Shown here: piece after piece, positions 1-64,000 of the stretch
How the letters are laid out: each line of letters begins with the position of its first letter
Position numbering within the stretch: position 1 is the stretch's first letter
DNA from: Pirellula sp.
GTDB taxonomy: Bacteria > Planctomycetota > Planctomycetia > Pirellulales > PNKZ01
NCBI GenBank assembly: GCA_013822735.1
Contig: PNKZ01000001.1
Span: 806,001-870,000, forward strand
Reading direction: 5' to 3'
DNA: 64,000 bases
Notes under the pieces: generated by a model
Database searches by the model: none
The model's input: only the letters and a program-made list of their open reading frames with translations
Told to the model about the DNA's origin: nothing
Program-made: the position numbers and the translations under genes

Positions 1-443
1 TGCGCATCGATGCTAAAGCAAGCCTCGGCGGCGATGGGGAGCGCGTCCGCGGCGTTGCTGTGCTTGTGGTGATTGAGTTCGACGACGAAGCGGCTCGCCT
101 GACGGACGGCGTCGGCGTCGACTTCGTGCGGTTCCAGACGCCGGCCCGGCACGAACTCGTAGAGTCCGAGATGCCGCCGAGCGTCGCAGGCCAACGGCCG
201 CGGCAAGCAGCGGAGGCCGGCATCCCAAGCGAGTTGCGAGAAGGCAAACTCCGAACGGAGCCGATCGCGCGGATCGTCGGGGTGATGGAAGTACGCCTTG
301 AGCACGGCGTCGAAGTTTGTAGAGCGCGCGCGATAGACGCGGTTGTTGCCGCCGCCGGCGAGTCGTTCCAACGTCACCGGTTCATGGCAGCCGGCGGATG
401 CGAGTAGTTCGGCGATTTCCGCAGAGCCGAGATCGTCGCTCAT
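1..443 (-). CDS. Aminoglycoside-phosphotransferase-like (APH) kinase, N-terminal part, cut by window edge
   Basis: An open frame of about 147 codons runs from an ATG at 443-441 off the left edge without a stop. The start overlaps the stop of the upstream HAD gene as ATGA, which fixes the start by translational coupling. The N-lobe of an APH/choline-kinase fold is visible: a glycine-rich loop (AGGGNNRVYRAR, residues 27-38), a candidate ATP lysine in VLKAYF, and the LYEFVPGRRLEP hinge about 100 residues in. The catalytic HxD loop would lie beyond the edge. Family members phosphorylate small hydroxylated molecules. Here the operon (transketolase halves, HAD phosphatase, PfkB-type kinase, epimerases) points to a sugar or sugar-alcohol kinase rather than antibiotic resistance, which is inference. 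It is the last visible gene of the 6700-to-1 operon. Confidence 0.75.
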   Translation of the reverse strand, partial: MSDDLGSAEIAELLASAGCHEPVTLERLAGGGNNRVYRARSTNFDAVLKAYFHHPDDPRDRLRSEFAFSQLAWDAGLRCLPRPLACDARRHLGLYEFVPGRRLEPHEVDADAVRQASRFVVELNHHKHSNAADALPIAAEACFSIDA

Positions 444-1063
444 CGGCAACTCCCGGCGACGCGCAGGAGCCGCTCGTCGAGCTCGCGCCACGAACCGGCT
501 CGTGCGAAGCGGGCCTCGTGCGGATGGTGATCGTTCGGATCGAAAAGCCACCGCTCGACGGCGACCGGGAACGCCGGCTCGCTCAACAGCTCCGGCAGAT
601 CGTCGATAAAGTGGGCACAACCGCAGTCGCCGATTTGTCGCAGTTTGTCGGCGAGCGTCGTGCGCAGGTATACCGATTCACGCGGGAGGTCGATCCCTTG
701 CGGGTCGAAGAAGCCGTTGTGCTCGAGCCAGTCGAGCGCGGCACGATGCAAATCGTAAGCGGGGCCGCGGAAGGGATGCTTCGTCTTATGGCTGACGATG
801 CAGATTTCGACGCCCGCCGCGCGACAAGTTTGGAAAAACTCCTTCACACCGGGGAATGCCGAAGCCTCGCAGATGCGGGCGCCGTAGACATACCCTTGCA
901 GCTCGGTCCACGCATCTTCCCGACCGGCGCGACGCATGGTGTCGCGCACTTGCTCCTTCGTGGCGGGCACTTCCGGGCCGATGTGGCCTTGTTCGACCGC
1001 CAGGCGATGAAACAGCGCGTCGTAGGAAACGATCGTGTTATCGAAGTCGACGCCGATCAGCAT
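440..1063 (-). CDS. HAD-superfamily phosphatase-like protein in sugar operon
   Basis: The protein has 207 residues. The start is the ATG giving MLIGVDFDNTI; an upstream extension to 1147 would run into the transketolase gene and has no homologous character. HAD motif I is DFDNT (residues 5-9), motif II is the Ser of CIVSHKTK, and motif IV is FIDDLPELL near residue 150, with the paired acidic residues expected of a Mg-dependent phosphotransferase. A helical cap-like insertion lies between motifs I and II. The start is 29 bp after the transketolase C-subunit stop, and the stop overlaps the APH kinase start. In this setting it could dephosphorylate a sugar-phosphate intermediate made by the transketolase and kinase. 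The substrate cannot be read from sequence. Confidence 0.75.
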   Translation of the reverse strand: MLIGVDFDNTIVSYDALFHRLAVEQGHIGPEVPATKEQVRDTMRRAGREDAWTELQGYVYGARICEASAFPGVKEFFQTCRAAGVEICIVSHKTKHPFRGPAYDLHRAALDWLEHNGFFDPQGIDLPRESVYLRTTLADKLRQIGDCGCAHFIDDLPELLSEPAFPVAVERWLFDPNDHHPHEARFARAGSWRELDERLLRVAGSCR

Positions 1064-1092
1064 GTGGCAACCTTGCGAGCGCGAAGGGGAAG

Positions 1093-2049
1093 TTAGGCCG
1101 CGCCGAGTCGCAGCCCGGCACGTCGGCGTGCGAGCCAGTCTTGGCATTGTTCGGAGATGTTGTGCGAGGTCAGCCCGAAGCGCTCACGGGCATGTTCTTG
1201 TTCCATCGATTCGTGCAGGAACATGTCTTCGCAGCCGAAGCGGAGCAGCTTGGCACGCGGCGTCCAGGGTTGATCGACGACCCATTCCGCGACCGCACCG
1301 CCGAGACCGCCGATGAGGCTGTGTTCTTCCACGGTCGCCACGACGTCGAACTCGGCGAACACCGTGCTCAAAAGTTCCGTATCGAGCGGCTTCACCGTGT
1401 GCATGCTCACGACCTGCGGCGAGATGCCTTGGCTCTTCAGTTGCGCGGCGGCGGCGACCACTTCCGGCAACATGTTCCCGGTGCTGAGCAGGCAAACATC
1501 AGTGCCTTTTTCGAGCACGAGCCCCTTGCCGATTTCTACTTCGGGTAAGCAGTCGTGAACCGCCGGTTCACCCTTCTTGCCGATGCGCATGTAGACCGGA
1601 CCGTTGTGCTTCACCGCGGCCCGGAGCAAGGCGCGGAGTTCCCACGAATCGGCCGGGCAGAGCACGGTCATGCCGGGAAGCGAGCGGAGCAGGGCGATGT
1701 CTTCGCACGAGTGGTGGGTCGGGCCGAGGCCGGCGTACGACAAGCCGGAACCGGTGCCGACGATGATCACCGGCACTTCGTGGTAGCAAACGTCGACGCG
1801 AATCTGCTCGAAGCAGCGCGTCGTTGTAAACGGAGTGATTGTGTACGTCACCGGGCGCAGGCCCGACATCGCGAGGCCCGACGCCAAGCCCATCATGTTG
1901 GCTTCGGCGACGCCGCAATTCATGAAGCGTTCGGGCGATTGCGCGCGGAACTTATCGAAGAGCCGGTTGCCGATGTCGCCCGAGAGCAACACGACGCGCG
2001 GGTCTTCTTGGGAAATGGCCGTGATTTCGGCGGCGAAAGCGTTTCTCAT
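1093..2049 (-). CDS. Transketolase, C-terminal subunit (pyrimidine-binding plus C-terminal domains)
   Basis: The 318-residue protein contains the second half of a thiamine-diphosphate transketolase as a separate polypeptide. The Pyr domain begins near residue 5 and carries the catalytic glutamate in NCGVAEANMMGLASG (about residue 50), which activates the ThDP aminopyrimidine ring. The YTITPFTTTRCFEQIR and GLGPTHHSCEDIALLR segments are typical of split transketolase/DXS-like proteins. The C-terminal Rossmann-like domain follows from about residue 190. It overlaps the N-terminal subunit by 4 bp (ATGA), so the two are almost certainly co-translated into one enzyme. Because it sits inside a nucleotide-sugar operon, a dedicated two-carbon transfer for an unusual sugar is more likely than the central pentose-phosphate enzyme. 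That role is inference. Confidence 0.88.
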   Translation of the reverse strand: MRNAFAAEITAISQEDPRVVLLSGDIGNRLFDKFRAQSPERFMNCGVAEANMMGLASGLAMSGLRPVTYTITPFTTTRCFEQIRVDVCYHEVPVIIVGTGSGLSYAGLGPTHHSCEDIALLRSLPGMTVLCPADSWELRALLRAAVKHNGPVYMRIGKKGEPAVHDCLPEVEIGKGLVLEKGTDVCLLSTGNMLPEVVAAAAQLKSQGISPQVVSMHTVKPLDTELLSTVFAEFDVVATVEEHSLIGGLGGAVAEWVVDQPWTPRAKLLRFGCEDMFLHESMEQEHARERFGLTSHNISEQCQDWLARRRAGLRLGAA

Positions 2050-2879
2050 GCGAGTCCGAGCTCCTTATGGGCGGAGGCGACTTCGGCTTCCGTCGGGATG
2101 CGATAGTGCCAGTTGTTGTCGTCTTCCATATACGACACCCCTTTACCTTTGACCGTGTGCGCGACGATCGCCACCGGCTTGCCGCTGCCGTCGGGCACGT
2201 TGCGGAGCAGGTCGACGAGGCCGGCGATGTCGTGGCCGTCGGTCTCGTAGGCGCTCCAGCCGAAAGCGGTGAACTTGTCGACCAGCGGTTCCAGGGCCAT
2301 CACTTCGTTCGAACGGCCCGTCGCTTGCCACTTGTTGTAGTCGACCACGGCGACCAAGCGTTCGAGCTTTTGAGCCGGGGCCAACATGGCCGCTTCCCAA
2401 ACGGAGCCTTCGTTGCATTCGCCGTCGCTCATGACGACGCACACCCGATACGGCTGCTGTTGAATGCGCCCGGCCACGGCCATGCCCAGGCCGATCGGCA
2501 ACCCGTGCCCCAGCGAGCCGGTGCCGGCTTCGATGCCCGGCGCGCTGTTGGGGCTCGGGTGTTCGGCCAAGATGCTGCCGTGCGTGCCGTAGCTATCGAG
2601 GATTTCTTCCGAGAAGAATCCTCGGGCTTGCAGCGCCGCGTACAGCGTCGTCGCCGCGTGTCCCTTGCTCAGGATGAGCCGATCGCGCAGCGGATCGTGC
2701 GGTTGATCGGCGTCGATGGCCAAGGCGCCCCAATAGGCGGCGACGAGGATATCGACGCACGACAGCGACGACGCGAGATGCGGCGTCTGCGCTTTGTGCG
2801 ACATTTGCACCAAGCGACCCCGAATGCGGCGCGCGATGGCCTGCATTTCTTCCAGGCTCGTGTCTAAAGCGATGCTCAT
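2046..2879 (-). CDS. Transketolase, N-terminal subunit (ThDP diphosphate-binding domain)
   Basis: The 277-residue PP domain of a split transketolase. Visible motifs are SKGHAATTLYAAL (about residue 73), GTGSLGHGLPIGLGMA (about residue 118), and the ThDP-Mg motif SDGECNEGSVWEAA followed about 25 residues later by DYNKWQATG, matching GDG-x25-N. The substrate-channel histidines of transketolases are consistent with HKAQTPHLASSLS near the N-terminus. Full-length transketolases are about 650 residues, and this gene plus its 3' neighbour add up to 595. The start overlaps nothing upstream and lies 54 bp after the epimerase stop. The pair is in the middle of the sugar operon and probably forms an alpha2beta2 enzyme. 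Confidence 0.88.
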   Translation of the reverse strand: MSIALDTSLEEMQAIARRIRGRLVQMSHKAQTPHLASSLSCVDILVAAYWGALAIDADQPHDPLRDRLILSKGHAATTLYAALQARGFFSEEILDSYGTHGSILAEHPSPNSAPGIEAGTGSLGHGLPIGLGMAVAGRIQQQPYRVCVVMSDGECNEGSVWEAAMLAPAQKLERLVAVVDYNKWQATGRSNEVMALEPLVDKFTAFGWSAYETDGHDIAGLVDLLRNVPDGSGKPVAIVAHTVKGKGVSYMEDDNNWHYRIPTEAEVASAHKELGLA

Positions 2880-2933
2880 GAGTGGTTCCTGAACTGCGGG
2901 ACGCGCGGCGACTGCGAATCGCCGTGCGGCGAA

Positions 2934-4034
2934 CTAGGCGACGTTGCTGCGCTGCGCGGCCGTGCGAAGGAAAGCCGGGCCGCGAACGGCCGGTTCCGGT
3001 TGCGGACGTTGCAACTCGGCCAATTTCGGGCCTTGCAGCACCTTGAGGTTGTAATAGCCGATGTCGGTCATCGAGTTCGGGATCTTGCCGTCGCGGAACG
3101 CCGCCACGAGGTCATTGATCGCGTCGAGCACGGTGTGCTTCGGCTCGAAGCCGAGTTCGCGTTTCAGCTTCTCCGAGCAGACGCGATACGAACGGTTGTC
3201 GTCGGTCGGCGTCGTGACGATCTTGCAATCTTCGCCGAGAACGCTGCGCACCATGTCGGCGATTTCGAGCAGCTTGTAGTTCTGATAGCCGACGTTGTAG
3301 ATCTTGCCGTCGATCTGCTTGTCTTCCCAGAGCAACGAGTGCAAGTAAAAGGAAGCCATGTCTTCGATGTGCAGGTTCGGGCGTTGTTGCGTGCCGCCGA
3401 ACACCTTGATCACGCGGTTCGTCACGGCGTGATTCGTGAGAATGTTCACCGTGAGGTCCAGGCGCAGACGGGGCGAGTAGCCGCAGACCGTGGCCGGACG
3501 GAGAATCAGGGTGGTGAAGCCGGGACGGCGCTTGGCCATCAACACGTCTTCGCACAACGCCTTGTATTTCGAGTAATCGGTAAGCGGCTCCAGTGCGAGG
3601 TCTTCCGTTACGTTCTCTTCTTCCTTGATGCCGTAGACGCTCGACGACGAGGCGTAGATGAAGCGCTTCACGCCCGCGTCGATGCTGATGTCGACGAGCG
3701 GCTCGAAGCAGTCGAAGTTGATCGACTTGCCGAGGTTCGGATCGAGTTCGAAGCTCGGATCGTTCGAAACGCAGGCGAGGTGAATCACGGCGTCGCAGCC
3801 CGGGATTTCCCGTTCGAGCAAGGCTTGGTCGCGCAGATCGCCGCGGATTTGCGTGAGGTTCGGGTGATCGGCGACTGCGGCCAGCGGATTGTCGTGGTAC
3901 AGGTAAAGGTCGAGAACCTTAACCTTGTAGCCTTCTACGAGGAGCTTCGGTACGAGCACCGAGCCTACGTAGCCTGCGCCGCCGGTGACAAAAACTTGCT
4001 TAAACTTTTTTTGCATTGCTGAGGGCTTTTCCAT
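2934..4034 (-). CDS. NAD-dependent epimerase/dehydratase (extended SDR)
   Basis: The protein has 366 residues. The N-terminal Rossmann motif is FVTGGAGYVGS (residues 14-24), followed by an acidic NAD-selecting position in VKVLDLYLY. The SDR active site is SSSSVYG then YSKYK (Tyr-x3-Lys). The C-terminal half has the substrate-binding pattern of NDP-hexose epimerases (RPATVCGYSPRLRLD, FGGTQQRPNLHIEDMA). A second in-frame Met at residue 7 is an alternative start; neither has a strong Shine-Dalgarno. It begins 10 bp after the stop of the kinase fusion. It probably epimerises or dehydrates a nucleotide sugar made in this operon. The Pro/Arg-rich last 40 residues are an extension beyond the usual fold. 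Confidence 0.87.
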   Translation of the reverse strand: MEKPSAMQKKFKQVFVTGGAGYVGSVLVPKLLVEGYKVKVLDLYLYHDNPLAAVADHPNLTQIRGDLRDQALLEREIPGCDAVIHLACVSNDPSFELDPNLGKSINFDCFEPLVDISIDAGVKRFIYASSSSVYGIKEEENVTEDLALEPLTDYSKYKALCEDVLMAKRRPGFTTLILRPATVCGYSPRLRLDLTVNILTNHAVTNRVIKVFGGTQQRPNLHIEDMASFYLHSLLWEDKQIDGKIYNVGYQNYKLLEIADMVRSVLGEDCKIVTTPTDDNRSYRVCSEKLKRELGFEPKHTVLDAINDLVAAFRDGKIPNSMTDIGYYNLKVLQGPKLAELQRPQPEPAVRGPAFLRTAAQRSNVA

Positions 4035-4044
4035 TGCTAGGGGC

Positions 4045-5595
4045 CTACGCTGCTCGGGTGTGAGAGGTGTTGAGGAGAGTGTCGATCGCGTGGGCCATGC
4101 GGCGGTGGTCGACCGCCTCTCGATTGCCCACGATGCTGACGGCTTGTGCGCCCGCCAGGTTGCCGAGAAAGTTCAGGACGTCGGGCGGCACGCCGCGGGC
4201 CGCACAGAGCGAGGTGAGCGAGAAGACGGCATCTCCCGCGCCGATGCGGTCGACGATCTTCGTCGCCAGGGCGGGGCTTTGATGAAAGCCCGACTCGGCG
4301 TCGTACAGGAGGCTGCCGTTCTTGCCGCGGGTGACCATCACCATTTTCGCCGTGAGGCGTTCGCAGAGGTTCGACATCAGGCCGCGCAGTTCGCCGCGGC
4401 GACAACGGCTGTCGAGCCGGAGCTCTCCTTCATGGATGGAGATGTAGTCGGCGCGTGGATATTTCGAAATCGTGTGGTAGCCGATGTTCGCGGCGTTCAG
4501 CTGCGTATTGACCGCCAGATACGGCGCTTCGTTGCAGAGCAGCGAGACGAGGCGATCGGTCATCAGCCCGTGGCCGAAATCGGACACGATCACGGCGTCG
4601 GTGCTTTCGAGGTTCCGCGACAGCGCTTGGTGCAACTCCGACTCTTCGGCTTCGCTCAACGCGTCGTCGTTCAAGTCGTAAACGGCGAACAGCTTGGAGC
4701 GGGAGTAGTTGTCGAGAAACCGGCGCTTGAGGATCGTCGGCGAGTTCTCTTTGTAGATGAAGATCGGCTTGATCTTCGGGCCGAGATGTTGTCGGACAAA
4801 ATCTTCTTGCGAGTCGTTGGCGCCGAGATAGGTGAACAGCGTGACTTTGCCGCAGAAATTAGCTAAGTGATTGGCGATGGCCAGCACCCCGCCCGCGTGC
4901 CGCTCTTGGCAAATGTGTCGCATGGCGAGCACCGGCTCTTTGCCGGACTTGCCGAGGGCGTCGCAGTAGACGTACTCGTCGAGGATCGTCTCGCCGACGA
5001 GCGCCACTTCCATCTCGCGCAGCGATTCCAAGTGCTCGATAATCTCGCCGGTCGAGTAGCGCGAGCGGAAATCGCTGAGGTGATTGTTGACCTCGGGCGT
5101 GAACGCTTCGACGTAACCGGACGCCTTTTTCGGGCTCTTCGTGAAGCGAAGTTGCGAACCGGCGGCGCGGGTCGCTTCCTGATCGGTAATGGTTTCGGCC
5201 GAGAGTTCGACGCCGTGCTCATGACGCGTCAGAGTCTTGGCATGGACGTCGGGACGGATGAGCCGGATGACGTCGGCGGCGGCCGCAAACGGGACCAAGC
5301 CGACGAAATCGACGACGCCGACGGCGGCCACGAGTTCGGCTCGTAGGGCCTGTGGAAACGTCGGCCGCTTTTCGCCGGTCTGGCAAGCGCCGTCGGGGCA
5401 GAGCGTGACGATGAGCACGTCCCCCATGGCCCGAGCTTCGCGCAGATGCAGAATATCGGCCACCTTAAGCTGATCGAACTCGCCGTGGCAGTGGACGATG
5501 CGCTGACCGCGGTCGCGGCAGTTGTTCGCGAAATCAACGAGCCGCTCCAGATCGCCGATTTGCGCTTCCGGGCTCGTCGTGGGTTCGCCGCTCAT
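4045..5595 (-). CDS. Cytidylyltransferase-like domain fused to PfkB sugar kinase (HldE-like, reversed order)
   Basis: The 516-residue protein has two domains. Residues about 30-170 resemble the cytidylyltransferase/RfaE domain (VHCHGEFDQL, then GDVLIVTLCPD). Residues about 195-516 are a PfkB/ribokinase kinase (LVGETILDEYVYC, AGGVLAIANHLA, and the signature GAGD at 452-455 with catalytic Asp455). E. coli HldE has the opposite order, kinase first. In the N-terminal domain the nucleotide-binding HxGH is read as K-V-A-D (residues 44-47), so nucleotidyl transfer is doubtful while the kinase looks intact. The start at 5595 has GGAAGGAAG 5 nt upstream and is preferred to an ATG at 5622 with no good ribosome site. 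The likely role is phosphorylating a sugar in the operon's pathway. Confidence 0.85.
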   Translation of the reverse strand: MSGEPTTSPEAQIGDLERLVDFANNCRDRGQRIVHCHGEFDQLKVADILHLREARAMGDVLIVTLCPDGACQTGEKRPTFPQALRAELVAAVGVVDFVGLVPFAAAADVIRLIRPDVHAKTLTRHEHGVELSAETITDQEATRAAGSQLRFTKSPKKASGYVEAFTPEVNNHLSDFRSRYSTGEIIEHLESLREMEVALVGETILDEYVYCDALGKSGKEPVLAMRHICQERHAGGVLAIANHLANFCGKVTLFTYLGANDSQEDFVRQHLGPKIKPIFIYKENSPTILKRRFLDNYSRSKLFAVYDLNDDALSEAEESELHQALSRNLESTDAVIVSDFGHGLMTDRLVSLLCNEAPYLAVNTQLNAANIGYHTISKYPRADYISIHEGELRLDSRCRRGELRGLMSNLCERLTAKMVMVTRGKNGSLLYDAESGFHQSPALATKIVDRIGAGDAVFSLTSLCAARGVPPDVLNFLGNLAGAQAVSIVGNREAVDHRRMAHAIDTLLNTSHTRAA

Positions 5596-5695
5596 GTGTT
5601 CTTCCTTCCCTGGTTTTGCCATCTCGCAAGACTTGGCGGAATCCTTCCCGCCCGAGGGCCGCTGCGGCACTCGGCCGCGCGCCGCGCAAACAGAA

Positions 5696-6700
5696 CTAGG
5701 CGACCTTCTTCGATAGATACGCGAACCAATCTTTCGTGGCGTCGGCGATCGACGCCGGATCCCACACCGGAGCACTGCGCCACACGTCGATTTGGTCGAG
5801 CATCTTGCGGACGCCCAATTCAAACGACACTTGCGGCTTCCAACCGAGGTCGGCACGCACGCGCGAGGCGTCGGCGAACGTGCAATCCGGTTCGCCCGGA
5901 CGCTTCGGGATGTAGGTCTTCTCGCCGCCGAGCAAATCGCAGAGGTGATTGACGCTGTAGGTGCCCGACGAGCCGATGTTGTAAATGCGCCCGGATTGAT
6001 CGGAGCCGGCGGCGCGATAGAACGCATCGACGACGTCGGTGACGTACGTGAAATCGCGCGTCTGCGAACCGTCGCCTACCACCGTGAACGGCTTGCCGGC
6101 GAGCTTCTGCGCCAAGAACACGCCGAAGACCGCGCCATAAGCGCCCGTGGTGCGCGAGCGCGGGCCGTAGACGTTGAACAAGCGGAGCGAGACGCTCGGA
6201 ATGTTATAAACCTGCGCCCAGTGCAGCACGGTTTGTTCGCCGAGATACTTCGTCAGCGCGTAAGGGTATTGCGGCTTGGCTTCGGCGGATTCCGGCGTGG
6301 GGAATTCGTCGGGAATGCCGTAGCACGAGCTGGAGGCGGCGTAGACGAGTCGCGACACGCCGGCCAGCCGGGCCGCTTCGCAGACGTTGAACGTGCCGTC
6401 GACGTTCGCCTTGCGATAGTCGAGCGGCTTCTGCATCGAGGGAACGATGTCGGCTAGGGCGCCGAGATGGAAGACCCACTCGACACCGTTGAAGAGCGGC
6501 TGGAGCGCTGCGAAATCGGTGATATCGCAGGTGTGGATCGAGAGGCGAGGATTACCTTCGGCTTGCGACAAGTTTTCGCGACGACCGGTCGCGAAGTTGT
6601 CGACGACGCGAACTTCGTGGCCTTCGGCAAGCAGCCGATCGGTGAGATGGCTTCCGATGAATCCGGCACCGCCGGTGACGAGACAACGCCGCTGAGCCAT
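5696..6700 (-). CDS. NAD-dependent nucleotide-sugar epimerase (GalE/WbpP-like SDR)
   Basis: The 334-residue extended SDR starts MAQRRCLVTGGAGFIGSHL with the Rossmann glycine motif. NAD selection is in VRVVDNFATGRRENL, the catalytic SSS-CYG precedes YPYALTKY (Tyr-x3-Lys), and the substrate loop is LRLFNVYGPRSR. The start at 6700 has AAGGAAGG 7 nt upstream, whereas longer readings to 6988 enter the divergent promoter region. The whole length matches UDP-hexose 4-epimerases (about 310-340 residues). It is the first gene of the minus operon that runs to the left edge, preceded by a TTGTCA-N17-TATAAC promoter. A 100-bp spacer separates it from the kinase fusion. Exact sugar specificity cannot be told. 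Confidence 0.88.
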   Translation of the reverse strand: MAQRRCLVTGGAGFIGSHLTDRLLAEGHEVRVVDNFATGRRENLSQAEGNPRLSIHTCDITDFAALQPLFNGVEWVFHLGALADIVPSMQKPLDYRKANVDGTFNVCEAARLAGVSRLVYAASSSCYGIPDEFPTPESAEAKPQYPYALTKYLGEQTVLHWAQVYNIPSVSLRLFNVYGPRSRTTGAYGAVFGVFLAQKLAGKPFTVVGDGSQTRDFTYVTDVVDAFYRAAGSDQSGRIYNIGSSGTYSVNHLCDLLGGEKTYIPKRPGEPDCTFADASRVRADLGWKPQVSFELGVRKMLDQIDVWRSAPVWDPASIADATKDWFAYLSKKVA

Positions 6701-6806
6701 GATCGGCCTTCCTTGGCAGAGAATCGTTCGAGAAATCAACGGGCAACCCGACTTGCAATTCCGTTGCAAGCAGGCGAGCGCCGGAGGCGTGCCCGAATCG
6801 ACGACG

Positions 6807-6835
6807 GTTATATGACATTCGAAAAGTGTTGACAA
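6807..6835 (-). promoter_or_regulatory. Sigma70-like promoter for the sugar operon
   Basis: On the minus strand the -35 is TTGTCA (6835-6830), the spacer is exactly 17 bp, and the -10 is TATAAC (6812-6807). It lies about 105 nt upstream of the first epimerase ATG. The -35 overlaps that of the plus promoter because TTGTCAA is the complement of TTGACAA. Confidence 0.55.
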
Positions 6836-6855
6836 CAGCACGTCGGTGCTAGCAT
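6829..6855 (+). promoter_or_regulatory. Candidate sigma70-like promoter for the GT4 gene
   Basis: A perfect TTGACA (6829-6834) is followed after 15 bp by TAGCAT (6850-6855), preceded by TGC. The spacer is shorter than ideal. The -10 hexamer is part of the palindromic octamer TGCTAGCA. Confidence 0.4.
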
Positions 6856-7037
6856 CGGAAGGATTTTTGACCATGCGGGGGAGCGCAGATGTTCGCCGTC
6901 GGATTGGCGCATTGAGCCGATCAAATGGACTTGTTGATCGCCTTGCGAAAGCACTACATTCCCCTCGCCTAACTCGGCAAATCCCCAAATATTGTTGCCG
7001 AACGGAACGTTTTCCCCGCCTGGACGCGAGTGTTGCG

Positions 7038-8255
7038 ATGAGCCCGAATGTCCCGCTGAAAGATTATCGTAAACCGGCCAAAATTCGCGTTTGCCATGTG
7101 CAGACGGTACCGCAACTGGCCGGCGCTCAGCGAGTGATGCTCGACATCTTCGAGGAGCTGGATCGGAGCCGATTCGAATTGCATGTTGCTTGCGGGGCGG
7201 CCGGCCCGCTGACCGAGGTGTGCCGTGACGCGGGAATTGAGAGCCACATCATCCCCTCGTTGGTGCGGTCGATTCGTCCGCTACGCGACTACCGCGCCTA
7301 TCGAGAGTTGCGGACGTTGTTTGAGCGCGAGCGGTTCGATGTCGTACACACGCATTCTTCCAAGCCGGGAATTCTCGGCAGGCTCGCAGCGCGACACGCC
7401 GGAGTGAAAGCGATTGTTCATCATGTGCAAGGCTACGCCTTCCACGAATTTACGCCGGCCCCGCTACGCATGCTCGGCACGCTTGCCGAGCGTTGGGCCG
7501 GGGCGCATTGCGATCGCCTGGTGTTTGTAAACCACGAAGAGCGCGAGTGGGCGATTCGCAACGGCGGAATGCCCGCCGGCAAGTGCGTCACTATCTACAA
7601 TGGAGTCGACCTACGGCGATTTTCCCCGCTCGAGAATCTTGAGCAGCGCGCTCAATTGCGCAGCTCGCTGGGAATCGGCGCGGAGGAAGTTGCCGTGCTG
7701 TTCGTCGGACGGCTGGCGCCGCAGAAACAGCCGCTGATCATTCCGCATGTTGCCAAGCATTTGGATGAGCTCTTGCCGGATGCGGCGTGGAAGATTCTCG
7801 TCGCCGGTTCGGGCCCGCTCGGAGACGCTTTGAAAGCCGAGATTGCCAAGCTGCAAATAGAGCGGCGCGTGCAACTACTCCCTTGGCAAGATAAGGCGGA
7901 GCGATGCCTGCAAGCAGCCGACATCCTTTTGCAGCCGACGCTTTGGGAAGGGCTCCCGCTCGCGGCCATTGAAGCGATGGGAACCTGCATCCCCGTGGTG
8001 GCGGGAGACGTGAAGGGAAATCGCGAAGCGGTTTCCGAAGCGACCGGCGCTGTGTGCGAGCCCAAGAATGCGGAGTCGTTCGCTCGGGCGCTGGCGCGAT
8101 TCGTGAGCTCGCCGCAACTTCGACACGAATGCGGGGCGGCGGGGCGGAAGCGCGCGGAACGGGACTTTAACGCGGCGGTGAACTATCCCCGCATTGGTTC
8201 GCTGTACGAAGAGCTAACCTCGGGGCCTGCGTCGTCGGTGCGCCGCGCGGCGTAG
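7038..8255 (+). CDS. GT4-family glycosyltransferase
   Basis: The 405-residue GT-B fold protein starts at the ATG giving MSPNVPLKDYRKPAKIRVCHV. Upstream codons to 6846 overlap the promoter region and do not look like protein. The N-terminal domain has VQTVPQLAGAQRVMLDIFEEL and VVHTHSSKPGILGRLAAR, a pattern common in exopolysaccharide glycosyltransferases. The C-terminal donor domain has VLFVGRLAPQKQP and the E-x7-E region LWEGLPLAAIEAMG (about residues 322-335). Retaining transfer from a nucleotide sugar to a growing glycan at the cytoplasmic membrane face is expected. It is transcribed divergently from the sugar operon and converges with the eleven-gene polysaccharide run, 27 bp from its last stop codon. 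Confidence 0.88.
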   Translation: MSPNVPLKDYRKPAKIRVCHVQTVPQLAGAQRVMLDIFEELDRSRFELHVACGAAGPLTEVCRDAGIESHIIPSLVRSIRPLRDYRAYRELRTLFERERFDVVHTHSSKPGILGRLAARHAGVKAIVHHVQGYAFHEFTPAPLRMLGTLAERWAGAHCDRLVFVNHEEREWAIRNGGMPAGKCVTIYNGVDLRRFSPLENLEQRAQLRSSLGIGAEEVAVLFVGRLAPQKQPLIIPHVAKHLDELLPDAAWKILVAGSGPLGDALKAEIAKLQIERRVQLLPWQDKAERCLQAADILLQPTLWEGLPLAAIEAMGTCIPVVAGDVKGNREAVSEATGAVCEPKNAESFARALARFVSSPQLRHECGAAGRKRAERDFNAAVNYPRIGSLYEELTSGPASSVRRAA

Positions 8256-8282
8256 ATTTCCGACCGCTCGGTACGTGCGTGT

Positions 8283-10073
8283 TCAACGTTGCGATGTTTC
8301 ACTGCGCGAAGTTTCACTGCGACGCGCTTGCAGCGGCTGCTCGATTAGAACGACGTATTTGCTTCGGCATTCCGGCGGCAGTGCAGCGACGTCGACCCTG
8401 CGATAGTTTGCCGGTGCGAATCCGGCTTGTGCGGCGACGTCGGACGTCAGAATGAGCACTTCGGGAGACTGATTCGCGATGAGCGAAGCCAGAGGCTCCG
8501 GTCCGCTCGGCTTATAGAAATAGTCGGCCGCGGAATAGTACGCGGCCACGGAAAGGGTTTCGGAGCCGGCAAGGCGACGCCCCGGCCCGACTTCTTGGCG
8601 AACCCAGCGACCAAGGGCTTGCTGAGAGCGAAACGGTGCGTCGTGGGCTAAGAACGAATCGGTGAACGTGATGAGTGCGGCGATGCCGAGCAGCAGCGCG
8701 GTCGCCACCTGTTGCGGAGTGCTCTCCACGAAACGTGCCATGCGACCGGCAATCGATTGCATTGCGGAAGACCGCCGTTGCAGGAACGCTGCGACGGCGA
8801 GGCATCCCGTCGCGGCGAAGGGGGCTCCGGCAAGTACGAGCGGCAGCGCATAGCGGCTGCTCGTTACCTTGCTCTGCCAGGTGTGCAGCCAAATTGCCAA
8901 CATCGTGGCGACAAAGAAGGAGAGGATCGCTCGCTGATCGGCGTTGAATCGTCGTCGTTCGCCGACGAGGCCGATGACGAATAGCGCCGCATAGAAAGGC
9001 CCGAATCCGCGCACGAGCACGCGGCACGCGAGCCAAGTGACTTGCAGGGCGTTGATCGCAGGAGGGGCGGAGCCGATCAACACTTCGGAGTTTGGCGAAG
9101 GAGCCGTGACGGAACCCTCAGGCGATGCCGTGAGTAGCGCCTGTGGTGCCGTCGGCGGCGGCAAGGCGACCCCTTCCGGCGTTCCGGAGGGAGGGAGCAA
9201 GGGAGACGCGTTTGGGAACCACTCGGCCGGAATCAGCGCGGAAATGCCCGGCACATGCTGAAGGTACGTGATCTTGTGTAGGTTGCCCCCCGAGACCCGG
9301 CCGTTGAATAGCCCGCCGAAGGCCGCATTGATCGCCAGAATTCCCAGCGGCAGCATCGCTGCATAGGTGAGCCAACCCCAAGCGAGCGATCGCCGTTGGT
9401 CGGGCATTCGCCAGACTCGCGAGACCGACCACGCGATTTGCGGAAGCAGCAGGAACCAACCCTCAAAGCGCGTTTGCACGGCGGCGAACGTCGCGAGTCC
9501 GGCGGCCAGAAACCATTTCAGGCGCAATTCCGAAACGGCGCGCCAACTTGCATAGAGCGAGCAAACGGCGAAGAGGCAGAACGTCGGATCGCGAATCAGT
9601 TGCGGCGACCATTCAATGAGCTTCGGATGCAAGCCGGCGAGAACAGAACCGACGACGGCGATCTCGTCGTTAAACATTCGTCGCAGCCAACCGAAGAGCG
9701 GCAACACGACCAGCGTGCCGCAAAGCACGCCCCAGACGCGTCCCGCCGTTTCCCAATCGCAGCCGAGTTGATGCAGCAGCATCAGAATGGTCGGGTAGGC
9801 GTTGAACTCGCGCGGATCGAGCGTGCCGTTTGTAGCGGCACTTTCCATTCGTGCGGCCAAGCCGATATACGTTACGCCGTCGGGAAAAAGAACGTCTTCC
9901 TTCAGCGCGATGGCCAAGCGCGGAACGAACCAGAGCACGACGAGTCCGACGATCGCCCAACGCCGACGCACCGACCAAGAACGCGGCTCGCAAGATCGGG
10001 TTGGCGGCTCACTTCGGAGCGCAGGCGGTTCGTTAGGCCGCATGCGGCTGCGAACGATCATCGAGTTCGTCAT
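8283..10073 (-). CDS. GT39-like polytopic membrane glycosyltransferase
   Basis: The 596-residue protein has many hydrophobic segments, starting with WAIVGLVVLWFVPRLAIAL near residue 40 and continuing to about residue 480, followed by a soluble tail. DGVTYIGLA after the first membrane segment matches the acidic motif of ArnT/PMT-type (GT-C) enzymes, which use polyprenyl-phosphate sugars on the outer face of the membrane. A 60-residue Pro/Ala-rich loop near residues 270-330 interrupts the membrane region. The start at 10073 overlaps the preceding gene by 41 bp; an ATG at 10043 would overlap by only 11. It is the last gene of the polysaccharide run. A wzy-like or sugar-transferring role is possible; the substrate is unknown. 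Confidence 0.7.
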   Translation of the reverse strand: MTNSMIVRSRMRPNEPPALRSEPPTRSCEPRSWSVRRRWAIVGLVVLWFVPRLAIALKEDVLFPDGVTYIGLAARMESAATNGTLDPREFNAYPTILMLLHQLGCDWETAGRVWGVLCGTLVVLPLFGWLRRMFNDEIAVVGSVLAGLHPKLIEWSPQLIRDPTFCLFAVCSLYASWRAVSELRLKWFLAAGLATFAAVQTRFEGWFLLLPQIAWSVSRVWRMPDQRRSLAWGWLTYAAMLPLGILAINAAFGGLFNGRVSGGNLHKITYLQHVPGISALIPAEWFPNASPLLPPSGTPEGVALPPPTAPQALLTASPEGSVTAPSPNSEVLIGSAPPAINALQVTWLACRVLVRGFGPFYAALFVIGLVGERRRFNADQRAILSFFVATMLAIWLHTWQSKVTSSRYALPLVLAGAPFAATGCLAVAAFLQRRSSAMQSIAGRMARFVESTPQQVATALLLGIAALITFTDSFLAHDAPFRSQQALGRWVRQEVGPGRRLAGSETLSVAAYYSAADYFYKPSGPEPLASLIANQSPEVLILTSDVAAQAGFAPANYRRVDVAALPPECRSKYVVLIEQPLQARRSETSRSETSQR

Positions 10074-11976
10074 CCTTCGGCAAGAATAGTTTGAGGCCGG
10101 ACGGCGCCGTAAGGTCGGGACGGTATTCGCCGACCAGGTTTTTCAGTTCGGCGATAATCCGTTCCGGCATCGAGTTCGCCAGCAATTCCAAACGATCGAT
10201 CCCGGCGGCAATTTCGGCGGTCGTCAAAACGGCCGCTTTTTGCACGACTTGGATCTTCGGATGGCGCGTCGCCTGATGCACTTCGCCGGTGATATGAAGT
10301 TCCTCGAAAAGCTTTTCGCCCGGCCTGAGCCCGACAAACTGAATGTCGATGTCGTGGCCGACGCGTAGGCCGGAGAGTCGAATCAGGTCGTGTGCGAGAT
10401 CGACGATGCGGACCGGATCGCCCATCTCCAAGACGAAGATGTCGCCGCCGCGTCCCATGGAACCCGCCTGAATGACGAGTTGGGCCGCTTCGGGAATCGT
10501 CATGAAGAACCGCTGCATGCGCGGATCGGTAATGGTGATCGGGCCGCCGCGGGAAATCTGTTCGCGAAAGATCGGCACGACGCTGCCGGCGCTATCGAGC
10601 ACGTTGCCGAAGCGCACCGTGACGAAGCGGCAGGCCGAGCGCTCGGAGAGCGATTGAACGTAAAGTTCGGCGACCCGTTTGCAGGTCCCCATCACGCTGG
10701 TGGGGTTCACGGCTTTGTCGGTCGAGATCAGCACGAAGGCTTTGAGCCCCCGCTGGTCGGCGAGATCGGCCAAGTCGCGCGTGGCGAGTACGTTGTTCTT
10801 CACCGCTTCGCCCGGGTTTTGTTCCATCAGCGGAACATGTTTGTAGGCCGCCGCGTGGAAGAGCACGTCGGGCCGAAGCTCATCGAACAGCTGCTCCATG
10901 CGGGTGCGATCGGCGATGTCGGCGATGCGTACGTCGATCGGCACGTGAGGGGCGACGCTCCGCAATTGCCTTTCCATCTGAAACTGGCCGTTCTCCCAAC
11001 GGTCGACGAGAACCAAGCGTGCCGGACGGAATTGGAGCAACTGTTTGCAGATCTCGCTGCCGATGCTCCCCGCGCTTCCGGTGATCATGAGCACGCGGCC
11101 GTTCAGCCATTCGTGAATCTGGGGCGTATCCAGAGTCACCGGTTCGCGGCGAAGTAAGTCGTCGATGGCGACCTCGCGGGCCACGACGCGCATTTCGCCG
11201 CTCAGCAATTGCTCATAGTTCGGCAGCATTCGCACCTGAGCGCCGGCGGCCGAGCATGTTTCCATCACGGCCCGGACGCGCTGGCCCGAGAGATCGCCGG
11301 ACGTCAACAGGATGTGATTCACGGCATGGCGCGCAATCAGATGCCGCAGCTCTTCGAGCTTGCCGACGATCGGCACTCCGCCGATGCGTTCTCCGGAGTG
11401 GCGGCCGTCGAGATCGACGAAGCCGACGATTTCAAAGGGAGAACGTCGGCTCACTTGCATCGCGCGCAACAGACCTTCTCCGGCCTCGTTGACGCCGACG
11501 ATGAGGGCGCGTTCGGTCGAATTCGCGTTGGCGACGAGCAGCCGGCGATAGCCCCCGTACAGCGTTCGCACGAGGCTGCGCATCGCGCAAACGACGATCA
11601 GCGTGGCGCCCCAATCAAGGATGAAAATGCCGCGCGAGACCGGTTGCTCGAGCGGCCACAATCGATCGGCCAACACGATTAAGACGCTGGCCGCGGTCGT
11701 TGCTTGGGCGAGCGAAGTCAGGTCGTGAAACGTGACGAAACGGGTCCAGCCGCGATGCATGCGGAACCAACCGAACGCGACCAGCTTCAGAATGACGAAA
11801 GCCGCCAGCGTCTGTCGCAACGTTTCGGCATGGTGAGGCTCGATGGCGCCGTCGAAGCGCACGAAATAGGCGCCGACATGCACGGCCGTGAAAACGCCGG
11901 CCAGCGCCAATAAATTCAGCACGTCACGTCCCAACCGCTGTGATGCGGTGGGCGTGGGGGTCATGTTCCAGATCAT
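10033..11976 (-). CDS. CapD/WbpM-type membrane nucleotide-sugar 4,6-dehydratase
   Basis: The 647-residue protein has four N-terminal membrane segments (about residues 15-135), a first nucleotide-binding-like domain (ERALIVGVNEAGEGLLRAM), then an extended SDR domain with ITGSAGSIGSEICKQLL. In place of the usual Tyr-x3-Lys it has SVMGTCK (Met-x3-Lys), which is normal for the WbpM/PglF/CapD family. STDKAVNPT and LRPGEKLFEEL are family hallmarks. These enzymes make UDP-4-keto-6-deoxy sugars for surface glycans. The ATG at 11976 has GGAG 6 nt upstream; a GTG at 12090 lacks a ribosome site. It lies in the polysaccharide run between the initiating sugar transferase and the GT39-like gene. Confidence 0.9.
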   Translation of the reverse strand: MIWNMTPTPTASQRLGRDVLNLLALAGVFTAVHVGAYFVRFDGAIEPHHAETLRQTLAAFVILKLVAFGWFRMHRGWTRFVTFHDLTSLAQATTAASVLIVLADRLWPLEQPVSRGIFILDWGATLIVVCAMRSLVRTLYGGYRRLLVANANSTERALIVGVNEAGEGLLRAMQVSRRSPFEIVGFVDLDGRHSGERIGGVPIVGKLEELRHLIARHAVNHILLTSGDLSGQRVRAVMETCSAAGAQVRMLPNYEQLLSGEMRVVAREVAIDDLLRREPVTLDTPQIHEWLNGRVLMITGSAGSIGSEICKQLLQFRPARLVLVDRWENGQFQMERQLRSVAPHVPIDVRIADIADRTRMEQLFDELRPDVLFHAAAYKHVPLMEQNPGEAVKNNVLATRDLADLADQRGLKAFVLISTDKAVNPTSVMGTCKRVAELYVQSLSERSACRFVTVRFGNVLDSAGSVVPIFREQISRGGPITITDPRMQRFFMTIPEAAQLVIQAGSMGRGGDIFVLEMGDPVRIVDLAHDLIRLSGLRVGHDIDIQFVGLRPGEKLFEELHITGEVHQATRHPKIQVVQKAAVLTTAEIAAGIDRLELLANSMPERIIAELKNLVGEYRPDLTAPSGLKLFLPKDDELDDRSQPHAA

Positions 11977-12127
11977 CCCTGACTCCGGTCCGGCGCCATC
12001 CGGCCTTGTAAGTAGCTCGGGAGTCTCCGACTCCCTCTTCCGGGTGCGGAAGTGTAAGTTGCCGCCGGAGAACGAGTCAAGGTCGCTCACGGGATGCCGG
12101 CAGCCACGATAGTCCGCTCTACTTTCG

Positions 12128-12766
12128 CTAGGCGGCTCGAGCCTGATCGGCGGCGTTCTGTGGTGCCGGCATAGCTTCCAGCGGGCTTGCCGCTCGCGAA
12201 GTCTGCGCCGATTGCGAGCCGTCGGGATGTACGACGTGCAACGCCGTGGCGAAGAGAATTTTGAGATCGAGAATCATCGATTGATGGGCGGCGTACCAGG
12301 CATCGGCGTCGGTCTTTTGCTCAATCGTAAACTCATCACGTCCTAGAATTTGAGCCCAGCCGGTGAGGCCGGGCGTCAGCCGATGCACGCCGCGCGCGGT
12401 ACGCAAGGCAATCAGATCGTGCTGGTTGAAAAGCGCCGGACGAGGCCCTACGAGGCTCATGCTGCCGTTGAGGATGCACCAGAGCTGCGGCAGTTCGTCG
12501 AGGCTCGTGGAACGCAACAATCGCCCTATCGGGGTGAGCCAACGCTCGGAATCCACCAGGAGATGGCTGGCCACTTCGGGCGTGTCGATGCGCATCGAGC
12601 GAAACTTCGGCATCTTGAACAATTGATTGTCGCGACCGACTCGGTCCGACCAGTAGAGGATCGGCCCGCGCGAAGTGAGTTTTACGGCGAGCGCGAGGAT
12701 CAGGCAGGGGACCGCCGCGACAAAAGAGACGGCGAGCGTCACCGCGAGGTCGAACCATCTTTTCAT
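12128..12766 (-). CDS. Bacterial sugar transferase (polyprenyl-phosphate glycosyl-1-phosphate transferase)
   Basis: The 212-residue protein has one N-terminal membrane segment (RWFDLAVTLAVSFVAAVPC onward) and the catalytic core of the PglC/WcaJ C-terminal family: KFRSM, SLDELPQLW with the Asp-Glu dyad, MSLVGPRP, and PGLTGWAQI. It lacks the four-helix N-terminal part of WcaJ/WbaP, so it is of the small PglC-like class. It would start the glycan by moving a sugar-1-phosphate to undecaprenyl phosphate. The ATG at 12766 is preceded by AAAGGGAA; an ATG at 12805 is less likely. The last 30 residues are an Ala/Pro-rich tail. Confidence 0.92.
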   Translation of the reverse strand: MKRWFDLAVTLAVSFVAAVPCLILALAVKLTSRGPILYWSDRVGRDNQLFKMPKFRSMRIDTPEVASHLLVDSERWLTPIGRLLRSTSLDELPQLWCILNGSMSLVGPRPALFNQHDLIALRTARGVHRLTPGLTGWAQILGRDEFTIEQKTDADAWYAAHQSMILDLKILFATALHVVHPDGSQSAQTSRAASPLEAMPAPQNAADQARAA

Positions 12767-12835
12767 GCGGATTCCCTTTCCGATCTCCTCGTCACGCTTC
12801 TGCATCGCTCCCTAAAGACCGGGCCTTCCTCGGAT

Positions 12836-14731
12836 CTACGCCGCAGATTGACTTGCCTCGACATAAACCTTCGGCAGGAGGTCGGCGTGCGTACGCAAAA
12901 ACCGCTTTCCGATACGCGAATGGCCGCGCAGGCCGTGGCGATTGACGATGGTTTGGAACGACTTCTCCATCTCGAGATCCCGCTCTTCGGTTTGGTCGTT
13001 ACCGTCAAGCATGTCGCACATCTCTCGGACCGCTTCGCGGATTTCCTCGGGACTGTTCTCGAGGACTCTTAATCCTTCCCGCGCTAGATCCAGGCAAGAG
13101 TAACCCAAGCGACGAACGGTGGGGTGGTAGAACTCGTCGAAGCTGAGAAGTCGCTGCTCGCGATCCGACCAGCAAAGCTTGGGAATGAATAAGTCCCGAC
13201 GACCGTAGACCGGCAGATGGTTCGAGACCCAATTGGTCATTAAACTCGGTACGCCGAACGCGCAGGGGACGCTGCAAAGGCCTGAGGCGACGCCGAGAAA
13301 AAACCGGCTGTTGGAGATCAAGAAAATATCCATCCAGTCGCTCTTGAAGCGGCTGTGGGCATAGTCGACAACCCCATGGAGCTGCGGCAGCGGTTCCATA
13401 CTAGGGTCGCCTAGTCGAATTACCCAACCGCCGCGGGAGACGATCTCCTCGATCGCCGGTAGGTACGACTTGACATCGGCGTTGCGGTGCGCCTGCTGCG
13501 GATTGCTCCCTTCGCGATGGTAACCGGGCGAGCGGACGTGCAAGACCACGAACCAAGCGTCGCTCGGAACGCCCATTGCCGCCAGGCATTGTCGACCTCG
13601 TCTCGAATCCTCATCCTGCGCGGAAACCGTCAAGAGGGGCGGGCGATCCTGTTTCTCCCACGCCTCCTGTACTTCTCCCATCGCATCGCAAAAGTATTCG
13701 ACTCGACCATTAGGCAACCGCAGCAAGCCGGCCACTCGCTGACCCAACGCTTGGGCAAGGGGCGTCAAACTTGCAATCAGATGCGCGTCGGAAATCACCG
13801 TGAAATGCTTTTTCCAATGTTCCAAGAAGTTGGCATTCGCCACTCTCGACGGCGGCGCCAGGACGACGATATCCTCCCAATCGGTCCAACCGAGATGCTT
13901 CATCTTCAGCAAGAAATCCAACAGAGCAATGTGACCGATGTTACGCACCCAGTCGTCGGGGAGGTACAAATGTCGCATTCTTTCGAGGCCGAAGTTCTTG
14001 CGATACTCGTGTTGCACCGTCTCTCTGCGGTCATAGATATCCAAGGCAACTTCAAAGTTTGATTCGGCGTTAATGATCTCCTCGGCCAGGTCGCTATGGG
14101 CCTCGATGAGGATCTGCATGTGATCCGCGGATAGCGAATTCAAACTCGCTTGGAATTGTTCTTCCGTGGGCATCGGACTCACGGTGATCGGTACGATGTT
14201 GCCGCGCTCGATTTCCAGCCGCGCCCAGCTGAAAAATAAGGCCGATTCAATCTTGCCGCGTTTTAGCATCAGTTGCGCGAGTTGGTGGTACAACGCGCGG
14301 GACTCTTCACCACTTCGCTCCGGCAAGACCAGCGCCGCCTGGAAGTCCTGCAAGGCTTCGTCGTATCGGCCCAATCGTCGCAATGCCGATCCGCGCATAA
14401 TGTAGGCATCGCGCGCCAGCGGAAAGGCATTCAGCGTTCGGCCGCATTGCGCGATCGCGGCCTCGCAATAATCCTGAGTCATGAGAGACTGACACAGGTG
14501 CCTCAAATACTTCGCGCGCATACGAGGCCATACGACCGGAAGCAGGCGATAGACGAATATCGCCACTCCGCGCAGCACGGGGATCCGGCGTATACACTCT
14601 TTACTGAAGCAGAAGGCGGATTCCAGGGAGTTCACCCCTCGCCGTCGCAACAGTTTTAAGAGACGGAAGGCCGCAATATTGCACAGGCCGAGCACGCTCA
14701 ATGAAACTAGAAACGCTTGCAGGAACGTCAT
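12836..14731 (-). CDS. TPR protein with TIGR04372-type putative glycosyltransferase domain
   Basis: The 631-residue protein has a hydrophobic N-terminus (residues 1-25), a TPR-like helical block at about 85-185 (AYIMRGSALRRLGRYDEAL), and a C-terminal domain from about 245. That domain has FVVLHVRSPGYHREG, RNADVKSYLPAI, GGWVIRLGDPSM and FFLGVASGLCSVPCAFG, which I recognise as the TIGR04372 putative glycosyltransferase family. The domain resembles GT-B proteins acting on surface glycans. The start has a purine-rich GAGAAGAGAGA directly upstream. Fusion of TPRs to this domain suggests docking to another envelope protein. The activity is predicted from the family only. Confidence 0.75.
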   Translation of the reverse strand: MTFLQAFLVSLSVLGLCNIAAFRLLKLLRRRGVNSLESAFCFSKECIRRIPVLRGVAIFVYRLLPVVWPRMRAKYLRHLCQSLMTQDYCEAAIAQCGRTLNAFPLARDAYIMRGSALRRLGRYDEALQDFQAALVLPERSGEESRALYHQLAQLMLKRGKIESALFFSWARLEIERGNIVPITVSPMPTEEQFQASLNSLSADHMQILIEAHSDLAEEIINAESNFEVALDIYDRRETVQHEYRKNFGLERMRHLYLPDDWVRNIGHIALLDFLLKMKHLGWTDWEDIVVLAPPSRVANANFLEHWKKHFTVISDAHLIASLTPLAQALGQRVAGLLRLPNGRVEYFCDAMGEVQEAWEKQDRPPLLTVSAQDEDSRRGRQCLAAMGVPSDAWFVVLHVRSPGYHREGSNPQQAHRNADVKSYLPAIEEIVSRGGWVIRLGDPSMEPLPQLHGVVDYAHSRFKSDWMDIFLISNSRFFLGVASGLCSVPCAFGVPSLMTNWVSNHLPVYGRRDLFIPKLCWSDREQRLLSFDEFYHPTVRRLGYSCLDLAREGLRVLENSPEEIREAVREMCDMLDGNDQTEERDLEMEKSFQTIVNRHGLRGHSRIGKRFLRTHADLLPKVYVEASQSAA

Positions 14732-14810
14732 TCTCTCTTCTCTCGAAAAAGCTGCTTACGCAGTCCGGTTACATTGTGCGTTACGCCGACTCTCGCGGAA
14801 AACTCGCTGT

Positions 14811-16043
14811 TTACGCGACATACGCCAACGGCAAGGGGACCAGGAAATGGCCGCCGTTATCGCTGAAGCGTTGGTGTCGTTGCTTGATCGGCTGCACGTA
14901 GTTCCACGCCAAAACCAAAACGTCCGCCGGTTCGGCGTAGAGTCGCTCCGACGAATAAGTCGGAATGTGCTGTCCGGGGCTATGCGTGTTTTGCTTCACC
15001 GGGTTGTCGTCCACGATGAAATCAAGAACTTCGCCCAAATCAAATTGATAGAGCAGCGTGGTCACCGTCGGCGAGGCGCCGTAGCCGGCCAGTTTCTTCT
15101 CCGGTTTCTTAACGGCCGAGATCAGAGCATGCGTTGCATCGCGCGCGGCGCGGATACGCTCGCCGTAGGCGAGATACGTCGCGGGCTTGTCTAAGCCGAG
15201 GCTCAATTCCAGGTCGATCAAGCTCTGAACGACGGCGCCCTTCGGTCGAGGACCCCCCGCCTTTTGAACGCTGCCGCGAATCGAGCCCCCCTTGGTGGCG
15301 ATCCGATCGACATGAAACAGTTCCAAGCCGTGGCGGCGGAAGAACGACTCCAGCGATCGAACCGAGTGGTAACAAAGGTGCTCGTGATAGATCGTGTCGA
15401 AGATCATCTTGCCCACGGTGTCGACCATGTAGGACACCTCGAACGAGAACACGCCGTCGTCGGCGAGCAAGTCGCGGATGCCGTCGGCCATGTCGGGCAG
15501 CTGATCGGAATGGGCGAACACGTTGTTGGCCGTGACGATTCGCGCCGGGCCGAGACGCTCGCGTAAATCTCGGGCAAGTTTGGAAGTGAAAAAGTCGCCG
15601 ACCGTGGGCAGGCCCTCGTCCGTCGCACGTTTCGCGATTTCGATGGCCGGGTCGACCCCCTGCACGCGCAATCCTTGATCGCGGAAGGCGCGAAGCAGCG
15701 AGCCGTCGTTGCTGCCGATATCGATGGCCAAATCGTTGGAACCCTTGCCGACGCGTCCGAGCATATCGGCGGCATAGGAGCGGAAGTGCTCCCGGAGCCC
15801 CAGCGACGAACTCGTCGAATAGGTGTAGGAACGAAACAGTAAATCGGGGCTTACGACGTCCTCAATTTGACCGTTGCCGCAATCCTGGCAGAGGAGCAGC
15901 GTGAGCGAGTAACACTCTTGCGGCTGCTTCGGACCCGGCAGGTAGTCGTTACCGATCGGCGTCGGCACCATCGGCAAGGCGAGGTCGAGTTTGCCGCTCC
16001 CGCACATGAGGCAGCGATCAGCACGGTAATGCGTCTTCGTCAT
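14811..16043 (-). CDS. SAM-dependent sugar C-methyltransferase (NovU/TylC3 family)
   Basis: The 410-residue protein has the three-part layout of sugar C-methyltransferases. A zinc-binding N-terminus has Cys-x2-Cys pairs (CLMCG and CQDCG). The central SAM-binding Rossmann domain has LAIDIGSNDGSLLRAF (about residue 105). The C-terminal domain has KLAGYGASPTVTTLLYQF and DNPVKQN. YHEHLCYHS about residue 220 is the conserved catalytic His/Glu segment of this family. Substrates are NDP-4-keto-6-deoxy sugars, in keeping with the CapD-type dehydratase in the same run. The start overlaps the SDR gene by 4 bp. Confidence 0.88.
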   Translation of the reverse strand: MTKTHYRADRCLMCGSGKLDLALPMVPTPIGNDYLPGPKQPQECYSLTLLLCQDCGNGQIEDVVSPDLLFRSYTYSTSSSLGLREHFRSYAADMLGRVGKGSNDLAIDIGSNDGSLLRAFRDQGLRVQGVDPAIEIAKRATDEGLPTVGDFFTSKLARDLRERLGPARIVTANNVFAHSDQLPDMADGIRDLLADDGVFSFEVSYMVDTVGKMIFDTIYHEHLCYHSVRSLESFFRRHGLELFHVDRIATKGGSIRGSVQKAGGPRPKGAVVQSLIDLELSLGLDKPATYLAYGERIRAARDATHALISAVKKPEKKLAGYGASPTVTTLLYQFDLGEVLDFIVDDNPVKQNTHSPGQHIPTYSSERLYAEPADVLVLAWNYVQPIKQRHQRFSDNGGHFLVPLPLAYVA

Positions 16044-16804
16044 ACTTTTACTCCGTCACTTCTCTCCTCGCCGGCTTCCATAAGCTCGCGAGCGAGTGAA
16101 TCGTGCAATGTCAAGGAAAGTCCGCCGTCGACATACAGGTTTTGGCCCGTGATGAACGAGGCTTTGTCGCTACTCAAAAAGGCAATTACTTCGGCCACTT
16201 CTTCGGCCGCCGCCATCCGCCCCAGCGGCGTGATGCGACAGTACATGTCGTGAAGGGCTTGGTTGTCGAGATAGTAGCGCCGCGACTCCTCTTTGAGGAC
16301 CGTGCACGGCGATACCGCGTTGACGCGAATGTTCTTTCGTCCCAAGCGAACCGCGTAGTAGCGCACCAATTGGTTGAGGCCCGCCTTGGCGACGTGGTAG
16401 CCGGGCGATTGGTTGAACGCGACGAAGTCGCCGGCGTTGGAGCTGACCGCGACGATCGCTCCCCCCTTCGCGGCAAACAAAGGTGAAACGCCTTCGATCA
16501 GTTCTTTCGTGGCGGTGAGCGTGGTTTGAATTTCGCCGGCCCAGGTGTCGCCGTCGCCGCGATAGCGCTGCACGAAGATCAGGGCCGAAAGCGGCGCCTC
16601 GACGTGTCGTTTTTTGATCTCGGCGACGATCTCTTCCGGCTTGGCTAGATCGCCGGCAAGAAACGAGATTCCGGGCTGGTCGAGAGGCAATTTGACCGGC
16701 GGACGACGACCGACGAGCGTAAGTTGCCAATCTTGCGCGGCCAAAGTACGTGCGACTGCGAGACCGATACCGCGCGTCCCCCCGACGATCACGGCGCGAT
16801 TCAT
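16040..16804 (-). CDS. Short-chain dehydrogenase/reductase
   Basis: The 254-residue classical SDR has VGGTRGIGLAVA at the N-terminus, VSSNAG with the catalytic Ser, and YHVAKAG (Tyr-x3-Lys, about residue 131). FITGQNLYVDGGLS is the normal C-terminal segment. The usual NNAG is replaced by FVQRYRG. It overlaps both neighbours by 4 bp (WbuC cupin upstream, C-methyltransferase downstream), so the three are translationally coupled. A 4-ketoreductase step on a methylated or deoxygenated nucleotide sugar is likely. This is context-based inference. Confidence 0.85.
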   Translation of the reverse strand: MNRAVIVGGTRGIGLAVARTLAAQDWQLTLVGRRPPVKLPLDQPGISFLAGDLAKPEEIVAEIKKRHVEAPLSALIFVQRYRGDGDTWAGEIQTTLTATKELIEGVSPLFAAKGGAIVAVSSNAGDFVAFNQSPGYHVAKAGLNQLVRYYAVRLGRKNIRVNAVSPCTVLKEESRRYYLDNQALHDMYCRITPLGRMAAAEEVAEVIAFLSSDKASFITGQNLYVDGGLSLTLHDSLARELMEAGEERSDGVKV

Positions 16805-17367
16805 GATGGGACGACCTCTTCGAGCCGGTCGAGGCCGATCGCTTGAGACAGATCGCGCAAATAGTCTTGGACCGCATCGAGGTCTTCTGCGAGCGGGGCC
16901 CAGGGAGCAAACTCCGTCTGGCCGGGTTCGAAAGGTCCGTTCGTCGTTTCGTGGATGAGCGCCTGCCCGTTGAGAGGGAGCACCGTGTGATACGCGGCAT
17001 CCTGCAGTCGATAGTAAAAGACGCGTCCCGATTGGTAGTCGCCCATCGGGATCACTTCGTCGATCGTACCGTCATCGTGAAAGACGACGACCGTCAGCGA
17101 TCCGGCGATCACGTGGAACGATTCGCTTTTGCCGTGGTGGCGATGCGGACGTACGTACGAAGCGCCATCGAGGGCGATCAGCATCTCGTGCAAGGGGTTG
17201 CTGGAGGCAGTATGCGCACACAGTCGGGCGCGGCGGCGCGGACTGCGCGCCGCCATCTCGCTCAAGGGCGCGACATCTTCGCGAGCCACTTTCACGATTC
17301 GGTCGCGAGCGACCAAAACTTCTTCACTAGTCCGTTGAAACCGCACGCATTCTCCCTGTGGAATCAT
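16801..17367 (-). CDS. wbuC: WbuC-family cupin metalloprotein
   Basis: The 188-residue protein matches the WbuC family: RARLCAHTASSNPLHEMLIAL, then YVRPHRHHGKSESFHVI with metal-binding His/Glu residues, then TNGPF and FAPWAP. WbuC genes occur in O-antigen and capsule loci next to sugar epimerases. Their chemical step is not settled, though an isomerase or epimerase function on nucleotide sugars has been suggested from the cupin fold. It overlaps the SDR gene by 4 bp and follows the upstream methyltransferase stop by 4 bp, so it belongs to the same operon. Confidence 0.85.
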   Translation of the reverse strand: MIPQGECVRFQRTSEEVLVARDRIVKVAREDVAPLSEMAARSPRRRARLCAHTASSNPLHEMLIALDGASYVRPHRHHGKSESFHVIAGSLTVVVFHDDGTIDEVIPMGDYQSGRVFYYRLQDAAYHTVLPLNGQALIHETTNGPFEPGQTEFAPWAPLAEDLDAVQDYLRDLSQAIGLDRLEEVVPS

Positions 17368-17371
17368 GAGT

Positions 17372-18601
17372 CTAGGCCGCGCGCCTGGCGTAGCGACTGC
17401 CCGCGTTCAACGATGCGAATTGACCGCCGCTCTCGAGGAAGTCTTGATTCTTAGCGACAATGACGTCTTCGATTTCCGCACGAACGCCCATCAGGCACAG
17501 CCCCACCTGTTCCGATTTCAACGCGGCGCTTCCGCGAATCGGCAGTTGGGAACCGGGCATTAAGAGCCCCTGTTTCTTGGGGTTGTCGTCGATGACCAGA
17601 GTGATGAACTCGGCGAGCTGGAAGAGATTGATGAACGCACAAGTGGCGTGGCCGGCGCCCAGCAGCGCGATTTTGCCGCGTCGGCTTTCCCGGGCAAAGA
17701 AGGCCCGCTCGCTGCGCTTGCGCTCGGCAAAGCCGTCGAGAAATCGGCGCGCTCGCGCGACTTCATGGGCGACGACGTTCGGCTCTATTGCATCCGCGAC
17801 TCGGCTCGCACCGGGCACGCGACAGACGGCGACCAGTGCATCTTCACCAGGGCAGGGGTAGCTGTGCATGAATGCGGGCGTCAGACCTGCGGCCGCCAAG
17901 CAAACGCGTAGCGTTGCAGGCGTGAAATAGCACGTATGTTCTTCCCAAAGCGTGCTGTAATCGCCCCCCTGCAACGAACTCGAGGCGTTGGGGACTTCAA
18001 TCAGCACGTATCCGCCCGGTGCGGCAAGGCGAACCAAATTGGCGATGAATTCGACCGGATCATGAGCGTGTTCGAGGATGTACCGAGCGGTCACGACATC
18101 CGCGCGGCCATGTTTCGAGACCAGTGCTTCCGCCGGCACGCTGGTCAGCCGCTGCTGAAGGGTCTCAATGGCTGCGCCGGGCGCCGTAATGTCGAGGTCG
18201 TCGCGCGGCGACAAGAGACGGACGCGCGCCGAACAGGCGGTCTGCAAACGACGCAGCGCGGGTTCATCGTATCGGCTTACGCCGAGGACGACTGCCTCCT
18301 GAGGCACGCCCGGCAATTGAGCGATGTGCTTTGCCAAATCGTCGAGGTGCGATTCCGGTTCGTTGTAAACAATCCAATCGACGCGCGGGCGCGCTTCGTC
18401 GGCCGGCATCGGATCGACGAGTTGGACCAGCCCGCACGCTTCGCAAACGGAAATCGCCAAAGGGTGGCGATATTCCGTGTTGTCGCGAGCCGTCAAGAAA
18501 CGGTTGCTCGCCGGTTGCAGGCCGAGATCCAGGCGCTCGGCTACAGCGGATTCTTTGCAAACAAGGCACACCGTCATGTCTCGTGGCTCCTGCTCCACCA
18601 A
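17372..18601 (-). CDS. C-methyltransferase-like protein with eroded SAM-binding motif
   Basis: The 409-residue protein has the same layout as the gene at 14811: N-terminal zinc pairs (CLVCK and CEACG), a middle methyltransferase-like domain (TARYILEHAHDPVEFIANLV, WEEHTCYFTPATLR), and an intact C-terminal domain (KIALLGAGHATCAFINLFQL, IDDNPKKQG). Where family members have a D-x-G-x-N/G motif I, this protein has VVLGVSRYDEPAL. SAM binding through motif I may be lost, while the EH segment typical of the family is kept. It lies 2 bp after the next methyltransferase and 4 bp before wbuC. It may be a partner or regulatory subunit, or act on a substrate with a different cofactor mode. Confidence 0.75.
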   Translation of the reverse strand: MVEQEPRDMTVCLVCKESAVAERLDLGLQPASNRFLTARDNTEYRHPLAISVCEACGLVQLVDPMPADEARPRVDWIVYNEPESHLDDLAKHIAQLPGVPQEAVVLGVSRYDEPALRRLQTACSARVRLLSPRDDLDITAPGAAIETLQQRLTSVPAEALVSKHGRADVVTARYILEHAHDPVEFIANLVRLAAPGGYVLIEVPNASSSLQGGDYSTLWEEHTCYFTPATLRVCLAAAGLTPAFMHSYPCPGEDALVAVCRVPGASRVADAIEPNVVAHEVARARRFLDGFAERKRSERAFFARESRRGKIALLGAGHATCAFINLFQLAEFITLVIDDNPKKQGLLMPGSQLPIRGSAALKSEQVGLCLMGVRAEIEDVIVAKNQDFLESGGQFASLNAGSRYARRAA

Positions 18602-18603
18602 GC

Positions 18604-19281
18604 CTAAACCTTAGGCTGGGTGGCGATCGCAAGCAGGTAGTGCGCCATCGGGTGATAACCGGTGTGGACGACCTCGTCATTCATCGAGAACAGGAAAACA
18701 TTCTCGAAGTGTTGTCCGATGGTCCGCTTGAATTCCATGCCGTCTTTGCAGTTGACGTGCCCCTCGATGCTGCCCTTCGAGGCATAAGCCTGCGATTGCA
18801 GCGACGGCGAGCCGATGATGACCACGCCGGTGCGCGACACGGACCCCGCGAGGTTGCGAAGAAAGTCGTGCTCGACGGCCGGCATAATATGCTCGAACAC
18901 GTCGAGGCAGTAGGCGGCGTCGAAATTCTCGGCCAGCGGGCCTTTCAAAATGTCGTGAACGCGGCACTCGCACGGCCAGCCGTCGGCGGCCATGCGCTGT
19001 TGGGCATCTTCGATGAAGAGCGGGTCGAAATCGGTCGCGGTGACCGAGCCGACGGATTGTTGCACGATGCGAGTTCCGAAGGCGTCGGCACAGCCCACTT
19101 CGAGCACGCGCTGCTTGCCGCTCAGCATCTTGGAGACGAACTTGTACCGCGAGAGTACAAACAGGAGTCGCTTGGGGTCATCATGCCAAGTTTGGTTGCT
19201 CATGATGCCGAAGCGGGACAAACCCGACTCGCGGGCCATGTCTACTTCGAACTGATACTGCGGTTCCTTCGTCGTCTGCAT
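18604..19281 (-). CDS. Class I SAM-dependent methyltransferase
   Basis: The 225-residue protein has RVLEVGCADAFGTRIV as SAM motif I (about residue 55), an acidic motif-II residue in TATDFDPLF, and AAYCLDVFEHIMP as the post-II region (Methyltransf_11/25-like). Three starts are possible; the ATG at 19281 sits 8 nt after AAGGAAGG and is preferred over 19287 and a GTG at 19308. It has its own promoter in the 179-bp gap upstream (TTGACG-N18-TAAAGT). It is followed after 2 bp by the C-methyltransferase-like gene. Sugar or glycan methylation is likely from context. Confidence 0.82.
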   Translation of the reverse strand: MQTTKEPQYQFEVDMARESGLSRFGIMSNQTWHDDPKRLLFVLSRYKFVSKMLSGKQRVLEVGCADAFGTRIVQQSVGSVTATDFDPLFIEDAQQRMAADGWPCECRVHDILKGPLAENFDAAYCLDVFEHIMPAVEHDFLRNLAGSVSRTGVVIIGSPSLQSQAYASKGSIEGHVNCKDGMEFKRTIGQHFENVFLFSMNDEVVHTGYHPMAHYLLAIATQPKV

Positions 19282-19319
19282 GGACATGCCCTTCCTTGGG
19301 GTAAACACAAGATCAGCGC

Positions 19320-19349
19320 ACTTTAGTCAATGGGTCGATTCAACGTCAA
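19320..19349 (-). promoter_or_regulatory. Sigma70-like promoter for the methyltransferase part of the polysaccharide run
   Basis: On the minus strand TTGACG (19349-19344), 18 bp, TAAAGT (19325-19320). The predicted start point is about 30 nt before the ATG at 19281. It would allow the downstream genes to be expressed apart from the acyltransferase pair. Confidence 0.5.
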
Positions 19350-19460
19350 TCCGGATCGGCGGCGCAGAACCGACGGACTGGGGGATGCTTGATCGCACCA
19401 TGTGCGGCAGGAGATCGTGCTAGCATTGGGCGGGCGATCTGCCATGGCGGCGCGATTTGC

Positions 19461-20573
19461 TTACCGGATCAGATTCGTTCCCGCCGAAGGCGCAAACGAC
19501 GCGACAAACGGAGTAACCAGTTCCCGCTCGAGCCGTGTCGAGAAGGCAATCGAACCGGGCGGGTACAGATGGAACCCATCCGTGAAATGGGCGTCGTCCG
19601 CCCAGGCCCGGGCGTCGATGATCCGCACTTTTGTGTCTTTGTGCAGGTCGGCGTAAAACTTTTCGACCTTGTCGGTAAACGCCGGCGGCCCTTCGCGCAT
19701 GACGGTCATTTCCGGCATCCGCACGAGGGTAACCGGGATCTTGGCTTCTCGACAAACGGCCACGATTTCGCGAAACGCACGCTCCGATTCGGGGAAGATC
19801 GGTGCATAGCTCATCGCCTCCACATGGTACTTGGCCGACGCGAGCACTTCCGCGGGCGTGAGCGGCGTAGATTGACTTGTCAAACCGCCTTCCCAGCCAT
19901 GTTGATCGGTGTAGTCCCAGACGCCGATGCGTTTCTCTCGCGGTACCCATTTCGGGAGGAGAGTGTTTTGCAGATCGTGGCGGTGGTCGTACCAGGGAAT
20001 TACGTGATTCCAGGCCCAGTCGAAGACCAGTTGCGTCGGATTGGCGTCGTAGCGCATGAACACCGAAAAGTCTTGCAACTGCGTGCGGTTCACCGGAAAA
20101 AAATGATGCTTGTCGTGAACGTGGTTATAGCCTTCGAAGAGGAACCAAGGGTGCGTTTCAATGAGCACCAGGTCGGGACGAATACCGGCGTTCAGCAGAC
20201 GCTTGAGGCACGCCAGTTCGACCATGACGCCGCTACTGTTGATGCCGAAGTTGTAGACGACGGCGCCCCGCGAAGGCGCGGCTTTGACGTTGGACATGGC
20301 GCCGGGGTTCAGCCCCCAGCCGGTCAGCGAACTGCCGAACATCACGATGGCCGGCCGGTCGGCGGGCTTTTGCTTCAGGTGGTTTCGTAGGTTGACGATC
20401 TTGTGGCCGTACTCGCCGTCTTGAATCGGCGGCCAAAGCATGCTGGCCGGGAAGAAGGTCAGCTGAAGCGCCACAAAACCGAAGAACGTCCAAGCCACTA
20501 CGGCCCTATTGCGGCGCGACCGTTTCGACCGCCTTTCCGCGCGAGTATTGACTGCAGTGTCGTGGGACGACAT
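19461..20573 (-). CDS. SGNH-like membrane-anchored partner of an MBOAT acyltransferase
   Basis: The 370-residue protein has one membrane anchor (AVVAWTFFGFVALQLTFFP, about residues 24-42) after a strongly basic N-terminus, and a periplasmic SGNH-like domain. VMFGSSLTGWGL gives block I with a Ser in G-S-S, and DGFHLYPPGS gives the Asp-x2-His pair near the C-terminus. Proteins of this kind (DUF1574/AlgJ/AlgX-like) take the acyl group from MBOAT proteins and O-acetylate polysaccharides. The ATG at 20573 has AAGGAG upstream. It follows the MBOAT gene by 50 bp. The exact family name is uncertain. Confidence 0.72.
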   Translation of the reverse strand: MSSHDTAVNTRAERRSKRSRRNRAVVAWTFFGFVALQLTFFPASMLWPPIQDGEYGHKIVNLRNHLKQKPADRPAIVMFGSSLTGWGLNPGAMSNVKAAPSRGAVVYNFGINSSGVMVELACLKRLLNAGIRPDLVLIETHPWFLFEGYNHVHDKHHFFPVNRTQLQDFSVFMRYDANPTQLVFDWAWNHVIPWYDHRHDLQNTLLPKWVPREKRIGVWDYTDQHGWEGGLTSQSTPLTPAEVLASAKYHVEAMSYAPIFPESERAFREIVAVCREAKIPVTLVRMPEMTVMREGPPAFTDKVEKFYADLHKDTKVRIIDARAWADDAHFTDGFHLYPPGSIAFSTRLERELVTPFVASFAPSAGTNLIR

Positions 20574-20623
20574 GAGGGAGAGCTCCTTCGAGGACCGTAC
20601 GCTCGGGAAACGCAGTTCGAGCT

Positions 20624-22051
20624 TTAAAATTGGAAGTAGATGAAGACCTTGGCCGTTTCGGGCGTCAGTATCAATGTCAGTGTGATAATCGCCGCATAGC
20701 TGACCCCCAAAACCGCGGGGGGCAGCCGTTCGACCATCCGCTTCCAGAACTCGATATACATCAGGATGTGGCAAACAAGCACGACGGCAGCAAGCGTGAG
20801 GCAACTATGGAACGTCAGTTCCACCATCGAACCGTCGCTCCAGAACGCGAGTCGCTTGACGAATGCGATCGCGGCGCTGAACGTGGTCGCCCGAAAGAAG
20901 ACCCAGGCGAAGCTTACGCACAAGAATGTCGCCGCGATGCGTCCCACCGTTCCCACAGGCGATTGCAGCGCTCGATCCAGCGAGGGCCGGCGTTCACAAA
21001 ATGCGCGGAACTCGCGATGAACGATCAGGAACATGCCGTGCAGCAAACCCCAGACGACGAACGTCCAGGCCGCGCCGTGCCACAAACCGCCGAGTGCCAT
21101 GACGATGATCAGATTGCGGGAGACCTTCCACTCGGAGACGCGGCTGCCTCCCAGCGGAATGAAGAGGTAGTCGCGCAGCCAGGTCGAAAGCGAGATGTGC
21201 CAGCGGCGCCAAAACTCGGAAACGTTCGCCGACAAGTAGGGGAGGTTGAAATTCGGGGCCAACTTGTAACCCAGCATGTGGGCCGTGCCGATCGCCATGT
21301 CCGTATAGCCGGAGAAGTCGCAATAGATTTGCAACGCATAGGCCAGCATCGCCAGCCACACCGCGGCCGAGCCGAACGATGCCGGGTCGGCGAACACCGG
21401 GTCGGAAAATCCGGCCATGCGGTCGGCGATGACCATCTTTTTGAACATGCCGACCAGGAAATATTGGATGCCGAGATGAAGGCGCGCCCAGTTCCAATGC
21501 TTCGACCGGCTAATCTGCGGCAAGAAGTCGCGGGCTCGCACGATCGGGCCGGCAACCAAGTGCGGAAAGAACGTGATAAACAGCATGAAATGAAACAGAT
21601 TTCGCTCGGCCTGGATCCGCCGCTGGTAGACGTCGACCGTGTAGCTGATCGCCTCGAACGTATAGAAGGAAATGCCGATCGGTAACATGACGTTGAGCAC
21701 CGGCATGGACGACTCGGCGCCCATCGCTCGCAATGCTTCCTCCACGGAATGGAGGAAGAAGTTCATGTACTTGAAATAGCACAGCAGCCCGAGATTGCCG
21801 ACTAAGCTGACGGTAAGCAACAGCTTGCGTCGCCCCGTCGTCGCCGTCGGCGAATCCATTCCGCGCGCGATGAGATAGTCGGCCGCGGTTGAAACGCAGA
21901 TGATAAGCGCCAGCCACTTGTTCCAACTGGCGTAGAAGTAAACGCTCGCTCCCAGCAGCAACCAGACCCGAGCCCGCTGCCACGGCATCGCCCAATAGGC
22001 GGCAAAGACGATGCAGAAAAAGACGAAGTACGCGGTAGAGCAGAAGAGCAT
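20624..22051 (-). CDS. MBOAT-family O-acyltransferase (AlgI/DltB-like)
   Basis: The 475-residue polytopic protein starts MLFCSTAYFVFFCIVFAAYW. Family signatures are PIGISFYTFEAISYTVDVY, FFPHLVAGPIVRA, IYCDFSGYTDMAIG, FNLPYLSANVSEFWRRWHISLSTWLRDY (read as consecutive blocks), and the catalytic His of LGGLWHGAAWTF (about residue 325). It moves acetyl groups across the cytoplasmic membrane for transfer to exported glycan. It is the first gene of the polysaccharide run, with a TTGACC-N17-TACCAT promoter about 50 nt upstream. Confidence 0.93.
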   Translation of the reverse strand: MLFCSTAYFVFFCIVFAAYWAMPWQRARVWLLLGASVYFYASWNKWLALIICVSTAADYLIARGMDSPTATTGRRKLLLTVSLVGNLGLLCYFKYMNFFLHSVEEALRAMGAESSMPVLNVMLPIGISFYTFEAISYTVDVYQRRIQAERNLFHFMLFITFFPHLVAGPIVRARDFLPQISRSKHWNWARLHLGIQYFLVGMFKKMVIADRMAGFSDPVFADPASFGSAAVWLAMLAYALQIYCDFSGYTDMAIGTAHMLGYKLAPNFNLPYLSANVSEFWRRWHISLSTWLRDYLFIPLGGSRVSEWKVSRNLIIVMALGGLWHGAAWTFVVWGLLHGMFLIVHREFRAFCERRPSLDRALQSPVGTVGRIAATFLCVSFAWVFFRATTFSAAIAFVKRLAFWSDGSMVELTFHSCLTLAAVVLVCHILMYIEFWKRMVERLPPAVLGVSYAAIITLTLILTPETAKVFIYFQF

Positions 22052-22098
22052 CGGTTCAATCCCTGAACTGCGCCTGGGGTCTCGGCAATCGGAGGGGG

Positions 22099-22127
22099 AT
22101 GGTATCTCTGTCTTTTTTTGGGGTCAA
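22099..22127 (-). promoter_or_regulatory. Sigma70-like promoter for the polysaccharide/O-acetylation operon
   Basis: On the minus strand TTGACC (22127-22122), 17-bp A-rich spacer, TACCAT (22104-22099). The predicted start point is about 40 nt before the MBOAT ATG at 22051. Confidence 0.55.
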
Positions 22128-22249
22128 GATTGATCGCCGGCCGCGCCGGCGGCGCGTGTTTGACGAAAAACGTCGAGCGTCCGGCGCCCGTTCAAGTCAA
22201 ACCTTGCAGGATGCTAGCAGTGGCGTGTCGGCGAGCGGATAATAGGCGC

Positions 22250-22852
22250 ATGAAATCCACTCGTAGTCGCACGGCCGCGCTTCTCTGCCTCTTGCTCTTT
22301 AGCGCCTGTGAGCGAGCTCATACTCGCCAACCTGCTGCGCCGGTGGAGAGTTCCCCTGCGCCCGTCACGAGCAAGCTCTCTGCGGCCGAGACCGAGGCGT
22401 TCGTTGCCTTTCACAACAAGGCCCGCGCCGAAGTCGGCTCTGCGCCCGTGCGCTGGTCGCCGAAGCTCGCGAGTTTCGCGCAAGCCTGGGCCGAACACTT
22501 GGCGGTTGCCGGCAAGCTGGAGCACCGGCCTCTGGAGGGAGACGACGCTTCGCCTTACGGCGAGTGCCTCGCGGCCGGATCGTCGAGCGCATTCAGCGCC
22601 GTCGATGGCGCCAAAGGTTGGTACGCCGAAAAGGAAATGTACGAGCCGGGAACTCCGATCCCAATCGACATCACTATGTGGAAGGCCGGCCACTACACAC
22701 AAATGGTTTGGAGCACGACCCGCGAAATCGGCGCAGGCCGAGCCGTGATCGCCGAAGGCGCAATGCAAGGCTGGACGGTGATCGTTTGCAATTACGATCC
22801 GCCGGGTAACGCCGAAGGGGAGACGCCGTACCCGCTACCCGCGGCGAAGTAG
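22250..22852 (+). CDS. CAP-domain (SCP/PR-1-like) lipoprotein
   Basis: The 200-residue protein starts MKSTRSRTAALLCLLLFSAC, a lipoprotein signal with lipobox FSAC at about residue 20. A CAP domain follows: FHNKARAEVGSAPVRW, then LASFAQAWAEHLA, GHYTQMVWSTTREIG (the conserved CRISP segment, about residues 145-160) and VIVCNYDPPGN. Bacterial CAP proteins are secreted and bind lipids or peptidoglycan-related ligands; many have no known activity. Longer readings to 22118 lack a signal sequence. It stands alone, divergent from the acyltransferase operon. Confidence 0.88.
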   Translation: MKSTRSRTAALLCLLLFSACERAHTRQPAAPVESSPAPVTSKLSAAETEAFVAFHNKARAEVGSAPVRWSPKLASFAQAWAEHLAVAGKLEHRPLEGDDASPYGECLAAGSSSAFSAVDGAKGWYAEKEMYEPGTPIPIDITMWKAGHYTQMVWSTTREIGAGRAVIAEGAMQGWTVIVCNYDPPGNAEGETPYPLPAAK

Positions 22853-23413
22853 ATTCGCAGGCCGGCCAAAAATCGCCTGGAGTTGTGGTGGTGCCGTTGG
22901 TACGTTGCCGGATCAGTCTGCATAGTAGGCCGCCACTCCGTGGCGGCAGACGACTTTGCACCGTCGGGCATGATGGCCATCGGGATCGATTTTGCAGCGC
23001 GCTTTTCCGCCACGGAGTGGCGGACTACTTTGCACAGTTACGTCGACGGCAAAAGCCGTGCTGCGCAGATAGCCTGCACTTATCTGCGCACACGTCCAAA
23101 ACACCCCCGGGGGGCCGCGCAGATAACTCAGAGTTATCTGCGCAGGTCGAAATCGCACATCGACGTAAGTGGCAAATCTGGGAGCGGGGAATGAGAAGTG
23201 AATCTAGTTCGCGGCGGTCACCTTGCGGCGTTGTCGGGGTCCTTGGTTCAAGAATGCCGTTTCCGGAGAATTTGCCGAGGGCTGGTAACCCGAAATCGTT
23301 GACTTTGGCCGGCCCGCCGGCGACACTGAGAGGATTGTAAATAGCTCGCCCTCGGCGGCATTTGCAGCCCGCCTCCGAATCCAATCTCCGTACCCTCCTG
23401 GGAGTTCGTGTGT
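22853..23413. repeat. Intergenic repeat island with several inverted repeats
   Basis: The 561-bp gap has no gene that I can support. It contains the 17-mer CCGCCACTCCGTGGCGG at 22930-22946 and its exact reverse complement at 23007-23023. A second pair has arms TGCGCAGATA (23062-23071) and TATCTGCGCA (23081-23090). A 27-bp near-perfect palindrome with 13-nt arms and one central base lies at 23117-23143 and shares the GCGCAGATAA core. A weak promoter-like TTGACT-N17-GACACT at 23299-23327 may serve the next gene. The organisation resembles extragenic palindromic elements rather than a CRISPR array, because unit spacing is irregular. Confidence 0.75.
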
Positions 23414-24841
23414 ATGAAGCCGTCGAATTCTGGCGACCTGTCGCGTCGCGACGTTTTGAAGAAGTCGGGCGAAGCGGCTCTGGCCGCCGCCGCAGTCGGT
23501 AGTCTCGCCTCGGACGTGCTCGCGGCTGCTCCGGAAAAAAACATTCCCAAGGTGCACACCGGCGGCGATAGCACGATTCGCGTGGCGCTCGTCGGTTGCG
23601 GCGGTCGCGGAACCGGCGCTGCGGTCAACGCGCTCTCCGTCGAAAACGGTCCGATCAAGCTCGTCGCCATGGCCGACGTGTTTCCGGAGAAGCTCAACGC
23701 GGCGTACAAGAATTTGCAGACGAAGGTCAAGAAGGACAAGCTTCCCGGCGAATTCGACGTGCCGGAAGATCAGAAGTTCATCGGCTTCGACGCTTATAAG
23801 AAGGCGCTGGATTGTTTGCGCCCCGGCGATGTTGCCATCTTTGCCACCCCGCCCGCGTTCCGCTGGGTGCATTTCGGCGCCGCGATCGACAAAGGCGTCA
23901 ACGTCTTCATGGAGAAGCCGGTCACGGTCGACGGTCCTTCGAGCCGCAAGCTGCTGAAGCTGGCCGAAGAATCGGTGAAGAAGAACATCAAGGTCGGCGT
24001 CGGTCTGATGTGTCGCCATTGCGATGCGCGTCAGCAATTGCACGACCGAATTAAAGCGGACGAAATCGGCGAGATTATCTTGATGCGCGCTTATCGCCAG
24101 GCCGGCCCGACCGGCAGCGCCTTCTGCTCGCCGATGCCGAAGGAATGGGACAAGGGTGAGCTCTTGTTCCAAATTAAGAACTTCCACGCCTTCTTGTGGG
24201 CCAGCGGCGGCGCATATAGCGACTTCTTGATCCACAACATCGACGAGTGCTGCTGGATGAAGGACGCGTGGCCCATCAAGGCGGAAGCCGCCGGCGGCCG
24301 TCACTATCGCCAAGATTACGTCGATCAAAACTTCGATACGTACTCGGTGATGTACACCTTTGCCGACGGCACGAAGTTGCAGCTCGAAGGGCGCACCATG
24401 CCCGGCTGCAAGACCGAGTTTGCCAGCTACGCGCACGGCACCAAGGGCGTGGGCGTTATCTCGACGGCCGGTCACACGCCTGCCAAGTGCCGGATCTATA
24501 AAGGCCAGAACATGACGGAAGATAATCTGTCGTGGAGCTATGGCCCGAAGGAACCGAACCCGTACCAATTGGAATGGGATCACCTGATCGCGGCGATCCG
24601 CAGCGACAAGCCTTACAATGAGGCGAAGCGCGGCACGGAAGCGAGCATCGTGACGTCGATGGGTCGTATGGCCGCGCATACCGGCCGCGTGATCACGTTT
24701 GAAGACATGCTCAATTGCGAACACGAGTTCGCGCCGACGGTCGACCAACTCACGATGGACGGCCCCGCGCCGATCCTGGCCGACAAGAACGGCAAGTACC
24801 CGATGCCGCAACCGGGCGTGAAGACGAAGCGCGAGTTCTAA
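23414..24841 (+). CDS. TAT-exported Gfo/Idh/MocA-family oxidoreductase
   Basis: The 475-residue protein has a twin-arginine signal LSRRDVLKKSGEAALAAAA (residues 8-26) ending near LASDVLAAA. The NAD(P)-binding fold begins at IRVALVGCGGRGTGAA, and the family EKP motif is in NVFMEKPVTVDGP (about residue 170). The C-terminal half has the alpha/beta domain with the HNIDECCWM helix. Exported Gfo/Idh/MocA proteins are numerous in planctomycetes and act on sugars or polyols; the substrate here is unknown. The ATG at 23414 has GGGAG 9 nt upstream. It is a single gene ending in a strong intrinsic terminator. Confidence 0.93.
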   Translation: MKPSNSGDLSRRDVLKKSGEAALAAAAVGSLASDVLAAAPEKNIPKVHTGGDSTIRVALVGCGGRGTGAAVNALSVENGPIKLVAMADVFPEKLNAAYKNLQTKVKKDKLPGEFDVPEDQKFIGFDAYKKALDCLRPGDVAIFATPPAFRWVHFGAAIDKGVNVFMEKPVTVDGPSSRKLLKLAEESVKKNIKVGVGLMCRHCDARQQLHDRIKADEIGEIILMRAYRQAGPTGSAFCSPMPKEWDKGELLFQIKNFHAFLWASGGAYSDFLIHNIDECCWMKDAWPIKAEAAGGRHYRQDYVDQNFDTYSVMYTFADGTKLQLEGRTMPGCKTEFASYAHGTKGVGVISTAGHTPAKCRIYKGQNMTEDNLSWSYGPKEPNPYQLEWDHLIAAIRSDKPYNEAKRGTEASIVTSMGRMAAHTGRVITFEDMLNCEHEFAPTVDQLTMDGPAPILADKNGKYPMPQPGVKTKREF

Positions 24842-24872
24842 GAACCGCGGTCGTTCTACGAGTTAACCTACA

Positions 24873-24907
24873 GGCGGCGTCGGTGTAATCACCGGCGCCG
24901 CCTTTTT
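24873..24907 (+). terminator. Rho-independent terminator
   Basis: A 13-bp stem has left arm 24873-24885 (GGCGGCGTCGGTG) and right arm 24890-24902, with one G-T wobble and a TAAT loop, followed by TTTTT. It begins 31 bp after the stop of the Gfo/Idh/MocA gene. Confidence 0.92.
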
Positions 24908-25067
24908 CGTCGTCGCATTCCTGAAATCGCGGCGAATTCGGGCTCCGCCGCCAATAATCGCCGCGGTCTGCGCGTCGACTTTGCGCAGTGGAAGTTCGGT
25001 ATTCCGTCCTCAACAATGGCCGTACATCGCATCCGTTTCCCTCGCCATTCGCCTCATCGAGAATCTT

Positions 25068-27305
25068 ATGCGTCGCGCAGCCTGTTTGCTTTCGATCTGC
25101 TGCAGTTTGTTGATTGCCGGTCACTTCACCCTGGCGGATGCCGCCGATCTCACCGGCCGTAAGCCGAACATCGTGTTCGTCATCACCGACGACCAAGGCT
25201 ATGGCGACATTTCTGCGCACGGCAATCCCGTGTTGCAGACGCCGAACCTCGATCGACTGCATGCCGAAGGGGTGCGGTTCACCGATTTTCATGTGAGCCC
25301 GACGTGTTCCCCGACGCGCTCGTCGCTGATGAGCGGGCGTCACGAGTTTCGCAACGGCGTCACGCATACGATCTTAGAACGCGAGCGGATGTCGCTTGGC
25401 ACGGTGACGTTGCCGCAAACGCTCAAGGCCGCCGGCTACGCGACCGGCATTTTCGGCAAATGGCATCTCGGCGACGAAGCCGAATATCAACCGAATCGAC
25501 GCGGCTTTGACGAGGTGTTCATCCACGGCGGCGGCGGCATCGGGCAGAGTTATCCCGGCAGTTGCGGCGACGCTCCGGGCAACAAGTATTTCGACCCGGC
25601 TATTCTGCACAACGGTAAGTTCGAAAAGACCAAAGGCTATTGCACGGACGTCTTCTTTGCCGAAGCGATGAAGTGGATCGAAGCCCAAGCGAAAGTGACC
25701 CGCGCGGCAGGGCAGGGGCGTACACAGCCCTTCTTTTGCTACATCGCCACGAACGCGCCGCACGGACCGCTCGATTGCCCGCCGGATTACGAAGCCCGCT
25801 ACTCGAGCAAGGTCGACTCGCGTGACGTTGCGAAGTTCTTCGGGATGGTGGCGAACATCGACGACAACCTCGGCAAGCTGTTGCAGAAGCTCGCCGATCT
25901 CGGTATCGAGCGCGATACGCTCGTGATCTTCATGAACGATAACGGCGGTACGGCCGGCACGAAGGTGTTTAATGACGGCATGCACGGCCAAAAGGGAACG
26001 CCGTATCGCGGCGGGACGCGTGCGGCAAGTTTCTGGCGCTGGCCGGGCACGCTCAGCCCCGCCGATTGCCGTCGCCTCGCCGCGCACATCGACGTCTATC
26101 CCACGTTGGCGCAACTTGCCGGCGCTCCGCTCTCCGCGGCGGCGCAAGCACAGATCGAAGGTCGAAGTCTCGTGCCGCTGCTCGCCGAGCCGCAAGCCGA
26201 GTGGCCCGATCGGATTCTGTTCACGCACACAGGCCGGTGGCCGAAAGGAAGCGACGCGAATTTGGCGAAGTACGCCAACTGCTCGATTCGCAATCCGCGC
26301 TGGAATCTCGTTAGCCCGGGAAAGCCGGGACCACGAGGCAACCCGAATCCGGCGGTCGTCTCAAAGCGGACGACTCCCAACTGGGAACTCTATGATCTTT
26401 CGGCCGATCCCGGCGAAACGAAGAACCTTGCGGCCGAACATCCGGAAGTGATCGCCGAGTTGAGTAAGGCGTACGACAAGTGGTGGGCAGAAGTCGTGCC
26501 CGCCACGTTGGAGAATGAAAAGGCCGCAGGGCCGGCGATTAACCCCTTTCATGAAATCTACTATCGCCAGTTCGGCAAGCCGACGAGTGCGAAGGGGAAG
26601 TCCGATGAGGTGGTTGCGCAAGCGTCCGCGAAAGAGGATGCCGCAGGCCCGCCGAAGGCCGCCGCCAAGCCGAAGCCCGCGCGCCCGGCCGTGCGTCGTA
26701 AGCCGAGTCCGTCGCTGCAGCCGATCGTCGACGACCCCAAACTCCCGCGCGTGCTCCTCATCGGCGACTCGATCTCGATGGGCTACACGCTCGAAGTGCG
26801 CGATTTCTTGAAGGGGAAGGCCAACGTGCATCGCATTCCCACGAACGGCGGACCGACCATCAACGGCCTTATGCACCTGAAAACCTGGCTGGGCGACGGC
26901 AAATGGGACGTCATTCATTTCAATTGGGGTCTGCACGATTTGAAGTACATGCCCGACGGGCATCTGCAAGTCGCACCGGAAGCGTACGAGAAAAACCTGC
27001 GGGAGTTGGTCGCGCAAATGAAGGAGGTCGCCCCGGGCGCTAAGCTCATTTGGTGCTCGACCACGCCGTATCCGGAAGGGCTCACCGATCCGAAGCGCGT
27101 GGTATCGGACGTAACGAAGTACAACGCTTTGGCGAAGAAGGTGATGGACGAGGCAGGCGTGGAGATCAACGACCTCTACGGTTTTGTGCTGCCGCGGATG
27201 GCCGAGCTGCAAATTCCGGTGAACGTTCACTTCCACGAATTGGGCTCCGCCGTGATGGCGACGAAAGTCGGCGCCGAAATTGAGAAGCGGCTGCCGAAGA
27301 AGTAG
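25068..27305 (+). CDS. Secreted sulfatase fused to an SGNH/GDSL hydrolase
   Basis: The 745-residue protein starts MRRAACLLSICCSLLIAGHF, a Sec signal peptide. The sulfatase domain (about 32-500) has the metal-binding DDQGYGD and the formylglycine motif C80-S-P-T-R84, then FGKWHLG and NDNGG. A Pro/Lys-rich linker (about 525-555) leads to an SGNH hydrolase domain with GDS (Ser568), HFNWGLHDLK and a C-terminal His721. The formylglycine-generating enzyme is not in the window. Such a fusion could remove sulfate and ester groups from the same polysaccharide. In the SGNH domain the Asp normally three residues before the last His is missing at its usual place (N-V-H is read). The start follows TAT/GAGAATCTT with only a weak ribosome site. 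Confidence 0.9.
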   Translation: MRRAACLLSICCSLLIAGHFTLADAADLTGRKPNIVFVITDDQGYGDISAHGNPVLQTPNLDRLHAEGVRFTDFHVSPTCSPTRSSLMSGRHEFRNGVTHTILERERMSLGTVTLPQTLKAAGYATGIFGKWHLGDEAEYQPNRRGFDEVFIHGGGGIGQSYPGSCGDAPGNKYFDPAILHNGKFEKTKGYCTDVFFAEAMKWIEAQAKVTRAAGQGRTQPFFCYIATNAPHGPLDCPPDYEARYSSKVDSRDVAKFFGMVANIDDNLGKLLQKLADLGIERDTLVIFMNDNGGTAGTKVFNDGMHGQKGTPYRGGTRAASFWRWPGTLSPADCRRLAAHIDVYPTLAQLAGAPLSAAAQAQIEGRSLVPLLAEPQAEWPDRILFTHTGRWPKGSDANLAKYANCSIRNPRWNLVSPGKPGPRGNPNPAVVSKRTTPNWELYDLSADPGETKNLAAEHPEVIAELSKAYDKWWAEVVPATLENEKAAGPAINPFHEIYYRQFGKPTSAKGKSDEVVAQASAKEDAAGPPKAAAKPKPARPAVRRKPSPSLQPIVDDPKLPRVLLIGDSISMGYTLEVRDFLKGKANVHRIPTNGGPTINGLMHLKTWLGDGKWDVIHFNWGLHDLKYMPDGHLQVAPEAYEKNLRELVAQMKEVAPGAKLIWCSTTPYPEGLTDPKRVVSDVTKYNALAKKVMDEAGVEINDLYGFVLPRMAELQIPVNVHFHELGSAVMATKVGAEIEKRLPKK

Positions 27306-27317
27306 CGAACCGGCCGA

Positions 27318-28568
27318 TTAACTTAGCGCGGTATCGTTCAGCATTTCGCGTAGCGATTCGATGATCTGTTCTGGGTGACGCGCCGTGAGACGGCCGTCGC
27401 TTTGGACGTCGAGAAGTTGCCAACGAATCAACTTGTCGACGGCGTCCGACACGTCGAAGTCGACGTCGCGCATGAGTTCGGCTTGCAGCAGGCGCTCGGC
27501 GCTACGATCGAGATCTTCCATCATCCAGCCGTCGTGCGGGGCTTGCCGCCAGAGGAGGAACCAAGCCGTGAGCGCTTCGCGGTATTCTTGATCTTCGGCC
27601 TCGTCGCAAAGCCGGAGCAGCGCGCCCCAATCGCCGTCGAGCTTTTGGTAATAAAGGTTCTGCGTCAGGCTCAGTTGGTACTTCTCTTTGGTGCGCTTAT
27701 AGCCGAAGAACGAACGCCAACCGTAGCCGATGGTGCCGATGAACAGCGTGAGATAAGCGAACAAGCCGTAGAAGCCGACGGCCGCGACGAGCAAGGCCCC
27801 TTTGATGATCTTCCAGATGGTGATGACGATGCCGGTTACCGCGGGAAACCAAATCTTCCCTTGGTCGACCATCGTCATTTGCACGTTGGTGCCGGGGAGC
27901 ACCATATCGACATCCCCTTCGGGAATGTTTTTGAAGAGCTTGAGATAAATGCGGTTGGCGATGTAACCGCGCGTATCAAGCTTCGTCTCACGCGGTCGGA
28001 AGACGATCATGAGCCGCTGGTAGAGCGGCACGCGAATATGCTGTAGGCGAAACCACGACTTCCACGAGCGGCGTACGCGATGGTCGATCTTCTCCCCACG
28101 CGACCAAATTTCTAATCGCTCGAAAACGCCGAGGTCGACGCGCAAATTCAAGCCCCACGGGCTGACGGCGCTTACCGCCGCATCGACTTCTCCTCGCGGC
28201 AACGCGCGGAAGTTCGCCTTCTCCAGCAGCAGCTTCGCGTCGGTGAAGATCGCGTCGCTTCGTCGGTTTATCTCAGCCAGATCGCCGCGATGCAGCGAGT
28301 GAACGTCGGTGTCGGGGTCGAGGGTCGCGTAGTTGTCCTTCAAGCGCGCGGCGATCATGTGGTACTCGCGATGCACGACCGCTTCGAGCAGCTTGCAGAT
28401 TTCGCGAAACTGCATCGTGCACAACGCGTCGGGCTCGACGTGGCGGGCCAGTAGCGCTTCCAAATCACGACGGCCGACCGGAATGAACCGGCCCCGCTTG
28501 TATTTGTGAGGCCCGGGCTCGGCGTGCTCGGCCGCCTTCGCGACGTGTTTGGGGATGGTGTCCGACAT
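27318..28568 (-). CDS. DUF3754 (TMEM143-like) membrane protein
   Basis: The 416-residue protein matches DUF3754 by the block DMVLPGTNVQMTMVDQGKIW followed by one or two hydrophobic segments (IWKIIKGALLVAAVGFYGLF and the following stretch, about residues 260-310) and GWRSFFGYKRTKEKYQ. The N-terminal half is soluble with a FREICKLLEAVVHREYH helix, and the C-terminal part is helical (WRQAPHDGWMMEDLDRSAE). No enzyme activity is known for the family; the human member is mitochondrial TMEM143. It follows the unknown gene at 28601 by 32 bp in the same direction, and converges with the sulfatase gene with only 12 bp between. Confidence 0.8.
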   Translation of the reverse strand: MSDTIPKHVAKAAEHAEPGPHKYKRGRFIPVGRRDLEALLARHVEPDALCTMQFREICKLLEAVVHREYHMIAARLKDNYATLDPDTDVHSLHRGDLAEINRRSDAIFTDAKLLLEKANFRALPRGEVDAAVSAVSPWGLNLRVDLGVFERLEIWSRGEKIDHRVRRSWKSWFRLQHIRVPLYQRLMIVFRPRETKLDTRGYIANRIYLKLFKNIPEGDVDMVLPGTNVQMTMVDQGKIWFPAVTGIVITIWKIIKGALLVAAVGFYGLFAYLTLFIGTIGYGWRSFFGYKRTKEKYQLSLTQNLYYQKLDGDWGALLRLCDEAEDQEYREALTAWFLLWRQAPHDGWMMEDLDRSAERLLQAELMRDVDFDVSDAVDKLIRWQLLDVQSDGRLTARHPEQIIESLREMLNDTALS

Positions 28569-28600
28569 GGTTACGCTGTGCCCGACTAATTGTGCCGGGC

Positions 28601-29446
28601 CTATTCGTCGCTCGGGAGGTTATCGTTCGACGGGCCCATGAAGCGCGAGAGATCAATCCCGCCGCGCTGTTCTTCTTCCACCAGCTTTAAGCGCCCTTCC
28701 AAACGCTCCATGCGCCGCACCAAGAGCGGCAACACGTGCTTCTGTTCGTCGGCGCGTTGGAGTCGCGGGACGGTCGGGTAATTGAGGTGCCGCTGCAAGG
28801 CCGCGAAGAGCAAGAGCGGGTCCTTCTGACGATTCGCCAACGCGATGCGTCCTTCCTTTTCGCCGAACAGAATCGGTCGTTCCGGGCCGTCGAGATCGAG
28901 CCCCTGCGCGCGACGCGCTTTGAGATAATGTTCGCTGCGCCCGTAGATCAGGTCGGCAAAATCGACGATGCCGATTTGTCGTCGAACGTTGAGGATCCAT
29001 TCGGACCATTCGGGCGTGTAGATCGGATCGCGCGAAATGGCTTCCAATCCGCGATCGTAGCCGAGGCGATTGCGTGCGAGGCTTTCGAATTGATAGACGA
29101 ACGAGGCCTGGGGCGTGCTTCCCTCCCCGCGAAACGCCGCTTCACGACGAAGAACGTCGATGGCGGTGCGGAAATCAAACTTTCCGCCGTCGCGTTCCGA
29201 CTCGCTGACGACGAAGGCCTGAAACGGCGTGAAGTAATGGCTCAGTCGGCGCATGCCTTCGCTGAGGCCGCCGGTGAGCTTGAGTTCCGATGTGAGGAAA
29301 TCGACCGCTTTGGGCAGATTCGTCGTGGAAAGGAGTTCTTCACGAATCGATTGCAGCAAGTCTTGCACGGACGCGTTGTCGCCCATCCGCTCCAATAGCG
29401 AGCGGAAGAGGTACGCTTGTTCGATGTATTCGTCCCGTTCGAGCAT
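28601..29446 (-). CDS. Unknown protein, operon partner of the DUF3754 gene
   Basis: I do not recognise this 281-residue protein. It is soluble, without a signal peptide or membrane segment, rich in charged residues and mainly helical by eye. Stretches such as FLTSELKLTGGLSEGMRRLSHYFTPFQAFV and VRRQIGIVDFADLIYGRSEHYL look folded. The C-terminus (LVRRMERLEGRLKLVEEEQRGG) is likely a short coiled coil. It is the first gene of a two-gene unit with DUF3754, so the two may act together, perhaps as a soluble subunit of a membrane complex (inference). Possible -10 sequence TACAAT lies at 29492-29487, without a clear -35. Confidence 0.7.
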   Translation of the reverse strand: MLERDEYIEQAYLFRSLLERMGDNASVQDLLQSIREELLSTTNLPKAVDFLTSELKLTGGLSEGMRRLSHYFTPFQAFVVSESERDGGKFDFRTAIDVLRREAAFRGEGSTPQASFVYQFESLARNRLGYDRGLEAISRDPIYTPEWSEWILNVRRQIGIVDFADLIYGRSEHYLKARRAQGLDLDGPERPILFGEKEGRIALANRQKDPLLLFAALQRHLNYPTVPRLQRADEQKHVLPLLVRRMERLEGRLKLVEEEQRGGIDLSRFMGPSNDNLPSDE

Positions 29447-29547
29447 GACGTTCCCGGTCGGCTGCGAATCTGACTCCGGCGGATCTATTGTAACCGGTCG
29501 GTGCGCGGACGGGGCAGGGGAGAGCTAGTTGATCGTGGTCAAAGCCC

Positions 29548-29609
29548 TATAATGACGCTACCGGCCCTGTTTTCTGTGGAAGAAGCGGCCCCCGCACGCT
29601 TGCTGCGGG
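29548..29609 (+). promoter_or_regulatory. ribBA leader: consensus -10 and a short hairpin
   Basis: A perfect TATAAT at 29548-29553 lies about 100 nt upstream of ribBA; the nearest -35-like TTGATC is only 13 bp away, so the promoter call is weak. In the leader, CCCGCA (29591-29596) and TGCGGG (29604-29609) form a small hairpin. I do not see the conserved parts of an FMN riboswitch. Confidence 0.35.
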
Positions 29610-29654
29610 AGCGTTCTTAACGGCTCGGCCTTACGGTTTGCCCGGGAGCTTGTA

Positions 29655-30863
29655 GTGTCCGATCAGTATTCGACGATTGAAGCGGTGGTGGAAGCGATCG
29701 CCCGCGGCGAGGTCGTCATCGTGGTCGACGCCGAAGATCGCGAGAACGAGGGTGACTTCGTTTGTGCCGCGGAAGCGGCGACGCCGGCGATCATCAATTT
29801 CATGATTACGCACGGCCGGGGCCAAGTCTGTATTCCGGTCCTGCCCGACGTTTGTCGCCGGCTCGAACTGCCGATGATGGTCGAGACCAATACCGCCCCG
29901 CTCGGTACGGCGTTCACGGTGCCGATCGACCATTACACGAACAAGACCGGCATCACGGCGCAGGAGCGCGCCGCGACGGTGCTGGCCGTGATCGATCCGA
30001 AGAGTAAGCCCGCCGATTTCGCGCGGCCCGGGCATATGTTTCCTCTGCAGGCACGCGAAGGGGGCGTGTTGCGGAGAGCCGGGCATACGGAAGCCGCCAT
30101 CGACTTGGCCCGGCTTGCCGGTCGCTTTCCCGCCGGAGTGCTCTGCGAGATTCTCGATTCCGAAGGGAATCGAGCCGATCGCGTTCAGCTTTTCCGGCTG
30201 GCGCGCGAGCACAATCTCGAAATCATCACCATTGAACAATTGATACGCCATCGGCGGATGAGCGAGAAACTCGTCTATCGCACGGCCGAAGCCGATCTGC
30301 CGACGAAGTACGGCACCGGTCGCATCGTCGCCTACGGCGTGAAGTACGAAACGCAGGAGCCGATTGCGCTGGCGATGGGCGACCTTACAACGGCCGAAGC
30401 GCCGCTCGTGCGGATGCACTCTTCGTGCTTTACCGGCGACTTGCTGGCGTCGCTACGCTGCGACTGCGGCGACCAGCTGCACATGGCGCTGGAGATGATC
30501 AGCAATCACGGGGCCGGCGTGCTTGTTTACTTGCCGCAAGAAGGTCGCGGCATCGGGTTGGTGGAGAAGATCAAAGCCTACGCTCTCCAGGACGAAGGGC
30601 TGGATACCGTCGACGCGAATCTGCGGCTCGGGCACAAAGTCGATTCGCGCGAGTACGGCGTCGGCATCCAGATCTTGAAGGATCTCGGCCTGCGAAAGAT
30701 TCGTCTGCTGACGAACAACCCGAAGAAAATCGACGCGTTTCTTGCCGGCGGCTTCGACCTGCAAGTGGTCGACCAGATTCCGATCGTGCCGCCGATTCAC
30801 GAGCACAACGCGAAGTACCTGGCGACCAAACGGGACAAGCTCGGTCACACGTTGCCGGAATAA
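29655..30863 (+). CDS. ribBA: Bifunctional 3,4-dihydroxy-2-butanone-4-phosphate synthase / GTP cyclohydrolase II
   Basis: The 402-residue protein begins at a GTG. Residues 1-205 are the RibB domain: DAEDRENEGDFVCAAE, HGRGQVC, TNKTGITAQERAAT and GHTEAAIDLARLAG hold the acidic and His residues binding Mg and ribulose-5-phosphate. Residues 206-402 are the RibA domain with the zinc Cys set in CFTGDLLASLRCDCGDQL, GRGIGL, and LRLGHKVDSREYGVG. It catalyses two entry steps of riboflavin synthesis in the cytoplasm. No other rib gene is nearby. It converges with fabF across a GC-rich hairpin. Confidence 0.96.
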   Translation: MSDQYSTIEAVVEAIARGEVVIVVDAEDRENEGDFVCAAEAATPAIINFMITHGRGQVCIPVLPDVCRRLELPMMVETNTAPLGTAFTVPIDHYTNKTGITAQERAATVLAVIDPKSKPADFARPGHMFPLQAREGGVLRRAGHTEAAIDLARLAGRFPAGVLCEILDSEGNRADRVQLFRLAREHNLEIITIEQLIRHRRMSEKLVYRTAEADLPTKYGTGRIVAYGVKYETQEPIALAMGDLTTAEAPLVRMHSSCFTGDLLASLRCDCGDQLHMALEMISNHGAGVLVYLPQEGRGIGLVEKIKAYALQDEGLDTVDANLRLGHKVDSREYGVGIQILKDLGLRKIRLLTNNPKKIDAFLAGGFDLQVVDQIPIVPPIHEHNAKYLATKRDKLGHTLPE

Positions 30864-30911
30864 TACGCGGTCATTGGAAGCACGCGGAACGGCGGCGTCC
30901 GGAAATGCAGA

Positions 30912-30932
30912 CGGCGGGGATAAACCCCGCCG
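30912..30932. terminator. GC hairpin between convergent ribBA and fabF
   Basis: Arms CGGCGGGG (30912-30919) and CCCCGCCG (30925-30932) pair perfectly around ATAAA. It sits midway between two converging stop codons, so it may end transcription from both sides, although no T-run follows on either strand. It may equally be a dispersed palindrome. Confidence 0.5.
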
Positions 30933-30968
30933 CTCGCCGGTGCTTGGTATGTCGTCGGAACTTTGTCT

Positions 30969-32207
30969 TTACCGCAGCCGGCCCGCGATAAGCGAAGCGT
31001 TGTGCCCGCCGAAGCCGAAGCTGTTCGACATGATGATGTTGAGCTTTCGTTCCCGCGGGCGGAGCGGCGTGTAATCGAGATCACACCCTTCATCCGGCGA
31101 TTCGAGGTTGATCGTCGGCGGCACGACGTTGTCTCGTAGCGCCAACAAGCTCAGCACCAATTCGACGCCGCCGCTGGCTCCCAGCAAGTGGCCGAGTTGG
31201 CTCTTCGTGCTCGAGATGCTCACCTTCTTCGCGTAGTCGGTGAAGATGGTCTTGATCGCGGCGGTCTCGGCTTTATCTCCCAGCGGGGTGCTGGTGCCGT
31301 GCGCGTTGATGTAGTCGATTTCGTCGGGGTTGAGCTTGGCATCGCGCAAGGCCAAGTGCATCGACTTCGCCGCTCCCTTGCCTTCTTCGTCGGGCTGCGT
31401 GATGTGGCCGCCGTCGGAACTGACGCCGTAGCCGAGCATTTCCGCATAGATGCGGGCGCCGCGGGCTTTGGCATGTTCGAGTTCTTCGAGCACCAGCAAG
31501 CCGGCCCCTTCGGAAAGAACGAAGCCGTCGCGATCTCGATCCCACGGACGACTGGCCCGCGGCGGATCGTCGTTGCGTTCCGAGAGGGCGCGCATGTTGG
31601 CGAAGCCGCTGATGCCCATCGGGGTGAGCGCCGCTTCGGTGCCGCCGGTGATCATGACGTCGGCGTTGTCGTACTGAATGGCCTTAAAGGCCTCGCCGAT
31701 GCCGTTGGCCGCGCTGGCGCAGGCCGTGGCCACGGCGGCGCTGGGGCCGCGCAAGCCGTATTGAATAGATACATGGCCGGCCGCCGCGTTTACCATCAGT
31801 TTCGGAATGGTGAACGCCGAGACGCGATCGGGGCCCTTCTCAAGCAGCCGCGTATGCTGCTCTTCGATTTCGTTGAGGCCGCCGATGCCCGAGCCGAGAA
31901 TAACGCCGCAACGGTAGGCGTCTTCCTTGGTGAAATCCAAGCCGGAATCGCGCACCGCATCAATGCCCGCCACCAGCGCAAACTGGGTAAAGCGGTCGAT
32001 GCGCTTGGCATCCTTGGGCGACACGTAGGCGTCGGTAGACCAGTTGCGAACTTCGCCGGCGAACCTCACTTTGAAGTTCGTGGTGGGGAACAAGTTGATC
32101 GGACCCACGCCGCTTTCGCCTGCGCAGATCCGTTTCCACAAGTCCTCAACTTGGCAGCTCAGCCCGGTCACGGCACCAAGACCGGTGATGACGACTCGGC
32201 GTTTCAT
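30969..32207 (-). CDS. fabF: Beta-ketoacyl-ACP synthase II
   Basis: The 412-residue condensing enzyme has active-site Cys in [16 protein letters not shown] (about residue 165), the two His residues in [11 protein letters not shown] and GHLLGASGG, and FGGHNAS near the C-terminus. It extends acyl-ACP with malonyl-ACP in fatty acid synthesis. Its ATG overlaps the acpP stop (32204-32207), so it is translationally coupled to the carrier protein. It is the last gene of the rpmF-fabD-fabG-acpP-fabF group. Confidence 0.96.
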
Positions 32208-32452
32208 TTATTCGCGTTGGCCTGAGACTGTTCGATATAGTCAATCGCCTGACCGACGGTTTGGATCTTCTCCGCGGCGTCGTCGGGGATGTTGATATCG
32301 AATTCTTCTTCAAGCTCCATGACCAGCTCGACCGTATCGAGCGAGTCGGCGCCGAGGTCGTTTACGAACGAAGTCTCACGCGAGACTTGTTCTTTGTTCA
32401 CACCCAACTGCTCGGACACGATGTCGATTACACGTTCTGAAACTGAGGCCAC
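32204..32452 (-). CDS. acpP: Acyl carrier protein
   Basis: The 82-residue acidic four-helix protein has the 4'-phosphopantetheine attachment Ser in [18 protein letters not shown] (about residue 37). It starts at a GTG with a strong GGAGGA 8 nt upstream. It carries growing acyl chains between FabD, FabG and FabF, encoded beside it. A 287-bp gap separates it from fabG upstream, long enough for its own promoter; I could not pick one with confidence. Confidence 0.96.
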
Positions 32453-32739
32453 CTTGGGGTTCCTCCAACGGCGCTAAATACAAACAGGACAAAAACTTCA
32501 AACACGACCGCATCGGCGGCCGCGAGTACTTACTGGTTCTTAAAAAGACTCTCTATTCTTCGCCCGACCGGCAACGCCGGCAACCGCTTGAAGATGGAGA
32601 AGCTCTGCAAAGAAGGTCAAGATATACCGACTTTTCCTACACGTGTCCATACGTCATCGGGCTGTGCCGTTTTGGCCGGCAAAGCCTTATCGGCCGCCGA
32701 CTTCCGACACTTGAGCCCCGATGGCTGGGGCCCTTGACC

Positions 32740-33519
32740 TTAGGCCGTCATGCCGCCGTCGACCACGAGCAACTGCCCGGTGATGTACGCCGATGCCGGA
32801 GCGGCAAGGAACAGGGTGGCATTGGCAATGTCTTCCGGCTTGCCCAACCGTTTGGCGGGGATACGCTTCTGCACTTCGTCGAGGATCGCGTCGCCGAGGG
32901 CCGCCGTCATGTCGCTTTCGATGAAGCCGGGGGCAATGGCGTTTACGGTGATCTTTCGACCGCCAAGTTCGCGGGCCACGGTACGCGTAAAGCCGTGGAG
33001 AGCCGCCTTCGAGGCCGAATAGTTCGCCTGGCCTGGGTTGCCGATCACGGCCCCCGAAACGCTCGCCATATTGATAATCCGGCCGTAACGGGCCGACATC
33101 ATCACGCGGCTCGCGGCCCGGGCGAAGAGAAACGCGCCCCGAAGGTTCGTGTTAATTACTTCGTCCCACTGCTCGTCTTCCATGCGCGGTAGGAGAGTGT
33201 CGCGGGTGATGCCGGCATTATTGACGAGAATTTGCAGCCCGCCGAAGCGCTCTACAACCTTGTCGACCACTTCATCGACGCTCTTGCCTTGCGAGACGTC
33301 GCAGGTGAATGCTTCGGCAACACCGCCGGCGGCGACCACGGCATCGACCGTTTCTTTAAGTTTGTCGGCGCTGCGTGCGACGCAAGCGACGTTGGCTCCG
33401 GCCTTGCCGAAGGCCAGCGCGATCGCACGACCGAGCCCGCGCGAGGCGCCGGTAACGAGCGCCGTTTGGCCTTTGAGGTCGACCGTGGTTTCTCCGGTGG
33501 GTGCTTCAGGGCGTGCCAT
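32740..33519 (-). CDS. fabG: 3-oxoacyl-ACP reductase
   Basis: The 259-residue classical SDR has ALVTGASRGLGRAIA for NADPH, NNAGITRDTLL, and the catalytic Tyr-x3-Lys in NYSASKAALHGF. The C-terminal YITGQLLVVDGGM is typical. It reduces beta-ketoacyl-ACP in the fatty acid cycle. The start has GAAGAGGAA upstream; the first 15 residues extend beyond the fold. Its position between fabD and acpP matches the common fab cluster order. Confidence 0.93.
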   Translation of the reverse strand: MARPEAPTGETTVDLKGQTALVTGASRGLGRAIALAFGKAGANVACVARSADKLKETVDAVVAAGGVAEAFTCDVSQGKSVDEVVDKVVERFGGLQILVNNAGITRDTLLPRMEDEQWDEVINTNLRGAFLFARAASRVMMSARYGRIINMASVSGAVIGNPGQANYSASKAALHGFTRTVARELGGRKITVNAIAPGFIESDMTAALGDAILDEVQKRIPAKRLGKPEDIANATLFLAAPASAYITGQLLVVDGGMTA

Positions 33520-33595
33520 AAGTTCCTCTTCTTAGTCAGCTGTTCGAGTGGGGGCGATGCGGCGAGAGCCGTCTCGGCAGATATTTCGAGTAAGC

Positions 33596-34504
33596 CTATT
33601 CGAGTACGCCTTCGCAGGGCGTTTTGCGATCGATCCGTTTCAGGAGCCCGCGCAAGACGCGCCCCGGCCCGACTTCGTAAAACTGGCCGCAGCCTTGAGC
33701 CAGCAAATAACGGACGGAATCTTCCCAGCGCACCGGCGACACAAGTTGCTGCACGAGTAGGGCGCGAATCTCCTCCGGATCATCATGCGGAGTCGCATCG
33801 ACGTTGGAAACGACCGGAATTCGCGGCTTTTTCATCGGCACTTCGGCCAAGGCAGCGGTGAGGCGGTCGCGGGCGCTTTGCATGATTTTCGTATGAAACG
33901 CCCCGGCGACTGCCAAGGGGATGGCCTTCATAGCACCGAGCGACGGCGCCAATTCGGCGGCTCGTTCGCAAGCGCCGTTAGCGCCCGACACGACGATGTT
34001 GCCCGGACAGAGCAAGTTGGCGATTTCGAGAATGTCTCCCTGGCGGGCTTGCGCACAAAGCTCTTCGACTTGCGGACGCTCCAGCCCGAGGATGCTCACC
34101 ATGCCGCTCGGCACGGCGTCGGCGGCGGCCTGCATGGCGCTGCCCCGTTCTTGAACGAGACGTAAGCCGTCTTCAAACTCGATGACGCCGGCAAACGTGA
34201 GAGCCGTGTACTCGCCAAGGCTTAACCCGGCCGCGGCCGAGCAGCCGGTCACGACATCGGGCGACTTCGCGCGCAGGCTCTCCAATGCGGCTAGGCTCGT
34301 TACGTAGAGAGCCGGCTGGCTGCGGTCTGTTTGGTCGAGTTCTTCGGCCGGGCCGCTGAAGCAGAGCGTCGCCAAGTCGTAGCCGAGAACGGTGCCGGCG
34401 CGATCGAACAACGCCTTCGCGGCCGGAAGTTCGTCGTACACGGCTTGGCCCATGCCGACGGCTTGGGCACCTTGGCCGGGGAAAAGAAATGCGGTCTTGC
34501 TCAC
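33596..34504 (-). CDS. fabD: Malonyl-CoA-ACP transacylase
   Basis: The 302-residue protein has FPGQGAQAVGMG at the N-terminus, the nucleophile Ser in AGLSLGEYTALTFAG (the frequent His before Ser is Leu here), an Arg in QERGSAMQ and the catalytic His in GAFHTKIMQ. It loads malonyl groups on ACP for fatty acid synthesis. A GTG start is used. It lies 76 bp upstream of fabG and 163 bp downstream of rpmF. Confidence 0.95.
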   Translation of the reverse strand: MSKTAFLFPGQGAQAVGMGQAVYDELPAAKALFDRAGTVLGYDLATLCFSGPAEELDQTDRSQPALYVTSLAALESLRAKSPDVVTGCSAAAGLSLGEYTALTFAGVIEFEDGLRLVQERGSAMQAAADAVPSGMVSILGLERPQVEELCAQARQGDILEIANLLCPGNIVVSGANGACERAAELAPSLGAMKAIPLAVAGAFHTKIMQSARDRLTAALAEVPMKKPRIPVVSNVDATPHDDPEEIRALLVQQLVSPVRWEDSVRYLLAQGCGQFYEVGPGRVLRGLLKRIDRKTPCEGVLE

Positions 34505-34667
34505 GGCCTAGCACCCTGCGTGGAAAAGTTCCCAGAAGCAAGCGGGCCGAGCATCCGAGCGAACCTGCCGCCGTGTCGGCAAACTTCGAAGCCATGCCGG
34601 CTTCGACTCAATGCGGCGTCCGAGTATTGCCGACTGCGATGGGCCCGGACTCAGACCGCAAACCGAA

Positions 34668-34856
34668 CTATTCGGCGGCGTCTTCGGTTTCGACGACCGT
34701 ACGACCCATGTAGTAGCCGCAATTCGGGCAGATCACGTGCGACGGAATCGCGGTGCTGCACTTCGGGCAATAATGCAATTGCTTCGGCTTCTTCTGATCG
34801 TGGGCCCGGCGGGAACCGGTACGGGCATTACTCTGACGACGCTTTGGTACGGCCAT
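34668..34856 (-). CDS. rpmF: 50S ribosomal protein L32
   Basis: The 62-residue protein is MAVPKRRQSNARTGSRRAH followed by a four-Cys zinc ribbon (HYCPKCSTAI and ICPNCGYYMG). The C-terminus is acidic. It is a small component of the large ribosomal subunit. Its place ahead of fab genes is the usual linkage of L32 with fatty acid synthesis, although the plsX and fabH genes that normally follow are absent. A good promoter, TTGACA-N17-TAAATT, lies about 45 nt upstream. Confidence 0.95.
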   Translation of the reverse strand: MAVPKRRQSNARTGSRRAHDQKKPKQLHYCPKCSTAIPSHVICPNCGYYMGRTVVETEDAAE

Positions 34857-34899
34857 GACAACCACCGGGACGGAACGGCGACACTTGGGGAAACCAACG

Positions 34900-34928
34900 A
34901 ATTTAGAGGGGCAGGGCCCGGGTGTCAA
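34900..34928 (-). promoter_or_regulatory. Sigma70-like promoter for rpmF and the fab cluster
   Basis: On the minus strand a perfect TTGACA (34928-34923), a 17-bp spacer and TAAATT (34905-34900). The predicted start point is roughly 35-40 nt before the rpmF ATG. It is the closest match to the bacterial consensus in the window. Confidence 0.65.
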
Positions 34929-34964
34929 GGCGGCAAAACGCCGGGAACTACCGCCGGAAACGAT

Positions 34965-34984
34965 GGGGAAACCGCAATTTCCCC
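34965..34984 (-). terminator. Hairpin between the GT4 gene and rpmF
   Basis: GGGGAAA (34965-34971) and TTTCCCC (34978-34984) pair perfectly around a 6-nt loop, 35 bp after the GT4 stop and before the rpmF promoter. It could separate the two transcription units, but no T-run follows. Confidence 0.4.
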
Positions 34985-35019
34985 GAGACATTCCCGCGAT
35001 GGCTCGTTGCGGGCGTCGA

Positions 35020-36174
35020 CTATGCCGAAGCGCGCGCGGTGCGCGGCGCCATGACGGTTTCGTAAAGCAGGATATGCCGTCGCGCGACTTCGCTCCAGGC
35101 GTACTGCTGCGCGGCTTCGCGTGCGTTGGTTCCCAGCCTCTCTGTTTCCGCGCGGTTGCCGAGGAATTGACGAAGCGCGTTCGCTAATTCCGTCTCGGAT
35201 CCGGGGGATACGAGTAGTCCTGTCTTGCCGACTTGCACTAGGTCGCCGAGCCCCGGCAGGTTCGAGGCAATCACCGGCCGACCGGCTGCATAACCTTCCA
35301 GCGCGACCAAGCCGAACGACTCCCATTTGCGCGACGGCACGACGACGCCCAACGCTTGCTGCAAGAGAAACGTCTTCGTCGTGCCGGATACGCTACCGAC
35401 GAAGCGAACTCGATGCGATAGGTTCAACTCGGTCGTCAGGCTTTCCAAGGCGGGGCGAGCGACGCCGTCGCCGGCGATGACCAGTTGCACGCCGGGTGCT
35501 TCGGCGTCGACGGAGCGGAGCGCTCTCAGGAGAACATCAACTCCTTTGCCTTCATGCAATCGCCCCAGGAACAGCAGGTATTGCTGCGGGACGATCGCGG
35601 CATCCAAGTTTTCAGGCCGCGCGGCCTGTTGCGCAAACGGTTGAAGATCGACGCCGTTGGGGATTTCGACCAGGGTTTCCAATCCGGGACAAACCGCGTG
35701 GTAGCCTGCCGTGGTGAAACGACTGATCGAAACGACGGCGTCGGCCGATTCGAGAGCCGTGGCGTGTCGCTGCCGCATGCCCGGTTTGGCGTAGCGTGCG
35801 CTTCGTCCCCAGACATCACCGATGTGGTCGGTGATCACCGTCGGAATGCGGAGCTTCCGCTTGCTGAGCGCCGCTAAGTAGCCGCACGGATGCGTGCTGT
35901 GGCAGTGCAACACGTCGAACCGCTCGCGACGCTGCAATTGCTCGAGCCAGTGACGATACCAGCCGACGAAGCGTCGCGTAGATACGAACCGCGGATGGCG
36001 CACGACTTGATAAGGGAACGCGGCGTCGTTGGTTCGGATCGGGCGTCGCGGCGGTTGCGTGAAGACGACCACGTGATGCCCCAACGCCAGAAACTGACGC
36101 GCCAACGCATCGACGACCATTTCCTGGCCGCCGATCTTGGGAAGGGCCGTCTCCGTGTAAAGGCAAATCCGCAT
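35020..36174 (-). CDS. GT4-family glycosyltransferase
   Basis: The 384-residue GT-B protein starts MRICLYTETALPKIGGQEMVV, a typical first strand and glycine loop. DVLHCHSTHPCGYLAA and NGVDLQPFA mark the acceptor domain and linker. YLLFLGRLHEGKGVDVLLRAL and the E-x7-E segment KWESFGLVALEGYAAG (about residues 288-303) are in the donor domain. It probably adds a sugar to a lipid- or polysaccharide-linked acceptor. It follows a methyltransferase by 22 bp in the same direction and is ended by a hairpin before rpmF. Confidence 0.9.
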   Translation of the reverse strand: MRICLYTETALPKIGGQEMVVDALARQFLALGHHVVVFTQPPRRPIRTNDAAFPYQVVRHPRFVSTRRFVGWYRHWLEQLQRRERFDVLHCHSTHPCGYLAALSKRKLRIPTVITDHIGDVWGRSARYAKPGMRQRHATALESADAVVSISRFTTAGYHAVCPGLETLVEIPNGVDLQPFAQQAARPENLDAAIVPQQYLLFLGRLHEGKGVDVLLRALRSVDAEAPGVQLVIAGDGVARPALESLTTELNLSHRVRFVGSVSGTTKTFLLQQALGVVVPSRKWESFGLVALEGYAAGRPVIASNLPGLGDLVQVGKTGLLVSPGSETELANALRQFLGNRAETERLGTNAREAAQQYAWSEVARRHILLYETVMAPRTARASA

Positions 36175-36196
36175 GACGTTATCCGAGTTGGTAAGG

Positions 36197-37198
36197 TTAA
36201 GCCGCCCGGCTCCAAAGGGCGCACAGGTTGGCGCCGTCTTGAGGGAAGTCGTCGGCTAATCGTCGGCACTCTTGCTGCCACTCGCGCGGGAGACGCGCCT
36301 CGGCAAAGGTTCCCATGAACGAGTAAGAATGCACCCAGCGAAGTTGCCACTGGCCGCACAGTTCCGCCTGCAAGAGGTCAATGTCGAAGCCACGCCCCGC
36401 CGTCGCTTCCGCCGCCGAGTGGGCGACATGAAAGTCGACGAGTCGATCGATCACATGCGGCGTGGGGCGCCGGCCGAATAGCCCCTGCTTGTAGGCGGCT
36501 CGGGCCGTGAGACGTTTGGGGCTTCTGAACTTGGAAAGCGTCTTATGCCACCGCGTTCCCAAGGCCGCCGGCGTGAGACCTCGCCACCAACGCTCGCCGC
36601 GACGGCTCTTCGCGGTCTCGCTGTAACGGCGGTACAGATTCAAGCAGTCGGGGTTCTTGTAGTAACGGCTCGACGGCTCGTGCCCCGCCAACCAAAGCGC
36701 CCCGGGAGCGAGTTGTTCCGTGAGTTGCCGAACGGTCGCTTGCGGATCGGGCAAATGATGGAGAAGCGAATTGGTAAGCAATAGGTCGAAGGGTCCGCCG
36801 GCCGCGAGCGAGGCCGCATCACAAATGAATTGCGCCGCCGGAAACTGCGGGGCGATCTTTTCTCGGCAGCGATCGACCATCTCCGGCGAAAGATCGTAGC
36901 AGACCAGCGATGTGATCTGCTCGGCAGGAAGATGCTGCAGAATTTGTTCCGAAGCGAAGCCGGTGCCGCAACCGAAGTCGAGAATCCGCCAACCGCCGGG
37001 GCGGGGTGCGATGCCCGCCTGTGCGATCATTTCTTGCCAGTAGGCGGGGAGCTGCTGATGGATCTCGGGGTGCCGGCGATCGTAATCGCGAGCCTCGAAG
37101 GCGTGAAAGATCTTGTTCACTTCGACGACAAGGCGATCGAGCGGCAATCGCGGTTCGAACGGTTGCAGCCACGCCGGGTAGGTATCGACGGCAGACAT
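36197..37198 (-). CDS. Class I SAM-dependent methyltransferase
   Basis: The 333-residue protein has WRILDFGCGTGFASEQIL as SAM motif I (about residue 72), CYDLSPEMVDRCREK as motif II and NSLLHHLPDPQATV as the post-motif typical of ubiE/Methyltransf_12-type proteins. A long C-terminal region (from about 190) with basic, Trp-rich stretches is specific to this protein. It pairs with the GT4 gene 22 bp downstream, so a glycan or lipid substrate is likely. A possible promoter TTGCCT-N17-GACAAT lies at 37268-37240. Confidence 0.82.
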   Translation of the reverse strand: MSAVDTYPAWLQPFEPRLPLDRLVVEVNKIFHAFEARDYDRRHPEIHQQLPAYWQEMIAQAGIAPRPGGWRILDFGCGTGFASEQILQHLPAEQITSLVCYDLSPEMVDRCREKIAPQFPAAQFICDAASLAAGGPFDLLLTNSLLHHLPDPQATVRQLTEQLAPGALWLAGHEPSSRYYKNPDCLNLYRRYSETAKSRRGERWWRGLTPAALGTRWHKTLSKFRSPKRLTARAAYKQGLFGRRPTPHVIDRLVDFHVAHSAAEATAGRGFDIDLLQAELCGQWQLRWVHSYSFMGTFAEARLPREWQQECRRLADDFPQDGANLCALWSRAA

Positions 37199-37331
37199 TG
37201 TGCTACGCCAGGAACCGTGGGGGAAAACGTCGGGGGCGGATTGTCAAACAACCCGGTAAACGAGGCAAGATCAATCACGCCGGCACGGCGTTGCGGCGGA
37301 AATGCAGGAAGTTGCCGGCAATGCAACGAAC

Positions 37332-37361
37332 TTGACCGCGATTTCCGCGAACTGCTACAGT
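37332..37361 (+). promoter_or_regulatory. Sigma70-like promoter for the FkbM methyltransferase gene
   Basis: TTGACC (37332-37337), 18 bp, TACAGT (37356-37361), with TGC directly before the -10 as in extended -10 promoters. It is about 50 nt upstream of the ATG at 37415. Confidence 0.5.
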
Positions 37362-37414
37362 GCCGCGCGCAACAAGCGTTACGCGAAACTCTTACGGTAG
37401 ACGAGCAGACGATT

Positions 37415-38362
37415 ATGTCGACGAGCGATGCACCGCTGCGCATGAAGCAGTCGACGCTGCACAAACGCCTTTCGCGGTCCGCCAAATCGGTGATTCGCAA
37501 AGCGGCTGCTCCGCTTCTTCCGCTGATGCCCGACGTCGTGAAGAACGTGTTCCCGGGCCTGGGGCGCGTTACCACGCAGCTTCCCGGCGGCGGCACGCTT
37601 CGTCTTATTTCCGACGGTGACGACGGGAAGGATTACATCGCCTACAAAGTGGCCGGACGAAGCCTCGACCGGTTTGAGCCGGAGACGATGCTCATCCTGA
37701 CGGCGTTGCTCGGCGAAACGCGGACATTCTTCGACGTCGGCGCCAACACCGGCTTGTTTGCCTTGGCGGCCGCAGCCGATCCGCAGCGACGCGTCGTTGG
37801 CTTTGAGCCGGTGCCGCAGATTGCGCGGCGCTTTGCCGACAACGTCCGTTTGAACGGCTTTCGCAACCTGCGCGTGGAAGCCTGTGCGGTCGACGAAGCC
37901 GACGGCGAGCTCACGTTGCATATTCCGCTGACCAAATCGAGCCTGCCGACCAGCGCTTCGGCAGCCGCCGGGTTTAAAAGCCAAACCTATGAGGTACGAG
38001 TCCCCGCCGTTACGCTCGATCGTTACATCGCAAAGCATGCGATCGACCGTGTCGATCTGATCAAGCTTGATACCGAGACGACGGAAGACCGCGTGTTGCG
38101 CGGCGCCGCCGCGTTGATACGGCGCGACGCGCCGGCAATCGTGTGCGAGGTGCTTCATCAAGGATGCCGGCCGTCGATCGCAGACGTCCTTGCCGAGCAG
38201 TTGACGCCGCTCGGCTACCGCTACTTCTGGATCAAGCCGGAAGGGCTGATCGAACGGGCCGCGCCGGCGGGAGATCCGACGGGCGAGTTCATGAACTACT
38301 TGTTCATCACGGAGCGTCGGCTGCAGCCGGTCGCTTCACTTATCGTCTCCGACCAGCCGTAG
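37415..38362 (+). CDS. FkbM-family methyltransferase
   Basis: The 315-residue protein has RTFFDVGANTGLFALAAA (SAM motif I, about residue 108), VVGFEPVPQIARRFADNV, and VDLIKLDTETTEDRVLRGA (about 215), all FkbM hallmarks. FkbM proteins O-methylate sugars or polyketides. The first 60 residues are basic and may contact membrane or substrate. The ATG at 37415 is in frame with a long upstream open stretch, but the promoter and the antisense methyltransferase gene make the longer reading unlikely. It is divergent from the methyltransferase at 36197. Confidence 0.85.
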   Translation: MSTSDAPLRMKQSTLHKRLSRSAKSVIRKAAAPLLPLMPDVVKNVFPGLGRVTTQLPGGGTLRLISDGDDGKDYIAYKVAGRSLDRFEPETMLILTALLGETRTFFDVGANTGLFALAAAADPQRRVVGFEPVPQIARRFADNVRLNGFRNLRVEACAVDEADGELTLHIPLTKSSLPTSASAAAGFKSQTYEVRVPAVTLDRYIAKHAIDRVDLIKLDTETTEDRVLRGAAALIRRDAPAIVCEVLHQGCRPSIADVLAEQLTPLGYRYFWIKPEGLIERAAPAGDPTGEFMNYLFITERRLQPVASLIVSDQP

Positions 38363-38394
38363 CGAGCGTGCGTCTAAGCCGAGTGCGTAGGAAT

Positions 38395-38943
38395 TCACCG
38401 CGCAACGTATTGCAGGATCGCATCCGCGGCGGCGGCGAGATCGTCGACGACGAAATCGGGACGACAGGTTCCTTTCTTTTCCACAGCCGCGCCGTATCCG
38501 GTCCGCACTAACACACTCACCGCTCCGATCGCGTCGGCGAGTTCGACGTCGAGGGCCTTGTCGCCTATGACAAAGGCTTGGGAAGCGTCGAACCCCAGTT
38601 CCCCAGCGGCTTGTAGCGCCAGGCCCGGCCGCGGCTTGCGGCAGTCGCAGGCGTCTTCCACCGTGTGCGGGCAGTAGTAAATCCCGTCGATCGTGATCTG
38701 CTCCTGCGCGAGCAGCTCACACATGCGCGCGTGGATCGCGGCGAGTCCCGCTTCGTCAAAGTAGCCCCGGCCGATTCCCGATTGGTTGGTGATGACGACC
38801 AATCCGAATCCGGTCGCTTGCAACTTGCGGATCCCTTCCGCGGCTTTCGGCAACAATTCCACGCCGTCGGGGTGGGCCAAGTACTCGCGCTCGATGATCA
38901 TCGTTCCGTCGCGATCGAGCAGTACGTAGCGTTTGATCGGCAT
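38395..38943 (-). CDS. gmhB: D-glycero-D-manno-heptose-1,7-bisphosphate 7-phosphatase-like HAD protein
   Basis: The 182-residue protein has motif I LLDRDGTMI, motif II ITNQSGIGRGYF, the zinc site CPHTVEDACDCRKPRPG (Cys-x-His and Cys-x-Cys), and motif IV FVIGDKALDVELA. Length and order match GmhB, which removes the 7-phosphate in ADP-heptose synthesis. The related histidinol-phosphatase activity has the same motifs, so specificity is not certain. The start at 38943 is 11 bp after the PQQ-protein stop. Together with the kinase fusion at 4045 it hints at heptose-like sugar metabolism. Confidence 0.85.
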   Translation of the reverse strand: MPIKRYVLLDRDGTMIIEREYLAHPDGVELLPKAAEGIRKLQATGFGLVVITNQSGIGRGYFDEAGLAAIHARMCELLAQEQITIDGIYYCPHTVEDACDCRKPRPGLALQAAGELGFDASQAFVIGDKALDVELADAIGAVSVLVRTGYGAAVEKKGTCRPDFVVDDLAAAADAILQYVAR

Positions 38944-38954
38944 AACTGCGTAGG

Positions 38955-40394
38955 TTACTTGCCCAAGCAATAGAGCGCGGACTCGGTACGCAAATAGATG
39001 CGGCCGTCGACCAGTGCGGGGGTGGCGACGGCCCGTTCGCCGAACGAACGCGAACTGATCGCTTCCCACGCGGCGTCGCCGTCGGTCGAGGCGGCTTTCA
39101 CGACGTTCAGATTTCCCGCGTCGCTCAAGATGTAAACCTTGCCGTCGCCGGCGACCGGCGATGCGAAGAACTTCCCGGCCCCCGGCACGCGGCCCACCTT
39201 CAGCGTGCGCCCGTCGTCGGCGGCTAAGGCGCTGAGGATGCCGCCGTCTTTGATGAGGTACACCACGCCGCGATACACGAGCGGACTCGGCACATACGGC
39301 AGATTCTTGTCTTGTTGCCACACCAACCGCGGCGGATTGCCGGGCACATCGCTCGCGCGGAGAGCCATCACCGAATTGCGGGCCAGTTCAAACACTCGGG
39401 CATATTTGACCCACTCCGCCTGATCGAGCTTCTGGTCTTGGTCGAGGTCGATGCGGTAGAAGCGGTCGAGCACGTCGGGATTGGTGCACTCTTCGCGCGT
39501 GAGCTTCTTGTCTGCGTTCTTGTCCCACTGCGCGAGCGCGGTTTCCCACGGCTCCATGCCGATGCGTCCTTCGGTATCGCCGCCGGGAGACCAAGTGGAA
39601 ACGTAGAGCATGTCGCCGACGACGACCGGCGTCGTGTTGACGATTCGCGCCAAGCCGTCGACCGTCCATAGGAGCTTGCCCGTCGCGAAGTCGTAGCTTG
39701 TGAGTTGCAGCGCCCCGGCGACGATCACCTGCTTGGTCTTGGCCGCGCCGACGCCGAAGTCCGCCACCACGGGCGTTGCGTAGCTGCGCGTGGTCCCTTC
39801 GCGCACCGTGCGCCAAAGGGTCTTGCCGGTCGCCGCCTCGACGCACAGCAGGAAATTGTCTCGATCGTGATCTTCGTTCAAAAGAACGCGACCGTCAACG
39901 ACGATCGGCGAGCTGCCCGAGCCGAACTCGTCTTGAAACGGCCCCATCGGCAGTTGCCAGAGGAGCTTGCCGTCGAGGTCATAGCATAAGAGCCCGTAAC
40001 TGCCGAAGAAGCTGACGACGCGCTCGCCGTCGCACGCGGGGGTCGACGTCGCCGCGCTGCCCGACGGATGCGTTGGCTCAACACGATCATGCGGGGCCGG
40101 CTGCGTCCAAAGCACCTTGCCGGTGGCCCGATCGAGCCCGACGGTCGCGAGCTTCCCTTCGACGAACGTCGTCAGAAAGATCCGCTCGCCGCAGACGCAC
40201 GGGGACGAATGGCCCGACCCCAGCGGCGTTCGCCAGCGCACGATGTCGTCGGATTCCACTTCCTCAACGAGCGGCGTGCGATCGCCGACTGCGATTCCGG
40301 AATCACTACGGAAGTATACCGACGGCTCCGCAGCGCCGACCGCCACGGTACACGTCGCCGTGAAGGCGAAGACCAATACGAATCGCGCCGTCAT
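38955..40394 (-). CDS. Secreted PQQ-like beta-propeller protein with EF-hand pair
   Basis: The 479-residue protein has a signal peptide (FVLVFAFTATCTVAVGAAEP, cut near residue 22) and repeated propeller blades of the PQQ type, each with a pattern like LDRATGKVLW, YDLDGKLLW, VEAATGKTLW and YDFATGKLLW. Between blades, residues 291-302 (DKNADKKLTREE) and 316-327 (DLDQDQKLDQAE) form two EF-hand loops with acidic residues at positions 1, 3, 5 and 12. Such proteins are common in planctomycetes; no dehydrogenase active site is evident. It follows alaS by 41 bp and precedes gmhB by 11 bp. Confidence 0.87.
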   Translation of the reverse strand: MTARFVLVFAFTATCTVAVGAAEPSVYFRSDSGIAVGDRTPLVEEVESDDIVRWRTPLGSGHSSPCVCGERIFLTTFVEGKLATVGLDRATGKVLWTQPAPHDRVEPTHPSGSAATSTPACDGERVVSFFGSYGLLCYDLDGKLLWQLPMGPFQDEFGSGSSPIVVDGRVLLNEDHDRDNFLLCVEAATGKTLWRTVREGTTRSYATPVVADFGVGAAKTKQVIVAGALQLTSYDFATGKLLWTVDGLARIVNTTPVVVGDMLYVSTWSPGGDTEGRIGMEPWETALAQWDKNADKKLTREECTNPDVLDRFYRIDLDQDQKLDQAEWVKYARVFELARNSVMALRASDVPGNPPRLVWQQDKNLPYVPSPLVYRGVVYLIKDGGILSALAADDGRTLKVGRVPGAGKFFASPVAGDGKVYILSDAGNLNVVKAASTDGDAAWEAISSRSFGERAVATPALVDGRIYLRTESALYCLGK

Positions 40395-40435
40395 GCAAAC
40401 TCTCCGCAGTGTCTCTGTATTGCGCCGCTCGGCAT

Positions 40436-43051
40436 TTAGCCGCCGAGTTGTTTCACCATCGAGTCGCGTCCTTGCGTGAGGGCTTCCGGTAGTTTTTCCG
40501 CGTCCTTGCCGCCGGCTTGGGCCATGTCTGGCCGGCCGCCGCCGCTTCCGCCGACCAGGGCCGAGGCCGCTTTCACCCAGTTGCCCGCGTGCAGCTTCTT
40601 GGCTTGCAGGTCGTGTGTGATGCCGGCCACGAGCGTGACCTTGCCTTCGTCATCGCGCGCGCCGAGCAATGCCGCCACGCTCGGTGCCTTCTGACGGAAT
40701 TGGTCGATGATCGCACGCAACGTGTCGGCCGTGCCGCCGGGGATTTCCGCGGCGACGACCTTCGTCGTTCCCACGGTCGCGGCGTCGGCCAGCATTTGGT
40801 CGACCGTCGGCCCGCCGGCGCGAACGCCCGAGGCCATTTGCTTGCGTAGCTCTTTGACTTCCTTCGCCATCGCGGCGACGCGCGCCGGCAGTTCGTCAAT
40901 CGGCGAACGAATCGCGGCGGCCGCTTCTTGCAGGAGTTGCTCCTGCTTGCGCGTGCGCTCGAGCGCGGCCTTGCCGGTAACGGCGGTGATGCGGCGCGTG
41001 CCGGCGGCGACGTTTTCTTCGCTGACGATCTTGAACAGGCCGACTTGGCCCGTGTTGTCGAGATGCGTACCGCCGCAAAGTTCCTTGCTGAATTCGCCCA
41101 TGGAAACCATGCGGACGACGTCGGGGTACTTTTCGCCGAAGAGCATCATTGCCCCTTGCTGCTTGGCATCGGCAATCGGCAGATTGCGCCAGTTGATCGG
41201 CGCGGCCTCGGCGATCTTGGCGTTCACTTCGTTTTCGATTTCGATCAGCTTCTCCTTCGGCACCTGCGTCGGATGCCCGAAGTCGAAGCGGAGTTCGTCG
41301 TCGGAAACCTTGCTGCCGCGTTGCAACGCTTCCTTGCTCACGTGCTTCTGCAGCGCGTAATGCATGAGGTGCGTGGCGGAGTGCGCCCGACGAATGCCTT
41401 GTCGCCGATCCGGGTTGACGGTCGCCGTGACCTTCACCCCTTGGCGAATGATGCCCGCGCGCAGGTGGCCGACATGGAGCATGAAGCCCCCTTCCTTCTG
41501 CGTGTCGATCACTTCGAAGGCGAAGCCTTCGCCGCGGATTTCGCCGATGTCGCCGACTTGGCCGCCGCTTTCGCCGTAGAAGGGCGTTTGATCGAGCACG
41601 ACGACGATCGGCTTCGCGTGGCCGATTTCATCGACCTGATCGACGAGCTTGTCTTGGGCGATGAGGCCGACGACTTGCGCCTCGGACTCCATCTTCTCGT
41701 AGCCGAGGAAGGTGCTGCCGTGCATCGCCTTCTTGAGCGCATCGAGCGGGCCGCTGGAGAAGACGATCTTCTCGCCGACGTTGGAAATCTTGCCGTGCTC
41801 CTCCATCGCCTTCTTGAAGCCGGTCCAGTCGAACGTGAAGTTGTGCTCGGCGGCGATTGTTTCAAACAGCTCCGGCGGGAAGCCGTGCGTCTGATACATG
41901 TCGAACGATTCGCGGCCGGGCACCATGACGCGGTTGGCCTTCTTCATGTCGTCGAACACTTTGTCGATGCGGCTCAGGCCCGCGTCAATGGTCGCGAAGA
42001 AGCTCGCCTCTTCGCGCTCGATCACCTTCGCTACGGCGCCGGTCGTTTCTTGCAACTCGGGGTAGGGGCCTTTCATGAGCTCGGCGACCTTCGTCACCAG
42101 CTGATGCAGGAACGGTCGGTCGAGCCCCATTTGGCGACCATCGAGCACCGCGCGGCGGAGCAAGCGGCGAATGACGTAGCCTTGCTTTTGCTTGTCAGGA
42201 TAGACGTTCTCGTGAATCGCAAAGGAGCAGGCGCGCACATGGTCGGCGATGCGGCGCAGGCGTCGGCCGTCGTCGCCGGCCGGATCGTATTTGCGACCGC
42301 ACACTTCGCCGGCCGCTTCGACGAGCGGGCGCAGGATATCGATGTGGTAGTTCGTCTCATGCCCCTGCATGACCGAAGCGATGCGCTCCAGGCCCATGCC
42401 GGTGTCGATGTTCTTACTCGGCAGCGGGCGCAGATTGTTCGGCGGCGAGCCGACGCGGTTGAACTGCGTGAACACGAGGTTCCAGATTTCGACGCTCTTG
42501 CCGCTCGGCGGATGGAAGAAGATTTCGGAGCAGGGGCCGCAGACGCCGTCGGGGCCTTGCGTCGGAGCGCCGGCCGGCCAGAAGTTGTCGTCTTCCCCCA
42601 TGCGCTCGATCCGGTCGACCGAGAGGCCGATATCCTTCTGCCAAATGCCGGCCGCTTCGTCGTCGTCGAGATAGACGGTGACGGTGAGCTTGTCGGCCGG
42701 CAGCCCGAGCCACTTCTTGTCGGTGAGAAACTCCCAGGCCCAATTGATCGCTTCGCGCTTGAAGTAGTCGCCGAAGCTGAAGTTGCCGAGCATCTCGAAG
42801 AACGTGTGGTGGTAGGCGGTGCGCCCCACGTTGTCGATATCCCCAGTGCGGAGGCACTTCTGACAGGTCGTGGCCTTGGTGAAGTCGAGCTTGCACTTGC
42901 CGAGGAAGTGATCTTTGAACTGATTCATGCCGGCCGGCGTGAACAGCACCGAAGGATCCCAGCGGGGAACCAGCACGTCGCTCGGGCGACGCGTGCATCC
43001 TTTGGAGGTGAAGAATTCGAGGTACTTTTCACGCAGTTCGTCGGTCTTCAT
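40436..43051 (-). CDS. alaS: Alanyl-tRNA synthetase
   Basis: The 871-residue protein starts MKTDELREKYLEFFTSKGC. The class II core has HHTFFEMLGNFSFGDYFK (motif 1/2 region). The editing domain has HSATHLMHYAL (His-x3-His) and CGGTH (Cys-x3-His) for zinc. The C-terminal DHHA1-like domain ends with GGSGGGRPDMAQAGG. It charges tRNA-Ala in the cytoplasm. The ATG at 43051 is chosen because family members begin at this point; an in-frame extension to 43237 has no such similarity. Length is as usual for bacteria (about 870-880). Confidence 0.97.
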   Translation of the reverse strand: MKTDELREKYLEFFTSKGCTRRPSDVLVPRWDPSVLFTPAGMNQFKDHFLGKCKLDFTKATTCQKCLRTGDIDNVGRTAYHHTFFEMLGNFSFGDYFKREAINWAWEFLTDKKWLGLPADKLTVTVYLDDDEAAGIWQKDIGLSVDRIERMGEDDNFWPAGAPTQGPDGVCGPCSEIFFHPPSGKSVEIWNLVFTQFNRVGSPPNNLRPLPSKNIDTGMGLERIASVMQGHETNYHIDILRPLVEAAGEVCGRKYDPAGDDGRRLRRIADHVRACSFAIHENVYPDKQKQGYVIRRLLRRAVLDGRQMGLDRPFLHQLVTKVAELMKGPYPELQETTGAVAKVIEREEASFFATIDAGLSRIDKVFDDMKKANRVMVPGRESFDMYQTHGFPPELFETIAAEHNFTFDWTGFKKAMEEHGKISNVGEKIVFSSGPLDALKKAMHGSTFLGYEKMESEAQVVGLIAQDKLVDQVDEIGHAKPIVVVLDQTPFYGESGGQVGDIGEIRGEGFAFEVIDTQKEGGFMLHVGHLRAGIIRQGVKVTATVNPDRRQGIRRAHSATHLMHYALQKHVSKEALQRGSKVSDDELRFDFGHPTQVPKEKLIEIENEVNAKIAEAAPINWRNLPIADAKQQGAMMLFGEKYPDVVRMVSMGEFSKELCGGTHLDNTGQVGLFKIVSEENVAAGTRRITAVTGKAALERTRKQEQLLQEAAAAIRSPIDELPARVAAMAKEVKELRKQMASGVRAGGPTVDQMLADAATVGTTKVVAAEIPGGTADTLRAIIDQFRQKAPSVAALLGARDDEGKVTLVAGITHDLQAKKLHAGNWVKAASALVGGSGGGRPDMAQAGGKDAEKLPEALTQGRDSMVKQLGG

Positions 43052-43177
43052 TGTCGGCGCTGAATGGGTTCGTGAGTTTCGGGAGGGGAGTGGTTTCGGT
43101 CCGGCGGCCGTGTCGGGAGTCCTGCGACTCAAAGACACGTGGCGGCTCGATATTGTTCGGCAACGGGAGAGGTCGCC

Positions 43178-43197
43178 GCGCATGCTAAGGCATGCGC
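43178..43197. repeat. Perfect small palindrome upstream of alaS
   Basis: GCGCATGC (43178-43185) and GCATGCGC (43190-43197) flank a TAAG loop. It lies in the 255-bp gap between alaS and the HtrA-like gene, possibly ending the HtrA-like transcript or being a dispersed palindrome. No other clear signal was found in the gap. Confidence 0.5.
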
Positions 43198-43306
43198 CTT
43201 CAACGGGTTGCGCACCCGGCGACTGGTCCGCCATCATACCGGGGGCCGGCTGAGGCGACTAGGCGAGACTTGGCCGGCCCTCACTGCGCCGCAGGCCCCA
43301 TCGCGC

Positions 43307-44878
43307 TCATTCCTCGACCTTCACGACCGGCGGTTGGCCCGGCAGCGCTTCGATGCGCAGTTCGATGGTGCCGCGAGCTTTGGCCGCTTGGGTGGTGAAC
43401 TCGTCGGGGTTTTCCACCGCGACGTTGTCGACATGCGTGATGAGCATGCCGCGGCGTATGCCGGCGGTCCAGGCCTTGGATTCCGGATCGACGTCGATCA
43501 CCAGTACACAGGGAGCCGCGAGCCGGATGCCCTGATTGAATTGCGGATCGAGTTCCGGATGTGATGACGGGAAATCGATGTGTATGCCGCGCCATGACGG
43601 ACGGGGCGAAGTCACGATGTTTTTGCCGCGGACTTCGTACTTCGCCAAGGTTACGGTCTTGGTCGTGACGCGTCCGTCGTGTTCGACGCCGACAAGAGTC
43701 GGCTTCCCCGCCGGTTGCTTGCCGATTTGCAGCATCAGGCCGTCGACGTCGTTGATCGGATGGCCGGCGACGTGCGTGATGATGTCTCGCGGATAGATGC
43801 CGGCTCGTTCGGCGGGAGAACCGCCGCGAACCGAATCAATGCGCACGCCTTGCATGCCGGCGCGGCGTTCGGCGGAACCGAGCGTCGCGCCGGAGACGCC
43901 GAGCAATCCATACTCGACTTCTTTCCCTTGCTTGAGCGAATCGATTGCTCGAAGGAATAGGTCGTCAACGGGTACGGCATAGCCCGCCGATTGTTCGAAA
44001 CCCGCGGCCGCGGCTTGTGAGATCGTGAGGCCGATCATTTCGCCTTGCAAGTTGAGCAGCGCGCCGCCGCTGGTGCCGAGATTCAGCTTGGCGTCCGTTT
44101 GGATGAGCGTGCCGAAGTGGTGGATCGTGTTCTTCTTGTCGCGCGCGTCTTCAGCATCTTTATTCGGCGCCAATTTGCGCGAGACGTTGGCAATGATTCC
44201 CCAGCTCGCGCTGGTTTGTCCGTCGCGCGCGATGGCGTACGGGTTGCCGAGAGCGATGACGATCTGCCCCTTCTTGAGCTTTGAGGCGTCGCCGAACTTA
44301 ATGGGAGCGAACGTTACATCTTCGGGCGCCGACTCGACCTTCAATATGGCCAGATCGCTGCGAGTGTCGGAGGCCGTGATCACGGCGCGCATCGGGCGTT
44401 TGGCGATGGTTGTAACCCAGAGTTCTCCCTCGCCTTTGACGGCTTGGTAGCTGGTCACGATGTAGCCGGCCTTATCCACCACGACGCCGGTCGCAAAGGC
44501 ATTGGGAACGAAGTCGGGATTCGTCGGATTCTGCGATGAGAGAGGATCGACGAACTGCATGCCCGGCCGGGGGAACATGACTTGCGGGATATCGCGGGCC
44601 GCGGATTCGGGATTGAAGCGGGCGATGCTGACGACCGAGGCTTCGGAGCGCTCGATGGCTTTGACGATCACCTGCTCGAGAATGATTGCGGCTTGCAAGC
44701 CGCTCGGCTCTTGGGCCGCGAGAGGTTGCGCGCTTAGGCCGGCAAGCGAAGCCGCCGCGGCGCATGCGCAAAGAAAAAGCATGCTTCGAGAGGTCGCCGC
44801 CGCTCGAAACATGCCTAATAGCCGAACGTTGCCGAGGAGGATGTCGCCGACAAGACCGTGGTGAGAGCAGGGCCGCAT
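43307..44878 (-). CDS. HtrA-like trypsin-fold protein with PDZ domains, catalytic His replaced by Gln
   Basis: The 523-residue exported protein has a long signal region ending near AGLSAQPLAAQE. The trypsin-like domain has GYIVTSYQAVKG, where HtrA proteases have the catalytic His; here it is Gln145. The Asp (SDLAILKV, Asp175) and Ser (NLGTSGGALL, Ser270) remain. Two PDZ-like domains follow (GVRIDSVRGGSPAERAGIY, about residues 335-350, and CVLVIDVDPESKAWTAGIR, about 455-473). It therefore looks like a pseudoprotease that might bind unfolded proteins or sense them. The ATG at 44878 has GAAGGAA 7-8 nt upstream and is preferred over 44812, which would give a shorter signal. An inverted repeat sits just before the start. 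Confidence 0.83.
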   Translation of the reverse strand: MRPCSHHGLVGDILLGNVRLLGMFRAAATSRSMLFLCACAAAASLAGLSAQPLAAQEPSGLQAAIILEQVIVKAIERSEASVVSIARFNPESAARDIPQVMFPRPGMQFVDPLSSQNPTNPDFVPNAFATGVVVDKAGYIVTSYQAVKGEGELWVTTIAKRPMRAVITASDTRSDLAILKVESAPEDVTFAPIKFGDASKLKKGQIVIALGNPYAIARDGQTSASWGIIANVSRKLAPNKDAEDARDKKNTIHHFGTLIQTDAKLNLGTSGGALLNLQGEMIGLTISQAAAAGFEQSAGYAVPVDDLFLRAIDSLKQGKEVEYGLLGVSGATLGSAERRAGMQGVRIDSVRGGSPAERAGIYPRDIITHVAGHPINDVDGLMLQIGKQPAGKPTLVGVEHDGRVTTKTVTLAKYEVRGKNIVTSPRPSWRGIHIDFPSSHPELDPQFNQGIRLAAPCVLVIDVDPESKAWTAGIRRGMLITHVDNVAVENPDEFTTQAAKARGTIELRIEALPGQPPVVKVEE

Positions 44879-44905
44879 GGCGCCGTTCCTTCGTGTGCGA
44901 GAGTA

Positions 44906-44929
44906 GGTATGCCGTCCGTTAAGCATACC
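44906..44929. promoter_or_regulatory. Inverted repeat upstream of the HtrA-like gene
   Basis: GGTATGC (44906-44912) and GCATACC (44923-44929) are exact complements separated by 10 bp, 28-51 bp upstream of the ATG at 44878. Its size and position fit an operator or a leader hairpin. The gap to recA is only 123 bp. Confidence 0.4.
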
Positions 44930-45001
44930 AACCCTCGCAACCGACCGAATACGGTCGACGCCGGAATTCGCCGATTGCGGCGACCTGCTCCCTCACCCGG
45001 C

Positions 45002-46147
45002 TTACTCTTCCGGGCGTGTTTCTTCTTCCGGATCGGCGACTGCATCTCCGGCGGCCACGGCCAAGTTGGCGACGCCGACGTTGAGGATCTTTTCCCGCAG
45101 TTCCTTCGTCAGTTCCGGGTGTTCCAGCAAGTATTGCTTGGTCTTCTCGCGACCTTGGGCCAGCTGTAAGTCGCCGTAGCGGAACCAGGCTCCGGAGCGA
45201 ACGACAAGCTTCTGCAAGATCGCCAGATCGAGAACGTCTCCCTCATAGCTGATGCCGTTGGCGTGCATCATATCGAACTCGGCGACCTTGAACGGAGGAG
45301 CCACCTTGTTCTTCACGATCTTCGTCCGGACGCGCTGCCCGATGACGTCTTCCCCTTCTTTCAACTGCCCGATACGGCGCACGTCGATACGGCAGGAGCA
45401 GTAGAACTTCAGGGCGCGACCGCCGGGAGTGGTTTCCGGGCTGCCGAACATCACGCCGATCTTCTCGCGGATCTGGTTGATGAAGATCACGCAGGTCTTG
45501 CTTTTCGAGATGCAGCCGGTGAGCTTGCGCATGGCCTGACTCATGAGTCGAGCCTGCAAGCCGACGAAGCTGTCCCCCATTTCACCGTCGAGCTCTTTCT
45601 TGGGTACCAACGCGGCCACGGAGTCGATGACGATGACGTCGACGGCGTTGCTCTTTACGAGCATTTCCGTGATGTTCATCGCCTCTTCGCCGCTGGAAGG
45701 CTGGCTCACGAGCAGCGATTCCAGTTCCACGCCGAGCTTCTTGGCCCAGCTGGGGTCGAGCGCGTGTTCGGCGTCGATAAAGGCGGCGATGCCTCCCATT
45801 TTTTGGGCCTGCGCGATAACGTGCAGGGCCAGCGTGGTCTTACCGCTAGACTCCGGGCCAAACACTTCGATGATGCGGCCGCGCGGCAGGCCTCGGCCTC
45901 CCAGGGCGATGTCGACCGAAAGGCTGCCGGTCGGGATGCATTCGATCGTGTGGTTGATGTCCGCCCCCAGGGGCATGATCGTCCCTTCGCCGAATTCCTT
46001 GTCGATCTGAGCGAGGGTGTTCTTCAGCGCAGGGTTCTCGGCCAGCATGGCGTCCATCGGGCTCAGCGACTTGGGAGTCTTGCCGCCGCGGGACGATTCT
46101 TTGTCTTTCTTAGCCATGTGATTGTTCGATTTCGTCGCAGTAACCAT
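45002..46147 (-). CDS. recA: Recombinase RecA
   Basis: The 381-residue protein has the Walker A motif GPESSGKTT (about residue 95), [24 protein letters not shown] (Walker B), the DNA-contact loop [35 protein letters not shown] and the usual C-terminal domain with an acidic tail. It forms filaments on single-stranded DNA for recombination and SOS signalling. The ATG at 46147 has GAAGGG 9 nt upstream; an ATG at 46117 is an alternative. A promoter covered by a perfect dyad lies 100-125 bp upstream. Confidence 0.97.
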
Positions 46148-46515
46148 CGTCGAGAACCCTTCGCTTTAGAGGAGCCGAGGCGACGGGCGAAGCGGCCCGA
46201 GCAGTCCGGCTCCAGGAAAAAATAAATGCGGTGTACGCTTGGATACTGTATCGGCGTACACCATGCGAAGCAAGAGTATTTTTCGTGGGTTTTTGCGACG
46301 GCGTGCGAAGCTCCAAAAGGTGCTGAATTGCGGAGAAAAGCGTGGAAAACTGTGCGGTCTACGGCGGGTGTGATGCTAGCAGATGGCGGCGCGCGGCTAA
46401 AGAGGCGGCGCGGAAATGCGGACTGCTGAATGCGGACTGCTGAACACGTGTTCGAACTGCTATGAATTCGCAGTGGTCGCAATGTTTTTCCTCCAGCACA
46501 GCAAGTTATTTCACC
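46148..46515. other. Divergent intergenic region between recA and a DUF1398 gene
   Basis: The 368-bp gap contains the recA promoter and dyad (46230-46273) and one TGCTAGCA octamer (46374-46381). I see no small gene or RNA structure in the rest, and I cannot pick a plus-strand promoter for the DUF1398 gene. Confidence 0.6.
46230..46273 (-). promoter_or_regulatory. recA promoter overlapped by a perfect dyad operator
   Basis: On the minus strand TTGCTT (46273-46268), 17 bp, TACAGT (46250-46245). The dyad GGTGTACGC (46230-46238) and GCGTACACC (46254-46262) surrounds the -10, and an inner GATAC-T-GTATC (46242-46252) is nested in it. A repressor bound here would block transcription; a LexA-type SOS site is the natural suspicion. 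Confidence 0.6.
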
Positions 46516-46917
46516 ATGAACGCCGATCCGATCGCCGTCGTCCAAGAGTGCGCCGCTAAGAGTTGGGCGGATGAAATGACGTTTCCTGAAGTCGTGGGCA
46601 AGCTCATCGAGGTCGGAGTCGAACGTTATCACGCCGATTACACGCGCGGCGAGTTCACGTACTACTGGCCGGACGGCGCGTCGACCGTGGTCTCGGCGGA
46701 TCACCTGAAGCATGCAACGGGGATTGAGTTCGATCGCGAAGCGATCGTGGCGGCCATTCGCCAAAGCCAGCGTGGCGAACATACGTTCGCCGACTTTGTA
46801 CGGAAGACGACCGCCGCCGGTTGCGTCGGCTACTTTGTGCAGATTCATGGTCGTCGGGCGATCTACTTCGGCCGCAACGGCGACGAGCACGTCGAGTTGT
46901 TTCCGTCGGCGACGTAA
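46516..46917 (+). CDS. DUF1398 (YbcV-like) protein
   Basis: The 133-residue protein matches DUF1398: TFPEVVGKLIEVGVERYHADY, then TYYWPDGAS, IRQSQRGEHTFADFV, AAGCVGYFVQIHGRRAIYFGR and HVELFPS. Members are small cytoplasmic proteins of unknown function, sometimes called phage envelope-like by old annotation. The ATG at 46516 fits the family start; an upstream Met at 46462 is also in frame. It is divergent from recA and converges with an SDR gene over a hairpin. Confidence 0.85.
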   Translation: MNADPIAVVQECAAKSWADEMTFPEVVGKLIEVGVERYHADYTRGEFTYYWPDGASTVVSADHLKHATGIEFDREAIVAAIRQSQRGEHTFADFVRKTTAAGCVGYFVQIHGRRAIYFGRNGDEHVELFPSAT

Positions 46918-46930
46918 TGGGCGGCGGGCT

Positions 46931-46949
46931 CCCGGAGACGAACTCCGGG
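46931..46949. terminator. Hairpin between convergent genes
   Basis: CCCGGAG (46931-46937) and CTCCGGG (46943-46949) pair around ACGAA, midway between the stops of the DUF1398 gene and the SDR gene. It may stop transcription from both sides, though there is no T-run. Confidence 0.45.
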
Positions 46950-46968
46950 GCTAAATGAGAGGATGAAA

Positions 46969-47730
46969 TTATCCGCGGCCCACGTACGGCATGCCGGTCG
47001 CCATGACGGTCATCGTCAGCACGTTCGCATCGAGCGGTAGGCTTGCCATGTAAAGCACGGCGCGGGCCACGTGTTCGACCGGCATCGTCGGCTCGGGGGC
47101 AGTGCGGCCGTCGGCTTGGAGCACCCCCTCTTTCATGCGCGCGGTCAGATCCGTCGCGGCGTTGCCGATATCGATCTGGCCGACCGCGATGTCGAAAGCC
47201 CGGCCGTCGAGCGCCGCGGATTTCGTCAATCCTTCGATTGCATGCTTCGTCGCCGTGTAAGGAGCCGAGTTGGGGCGCGGTACGTGCGCGGAGATGCTGC
47301 CGTTGTTGATGATGCGTCCGCCGCGAGGGCTCTGCGCCTTCATCACGCGGAAGGCCTCGCGCACGCACCAAAACGCACCGGTGAGGTTTACATCGACGAC
47401 CCCTCGCCATTGGTCGTCGGTAAGTTGGTCGAGCGGCACCGGCGGCGCGCCGATGCCCGCGTTGTTGAAGAGCAGGTCGACCCGGCCGAACGTGGCGACC
47501 GTGCGATCGAACACCGCCCTCACCGCGGCCGCATCGCAGACGTCGGCGGGGCAGAGCAGGGTGCGCGGCGCGGTCGAGGCCGACGCCGCGGCCAAGGCGG
47601 CGGTTTCCGCCAGGGCCTCGTTGCGACGGCCGACCAGCGCCACGGCGTACCCTTCGCTAAGTAGTGCTAAGGCCACGGCGCGGCCGATTCCGGACCCGGC
47701 GCCGGTGACGATGGCGGATTGGGAAGACAT
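46969..47730 (-). CDS. Short-chain dehydrogenase/reductase
   Basis: The 253-residue classical SDR has [39 protein letters not shown] with the catalytic Ser, and [10 protein letters not shown] (Tyr-x3-Lys). The ATG at 47730 has AGAGGG 6 nt upstream, so the longer reading to 47763 is rejected. The C-terminal region differs from FabG-type proteins ([14 protein letters not shown]), closer to general alcohol or sugar dehydrogenases. It is divergent from katE. The substrate is unknown. Confidence 0.85.
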
Positions 47731-47910
47731 CACTATCCCTCTTAAGACAAAAACGGCTTGCAACGTGCTCGATACCTGATCGATGCGGTCGATAGGAGAG
47801 CAGCAATCTTGCGCGTACGGACTTCAAGGGTCAAATGGCGCGAATGGTTTGTCGCGACGGAACAAGAATTGCCAAGGATGCACCGTCTACATCCCTAAGG
47901 AGTTCGCTCG

Positions 47911-50004
47911 ATGGCTAAGAAGTCGCAAAAACCTGATTCCGCCTCGATCCCGCAAACCACCGGCAATGCCGGAGAAACCCATCAACGCGCCGGCGGATCG
48001 GCCGAACTTCTCACCACCGATCAAGGCATTCCCGTCGCCGACAATCAGAACTCGCTCAAGATCGGCGCGCGCGGGCCGGTGCTCCTCGAAGACTTCGTAC
48101 TTCGCGAGAAGATCACCAACTTCGATCATGAGCGCATCCCCGAGCGCGTGGTGCATGCCCGCGGCTTCGGCGCGCACGGTTATTTTCAACCGCACAAATC
48201 GCACGCGAAGCTAACGCGGGCCGCGTTCTTGCAAGACCCCGGCGTGAAAACTCCGGTTTTCGTGCGATTCTCCACCGTGGCCGGCAGCGAAGGTTCGCCC
48301 GACCTCGCGCGCGACGTCCGGGGGTTCGCCGTGAAGTTTTATACGAGCGAGGGAAACTACGATCTCGTCGGCAACAACATTCCGGTGTTCTTCATTCAAG
48401 ACGCCATGAAGTTTCCGGACCTGATTCACGCCGTGAAGCCGGAGCCCGATCGGGGCTTTCCGCAAGCCGCCTCGGCGCACGATACGTTCTGGGATTTCGT
48501 CTCACTGATGCCGGAAAGTACGCACATGCTTCTGTGGGCCATGAGCGATCGCGCGATTCCCCGTTCGTTTCGCATGATGGAAGGGTTCGGCGTACATACG
48601 TTTCGCCTTGTGAACGCCAAGGGCGTTGCCACGCTGGTGAAGTTTCATTGGCGGCCGAAGCTCGGCACGTTCTCGGTCATTTGGGACGAAGCGGTGAAGA
48701 TCAACGGCGCGGATAGCGACTTCCACCGCCGCGATCTTTGGGACGCCATCCAAGCCGGCGACTTCCCCGAGTGGGAACTTTCGGTGCAGGCCTTCTCTGA
48801 AGAAGAGGCGGCGGAGTTTGATTTCGACGTCTTGGACCCGACGAAGCTCATTCCCGAAGAAGTGGTGCCGCTTACGCCGCTGGGAACGATGGTGCTCAAC
48901 CGCACCGTCGACAATTTCTTCGCGGAGACGGAGCAGGTCGCCTTCTGCCCGGCGAACGTCGTGCCGGGGATCGAGTTTTCGAACGATCCGCTGCTGCAAG
49001 GTCGGCTGTTCTCGTATCTCGATACGCAACTCAGCCGACTCGGCAGCCCCAACTTTCATGAGTTGCCGATCAATCGTGCGCATAGTCCCGTGCAAAACCA
49101 GCAGCGCGACGGGCACATGCGAACGACGCTCCAGCCCGGCCGCATTGCGTACGAGCCGAATAGTTTGGATCCGAGTCAGGCGCGTGAAAGCGTCGAGCGC
49201 GGGTTCACGAGCTTTCCGGCCGCGGAAGCCGGCGACAAAATGCGCATTCGGCCGGAGAGCTTTGCCGATCACTATTCGCAGGCGCGGCTGTTTTACAACT
49301 CGCTTACCGAGCCGGAGCAGCGGCACGTCGTCGGGGCGTTCGCGTTCGAACTCGGCAAGTGCGAAGTGCTCGCCGTTCGCAAGCGGATGCTCGGCCGGCT
49401 CGCGCTGGTCGATCAAGAACTTTGCGATCACGTGGCCGATGCGCTCGGTATGCCGGGCCAAGCCGAAAAGCTCAAGCCCGCGGTTCCGGCGCGCGATCTG
49501 CCGCCGTCGCCGGCGCTGAGTCAGTATTTGAAGGCGCCGCAATCGATCGAGGGTCGTAAGCTGGCGATACTCGTGACCGACGGCGCGGATGAAAAGCTCA
49601 TCGCAGCGCTGAAGCGAGCCGCGAAGGCCGAAGGAGCCGTGGTCATGGTCGTCGCGCCGAAGGTCGGCGGCTTCACGACCGCCGGCGGCGAAGAGATGCC
49701 GGCCGATTTTGCGTTGAACGCGGCCCCGTCGGTGTTGTTCGACGCGGTCGTCGTCGCGCCCTCGGAAGCGGGAGTCGAGGCGTTGCTCAAGACGGCCGCC
49801 GCCGTCGATTGGGTGCGCGACGCCTTCGGGCACCTGAAAGCCGTAGCGTATACCACGGCCGCCGAGCCGTTGTTAGCCGCGGCGGGCGTGCAGCCGGAGG
49901 CCGACGAGGGAGTCGTGTCGCTCAAGTCGCGCGACGGGCTGGCCAAGTTCATCACGGCGGCGAAGCGCCACCGGCTTTGGGATCGCGAACCGCAAGTGCG
50001 GTGA
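47911..50004 (+). CDS. katE: Large-subunit catalase (HPII type)
   Basis: The 697-residue protein is a clade 2 catalase. The catalytic His is in [14 protein letters not shown] (about residue 73), the Asn in [17 protein letters not shown] and the haem-ligand Tyr in [14 protein letters not shown] (about residue 368). A C-terminal flavodoxin/DJ-1-like domain (from about 545, [15 protein letters not shown]) distinguishes it from small catalases of about 500 residues. It breaks down hydrogen peroxide. The ATG has AAGGAG 9 nt upstream. A heptamer inverted repeat follows the stop, before the FAD oxidoreductase gene. Confidence 0.96.
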
Positions 50005-50012
50005 AGAAGAAG

Positions 50013-50101
50013 TGGCGAGTGACGAGTGGTGAGTGGCGAGCCATCTGTCTGGTGCTACGCGGCACTTGTTTTCCTCGCCACTCGTCACTCACCACTCGCC
50101 A
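50013..50101. repeat. Inverted array of heptamer tandem repeats
   Basis: Four tandem heptamers TGGCGAG, TGACGAG, TGGTGAG, TGGCGAG (50013-50040) face four complementary heptamers CTCGCCA, CTCGTCA, CTCACCA, CTCGCCA (50074-50101), separated by 33 bp. The array begins 8 bp after the katE stop and ends 20 bp before the next start. It can fold into a long imperfect hairpin. Confidence 0.85.
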
Positions 50102-50121
50102 CCTTTCTTACGATCGACACC

Positions 50122-51336
50122 ATGGACCTCAAATCGAACTTCCCGTTCTGGCTCGTGAAGAACGGGCTGATGGCCGCGTACCCGGCGCTGGAGCACGATG
50201 AGGTGTGCGACGTGCTCGTGCTCGGCGCGGGCATTACCGGCGCGATCTTCGCCGAAAGGCTCTCGCGGGAAGGGTTCGACGTCGTCGTACTCGACCGCCG
50301 CGACGTAGGGCAGGGGAGCACCTCGGCCAGTACGGCGCTGCTCATGTACGAGATCGACACGCATTTGGTCGAGCTCACGAAGCTCGTCGGCCGTGCGCAT
50401 GCCGATCGCGCTTATCAGCTCTCGGCCGCGTCGATCGATACGCTGGAGCAGCTTGCGCTGCATAGCCCGGTCGATTGCGGTTTTCGGCGCAAGCGGAGCG
50501 TGTACGCAGCGAGCACGGAAGCGGAAGTGCCCGACTTGCGCGCGGAGCTGGAGGCCAGGTTGGCATGCGGTATTCGCGCGGCGTGGGCCGGTCCGCGCGA
50601 GCTCAGCGAGCAATATGCGATCAATTATCCCGGCGCGATTGTTTCCGAAGCCGCCGCCTCGTGCGATCCCTATCGATTGGCGCACGGACTCTTGCAGCAG
50701 GCGCAAGAGCGCGGCGTGCGAGTATTCGATCGCACCGACGTCACCAAGTTCACGCCGCAGCCGGCGGGCGACGCATGCCGGGTGACCGCGCAGACGGATC
50801 GCGGCCCGAGCGTAAAGGCGAAGCACGTCGTGTTTGCGAGCGGTTACGAATCGCAGCAATATTTGAGCGAGCGCGTCGTGAAATTTAAGAGCACCTACGC
50901 GCTGGTGACGCAGCCGCTGCCGAGCGTCGCCCCTTGGCCGGAAGATTGTTTGTTCTGGGAGAGTTCACGGCCGTATCTTTATTTGCGCGCGACCGACGAC
51001 CGACGGTTGCTCGCCGGCGGTGAAGACGACGATTTCCATAGCCCGACGAAGCGCGATGCGCAGCTCGGCGCGAAGGCCGACAAGATCCTGAAGCGGCTGC
51101 AAACGATGTTTCCGACGCTCGCACTGGAGACCGAGTTTGCTTGGGCCGGCACCTTCGGCGAGACGAAAGACGGGCTGGCCTACATCGGTCGGCCGCCCGA
51201 GTTGTCGTGGGGCTACTTCGCGCTGGGGTTCGGCGGCAACGGCATCACGTTTAGCGCCATTGCCGCCGACATCATCGCCGACGAACTCTCTGGTCGACCG
51301 AATGCCGACGCAGCGATATTTCGATTCGGACGGTGA
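50122..51336 (+). CDS. FAD-dependent oxidoreductase (DAO family)
   Basis: The 404-residue protein has the FAD-binding motif VLVLGAGITGAIFAERL (about residues 30-46), ending in an acidic residue in VVVLDRRDVG, and a second FAD motif near the end (WGYFALGFGGNGITFSAIAADIIADEL, in blocks). GSTSASTALLMYEIDT is the substrate-side loop of glycine oxidase/DAO-like enzymes. It probably oxidises an amine or amino acid, producing H2O2, which would fit the katE gene just upstream (inference). The ATG at 50122 is preferred because the longer reading would cover the heptamer array. Confidence 0.85.
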   Translation: MDLKSNFPFWLVKNGLMAAYPALEHDEVCDVLVLGAGITGAIFAERLSREGFDVVVLDRRDVGQGSTSASTALLMYEIDTHLVELTKLVGRAHADRAYQLSAASIDTLEQLALHSPVDCGFRRKRSVYAASTEAEVPDLRAELEARLACGIRAAWAGPRELSEQYAINYPGAIVSEAAASCDPYRLAHGLLQQAQERGVRVFDRTDVTKFTPQPAGDACRVTAQTDRGPSVKAKHVVFASGYESQQYLSERVVKFKSTYALVTQPLPSVAPWPEDCLFWESSRPYLYLRATDDRRLLAGGEDDDFHSPTKRDAQLGAKADKILKRLQTMFPTLALETEFAWAGTFGETKDGLAYIGRPPELSWGYFALGFGGNGITFSAIAADIIADELSGRPNADAAIFRFGR

Positions 51337-51374
51337 AGGAAGACCGAAGAACGGAGACCGGAGATGGGGAAGGA

Positions 51375-53876
51375 TTACTTCTTGCCCTTCGGCTTTTCAT
51401 CATCTTTCTTCGGCTTGTCGTTGCCGGGGGCGGGCGCTTGCGGAGCGGGGCGTTCGGTCTTCGGGGTGCGTGCTTCCGGTTCCGGGCGGGTGCGCTCGGC
51501 CGGAGCCTTCGGCGACTGAATCGACTGTCGCTGTGGCGGCGCTTCCCGCGTTTGCGGAGGGCGCTGCTCGGTGGGCCGCTCGCGCGACGGTTGCGGACCT
51601 GCCTGGGACGTTCTTTGCGTCGGCAATTGCGGCACGGCCTGGCGATTGGGGGCAGGCGCCTCGGTCTGCGGCGGACGTTGTTGCGGGCGACTCATTTGCG
51701 GCGGTTGGCTATCGCTGCGACGCGCGGCGTTGCCACGAGGGTCGTTCGGTACGTTTTGACGCGGATCGCGCCCCGGCGTTGCTTCCGGCGCACTTCCCGT
51801 CGGACGATTGCCGTTTCCTCGGGCATTCGGAGCCGGCAAGTTGCGTGGCACATTCGCGGGCGGAACGACGACCGGCGGTGTCGTGGTCGGCGGCGTCACC
51901 GTGGGAATCGTGGCGTCGGGCTTCGGCGTCACCGTCGGAATCGTCGAGTTCGCCGGCGGCGTGACGTTCGGCAAGTTCGTGCGCTCGGGTCGACCGTTGC
52001 GCGACGGCACCTCTCCCGAAGGCATCGGACCGGAACGCGGGTCGCGCGGCCGATCGTTCGGAGCAGGCAACGTGCGCGGGACATCCGCATTGGGGACATT
52101 GGCTCCGGGAACGTTTGCGTTGGGCGTGTTCGGAGCGCTCGGTTTAGGCACATCGCGGCCCGGCATGTTCGGACGCGGCGTGTTGGGGTTGGGCGTGTTG
52201 GGGTTGGGTTCGCCGACGGCGATGCCCGGGCGCGGACCTGTCGGGCGCGGCTCACCAACGTTCGGTTCCGCAGGTCGGGCGACGTCGGGCTTATTCGACC
52301 CGGCGCGCGGACCTGGTTGCGGGCCTGCACTTGGCGGCGGCGTTTCCGGTGCCGGACCCTTGGCAATGGCCGGGCCGGCATCGGGAAGCGTGAGCTGCGG
52401 CAGCTTGCCGGGGCCACGACCGTCTCCGGGAGTACGATCTCCGCCGGGACGGTTGCCCGGCGTCGGGCGAACGTCGCCGGGTTGCGGCTGATTGCCGGCG
52501 CCCGGCGCGTTTACGGCCACGCGCGCTTCCGACTCGACGCGTGCCCGCTGGTCGCGACTGAACTGCTTATTGTCCTTCGCTCGTTGCTCAAATGTTTGCC
52601 GCTGCTGCGGATCAATACGACGAACTTCCTGCGAGATCAGCTTGGGGTTGGCAGCTATGTCGCTCAGCGATACGGCCAGAATATTCGAGCGATCGTCGCG
52701 ATCGCGTCCGTCAGGTCCGCGATCGTTGGGCCCGCGACCATCCGGACCACGGTCATTCGGTCCGCGGTTGTCGGGCCCGCGACCGTCGCGTTGTTGCTGC
52801 TCCCACCAACGTCGTTGCTCTTCGTAGGTGTGGCGCGGCCGGGCATCACGGTTGGCGGCGTAGTAGTCGTAGCGCCGGCGATAGTCGTTCATCCATTGGG
52901 GATTGCTCTGGCCGTAACGCGCGGAGTTGTAGGCGAAGAACGGATCGTACCAGCCGCGGCGCTGCGTCGAGGAAAGTCGCGACGAGGCGTACCACGGGTA
53001 GTAGCCGCCGGCCGTATAGCGCGGGTCGTAGTAGTCGCCGAAGTAGTAACTGCCGTACGACGGTCGCGCGAAGAGCGAGTAGAGCAACTGCGTCGTCGAG
53101 ATGAGTACCGACGGCGAATAGCTAAAGCCGGGTTGCGCGTAGACGCGGTTCTGAAAGTAGACCGGCGCGAAGATCATGCCGCGTGTTTGCGGCGGGTAAT
53201 CCCAATAGCCGACGTTGTAAACGTAGCCGCCGGGGGTCCAATTGTAATAGGACGGAGTCCAAACCCATTGCTCTTGCGAGGCGGCCCAATAACCGGGCTG
53301 CCAAACGTACCGCGCATCGACCGTCACCCAATTGCCGGGAACCCAGAAGTAGTTGGGGCCGGGAGCCGGCGAACTAGGGCCGGCCTCGAGGCTGGCCGGC
53401 GGCGCCGGAAGATAATTGACTTGTTGCACCGTGGTCGGCGACCAGAAACCGGAGACGCGCTGAAAGCCGCCGGGGGCGTCGATCCAGTAGCCGGCAATCC
53501 AGCGATGCTCCGGAGGAGGAGTGCGCCATAGCCCGCTCACCCACAGGAAATCTTGTCGTTCGTCGTCCCAGGCCCAATAGCCGCCGATCCATTGGGCGTT
53601 GGGGTCGGAGGTCGAAACTTCCGGCGCCAGTTCTTCAATGTCGGCCGGCGGTTGCGTCGGCACGATCACGCTCACGACGGGATCGTTCCCCACGGGCACG
53701 GCGAACGCCTCATGCACGGGGCCGCGTGTAAGGACATCGACGTCTTGCACCACCACGTCGCCGCTCGGTGCTTGCGCGAAAGCGCGCGGCTCGTTGAGCA
53801 AGCCGACGGCAACCCACGCGGCAGCCGTGAGTACGCTGCCGACGGCAATTCGACGCCTGGAAATATTTGACGACAT
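51375..53876 (-). CDS. Large secreted protein with YXWGXW-like repeats and Pro/Arg-rich tail
   Basis: The 833-residue protein has an N-terminal signal (RRIAVGSVLTAAAWVAVGLL). Residues about 95-250 contain repeated W-x-x-G-Y/F-W units such as WIGGYWAWDD, WVSGLW, WIAGYWID, RVSGFW, WVPGNW and WQPGYW, resembling the YXWGXW repeat family. A Tyr-rich stretch follows. After about 365 come GPNDRGPDGR repeats, a short helical segment (DPQQRQTFEQRAKDNKQFS) and a long Pro/Asn/Arg-rich tail with NPNTP repeats ending in basic KPKGKK. It could be a surface or matrix protein. The ATG at 53876 has AGGAGAAG upstream. Confidence 0.85.
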   Translation of the reverse strand: MSSNISRRRIAVGSVLTAAAWVAVGLLNEPRAFAQAPSGDVVVQDVDVLTRGPVHEAFAVPVGNDPVVSVIVPTQPPADIEELAPEVSTSDPNAQWIGGYWAWDDERQDFLWVSGLWRTPPPEHRWIAGYWIDAPGGFQRVSGFWSPTTVQQVNYLPAPPASLEAGPSSPAPGPNYFWVPGNWVTVDARYVWQPGYWAASQEQWVWTPSYYNWTPGGYVYNVGYWDYPPQTRGMIFAPVYFQNRVYAQPGFSYSPSVLISTTQLLYSLFARPSYGSYYFGDYYDPRYTAGGYYPWYASSRLSSTQRRGWYDPFFAYNSARYGQSNPQWMNDYRRRYDYYAANRDARPRHTYEEQRRWWEQQQRDGRGPDNRGPNDRGPDGRGPNDRGPDGRDRDDRSNILAVSLSDIAANPKLISQEVRRIDPQQRQTFEQRAKDNKQFSRDQRARVESEARVAVNAPGAGNQPQPGDVRPTPGNRPGGDRTPGDGRGPGKLPQLTLPDAGPAIAKGPAPETPPPSAGPQPGPRAGSNKPDVARPAEPNVGEPRPTGPRPGIAVGEPNPNTPNPNTPRPNMPGRDVPKPSAPNTPNANVPGANVPNADVPRTLPAPNDRPRDPRSGPMPSGEVPSRNGRPERTNLPNVTPPANSTIPTVTPKPDATIPTVTPPTTTPPVVVPPANVPRNLPAPNARGNGNRPTGSAPEATPGRDPRQNVPNDPRGNAARRSDSQPPQMSRPQQRPPQTEAPAPNRQAVPQLPTQRTSQAGPQPSRERPTEQRPPQTREAPPQRQSIQSPKAPAERTRPEPEARTPKTERPAPQAPAPGNDKPKKDDEKPKGKK
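52185..52208 (+). repeat. G-quadruplex-prone tandem repeat inside the YXWGXW gene
   Basis: On the plus strand four runs (GGGG, GGG, GGGG, GGG) are spaced by TT, CGTGTT and TT, the compact G3+N1-7 pattern. It results from the 15-bp tandem repeat coding NPNTP on the minus strand, so the G-rich strand is the template strand. Confidence 0.65.
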
Positions 53877-54299
53877 GACCACTTCTCCTGGACCGGCCTC
53901 TGCTGAACCGGCAACATGCGGCAGCGCCGCGTCGTTCCATGTGAACAACGCGTGCGCGGTGCGCAGAATCGCAGCGAAGATGTCGATGCAGATGACGTGC
54001 CGTGGTCTAACGATTCCGTTAGGTGATGGCTGGAACGCCTGTTTTTATGCGATTCGGCCCTGAATATTCTCGCAACCATCACACCGACCGAATGCGTTCC
54101 TCATCCGAGCTGTCGTCGGTTCGACTTGTCCGTCGCACGGTCACGCGACAGAGGGGCGAATAATCGATCAGGAAATTGGTCGACGATGGAACTTTTTCCG
54201 CTCGCGCGTGGTAAAACCACGTAGCCCGACCGCGCCGCGCATCCGGCAAGGTCGTCACGTCCGTCGCGCCCCGATTCATTTCCACTTCGCGATCAATCT
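53877..54299. other. Divergent intergenic region
   Basis: The 423-bp gap separates the YXWGXW gene (minus) from the copper-oxygenase fusion (plus). It contains two small inverted repeats: CTAACG/CGTTAG at 54007-54022 with a 4-nt loop and CGTGGT/ACCACG at 54207-54221 with an AAA loop. An open frame of 68 codons at 54079-54285 (minus) has no ribosome site and no recognisable domain; I do not call it a gene. No convincing promoter stands out. Confidence 0.5.
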
Positions 54300-56438
54300 A
54301 TGCCCCTGGGATCTGCTTGCCGGTCCGCACGCGTGCGGCTCGCCCTCTTTTCTGTTTCGCTTCTTGTGCTGGCCGTATCGCAGAGCCAGGGTCATCGCGA
54401 CCTGGCCGCGAAGGCTCCGGAGGAGAAGTCGCCGGAAGCGGCCGTGCGACAAGCCCCCAAGGTATTGAAGCCGGGCGACCACGGCGTCGGCCGGCAGACT
54501 CGCGATACGAGCTTCAAGGATCTGTCCGGCCGCATGCATCAACTCGGGGCGCTTTGCCGGGACCGGATCTTGGTCGTCGCGGCGACCGGCACCTCGTGCC
54601 CGTTGAGCAAGAAGTACGTGCCGTCGTTGGTCGACTTGGCCAAGCAGTTCGACGGCAAGAACGTGCGCTGGCTGCTCGTGAACGCGACGAAGACGGACGA
54701 AGCCGCGGCGATGCAAGCCGACCTGGCGCGGTTCGCCGAGTTTGCGAAGGACGACGCCGTCGTCTACGTGCACGACGAAGCGGGAGTGCTCGCCCAAGCG
54801 GTCGGCCTGCGGACGACGACCGACGTCGTTGTGCTCGACGGCGCTCGGACGGTGCTCTATCACGGCGCAGTTGACGATCAATACGGCCTCGGCTACGGGA
54901 AGGACGAACCGAAGCGACGCTACTTGGCCGACGCGCTGACGAGCATTTTGGCGGGGCGCAAACTTGCGATCGCGGCGACCGACGCTCCCGGCTGTGCGCT
55001 GGAAGGGCCGTCGGAGTCGGCCGGAAAAAGTAACACTTCCATCACGTACCACAACCGCATCTCGCGGATCATTCAAAACAATTGTCTGGAATGCCATCGT
55101 CCGAAAGGCTCGGCGCCGTTTTCGTTGGCGACGTACGAAGAAGTCGACGCCCACGCGCCGATGATTGAGCAAGTCGTTCGAGGCGGCATCATGCCGCCCT
55201 GGTTCGCCGCGAAGTCTGCCGAAGTGAAGCACGCCGGTTGGGCGAACGAACGCTCGCTCGCCGCGGCGGATCAGGCCGATCTCTTAAATTGGATCGCCGC
55301 CAAGCGCCCGCGCGGCGACGAAGCCGACGCCCCGCGTCCCGTCGAATTCTCCGACGATTGGACCATCGGCAAGCCCGACGCCGTGTTCGGGTTCAAAGAC
55401 CCTGTGCAGATCCCGGCGACGGGAGTCATGCCGTATAAGAACATTTACGTCGACACGAACCTGCCGGAAGGGCGCTGGGTGCAAGCGATCGAGATTCGAC
55501 CCGGCAATCGGGAAGTCGTGCATCACGTGCTGGTGTTTGTAGCGACCCCCAGCGACACGGCGGGCGACATCGAGCGCCAAGAAAGCGGCACCGCCGGCTT
55601 TTGGGGCATCTACGTGCCGGGCAACAGTGCGTTGGTATATCCCGAAGGAATGGCGAAGGTCTTGCCGGCCGGCGCGAAGTTGCGATTTCAAATGCACTAC
55701 ACTCCCAACGGCACGGCGACGACCGACCGGACGGAGATCGGCGTGATCTACGCGAAGAAGCCGCCCGTGCACGACGTGCGCGTGACCGGCGTCGCCAACC
55801 TGCGTTTGAACATTCCGCCGCGCGACGCCAACTTCCGCTCGCTCGGCGTGTTGCGATTGCCGTACGACGTCGAGGTGCTGAGCTTCTTGCCGCACATGCA
55901 TCTCCGCGGCAAGGCATGCCGGTACGACGTGCAAACTTCCGACGGCACACAGTTGCTGCTCGACATTCCGCGCTACGATTTCAATTGGCAACTCAACTAC
56001 CAACTGGCGGAACGCGTTCCGCTGAAGCGCGGCGACGTACTGCAGTTCACTGCCTGGTACGACAACAGCGAAGGGAACCCGGCGAACCCCGACCCGTCGA
56101 AGAACGTGCGCTGGGGTCAGCAAACCTACGACGAAATGCAGCTCGGCTATGTCGAGTACATTGTGCCGGGCGACGAGCCCGGCGTGATGGGTCCGCGCAG
56201 CAAGACCTCGAAGCTTGCGGCGCTGGCGGCGCAGAGCTTGTTTCATCGGTTCGACACCGACGACGACGGCTCCGTCTCGCGCGAAGAACTCGACGTTGCG
56301 TTGAAGGAGATGCCGCGCGTGAAAGAAAACCCGAAGCTGGTGGAAGCGCTCTTCGAGCGCGGTGACGTCGATCGCGATAAGAAGCTGAGCCGCGCGGAAT
56401 TCGAACGGCTGCGCTCGGCCTTGGCCGAAGGGCGCTAA
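54300..56438 (+). CDS. Redoxin / cytochrome c / copper type II monooxygenase-like / EF-hand fusion protein
   Basis: The 712-residue exported protein (signal in VRLALFSVSLLVLAVSQSQG) has four parts. Residues about 50-220 are a redoxin/thioredoxin-like domain with SCPLSKKY (Cys100, no second Cys in the motif). Residues 262-266 are CLECH, a haem c site followed by a PSCyt-like region (ATYEEVDAHAPMIEQVV). Residues about 370-630 resemble the two-domain PHM core: HH (408-409) and H466 match copper site H, and H532, H534 and M613 (in YDEMQ) match copper site M. Two EF-hand loops are at 652-663 and 689-700. It may be a haem-fed copper monooxygenase; activity is inference. It is followed by the PSD1-DUF1501 genes. 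Confidence 0.85.
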   Translation: MPLGSACRSARVRLALFSVSLLVLAVSQSQGHRDLAAKAPEEKSPEAAVRQAPKVLKPGDHGVGRQTRDTSFKDLSGRMHQLGALCRDRILVVAATGTSCPLSKKYVPSLVDLAKQFDGKNVRWLLVNATKTDEAAAMQADLARFAEFAKDDAVVYVHDEAGVLAQAVGLRTTTDVVVLDGARTVLYHGAVDDQYGLGYGKDEPKRRYLADALTSILAGRKLAIAATDAPGCALEGPSESAGKSNTSITYHNRISRIIQNNCLECHRPKGSAPFSLATYEEVDAHAPMIEQVVRGGIMPPWFAAKSAEVKHAGWANERSLAAADQADLLNWIAAKRPRGDEADAPRPVEFSDDWTIGKPDAVFGFKDPVQIPATGVMPYKNIYVDTNLPEGRWVQAIEIRPGNREVVHHVLVFVATPSDTAGDIERQESGTAGFWGIYVPGNSALVYPEGMAKVLPAGAKLRFQMHYTPNGTATTDRTEIGVIYAKKPPVHDVRVTGVANLRLNIPPRDANFRSLGVLRLPYDVEVLSFLPHMHLRGKACRYDVQTSDGTQLLLDIPRYDFNWQLNYQLAERVPLKRGDVLQFTAWYDNSEGNPANPDPSKNVRWGQQTYDEMQLGYVEYIVPGDEPGVMGPRSKTSKLAALAAQSLFHRFDTDDDGSVSREELDVALKEMPRVKENPKLVEALFERGDVDRDKKLSRAEFERLRSALAEGR

Positions 56439-56571
56439 GCCGATTCGGGAGCGATTCCGCGGGTTTCCCAGGCGTTCTCACTGCGACAGTTCGGCCGGCG
56501 TTGATGCATTCGCGGTTTCATGCACGCGCCGTCTCAAATAATGCCCTGCCGCCGGGCGTCCTTGCCGTGTA

Positions 56572-56596
56572 AGAAACGTGCGCACGTTTCTACAAT
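56572..56596 (+). promoter_or_regulatory. Perfect 20-bp palindrome overlapping a -10 element
   Basis: AGAAACGTGC (56572-56581) is followed at once by its reverse complement GCACGTTTCT (56582-56591), and the last T starts TACAAT (56591-56596), a good -10. The start codon is 80 bp downstream. A clear -35 is missing, so an activator or alternative sigma factor site is possible. Confidence 0.5.
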
Positions 56597-56605
56597 GGAG
56601 GGGGC

Positions 56606-56626
56606 GGGACGGATCACAGCCGTCCC
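56606..56626 (+). promoter_or_regulatory. Leader hairpin before the PSD1 gene
   Basis: GGGACGG (56606-56612) and CCGTCCC (56620-56626) pair around a 7-nt loop, followed by CGTTTTG. It is between the predicted -10 and the start codon and might act as an attenuator or simply stabilise the leader. Confidence 0.3.
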
Positions 56627-56675
56627 CGTTTTGCCTCCACTCTCGCAGGGGGCGTCTTCCACGGAAGTCTTTCTG

Positions 56676-59600
56676 ATGCCGGCATTGTCTCACGGCCGCG
56701 GCCTACGCGGTGCGTCGTTCGTTTACGTTTCGGTCTTCGTCATGACGTTCGCCGCGGGCCGGGACGTATCGTCCGCCGAGCCGGCCGCGCCGCAACAGAA
56801 GGCCCGCGCGCAAACCGAGTTCTTCGAATCGCACATCCGTCCCGTGCTCATCGAGCAGTGCGTCGCGTGCCACGGTCCGCAGAAGCAGGAGTCGGGCCTC
56901 AGGCTCGATTCGCGCGACGCCGTGTTTAAAGGCGGCGCCGGCGGCGCGGCGGTCGTGCCGGGTCGACCGGAAGAGAGCCTGTTGATCGAAGCGCTCCGCC
57001 ACGAAGGGCTGGAGATGCCGCCGGAGAAGAAGCTCGACGATGCCGTCGTCGCCGACTTTGAAACTTGGGTTCGCAGCGGCGCGTTTTGGCCGGCGGGCGA
57101 TCGACCCGTCGCGGCGGCGCTCGGCGACCAGGTTGCGATCTTCCAGCAAGCAAAAACGCATTGGGCCTTCCAACCGGTGCGCAAGCCCGAGCCGCCGACG
57201 GTACGTGACGCCGCCTGGGCGCGCACGCCGATCGACCGCTTCGTCCTCGCCAAGCTCGAAGCGCACGGTTTGCACCCGTCGCCGGAAGCCGATGCCGCCG
57301 TGCTTTGCCGCAGAGTTTATTTCGATCTAGTCGGCCTGCCGCCGTCGCCGGAAGAGGTGGATGCCTTCGTTCGCGCATACACCGGCTCCTCGTCACCCAA
57401 TCTCCCCGTCTCCCCTGCCGGCCAAGACGAAGAGACTCGGAGAAGGGGAGAGAGGGAGAAGGCATATGAGGCGTTGATCGACAAGCTCCTCGCCTCGCCG
57501 CACTACGGCGAGCGCTGGGGCCGGCATTGGCTCGATGTGGCCCGCTACGCCGACACGCGCGACTTCATTGCCGCCGGCATCGATCGACGCTATCCGTATG
57601 CGTATACCTATCGCGATTGGGTCGTGAAAGCCTTTAACGACGATCTGCCGTACGACGAGTTCATCCGTGCCCAACTCGCGGCCGATTTCTACGCGAGCGA
57701 TAAGCAATCGCCGTCGCTGGCGGCGCTCGGCTTGCTCACCGTCGGTTCCCGGTTTCGCAACAACGAGCAGGAGCAGATCGCCGACCGCATCGACGTCGTC
57801 ACTCGCGGCTTCCTCGGCTTCTCCGTGGCGTGCGCCCGTTGCCACGATCACAAGTACGATCCGATTCCGACCGCCGATTACTATTCGCTCTACGGCGTGT
57901 TTGCCAGTTGCCAAGAGCCCGCGGAGTTCCCGCTGATCGCCGGCATGATTCCGCCGCCGGATCTGCTGGCCGACTATGAACAGGCTCGCCAGGAGAAAGT
58001 GAAAGCGCTCGACGACTACGCCGCCGGCCTGCGCGACACGGCCGAGGCCGATCTCATGGAGAAGATCGATCAGTATTTGCTCGGCTACTACGAACTGAGC
58101 GTCACGAAAAAAGAATCGATTCGCGGACTCATCTCCAGCCGCAAGCTCAAAGAAACGGCGATGACGCCGCTCGCCGCGAACCTCGAGGCCGCGCGGAAGT
58201 TGCCGAAGTGGCGCAGCGATCCGGTGCTCGGCCCGCTCTTTCATCTGCTGACCGTAATCGACAAAAACTTCGACGGGCACCTGCGGAAGATCGTCAAGTT
58301 CGGCACGACCGGGGATGAAAAGCCTACCGAGGTCAACGCCGTCGTGCTGGCGACGCTTCGCGACGCGCAGCCGAAGACGAAGAGCGACGTGGTCGCGGCG
58401 TACGGCAAGCTGCTGCTCGAAGCCTCGCAAAAGTGGGCCGCCTTGCGTATGCAGTCGCCCTCGGCCGATCGTCTGCCCGACGCCGATTGGGAAGCGATTC
58501 GCGCAACGATCGTTGCCGAAGACGGGCCGTTTGCCTTGGAGCCGAAGGCTTGCTTACAAGCGTCGCGTTTGTTGGGCAACGGCCGCACGACGCTCGCAAA
58601 ACTAGAGAACGAAATCAAGGAAGTCGACATCACGCATCCCGGCGCCCCGGCGCGAGCGTTTGCGATTGAAGACAAGCCGAAGCCGGTGAACCCCGTGATC
58701 TTTCTGCGCGGCGACAGCGCTCGGCGCGGCGATCCGGTACCGCGGCGCTTTTTAGAGGTGCTCGCCGGCAAAGAGCGCACGCCGTTCGCCGTCGGCAGCG
58801 GCCGCAAAGAGCTCGCCGAAGCAATCGCCGACCCCAAGAACCCGCTCACCGCGCGGGTCTACGTCAATCGTCTTTGGCTCCACCACTTCGGCGCAGGAAT
58901 CGTCGATACGCCGGCCGACTTCGGGTTCCGCAGCGATCCGCCGAGCCATCCCGAATTGCTCGATTGGCTCGCGGCGACGTTCGTCGAACAAGGCTGGTCG
59001 ACGAAGCGGATGCATCGCGAAATTCTGCTCTCCAGCGCCTATCGGCAAACTTCCGAAGTGCCCGCCGCGGCCGGCGAAAAATCTCCGGCGGCCGTCGATC
59101 CTGAGAACCGATTGCTCTGGCGGGCCAATCGTCGCCGGCTCGATTTCGAAGCCCTGCGCGACGCGATGCTCGCCGTCTCCGGCAAGCTCGACCCCGCCAT
59201 CGGCGGTCGGGCCGTCGAACTCAGCGCCGAGCCGTTCTCCTGGCGGCGCACGATCTATGGCTTCGTCGATCGACTGAACCTCGATCCGGTTTTTTCGACC
59301 TTCGACTTCGCCTCGCCCGAGGTGAGCACGCCGGAGCGGGCCGTTACGCTGGTGCCGCAACAAGCGCTCTTCGGGATGAACCATCCGTTCGTCATCGAGC
59401 AAGCCCGCGCCCTTTGTGCGTCGCCGGAATTTGCGCAGGCCCGCGACGACGATGCCCGGACCAAGGTGCTTTATCGCCGCGTGTTCGATCGCGCGCCGAC
59501 TCAAGGGGAACTTGACCTCACGCGAAGTTTTCTGGTGGCGGCGGCCGACGCCGAACGCAACTCCGGCGACCGTCGTCAAGTCTGGCGCTACGGCTATGGC

Positions 59601-60167
59601 GCGGTCGACGCTTCGGCCGACGACGCCGACCGGTTCCACGAGCTCACGTTCTTCGACGGCAAGAACTACCAAGGAAGCAAAGACTATCCCGATCCGCGCA
59701 TCGGCCACGTCCGGCTTTCGGCCGTCGGCGGTCACCCGGGCCGGAGCCAAGAGTTCGCGACCATTCGTCGCTGGACCGCGCCGGTCGACGGCGACATGAC
59801 GATCTCCGGCACGCTCGCGCACCTGCGCGACAACGGCGACGGCATCCGCGCCCGCATCGTCACCGGCGACGGCCGGACGCTCGGCGAGTGGAAGCTCCTC
59901 AACGACAAGGCGGCGACCGACGTGGAGCGTATCTCGGTTCGCGCCGGCGACGTCATCGATTTCATCGTCGATTGCCGCGCGAAGCCGACGGCCGACGCCT
60001 TCACCTGGGCTCCCGTCTTGCGACAGCTCGACCAGCCGAAACAAGGCGCGCCGCTCGTCTGGAGCGCCAACGCCGATTTCGCCGCCCCACCGCCCCCGCT
60101 GCTCACGGCCTGGGAACAATGTGCCCAAGCATTGCTGCTTACGAACGAGTTTTGGTTTGTCGATTGA
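56676..60167 (+). CDS. PSCyt1-DUF1549-DUF1553 protein (planctomycete cytochrome C domain protein)
   Basis: The 1163-residue protein has a signal peptide (FVYVSVFVMTFAAG), a haem c domain PSCyt1 with CVACH at 62-66 and LRLDSRDAVFKGG, then DUF1549 (about 170-400) with DRFVLAKLEAHGLHPSPEAD and FDLVGLPPSPEEVDAFV, and a second Cys-x2-Cys-His, CARCHDHKYDP (about residue 386). DUF1553 (about 710-1000) has RVYVNRLWLHHFGAGIV and RPRLDFEALRDAMLAVSG-like text. The last 150 residues have a carbohydrate-binding-like character. Function is unknown, but these proteins are exported and typically paired with DUF1501 proteins, as here. The ATG at 56676 has GGAAG upstream. Confidence 0.92.
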   Translation: MPALSHGRGLRGASFVYVSVFVMTFAAGRDVSSAEPAAPQQKARAQTEFFESHIRPVLIEQCVACHGPQKQESGLRLDSRDAVFKGGAGGAAVVPGRPEESLLIEALRHEGLEMPPEKKLDDAVVADFETWVRSGAFWPAGDRPVAAALGDQVAIFQQAKTHWAFQPVRKPEPPTVRDAAWARTPIDRFVLAKLEAHGLHPSPEADAAVLCRRVYFDLVGLPPSPEEVDAFVRAYTGSSSPNLPVSPAGQDEETRRRGEREKAYEALIDKLLASPHYGERWGRHWLDVARYADTRDFIAAGIDRRYPYAYTYRDWVVKAFNDDLPYDEFIRAQLAADFYASDKQSPSLAALGLLTVGSRFRNNEQEQIADRIDVVTRGFLGFSVACARCHDHKYDPIPTADYYSLYGVFASCQEPAEFPLIAGMIPPPDLLADYEQARQEKVKALDDYAAGLRDTAEADLMEKIDQYLLGYYELSVTKKESIRGLISSRKLKETAMTPLAANLEAARKLPKWRSDPVLGPLFHLLTVIDKNFDGHLRKIVKFGTTGDEKPTEVNAVVLATLRDAQPKTKSDVVAAYGKLLLEASQKWAALRMQSPSADRLPDADWEAIRATIVAEDGPFALEPKACLQASRLLGNGRTTLAKLENEIKEVDITHPGAPARAFAIEDKPKPVNPVIFLRGDSARRGDPVPRRFLEVLAGKERTPFAVGSGRKELAEAIADPKNPLTARVYVNRLWLHHFGAGIVDTPADFGFRSDPPSHPELLDWLAATFVEQGWSTKRMHREILLSSAYRQTSEVPAAAGEKSPAAVDPENRLLWRANRRRLDFEALRDAMLAVSGKLDPAIGGRAVELSAEPFSWRRTIYGFVDRLNLDPVFSTFDFASPEVSTPERAVTLVPQQALFGMNHPFVIEQARALCASPEFAQARDDDARTKVLYRRVFDRAPTQGELDLTRSFLVAAADAERNSGDRRQVWRYGYGAVDASADDADRFHELTFFDGKNYQGSKDYPDPRIGHVRLSAVGGHPGRSQEFATIRRWTAPVDGDMTISGTLAHLRDNGDGIRARIVTGDGRTLGEWKLLNDKAATDVERISVRAGDVIDFIVDCRAKPTADAFTWAPVLRQLDQPKQGAPLVWSANADFAAPPPPLLTAWEQCAQALLLTNEFWFVD

Positions 60168-60190
60168 GAACAATTTTCCATCGTCTGTAG

Positions 60191-60212
60191 GGAACGCCCT
60201 CCGTGGCGTTCC
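60191..60212. repeat. Palindrome with CTCCGT loop
   Basis: GGAACGCC (60191-60198) and GGCGTTCC (60205-60212) pair around CTCCGT, 24 bp after the PSD1 stop. The centre CTCCGTGGCG also occurs in the 17-mer at 22930. It may act as a terminator for the PSD1 gene. Confidence 0.5.
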
Positions 60213-60264
60213 GCGGCGCTTCGTCGAGCCGTAAGGCCGACGTGTCTGAAACGTTGATACTTAA

Positions 60265-60399
60265 ATAACCAATGACCACGCACCAAATACCAAACAAATT
60301 CCAATCACAAAAATTCCAATGATCCTTGCGGCGCACATTCGGTCATTGGTATTTGTTCCTTGTTTGGAACTTGGTGCTTGATTATTGGTCATTCCAAAA
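60265..60399. repeat. AT-rich imperfect inverted repeat before the DUF1501 gene
   Basis: A left arm with CCAATGACC (60269-60277) and CCAAATACCAAACAAATTCC faces a right arm with GGTCATTGG (60341-60349), TTGTTTGGAAC and ATTGGTCATTCC up to 60395. Base composition is far from that of the surrounding genes. The repeat fills nearly all of the space between the PSD1 and DUF1501 genes. Confidence 0.65.
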
Positions 60400-60415
60400 A
60401 TGGCTTGCTAACTCT

Positions 60416-61855
60416 ATGACCCCCAATCTCTCCCGTCGCGATCTTCTCAAGCATTGCGGCTTCGGTTTCGGCGCCGTCGCCTTGAGCAGCTTGCTGAACG
60501 AAATGGGCTACGCCGCCCCGGCCGCCGCCGACGCCGCTTCCTCTGCGGGCCTGCCGACGCCCCTCGGTTCATCGCTCGCGCCGAAGGCCCCGCACTTCGC
60601 TCCCAAGGCGAAGCGCGTGATTCACCTCTTCATGAACGGCGGCCCGTCGCAGATCGACACATTCGATCCGAAGCCCGCCCTGGAGAAGTATCACGGCAAG
60701 GTTCTGAAAGATGAACTCAAGGGAGATAAACGCATCGGCGGGGCCGCGTTTGCCTCGCCGTTCAAGTTCGCCAAGCATGGTCAGGCCGGCATTGAAATCA
60801 GCGAGCTTTTTCCGAACATCGCCAAGCACGCCGACGACCTCTGCATCATTCGCTCCACGCAAACCGACGTGCCGAACCACGAGCCCGGCCTGCTCATGAT
60901 GAACTGCGGCGACATCAGCCGGGCCGTGCCGAGCATGGGAGCCTGGACGCTCTACGGCCTCGGCACCGAGAACCAAAGCCTCCCCGGCTTCGTCGTGATG
61001 TGTCCCGCCGGCCTGCCGACGGCCCAAGGAAGCAATTGGCGCAACGCGTTCTTGCCCGGCATCTATCAAGGCACCTACGTCGACTCGCAGCAGACCGATT
61101 CCGCGAAGCTCGTCGCCAACATTCGCAACGACGCCATTTTGCCGAAACAGCAACGCCGCCAGCTCGACTACTTGCAGCAGCTCAACGAAATGCACCGCGC
61201 CCGTCGGGCCGACGACGAACAACTCGACGCCCGCATCCAATCGCTCGAGCTCGCCTTCCGCATGCAGCGAGAGGCCGGCGAAGCGTTCGACGTTTCCCAA
61301 GAGCCGAAGCATGTGCTCGAACAATACGGCGACACCGTCCACGGCCGGCAAACGCTCATCGCCCGGCGTTTGGCGGAGCGCGGCGTCCGCTACGTGCAGG
61401 TCTACCACGGAGCGGGCCAGCCGTGGGATTCGCACTCGAACGTCGCCGACGCTCACAAACGTCTAGCCCGCGAAAGCGATCAGCCGATCGCGGCGCTTCT
61501 GGCCGACCTGAAGCAGCGCGACATGCTCCAAGACACGCTGGTGCTCTGGAGCGGCGAGATGGGACGCACGCCGACCGTGCAACTTCCGGTCGGCCCGAAG
61601 CCGGGACGCGACCACCATCACGACGGCTTCACCGTCTGGATGGCCGGCGGCGGCTCGCGCGGCGGCTACGTGCACGGCTCGACCGACGAACTCGGCCTGC
61701 ACGTGGCGACCGATCCCGTGCACGTGCACGACCTGCACGCGACGATGCTCCGCCTGCTCGGCTTCGACCACGAGAAGCTCACGTTCCGCTACGGCGGCCG
61801 CGACTTCCGCCTCACCGACGTCCACGGCCGCGTCGTGAAAGAGCTGATGGCGTAA
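60416..61855 (+). CDS. TAT-exported DUF1501 protein
   Basis: The 479-residue protein has a twin-arginine signal LSRRDLLKHCGFGFGAVALS (residues 6-25). The DUF1501 body has KRVIHLFMNGGPSQIDTFDPKP, STQTDVPNHEPGLLMMNCG, VYHGAGQPWDSHSN, LWSGEMGRTPTVQ and GRDHHHDGFTVWMAGGG. The fold is related to alkaline-phosphatase/sulfatase-like proteins, but no enzyme activity is proven. It is the usual partner of PSD1 proteins, encoded just upstream. The ATG at 60416 fits the TAT signal; earlier Met codons fall within the inverted repeat. Confidence 0.94.
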   Translation: MTPNLSRRDLLKHCGFGFGAVALSSLLNEMGYAAPAAADAASSAGLPTPLGSSLAPKAPHFAPKAKRVIHLFMNGGPSQIDTFDPKPALEKYHGKVLKDELKGDKRIGGAAFASPFKFAKHGQAGIEISELFPNIAKHADDLCIIRSTQTDVPNHEPGLLMMNCGDISRAVPSMGAWTLYGLGTENQSLPGFVVMCPAGLPTAQGSNWRNAFLPGIYQGTYVDSQQTDSAKLVANIRNDAILPKQQRRQLDYLQQLNEMHRARRADDEQLDARIQSLELAFRMQREAGEAFDVSQEPKHVLEQYGDTVHGRQTLIARRLAERGVRYVQVYHGAGQPWDSHSNVADAHKRLARESDQPIAALLADLKQRDMLQDTLVLWSGEMGRTPTVQLPVGPKPGRDHHHDGFTVWMAGGGSRGGYVHGSTDELGLHVATDPVHVHDLHATMLRLLGFDHEKLTFRYGGRDFRLTDVHGRVVKELMA

Positions 61856-61885
61856 GCGGCCGCGTTGACGGCGGAAAGCGGCGCC

Positions 61886-62971
61886 CTACGGCGCGGCGTC
61901 GACAAACGGAGGCGGCGGCGGTTGGCGCGGTTTCCCTCCGCCCCCGATGCTCTCCGGACCGTTGTTGTCGACCACGTGCAGCGCCTGGATCATGCGATTG
62001 ATCTCGTCGCGCCACGGTTCGCTCTTCATCGACACGCGGTACGCCTTTTCGAATTCCAATTCGGCGTCCCGTTCGACGATCAGGTCCCACGTATCCCAGG
62101 CGGCGTCTTCGGTAAAATACGCGCCGTAGTTCTGCAGCGCGAAGAATAACTTACGCCCCGGCGGCGATCGAATCCCGAGGCTCTGCGGCGTGACGTTCGG
62201 TTTGAGCGCCAGCAGCGAACCCATGACGACCGCCGGATTCGTCCCCTTGTACGTGGTCGGAGCGTAATCGTCGGCTTCTTTCGCAGGCCAACGAAAGCCG
62301 GGCACTTCCTTCGAGTAGTAACAGTAGCGCGCCGCGAACGGATTAATCTTGACGGCATGGCGAATCGGTTGCGGGCCGACGAGTTCGCCGATTCGGATCG
62401 TCCCGCCAAGCGCCGACATGCCGGATGCTCCTTGCCCGCCGCCGTCGAGGCCGTCGCCTCGAATGCTGACGGTCTTGCGATTGTTGGGATACTTCATCCA
62501 ATCCGGCAGAAAAATCGGTCCGCCCCGAGTCGGTCGGCAAACGCGGCAGCCTTGCAATACCTGGTCGCCGTCGGGCATCAGAATCGCGTAGTTGGCGTTG
62601 GGAGTCAGCCCGTACGGGTTTCCCTCGCCCGTCTCCGGCACGATCCAGTCGTCGGGCAAGCGCAACGAGAAGCCGAGCGGCGTCGTTCCCGTCGAGCGCT
62701 CCTTGAACGAGGGGCTATTTAGAACTTCGCGCTCGGGATCGGTTTCGGAGGTGGTCAGCAGAAACTGCGTATCCACGCCGACGCGCGGCGACGGTCCTAA
62801 GCCGGCGGGTTTGTAAACGGCGCCCGAACCGATCGGAGTGTTCCAAATCGATTCCGCGGCAAACGGCCAACGCCAAGCGTCGCGGCCGGGCGATTTCTTG
62901 TCGGCTGCGATCAAGGTCGACGCGCAGGTTGCCAGTATTCCGCAGAGGCCTAAGGTCGTTTGCAACTTCAT
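61886..62971 (-). CDS. Secreted protein of unknown function
   Basis: I do not recognise a named family for this 361-residue protein. It has a Sec signal (MKLQTTLGLCGILATCASTLIA). The mature part begins with RDAWRWPFAAESIWNTPIGSGA, a Trp-rich segment I would expect at the front of a beta-sandwich or propeller-like extracellular domain. Gly/Pro-rich loops follow (GQGASGMSALGGTIRIGEL). Cys are few (GCRVCRPTRGG). A Pro-rich tail ends the protein. The ATG at 62971 is chosen for the signal peptide; the upstream reading to 63058 is basic and unlikely. It converges with the DUF1501 gene, 30 bp away. Confidence 0.75.
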   Translation of the reverse strand: MKLQTTLGLCGILATCASTLIAADKKSPGRDAWRWPFAAESIWNTPIGSGAVYKPAGLGPSPRVGVDTQFLLTTSETDPEREVLNSPSFKERSTGTTPLGFSLRLPDDWIVPETGEGNPYGLTPNANYAILMPDGDQVLQGCRVCRPTRGGPIFLPDWMKYPNNRKTVSIRGDGLDGGGQGASGMSALGGTIRIGELVGPQPIRHAVKINPFAARYCYYSKEVPGFRWPAKEADDYAPTTYKGTNPAVVMGSLLALKPNVTPQSLGIRSPPGRKLFFALQNYGAYFTEDAAWDTWDLIVERDAELEFEKAYRVSMKSEPWRDEINRMIQALHVVDNNGPESIGGGGKPRQPPPPPFVDAAP

Positions 62972-63195
62972 ACCGCATCTCTCTCGCTCACGCTTTTGGG
63001 AAACTCCCGAAGACGCACGTCGCGGAAGGAACCTAACCGCCGAGCGAAACAGAAGCAACTATTTCCGGGGGCGGCGCGCCATATGCGCCGTGGCCGAAGA
63101 AATAGGCAGCGCCGCAGGCAAGAAAATCGGCCCGATGACGCACGGCGAGCCCTGAACGGGGCGACAAGACTTTCCGGAAATCGGCGTCCTACGCG

Positions 63196-63570
63196 CTAGT
63201 AGGCCTCGCCGGTGATGTCGTTTTTGTGCACCGAGATGCGATGCACGGTTTCACGCACGTCGTCCGCCGCGAGACCCAACGACTCCAGCGTGGCCAGCAA
63301 GTGCTGCGCGTAGACGTTGAAGTGGTGGGCTGTGATGCCGCGCCCGGAGTGCACCCAGCTCAGATCGAGCCCGCCGTACGATTGCGGACCGCCGAGCGCG
63401 GCGCCGAAGAACTCCTTCTGCATGCGCAGCAGTTTGTCGAGCGACGCGTCTTGAAAGAAGCCGGCCAGTTCCGGATCGTCTAACACTCGGGCATAGAATT
63501 GGTCGAGCAGAGCCGCAACACCGGCCTCGCCGCCAATACGTTCATACAGCGTCACCATGGGCGTGGTCAC
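63196..63570 (-). CDS. Truncated hemoglobin, group 1-like
   Basis: The 124-residue protein has the truncated globin pattern: ERIGGEAGVAALLDQFYARVLDD with Phe-Tyr at B9/B10, FFGAALGGPQSYGG, and HSGRGITAHHFNVYAQHLL with the proximal His region, ending TGEAY. The GTG at 63570 has GAGGA 7 nt upstream (an ATG at 63558 and a TTG at 63597 are alternatives). Such globins bind oxygen or nitric oxide and are often linked to nitrogen metabolism. It is followed in the same direction as the ABC ATPase gene whose end lies 80 bp upstream. Confidence 0.9.
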   Translation of the reverse strand: MTTPMVTLYERIGGEAGVAALLDQFYARVLDDPELAGFFQDASLDKLLRMQKEFFGAALGGPQSYGGLDLSWVHSGRGITAHHFNVYAQHLLATLESLGLAADDVRETVHRISVHKNDITGEAY

Positions 63571-63649
63571 GTTTCTATCCTCACGGGGGTGCGTCAAGCG
63601 ATGCGATCTGCAAACGATGCGTGCGTACGGCTCGGGTGCGACGAGCCGA

Positions 63650-64000
63650 CTACGACAACCCGGCGGCGGTCGATGCCGTGGTGAACGACCCGAGGACCGC
63701 CGCCCGCAATTGTGCGAACCGACTTCCGAGCTTCGGCGCTTTCCGTGGGCGCGGGAGGTCGATCAGGAATTCTTTGACGTTGAGCGAGCGCGTATCCGGC
63801 GCCAGCGGCACCACGCGGTCGGCCAGGAGCAACGCTTCGTCGACGTTCGACGTGAAGAGCAGGCAGGTCTTGCGCTCTTCGGCGATCAGCCGAGCCAGGT
63901 CGGTGGAAAGTTGTTCGCGCGGCCCGTCTTCCAAACCGCAGAGCGGATCGTCGAGCAGCAGTACGTCGGGGTTTACGGCGAGCGCGCGAGCCAAGGCTAA
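63650..64000 (-). CDS. ABC transporter ATP-binding protein, C-terminal part, cut by window edge
   Basis: Only the last 116 codons are inside the window; the frame stays open at 64000. It starts just after the signature region: LARALAVNPDVLLLDDPLCGLED is the Walker B and D-loop zone, and LLFTSNVDEALLLADRV the switch region. VDEALLLADRV and LPRPR resemble NitT/TauT-type (nitrate, sulfonate) transporters. The Walker B Glu is Asp and the H-loop His is Ser/Asn (TSN instead of THD), so this ATPase may be a degenerate partner of another subunit. With the globin beside it, nitrate transport is a reasonable but unproven guess. Confidence 0.75.
   Translation of the reverse strand, partial: LALARALAVNPDVLLLDDPLCGLEDGPREQLSTDLARLIAEERKTCLLFTSNVDEALLLADRVVPLAPDTRSLNVKEFLIDLPRPRKAPKLGSRFAQLRAAVLGSFTTASTAAGLS

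Follow-up and report, generated by a model that had tools for sequence, protein, structure and literature searches.

The copper monooxygenases closest to the protein described here are peptidylglycine alpha-hydroxylating monooxygenase (PHM), which makes amidated peptides, and dopamine beta-monooxygenase (DBH), which makes noradrenaline. Haem domains that feed a copper enzyme are known from the three-domain copper nitrite reductases and from the pairs of cellobiose dehydrogenase with LPMO, but the copper folds of these systems are unrelated to the one considered here, and they provide an analogy only. In PHM, as one study lays out, each copper receives one reducing equivalent from ascorbate, the two sites, CuH and CuM, lie 11 angstroms apart, and the passage of electrons between these distant coppers is a live topic (PMC6123673). 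According to a survey from 2022, PHM proteins belong to eukaryotes (PMC8812541).

In the window, a stretch of 64,000 nucleotides from the genome of the planctomycete Pirellula sp., we identified a gene (Table 1) for a single chain that carries a redoxin domain, a haem c domain and a core of the PHM/DBH type. We favor, with a probability of about 0.6, the reading of its product as a bacterial dicopper monooxygenase of the PHM/DBH superfamily that is exported and brings its own inlet for electrons. A PHM/DBH-type core joined to haem c or to a redoxin was not found described in the open-access literature, where the papers that carry the Pfam names or accessions concern, by title, animals or machine learning; the domain order itself is presumably already visible in public databases.

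Table 1. Features of the gene for the putative haem-linked dicopper monooxygenase (positions in the window)
Feature	Position	Strand	Basis or remark
Whole gene, 712 aa	54300..56438	+	ATG start; export signal, redoxin, haem c domain, dicopper monooxygenase core, EF-hand pair
Probable export signal, residues ~1-31	54300..54392	+	Judged by eye from sequence
Redoxin / TlpA-like domain, residues 60-239	54477..55016	+	Pfam Redoxin, VIA, profile matches
Cys100, conserved redoxin cysteine	54597..54599	+	Alignment of relatives
Cys232, second conserved redoxin cysteine	54993..54995	+	Alignment of relatives
Haem c domain, residues 240-345	55017..55334	+	Cytochrome_CBB3 below cut-off; VIA to PccH
CLECH, residues 262-266, haem c attachment motif	55083..55097	+	Kept 81/81, 49/50
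Met298 in MPPW, candidate distal haem ligand	55191..55193	+	Kept >=79/81, 49/50
Dicopper monooxygenase core, residues ~358-626	55371..56177	+	Foldseek, VIA, Cu2_monoox_C 524-621
His408-His409, predicted CuH ligands = PHM His107-His108	55521..55526	+	Aligned to PHM VHH
His466, predicted CuH ligand = PHM His172	55695..55697	+	Aligned to PHM VHYG
His532-x-His534, predicted CuM ligands = PHM His242, His244	55893..55901	+	Aligned to PHM HTH
Met613, predicted CuM ligand = PHM Met314	56136..56138	+	Aligned to PHM DEM
EF-hand pair, residues 644-703, optional in family	56229..56408	+	Pfam EF-hand_7

The initial annotation of this gene, made from the letters alone, had named a CXXCH motif, six His and Met residues and two EF-hand loops, and all of these were recovered by script in the 712-residue ORF: C262-LEC-H266, H408-H409, H466, H532-M-H534, M613 in YDEMQ, and loops starting at residues 652 and 689. 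The protein is probably secreted or otherwise exported, judging from its N-terminus. Pfam assigns Redoxin to residues 68-193 (29 bits against a cut-off of 26.6), a sub-threshold cytochrome c to 254-302 (E 0.022), Cu2_monoox_C (PF03712) to 524-621 (27 against 23 bits) and an EF-hand_7 pair to 644-703 (38 against 30 bits), so that of the two copper profiles the annotation had proposed, the C-terminal one passes its cut-off, whereas Cu2_monooxygen (PF01082) gives no match in the window protein. No NCBIfam family exceeded its cut-off in this protein. The motifs go beyond chance, since Redoxin and Cu2_monoox_C pass their Pfam cut-offs and the motifs are kept although the members differ elsewhere.

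The annotation knew of no described enzyme with this build. The fusion does not stand alone: it belongs to a bacterial family that is real, large and conserved. Relatives are encoded in 411 stretches of the species genomes scanned, and the 80 best were aligned with the window protein (n = 81; 43, 33, 28 and 28 of these relatives entered alignments A1, A2, A3 and A4, respectively). The 80 named loci belong mostly to Planctomycetota, then to Verrucomicrobiota (Opitutae, Pedosphaera and others), with one in Armatimonadota. The peptide patterns behind these 80 include the motifs CLECH, MHY and DEMQ, and conservation among them is therefore partly built in; for this reason, a second, profile-based sample of the phylum was taken, which is less affected by such circularity. 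Of the 149 genomes in this sample, 72 have a match at 1e-20, 56 of them with a copper core and the other 16 with the redoxin only or with redoxin and haem parts; the tally is a minimum because only seven candidates were scored in most genomes. Loci of this sample, less one fragment (G103:C23), together with the two paralogues in the window genome, supplied the 50 copper ORFs that were tested.

These paralogues bring the copper members of the window genome to three: the window protein, L084 (655 aa, with a redoxin) and L085 (518 aa, without). Both paralogues keep all six copper ligands; in L084 the ligands align although neither Pfam copper domain is matched at E<=0.01, and L085 stands just above the cut-off for Cu2_monoox_C (23.1 against 23 bits), with Cu2_monooxygen matched below its own. 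Matches at E<=0.001 occur in all 40 kin genomes, the window genome included, at 1 to 26 per genome, redoxin-only matches being counted and the best match in G017, G023 and G030 reaching only about 1e-4. More than 15 matches each were seen in G007 (21), G018 (17), G024 (26) and G026 (26), genomes of the same order as the window genome.

The relationship of the copper core to PHM and DBH, which the annotation had proposed from the order and spacing of the ligands, is firm as far as sequence and a predicted model can make it: fold, homology and all six ligands agree. The AlphaFold2 model of the window protein (44 sequences; pLDDT 84.2, pTM 0.78), searched as a whole against the PDB with Foldseek, has human DBH as its best match (4zel, E 1.3e-11), followed by the redoxin chain 3u5r (E 9.6e-11), with rat PHM at rank 4 (3mll, from E 1.5e-10). 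In VIA comparisons, the model aligns with DBH 4zel over 262 residues (Z 19.3), and its residues 358-631 overlay PHM 6ala over 251 residues (Z 18.6, rmsd 3.3). In this predicted model, the core has the double jelly-roll fold of the copper type II monooxygenase superfamily (PHM/DBH/MOX). At the level of sequence, the relationship becomes clear only when divergent members are brought in. PHM is absent among the best 60 of 158 PDB matches to the window sequence alone and does not appear at E<=10 with the narrow profile A2, for which hhalign reaches E 0.082 against PHM over 110 columns of the C-terminal half only; the broader A5, in contrast, made of the window core and 29 others that are 29-44% identical to it (truncated cores L139 and L150 left out), retrieves both PHM (8.3e-10) and DBH (2.8e-8) from the PDB, the ligands falling in register, and aligns with rat PHM at E 3.1e-12 over 218 columns (hhalign). 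The PHM ligands fall on HH, the H of LQVHY, HxH and DEM of the family, and the 16 invariant columns of A5 include all six. At E<=0.1, Cu2_monoox_C is detected in 34/34 sequences of A2 and 22/30 of A5, and Cu2_monooxygen in 11/30 of A5; across 199 genomes of the phylum, the latter profile produces three matches at E<=0.001, none of which passes the Pfam cut-off and all of which lie inside members of this family.

Had several of the ligands varied among relatives, the assignment would have been in trouble. They do not: the five His are kept in 81/81 sequences of the first set and in 50/50 copper ORFs of the second, and Met613 in 80/81, the exception being a gap, and, together with Glu612, in 49/50, the remaining ORF being truncated. 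Among the close relatives, at least 79 of 81 also keep Y617 and Q464, which correspond to PHM Tyr318 and Gln170, the latter beside a CuH ligand and not kept in all divergent cores. Conversely, PHM Arg240 and Asn316, which bind the glycine-extended peptide, are not kept and align with L530 and L615, so the substrate is probably not a peptidylglycine, and peptide amidation (the PHM reaction, EC 1.14.17.3) is unlikely. The core of PHM holds conserved disulfides; C540 is the single cysteine within residues 345-626, and such disulfides are therefore absent from the window protein. Thus, the protein shares with PHM (rat 1phm, 1opm and 6ala) the two-domain core with six ligands in the same order and differs from it in being bacterial, in lacking the disulfides and in carrying haem c and redoxin on the chain. 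With DBH (4zel), it shares a core placed behind an N-terminal extra domain, which in DBH is a DOMON domain, in contrast to the redoxin and haem c found here.

A fold and a set of ligands could outlive the reaction they once served, and the core might instead be a copper-dependent peroxygenase, a reductase or a sensor. One study describes PHM as accepting H2O2 in place of O2 and a reductant (PMC6123673). A redoxin that handles peroxide would fit such a chemistry, and no constant neighbor family points to a substrate. Nevertheless, the six ligands are all retained as in the hydroxylases, and we consider a change of reaction quite improbable, and the least likely of the alternatives weighed here.

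The second, near-constant element is the haem c motif, which the annotation had placed on the same chain as the copper core and which indeed stays there in almost all members examined: CXXCH (CLECH in the window protein) is kept in 81/81 of the first set and in 49/50 of the second. Met298 is kept in no fewer than 79 of the 81 sequences of the first set and in 49/50 profile-sampled copper ORFs, and the motif and the Met occur together in 49 of these 50. Cytochrome_CBB3 is detected at E<=0.1 in all 29 members tested (best 5e-8), the window domain itself scoring below the Pfam cut-off (E 0.0012, 19.6 against 27 bits). Modelled alone (pLDDT 80.8), the domain has no significant Foldseek match, cytochrome c6 being the best at E 1.5, and a search of the PDB with its sequence profile returned nothing credible. 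The monohaem cytochrome PccH is the only one of 16 chains with a VIA Z>=2 to the domain (Z 8.0, 75 residues, rmsd 1.8), a score near the level that, according to the note accompanying the tool, models without a clear match also reach, so that the resemblance may reflect a common arrangement. We take the domain to be a monohaem cytochrome c with His266 and Met298 as ligands, and infer the binding of Met298 to the haem. The one copper ORF that departs from the pattern is L135:1759-2778 (340 aa, six ligands kept), where no haem part was found in the fetched stretch. The haem domain is thus the near-constant partner of the copper core, and the redoxin is optional.

The redoxin presents another facet of the story. 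That a thioredoxin-like domain shares the chain, as the annotation had it, is borne out by the Pfam score given above and by a VIA alignment with 3u5r (Z 20.3, 170 residues, rmsd 2.6). A profile of the domain retrieves from the PDB 2ywi, 3u5r and 2cvb first, a group listed as uncharacterized or by probable function only, and then the thioredoxin family, including ResA and TlpA. The resemblance to all of these extends to fold and sequence; in contrast to them, the window redoxin is fused to haem and copper domains and contains no CxxC pair (GTSCPLS), its conserved cysteines being C100 and C232. Cys100-Pro101 is kept in 81/81 sequences and Cys232 in at least 79 of 81. In the wider collection, Cys100 is present in 32/33 fused or stand-alone, 11/11 adjacent and 1/1 C-terminal redoxins, and Cys232 in 32/33, 10/11 and 1/1, respectively, the misses being gaps. 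CPxC occurs in the redoxin parts of L095-L099 and L101-L104, so a dithiol redoxin exists in some lineages. A plasmid collection yielded three weak matches only, to the redoxin part, in haloarchaea.

The partnership is a loose one. From the profile-based sample, 30 copper loci without an N-terminal redoxin were examined (L123-L152, that is, all such rows except the one fragment, with L152 being the L085 of the window genome). Eleven have a separate adjoining redoxin gene, upstream or downstream of the copper ORF, one (L140) has a C-terminal redoxin, and 18 have none; among the 20 flanked on each side by 700 bases or more, the redoxin is fused or adjacent in 11 and lacking in nine. L140 (5001 bases) is permuted within one ORF, in the order haem c, copper core, EF-hand and redoxin. 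When 75 cores are placed in a tree, one half holds all but one of the 46 N-fused members (45), and those whose redoxin is separate, C-fused or absent lie mostly in the other (23/29), the N-fused label requiring five changes; this is a quick tree with a midpoint root, weak support for the deepest split and L084 on a long branch, and it leaves out L107 (core and redoxin in separate ORFs with a stop between them) and L135. With the redoxin fused, adjacent or absent across loci, and the pairing of haem and copper constant, the redoxin looks functionally linked yet dispensable.

These observations bear on the suggestion that the thioredoxin-like domain supplies electrons. A simple feed of the thioredoxin type is doubtful, since only C100 and C232 are conserved and there is no CxxC. 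The idea could be kept in another form, with the redoxin as the first relay, electrons passing from thiols to C100/C232, on to haem c and then to copper, so that haem and copper make up one enzyme. The recurrent association, be it by N-terminal fusion, C-terminal fusion in L140 or adjacency (11 of the 20 well-flanked loci), and the conservation of both cysteines are what such a relay would lead one to expect, but transfer from thiol to haem is uncommon, CPxC is confined to the few loci named above, and nine of the 20 loci show no redoxin nearby, so we deem it unlikely. Alternatively, the redoxin could serve assembly in the manner of TlpA, ResA or Sco, keeping the cysteines of CXXCH reduced so that haem can be attached, or loading copper; ascorbate, or some other small reductant, would then still drive the enzyme, and the haem would be used otherwise, for example, in redox sensing. 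ResA and TlpA, which are among its profile relatives, act in the maturation of cytochrome c and of copper sites. Yet, the best matches are to the 2ywi/3u5r/2cvb group described above, maturation does not require that factor and client be fused time and again, and the near-universal haem domain would be left unexplained; this scheme, too, appears to us improbable.

We return, then, to a haem inlet. Domains that share one chain need not exchange electrons, but with a haem c domain as the near-constant neighbor of the core, entry of electrons from haem to copper is the simplest reading; the wiring of haem c as an inlet that replaces ascorbate is likely, and we infer the haem-to-copper step. Electrons of a periplasmic donor would enter one at a time at the haem (His266/Met298) and pass to CuH (His408, His409 and His466), and CuM (His532, His534 and Met613) would bind O2 and, with the second electron, hydroxylate a substrate, the haem route standing in for ascorbate. 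The redoxin would be an auxiliary thiol protein rather than the main electron donor, which would help to mature the CXXCH or the copper sites or would remove peroxide released by uncoupled turnover, roles that are likelier than an electron feed given the lack of CxxC. Extended to the whole family, this would amount to a large radiation, in planctomycetes and related groups including Verrucomicrobiota, of dicopper hydroxylases wired to the periplasmic chain through a fused haem c and equipped with a detachable redoxin, a broader picture that we put forward tentatively, with the odds slightly against it. In this picture, a superfamily that has been examined as a eukaryotic one dependent on ascorbate would gain a new mode of electron supply and perhaps an origin in bacteria. 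The number of copies suggests many substrates, and the family would supply numerous candidates for C-H hydroxylation. A haem that spectroscopy can follow would allow electron entry to be watched directly in this bacterial branch, and a near-constant haem-copper pair next to a movable redoxin offers a natural test of which partner matters.

The EF-hands, in which the annotation was also right, are optional in the family. By a rough regular expression, an EF-like motif is C-terminal in 39 of the 81 sequences, N-terminal in 34 and found at neither end in 23, and EF-hands were not adopted as part of the general mechanism.

Gene neighborhoods gave no lead to the function. Clustering of 577 ORFs from the 80 loci, the family's own included, revealed no constant partner; the largest other families, named by eye, are a beta-lactamase-like hydrolase (12 loci) and an ECF-type sigma factor (11 loci). 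A cluster of 114 ORFs in 75 loci hinted at tandem copies in the flanks, which were rejected because, on checking with a profile, each of 74 loci had a single copper ORF.

In the window, a PSCyt1-PSCyt2-PSD1 protein (1215 aa) and then a DUF1501 protein are encoded downstream (56520-61855, +), starting 82 bases after the gene. Haem-motif PSCyt proteins are frequent in some PVC genomes, according to one study (PMC5615132); they resemble the window protein in bearing haem motifs and differ from it in the families of their haem domains, and no copper core was found in the downstream neighbor. Relatives of these neighbors lie near 12 of 80 loci for DUF1501 and near eight of 80 for PSCyt. With 68 DUF1501 matches across its 6.88 Mb, the window genome has roughly one every 100 kb, a density that predicts some 8 or 9 in the 861,562 bases of the 80 loci, and an operon with DUF1501 and PSCyt is, therefore, not claimed. 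On the other side, at 51375-53948 (-), lies the gene for a protein of 857 aa in which Pro, Arg and Gly are abundant and which contains a WXXGXW repeat; it has a relative at E<=1e-20 in one of the 80 loci (L018). Farther upstream, the segment 47911-51336 (+) encodes a long catalase, whose C-terminal catalase domain gives a weak match to DJ-1/PfpI, and then a DAO-type FAD oxidoreductase.
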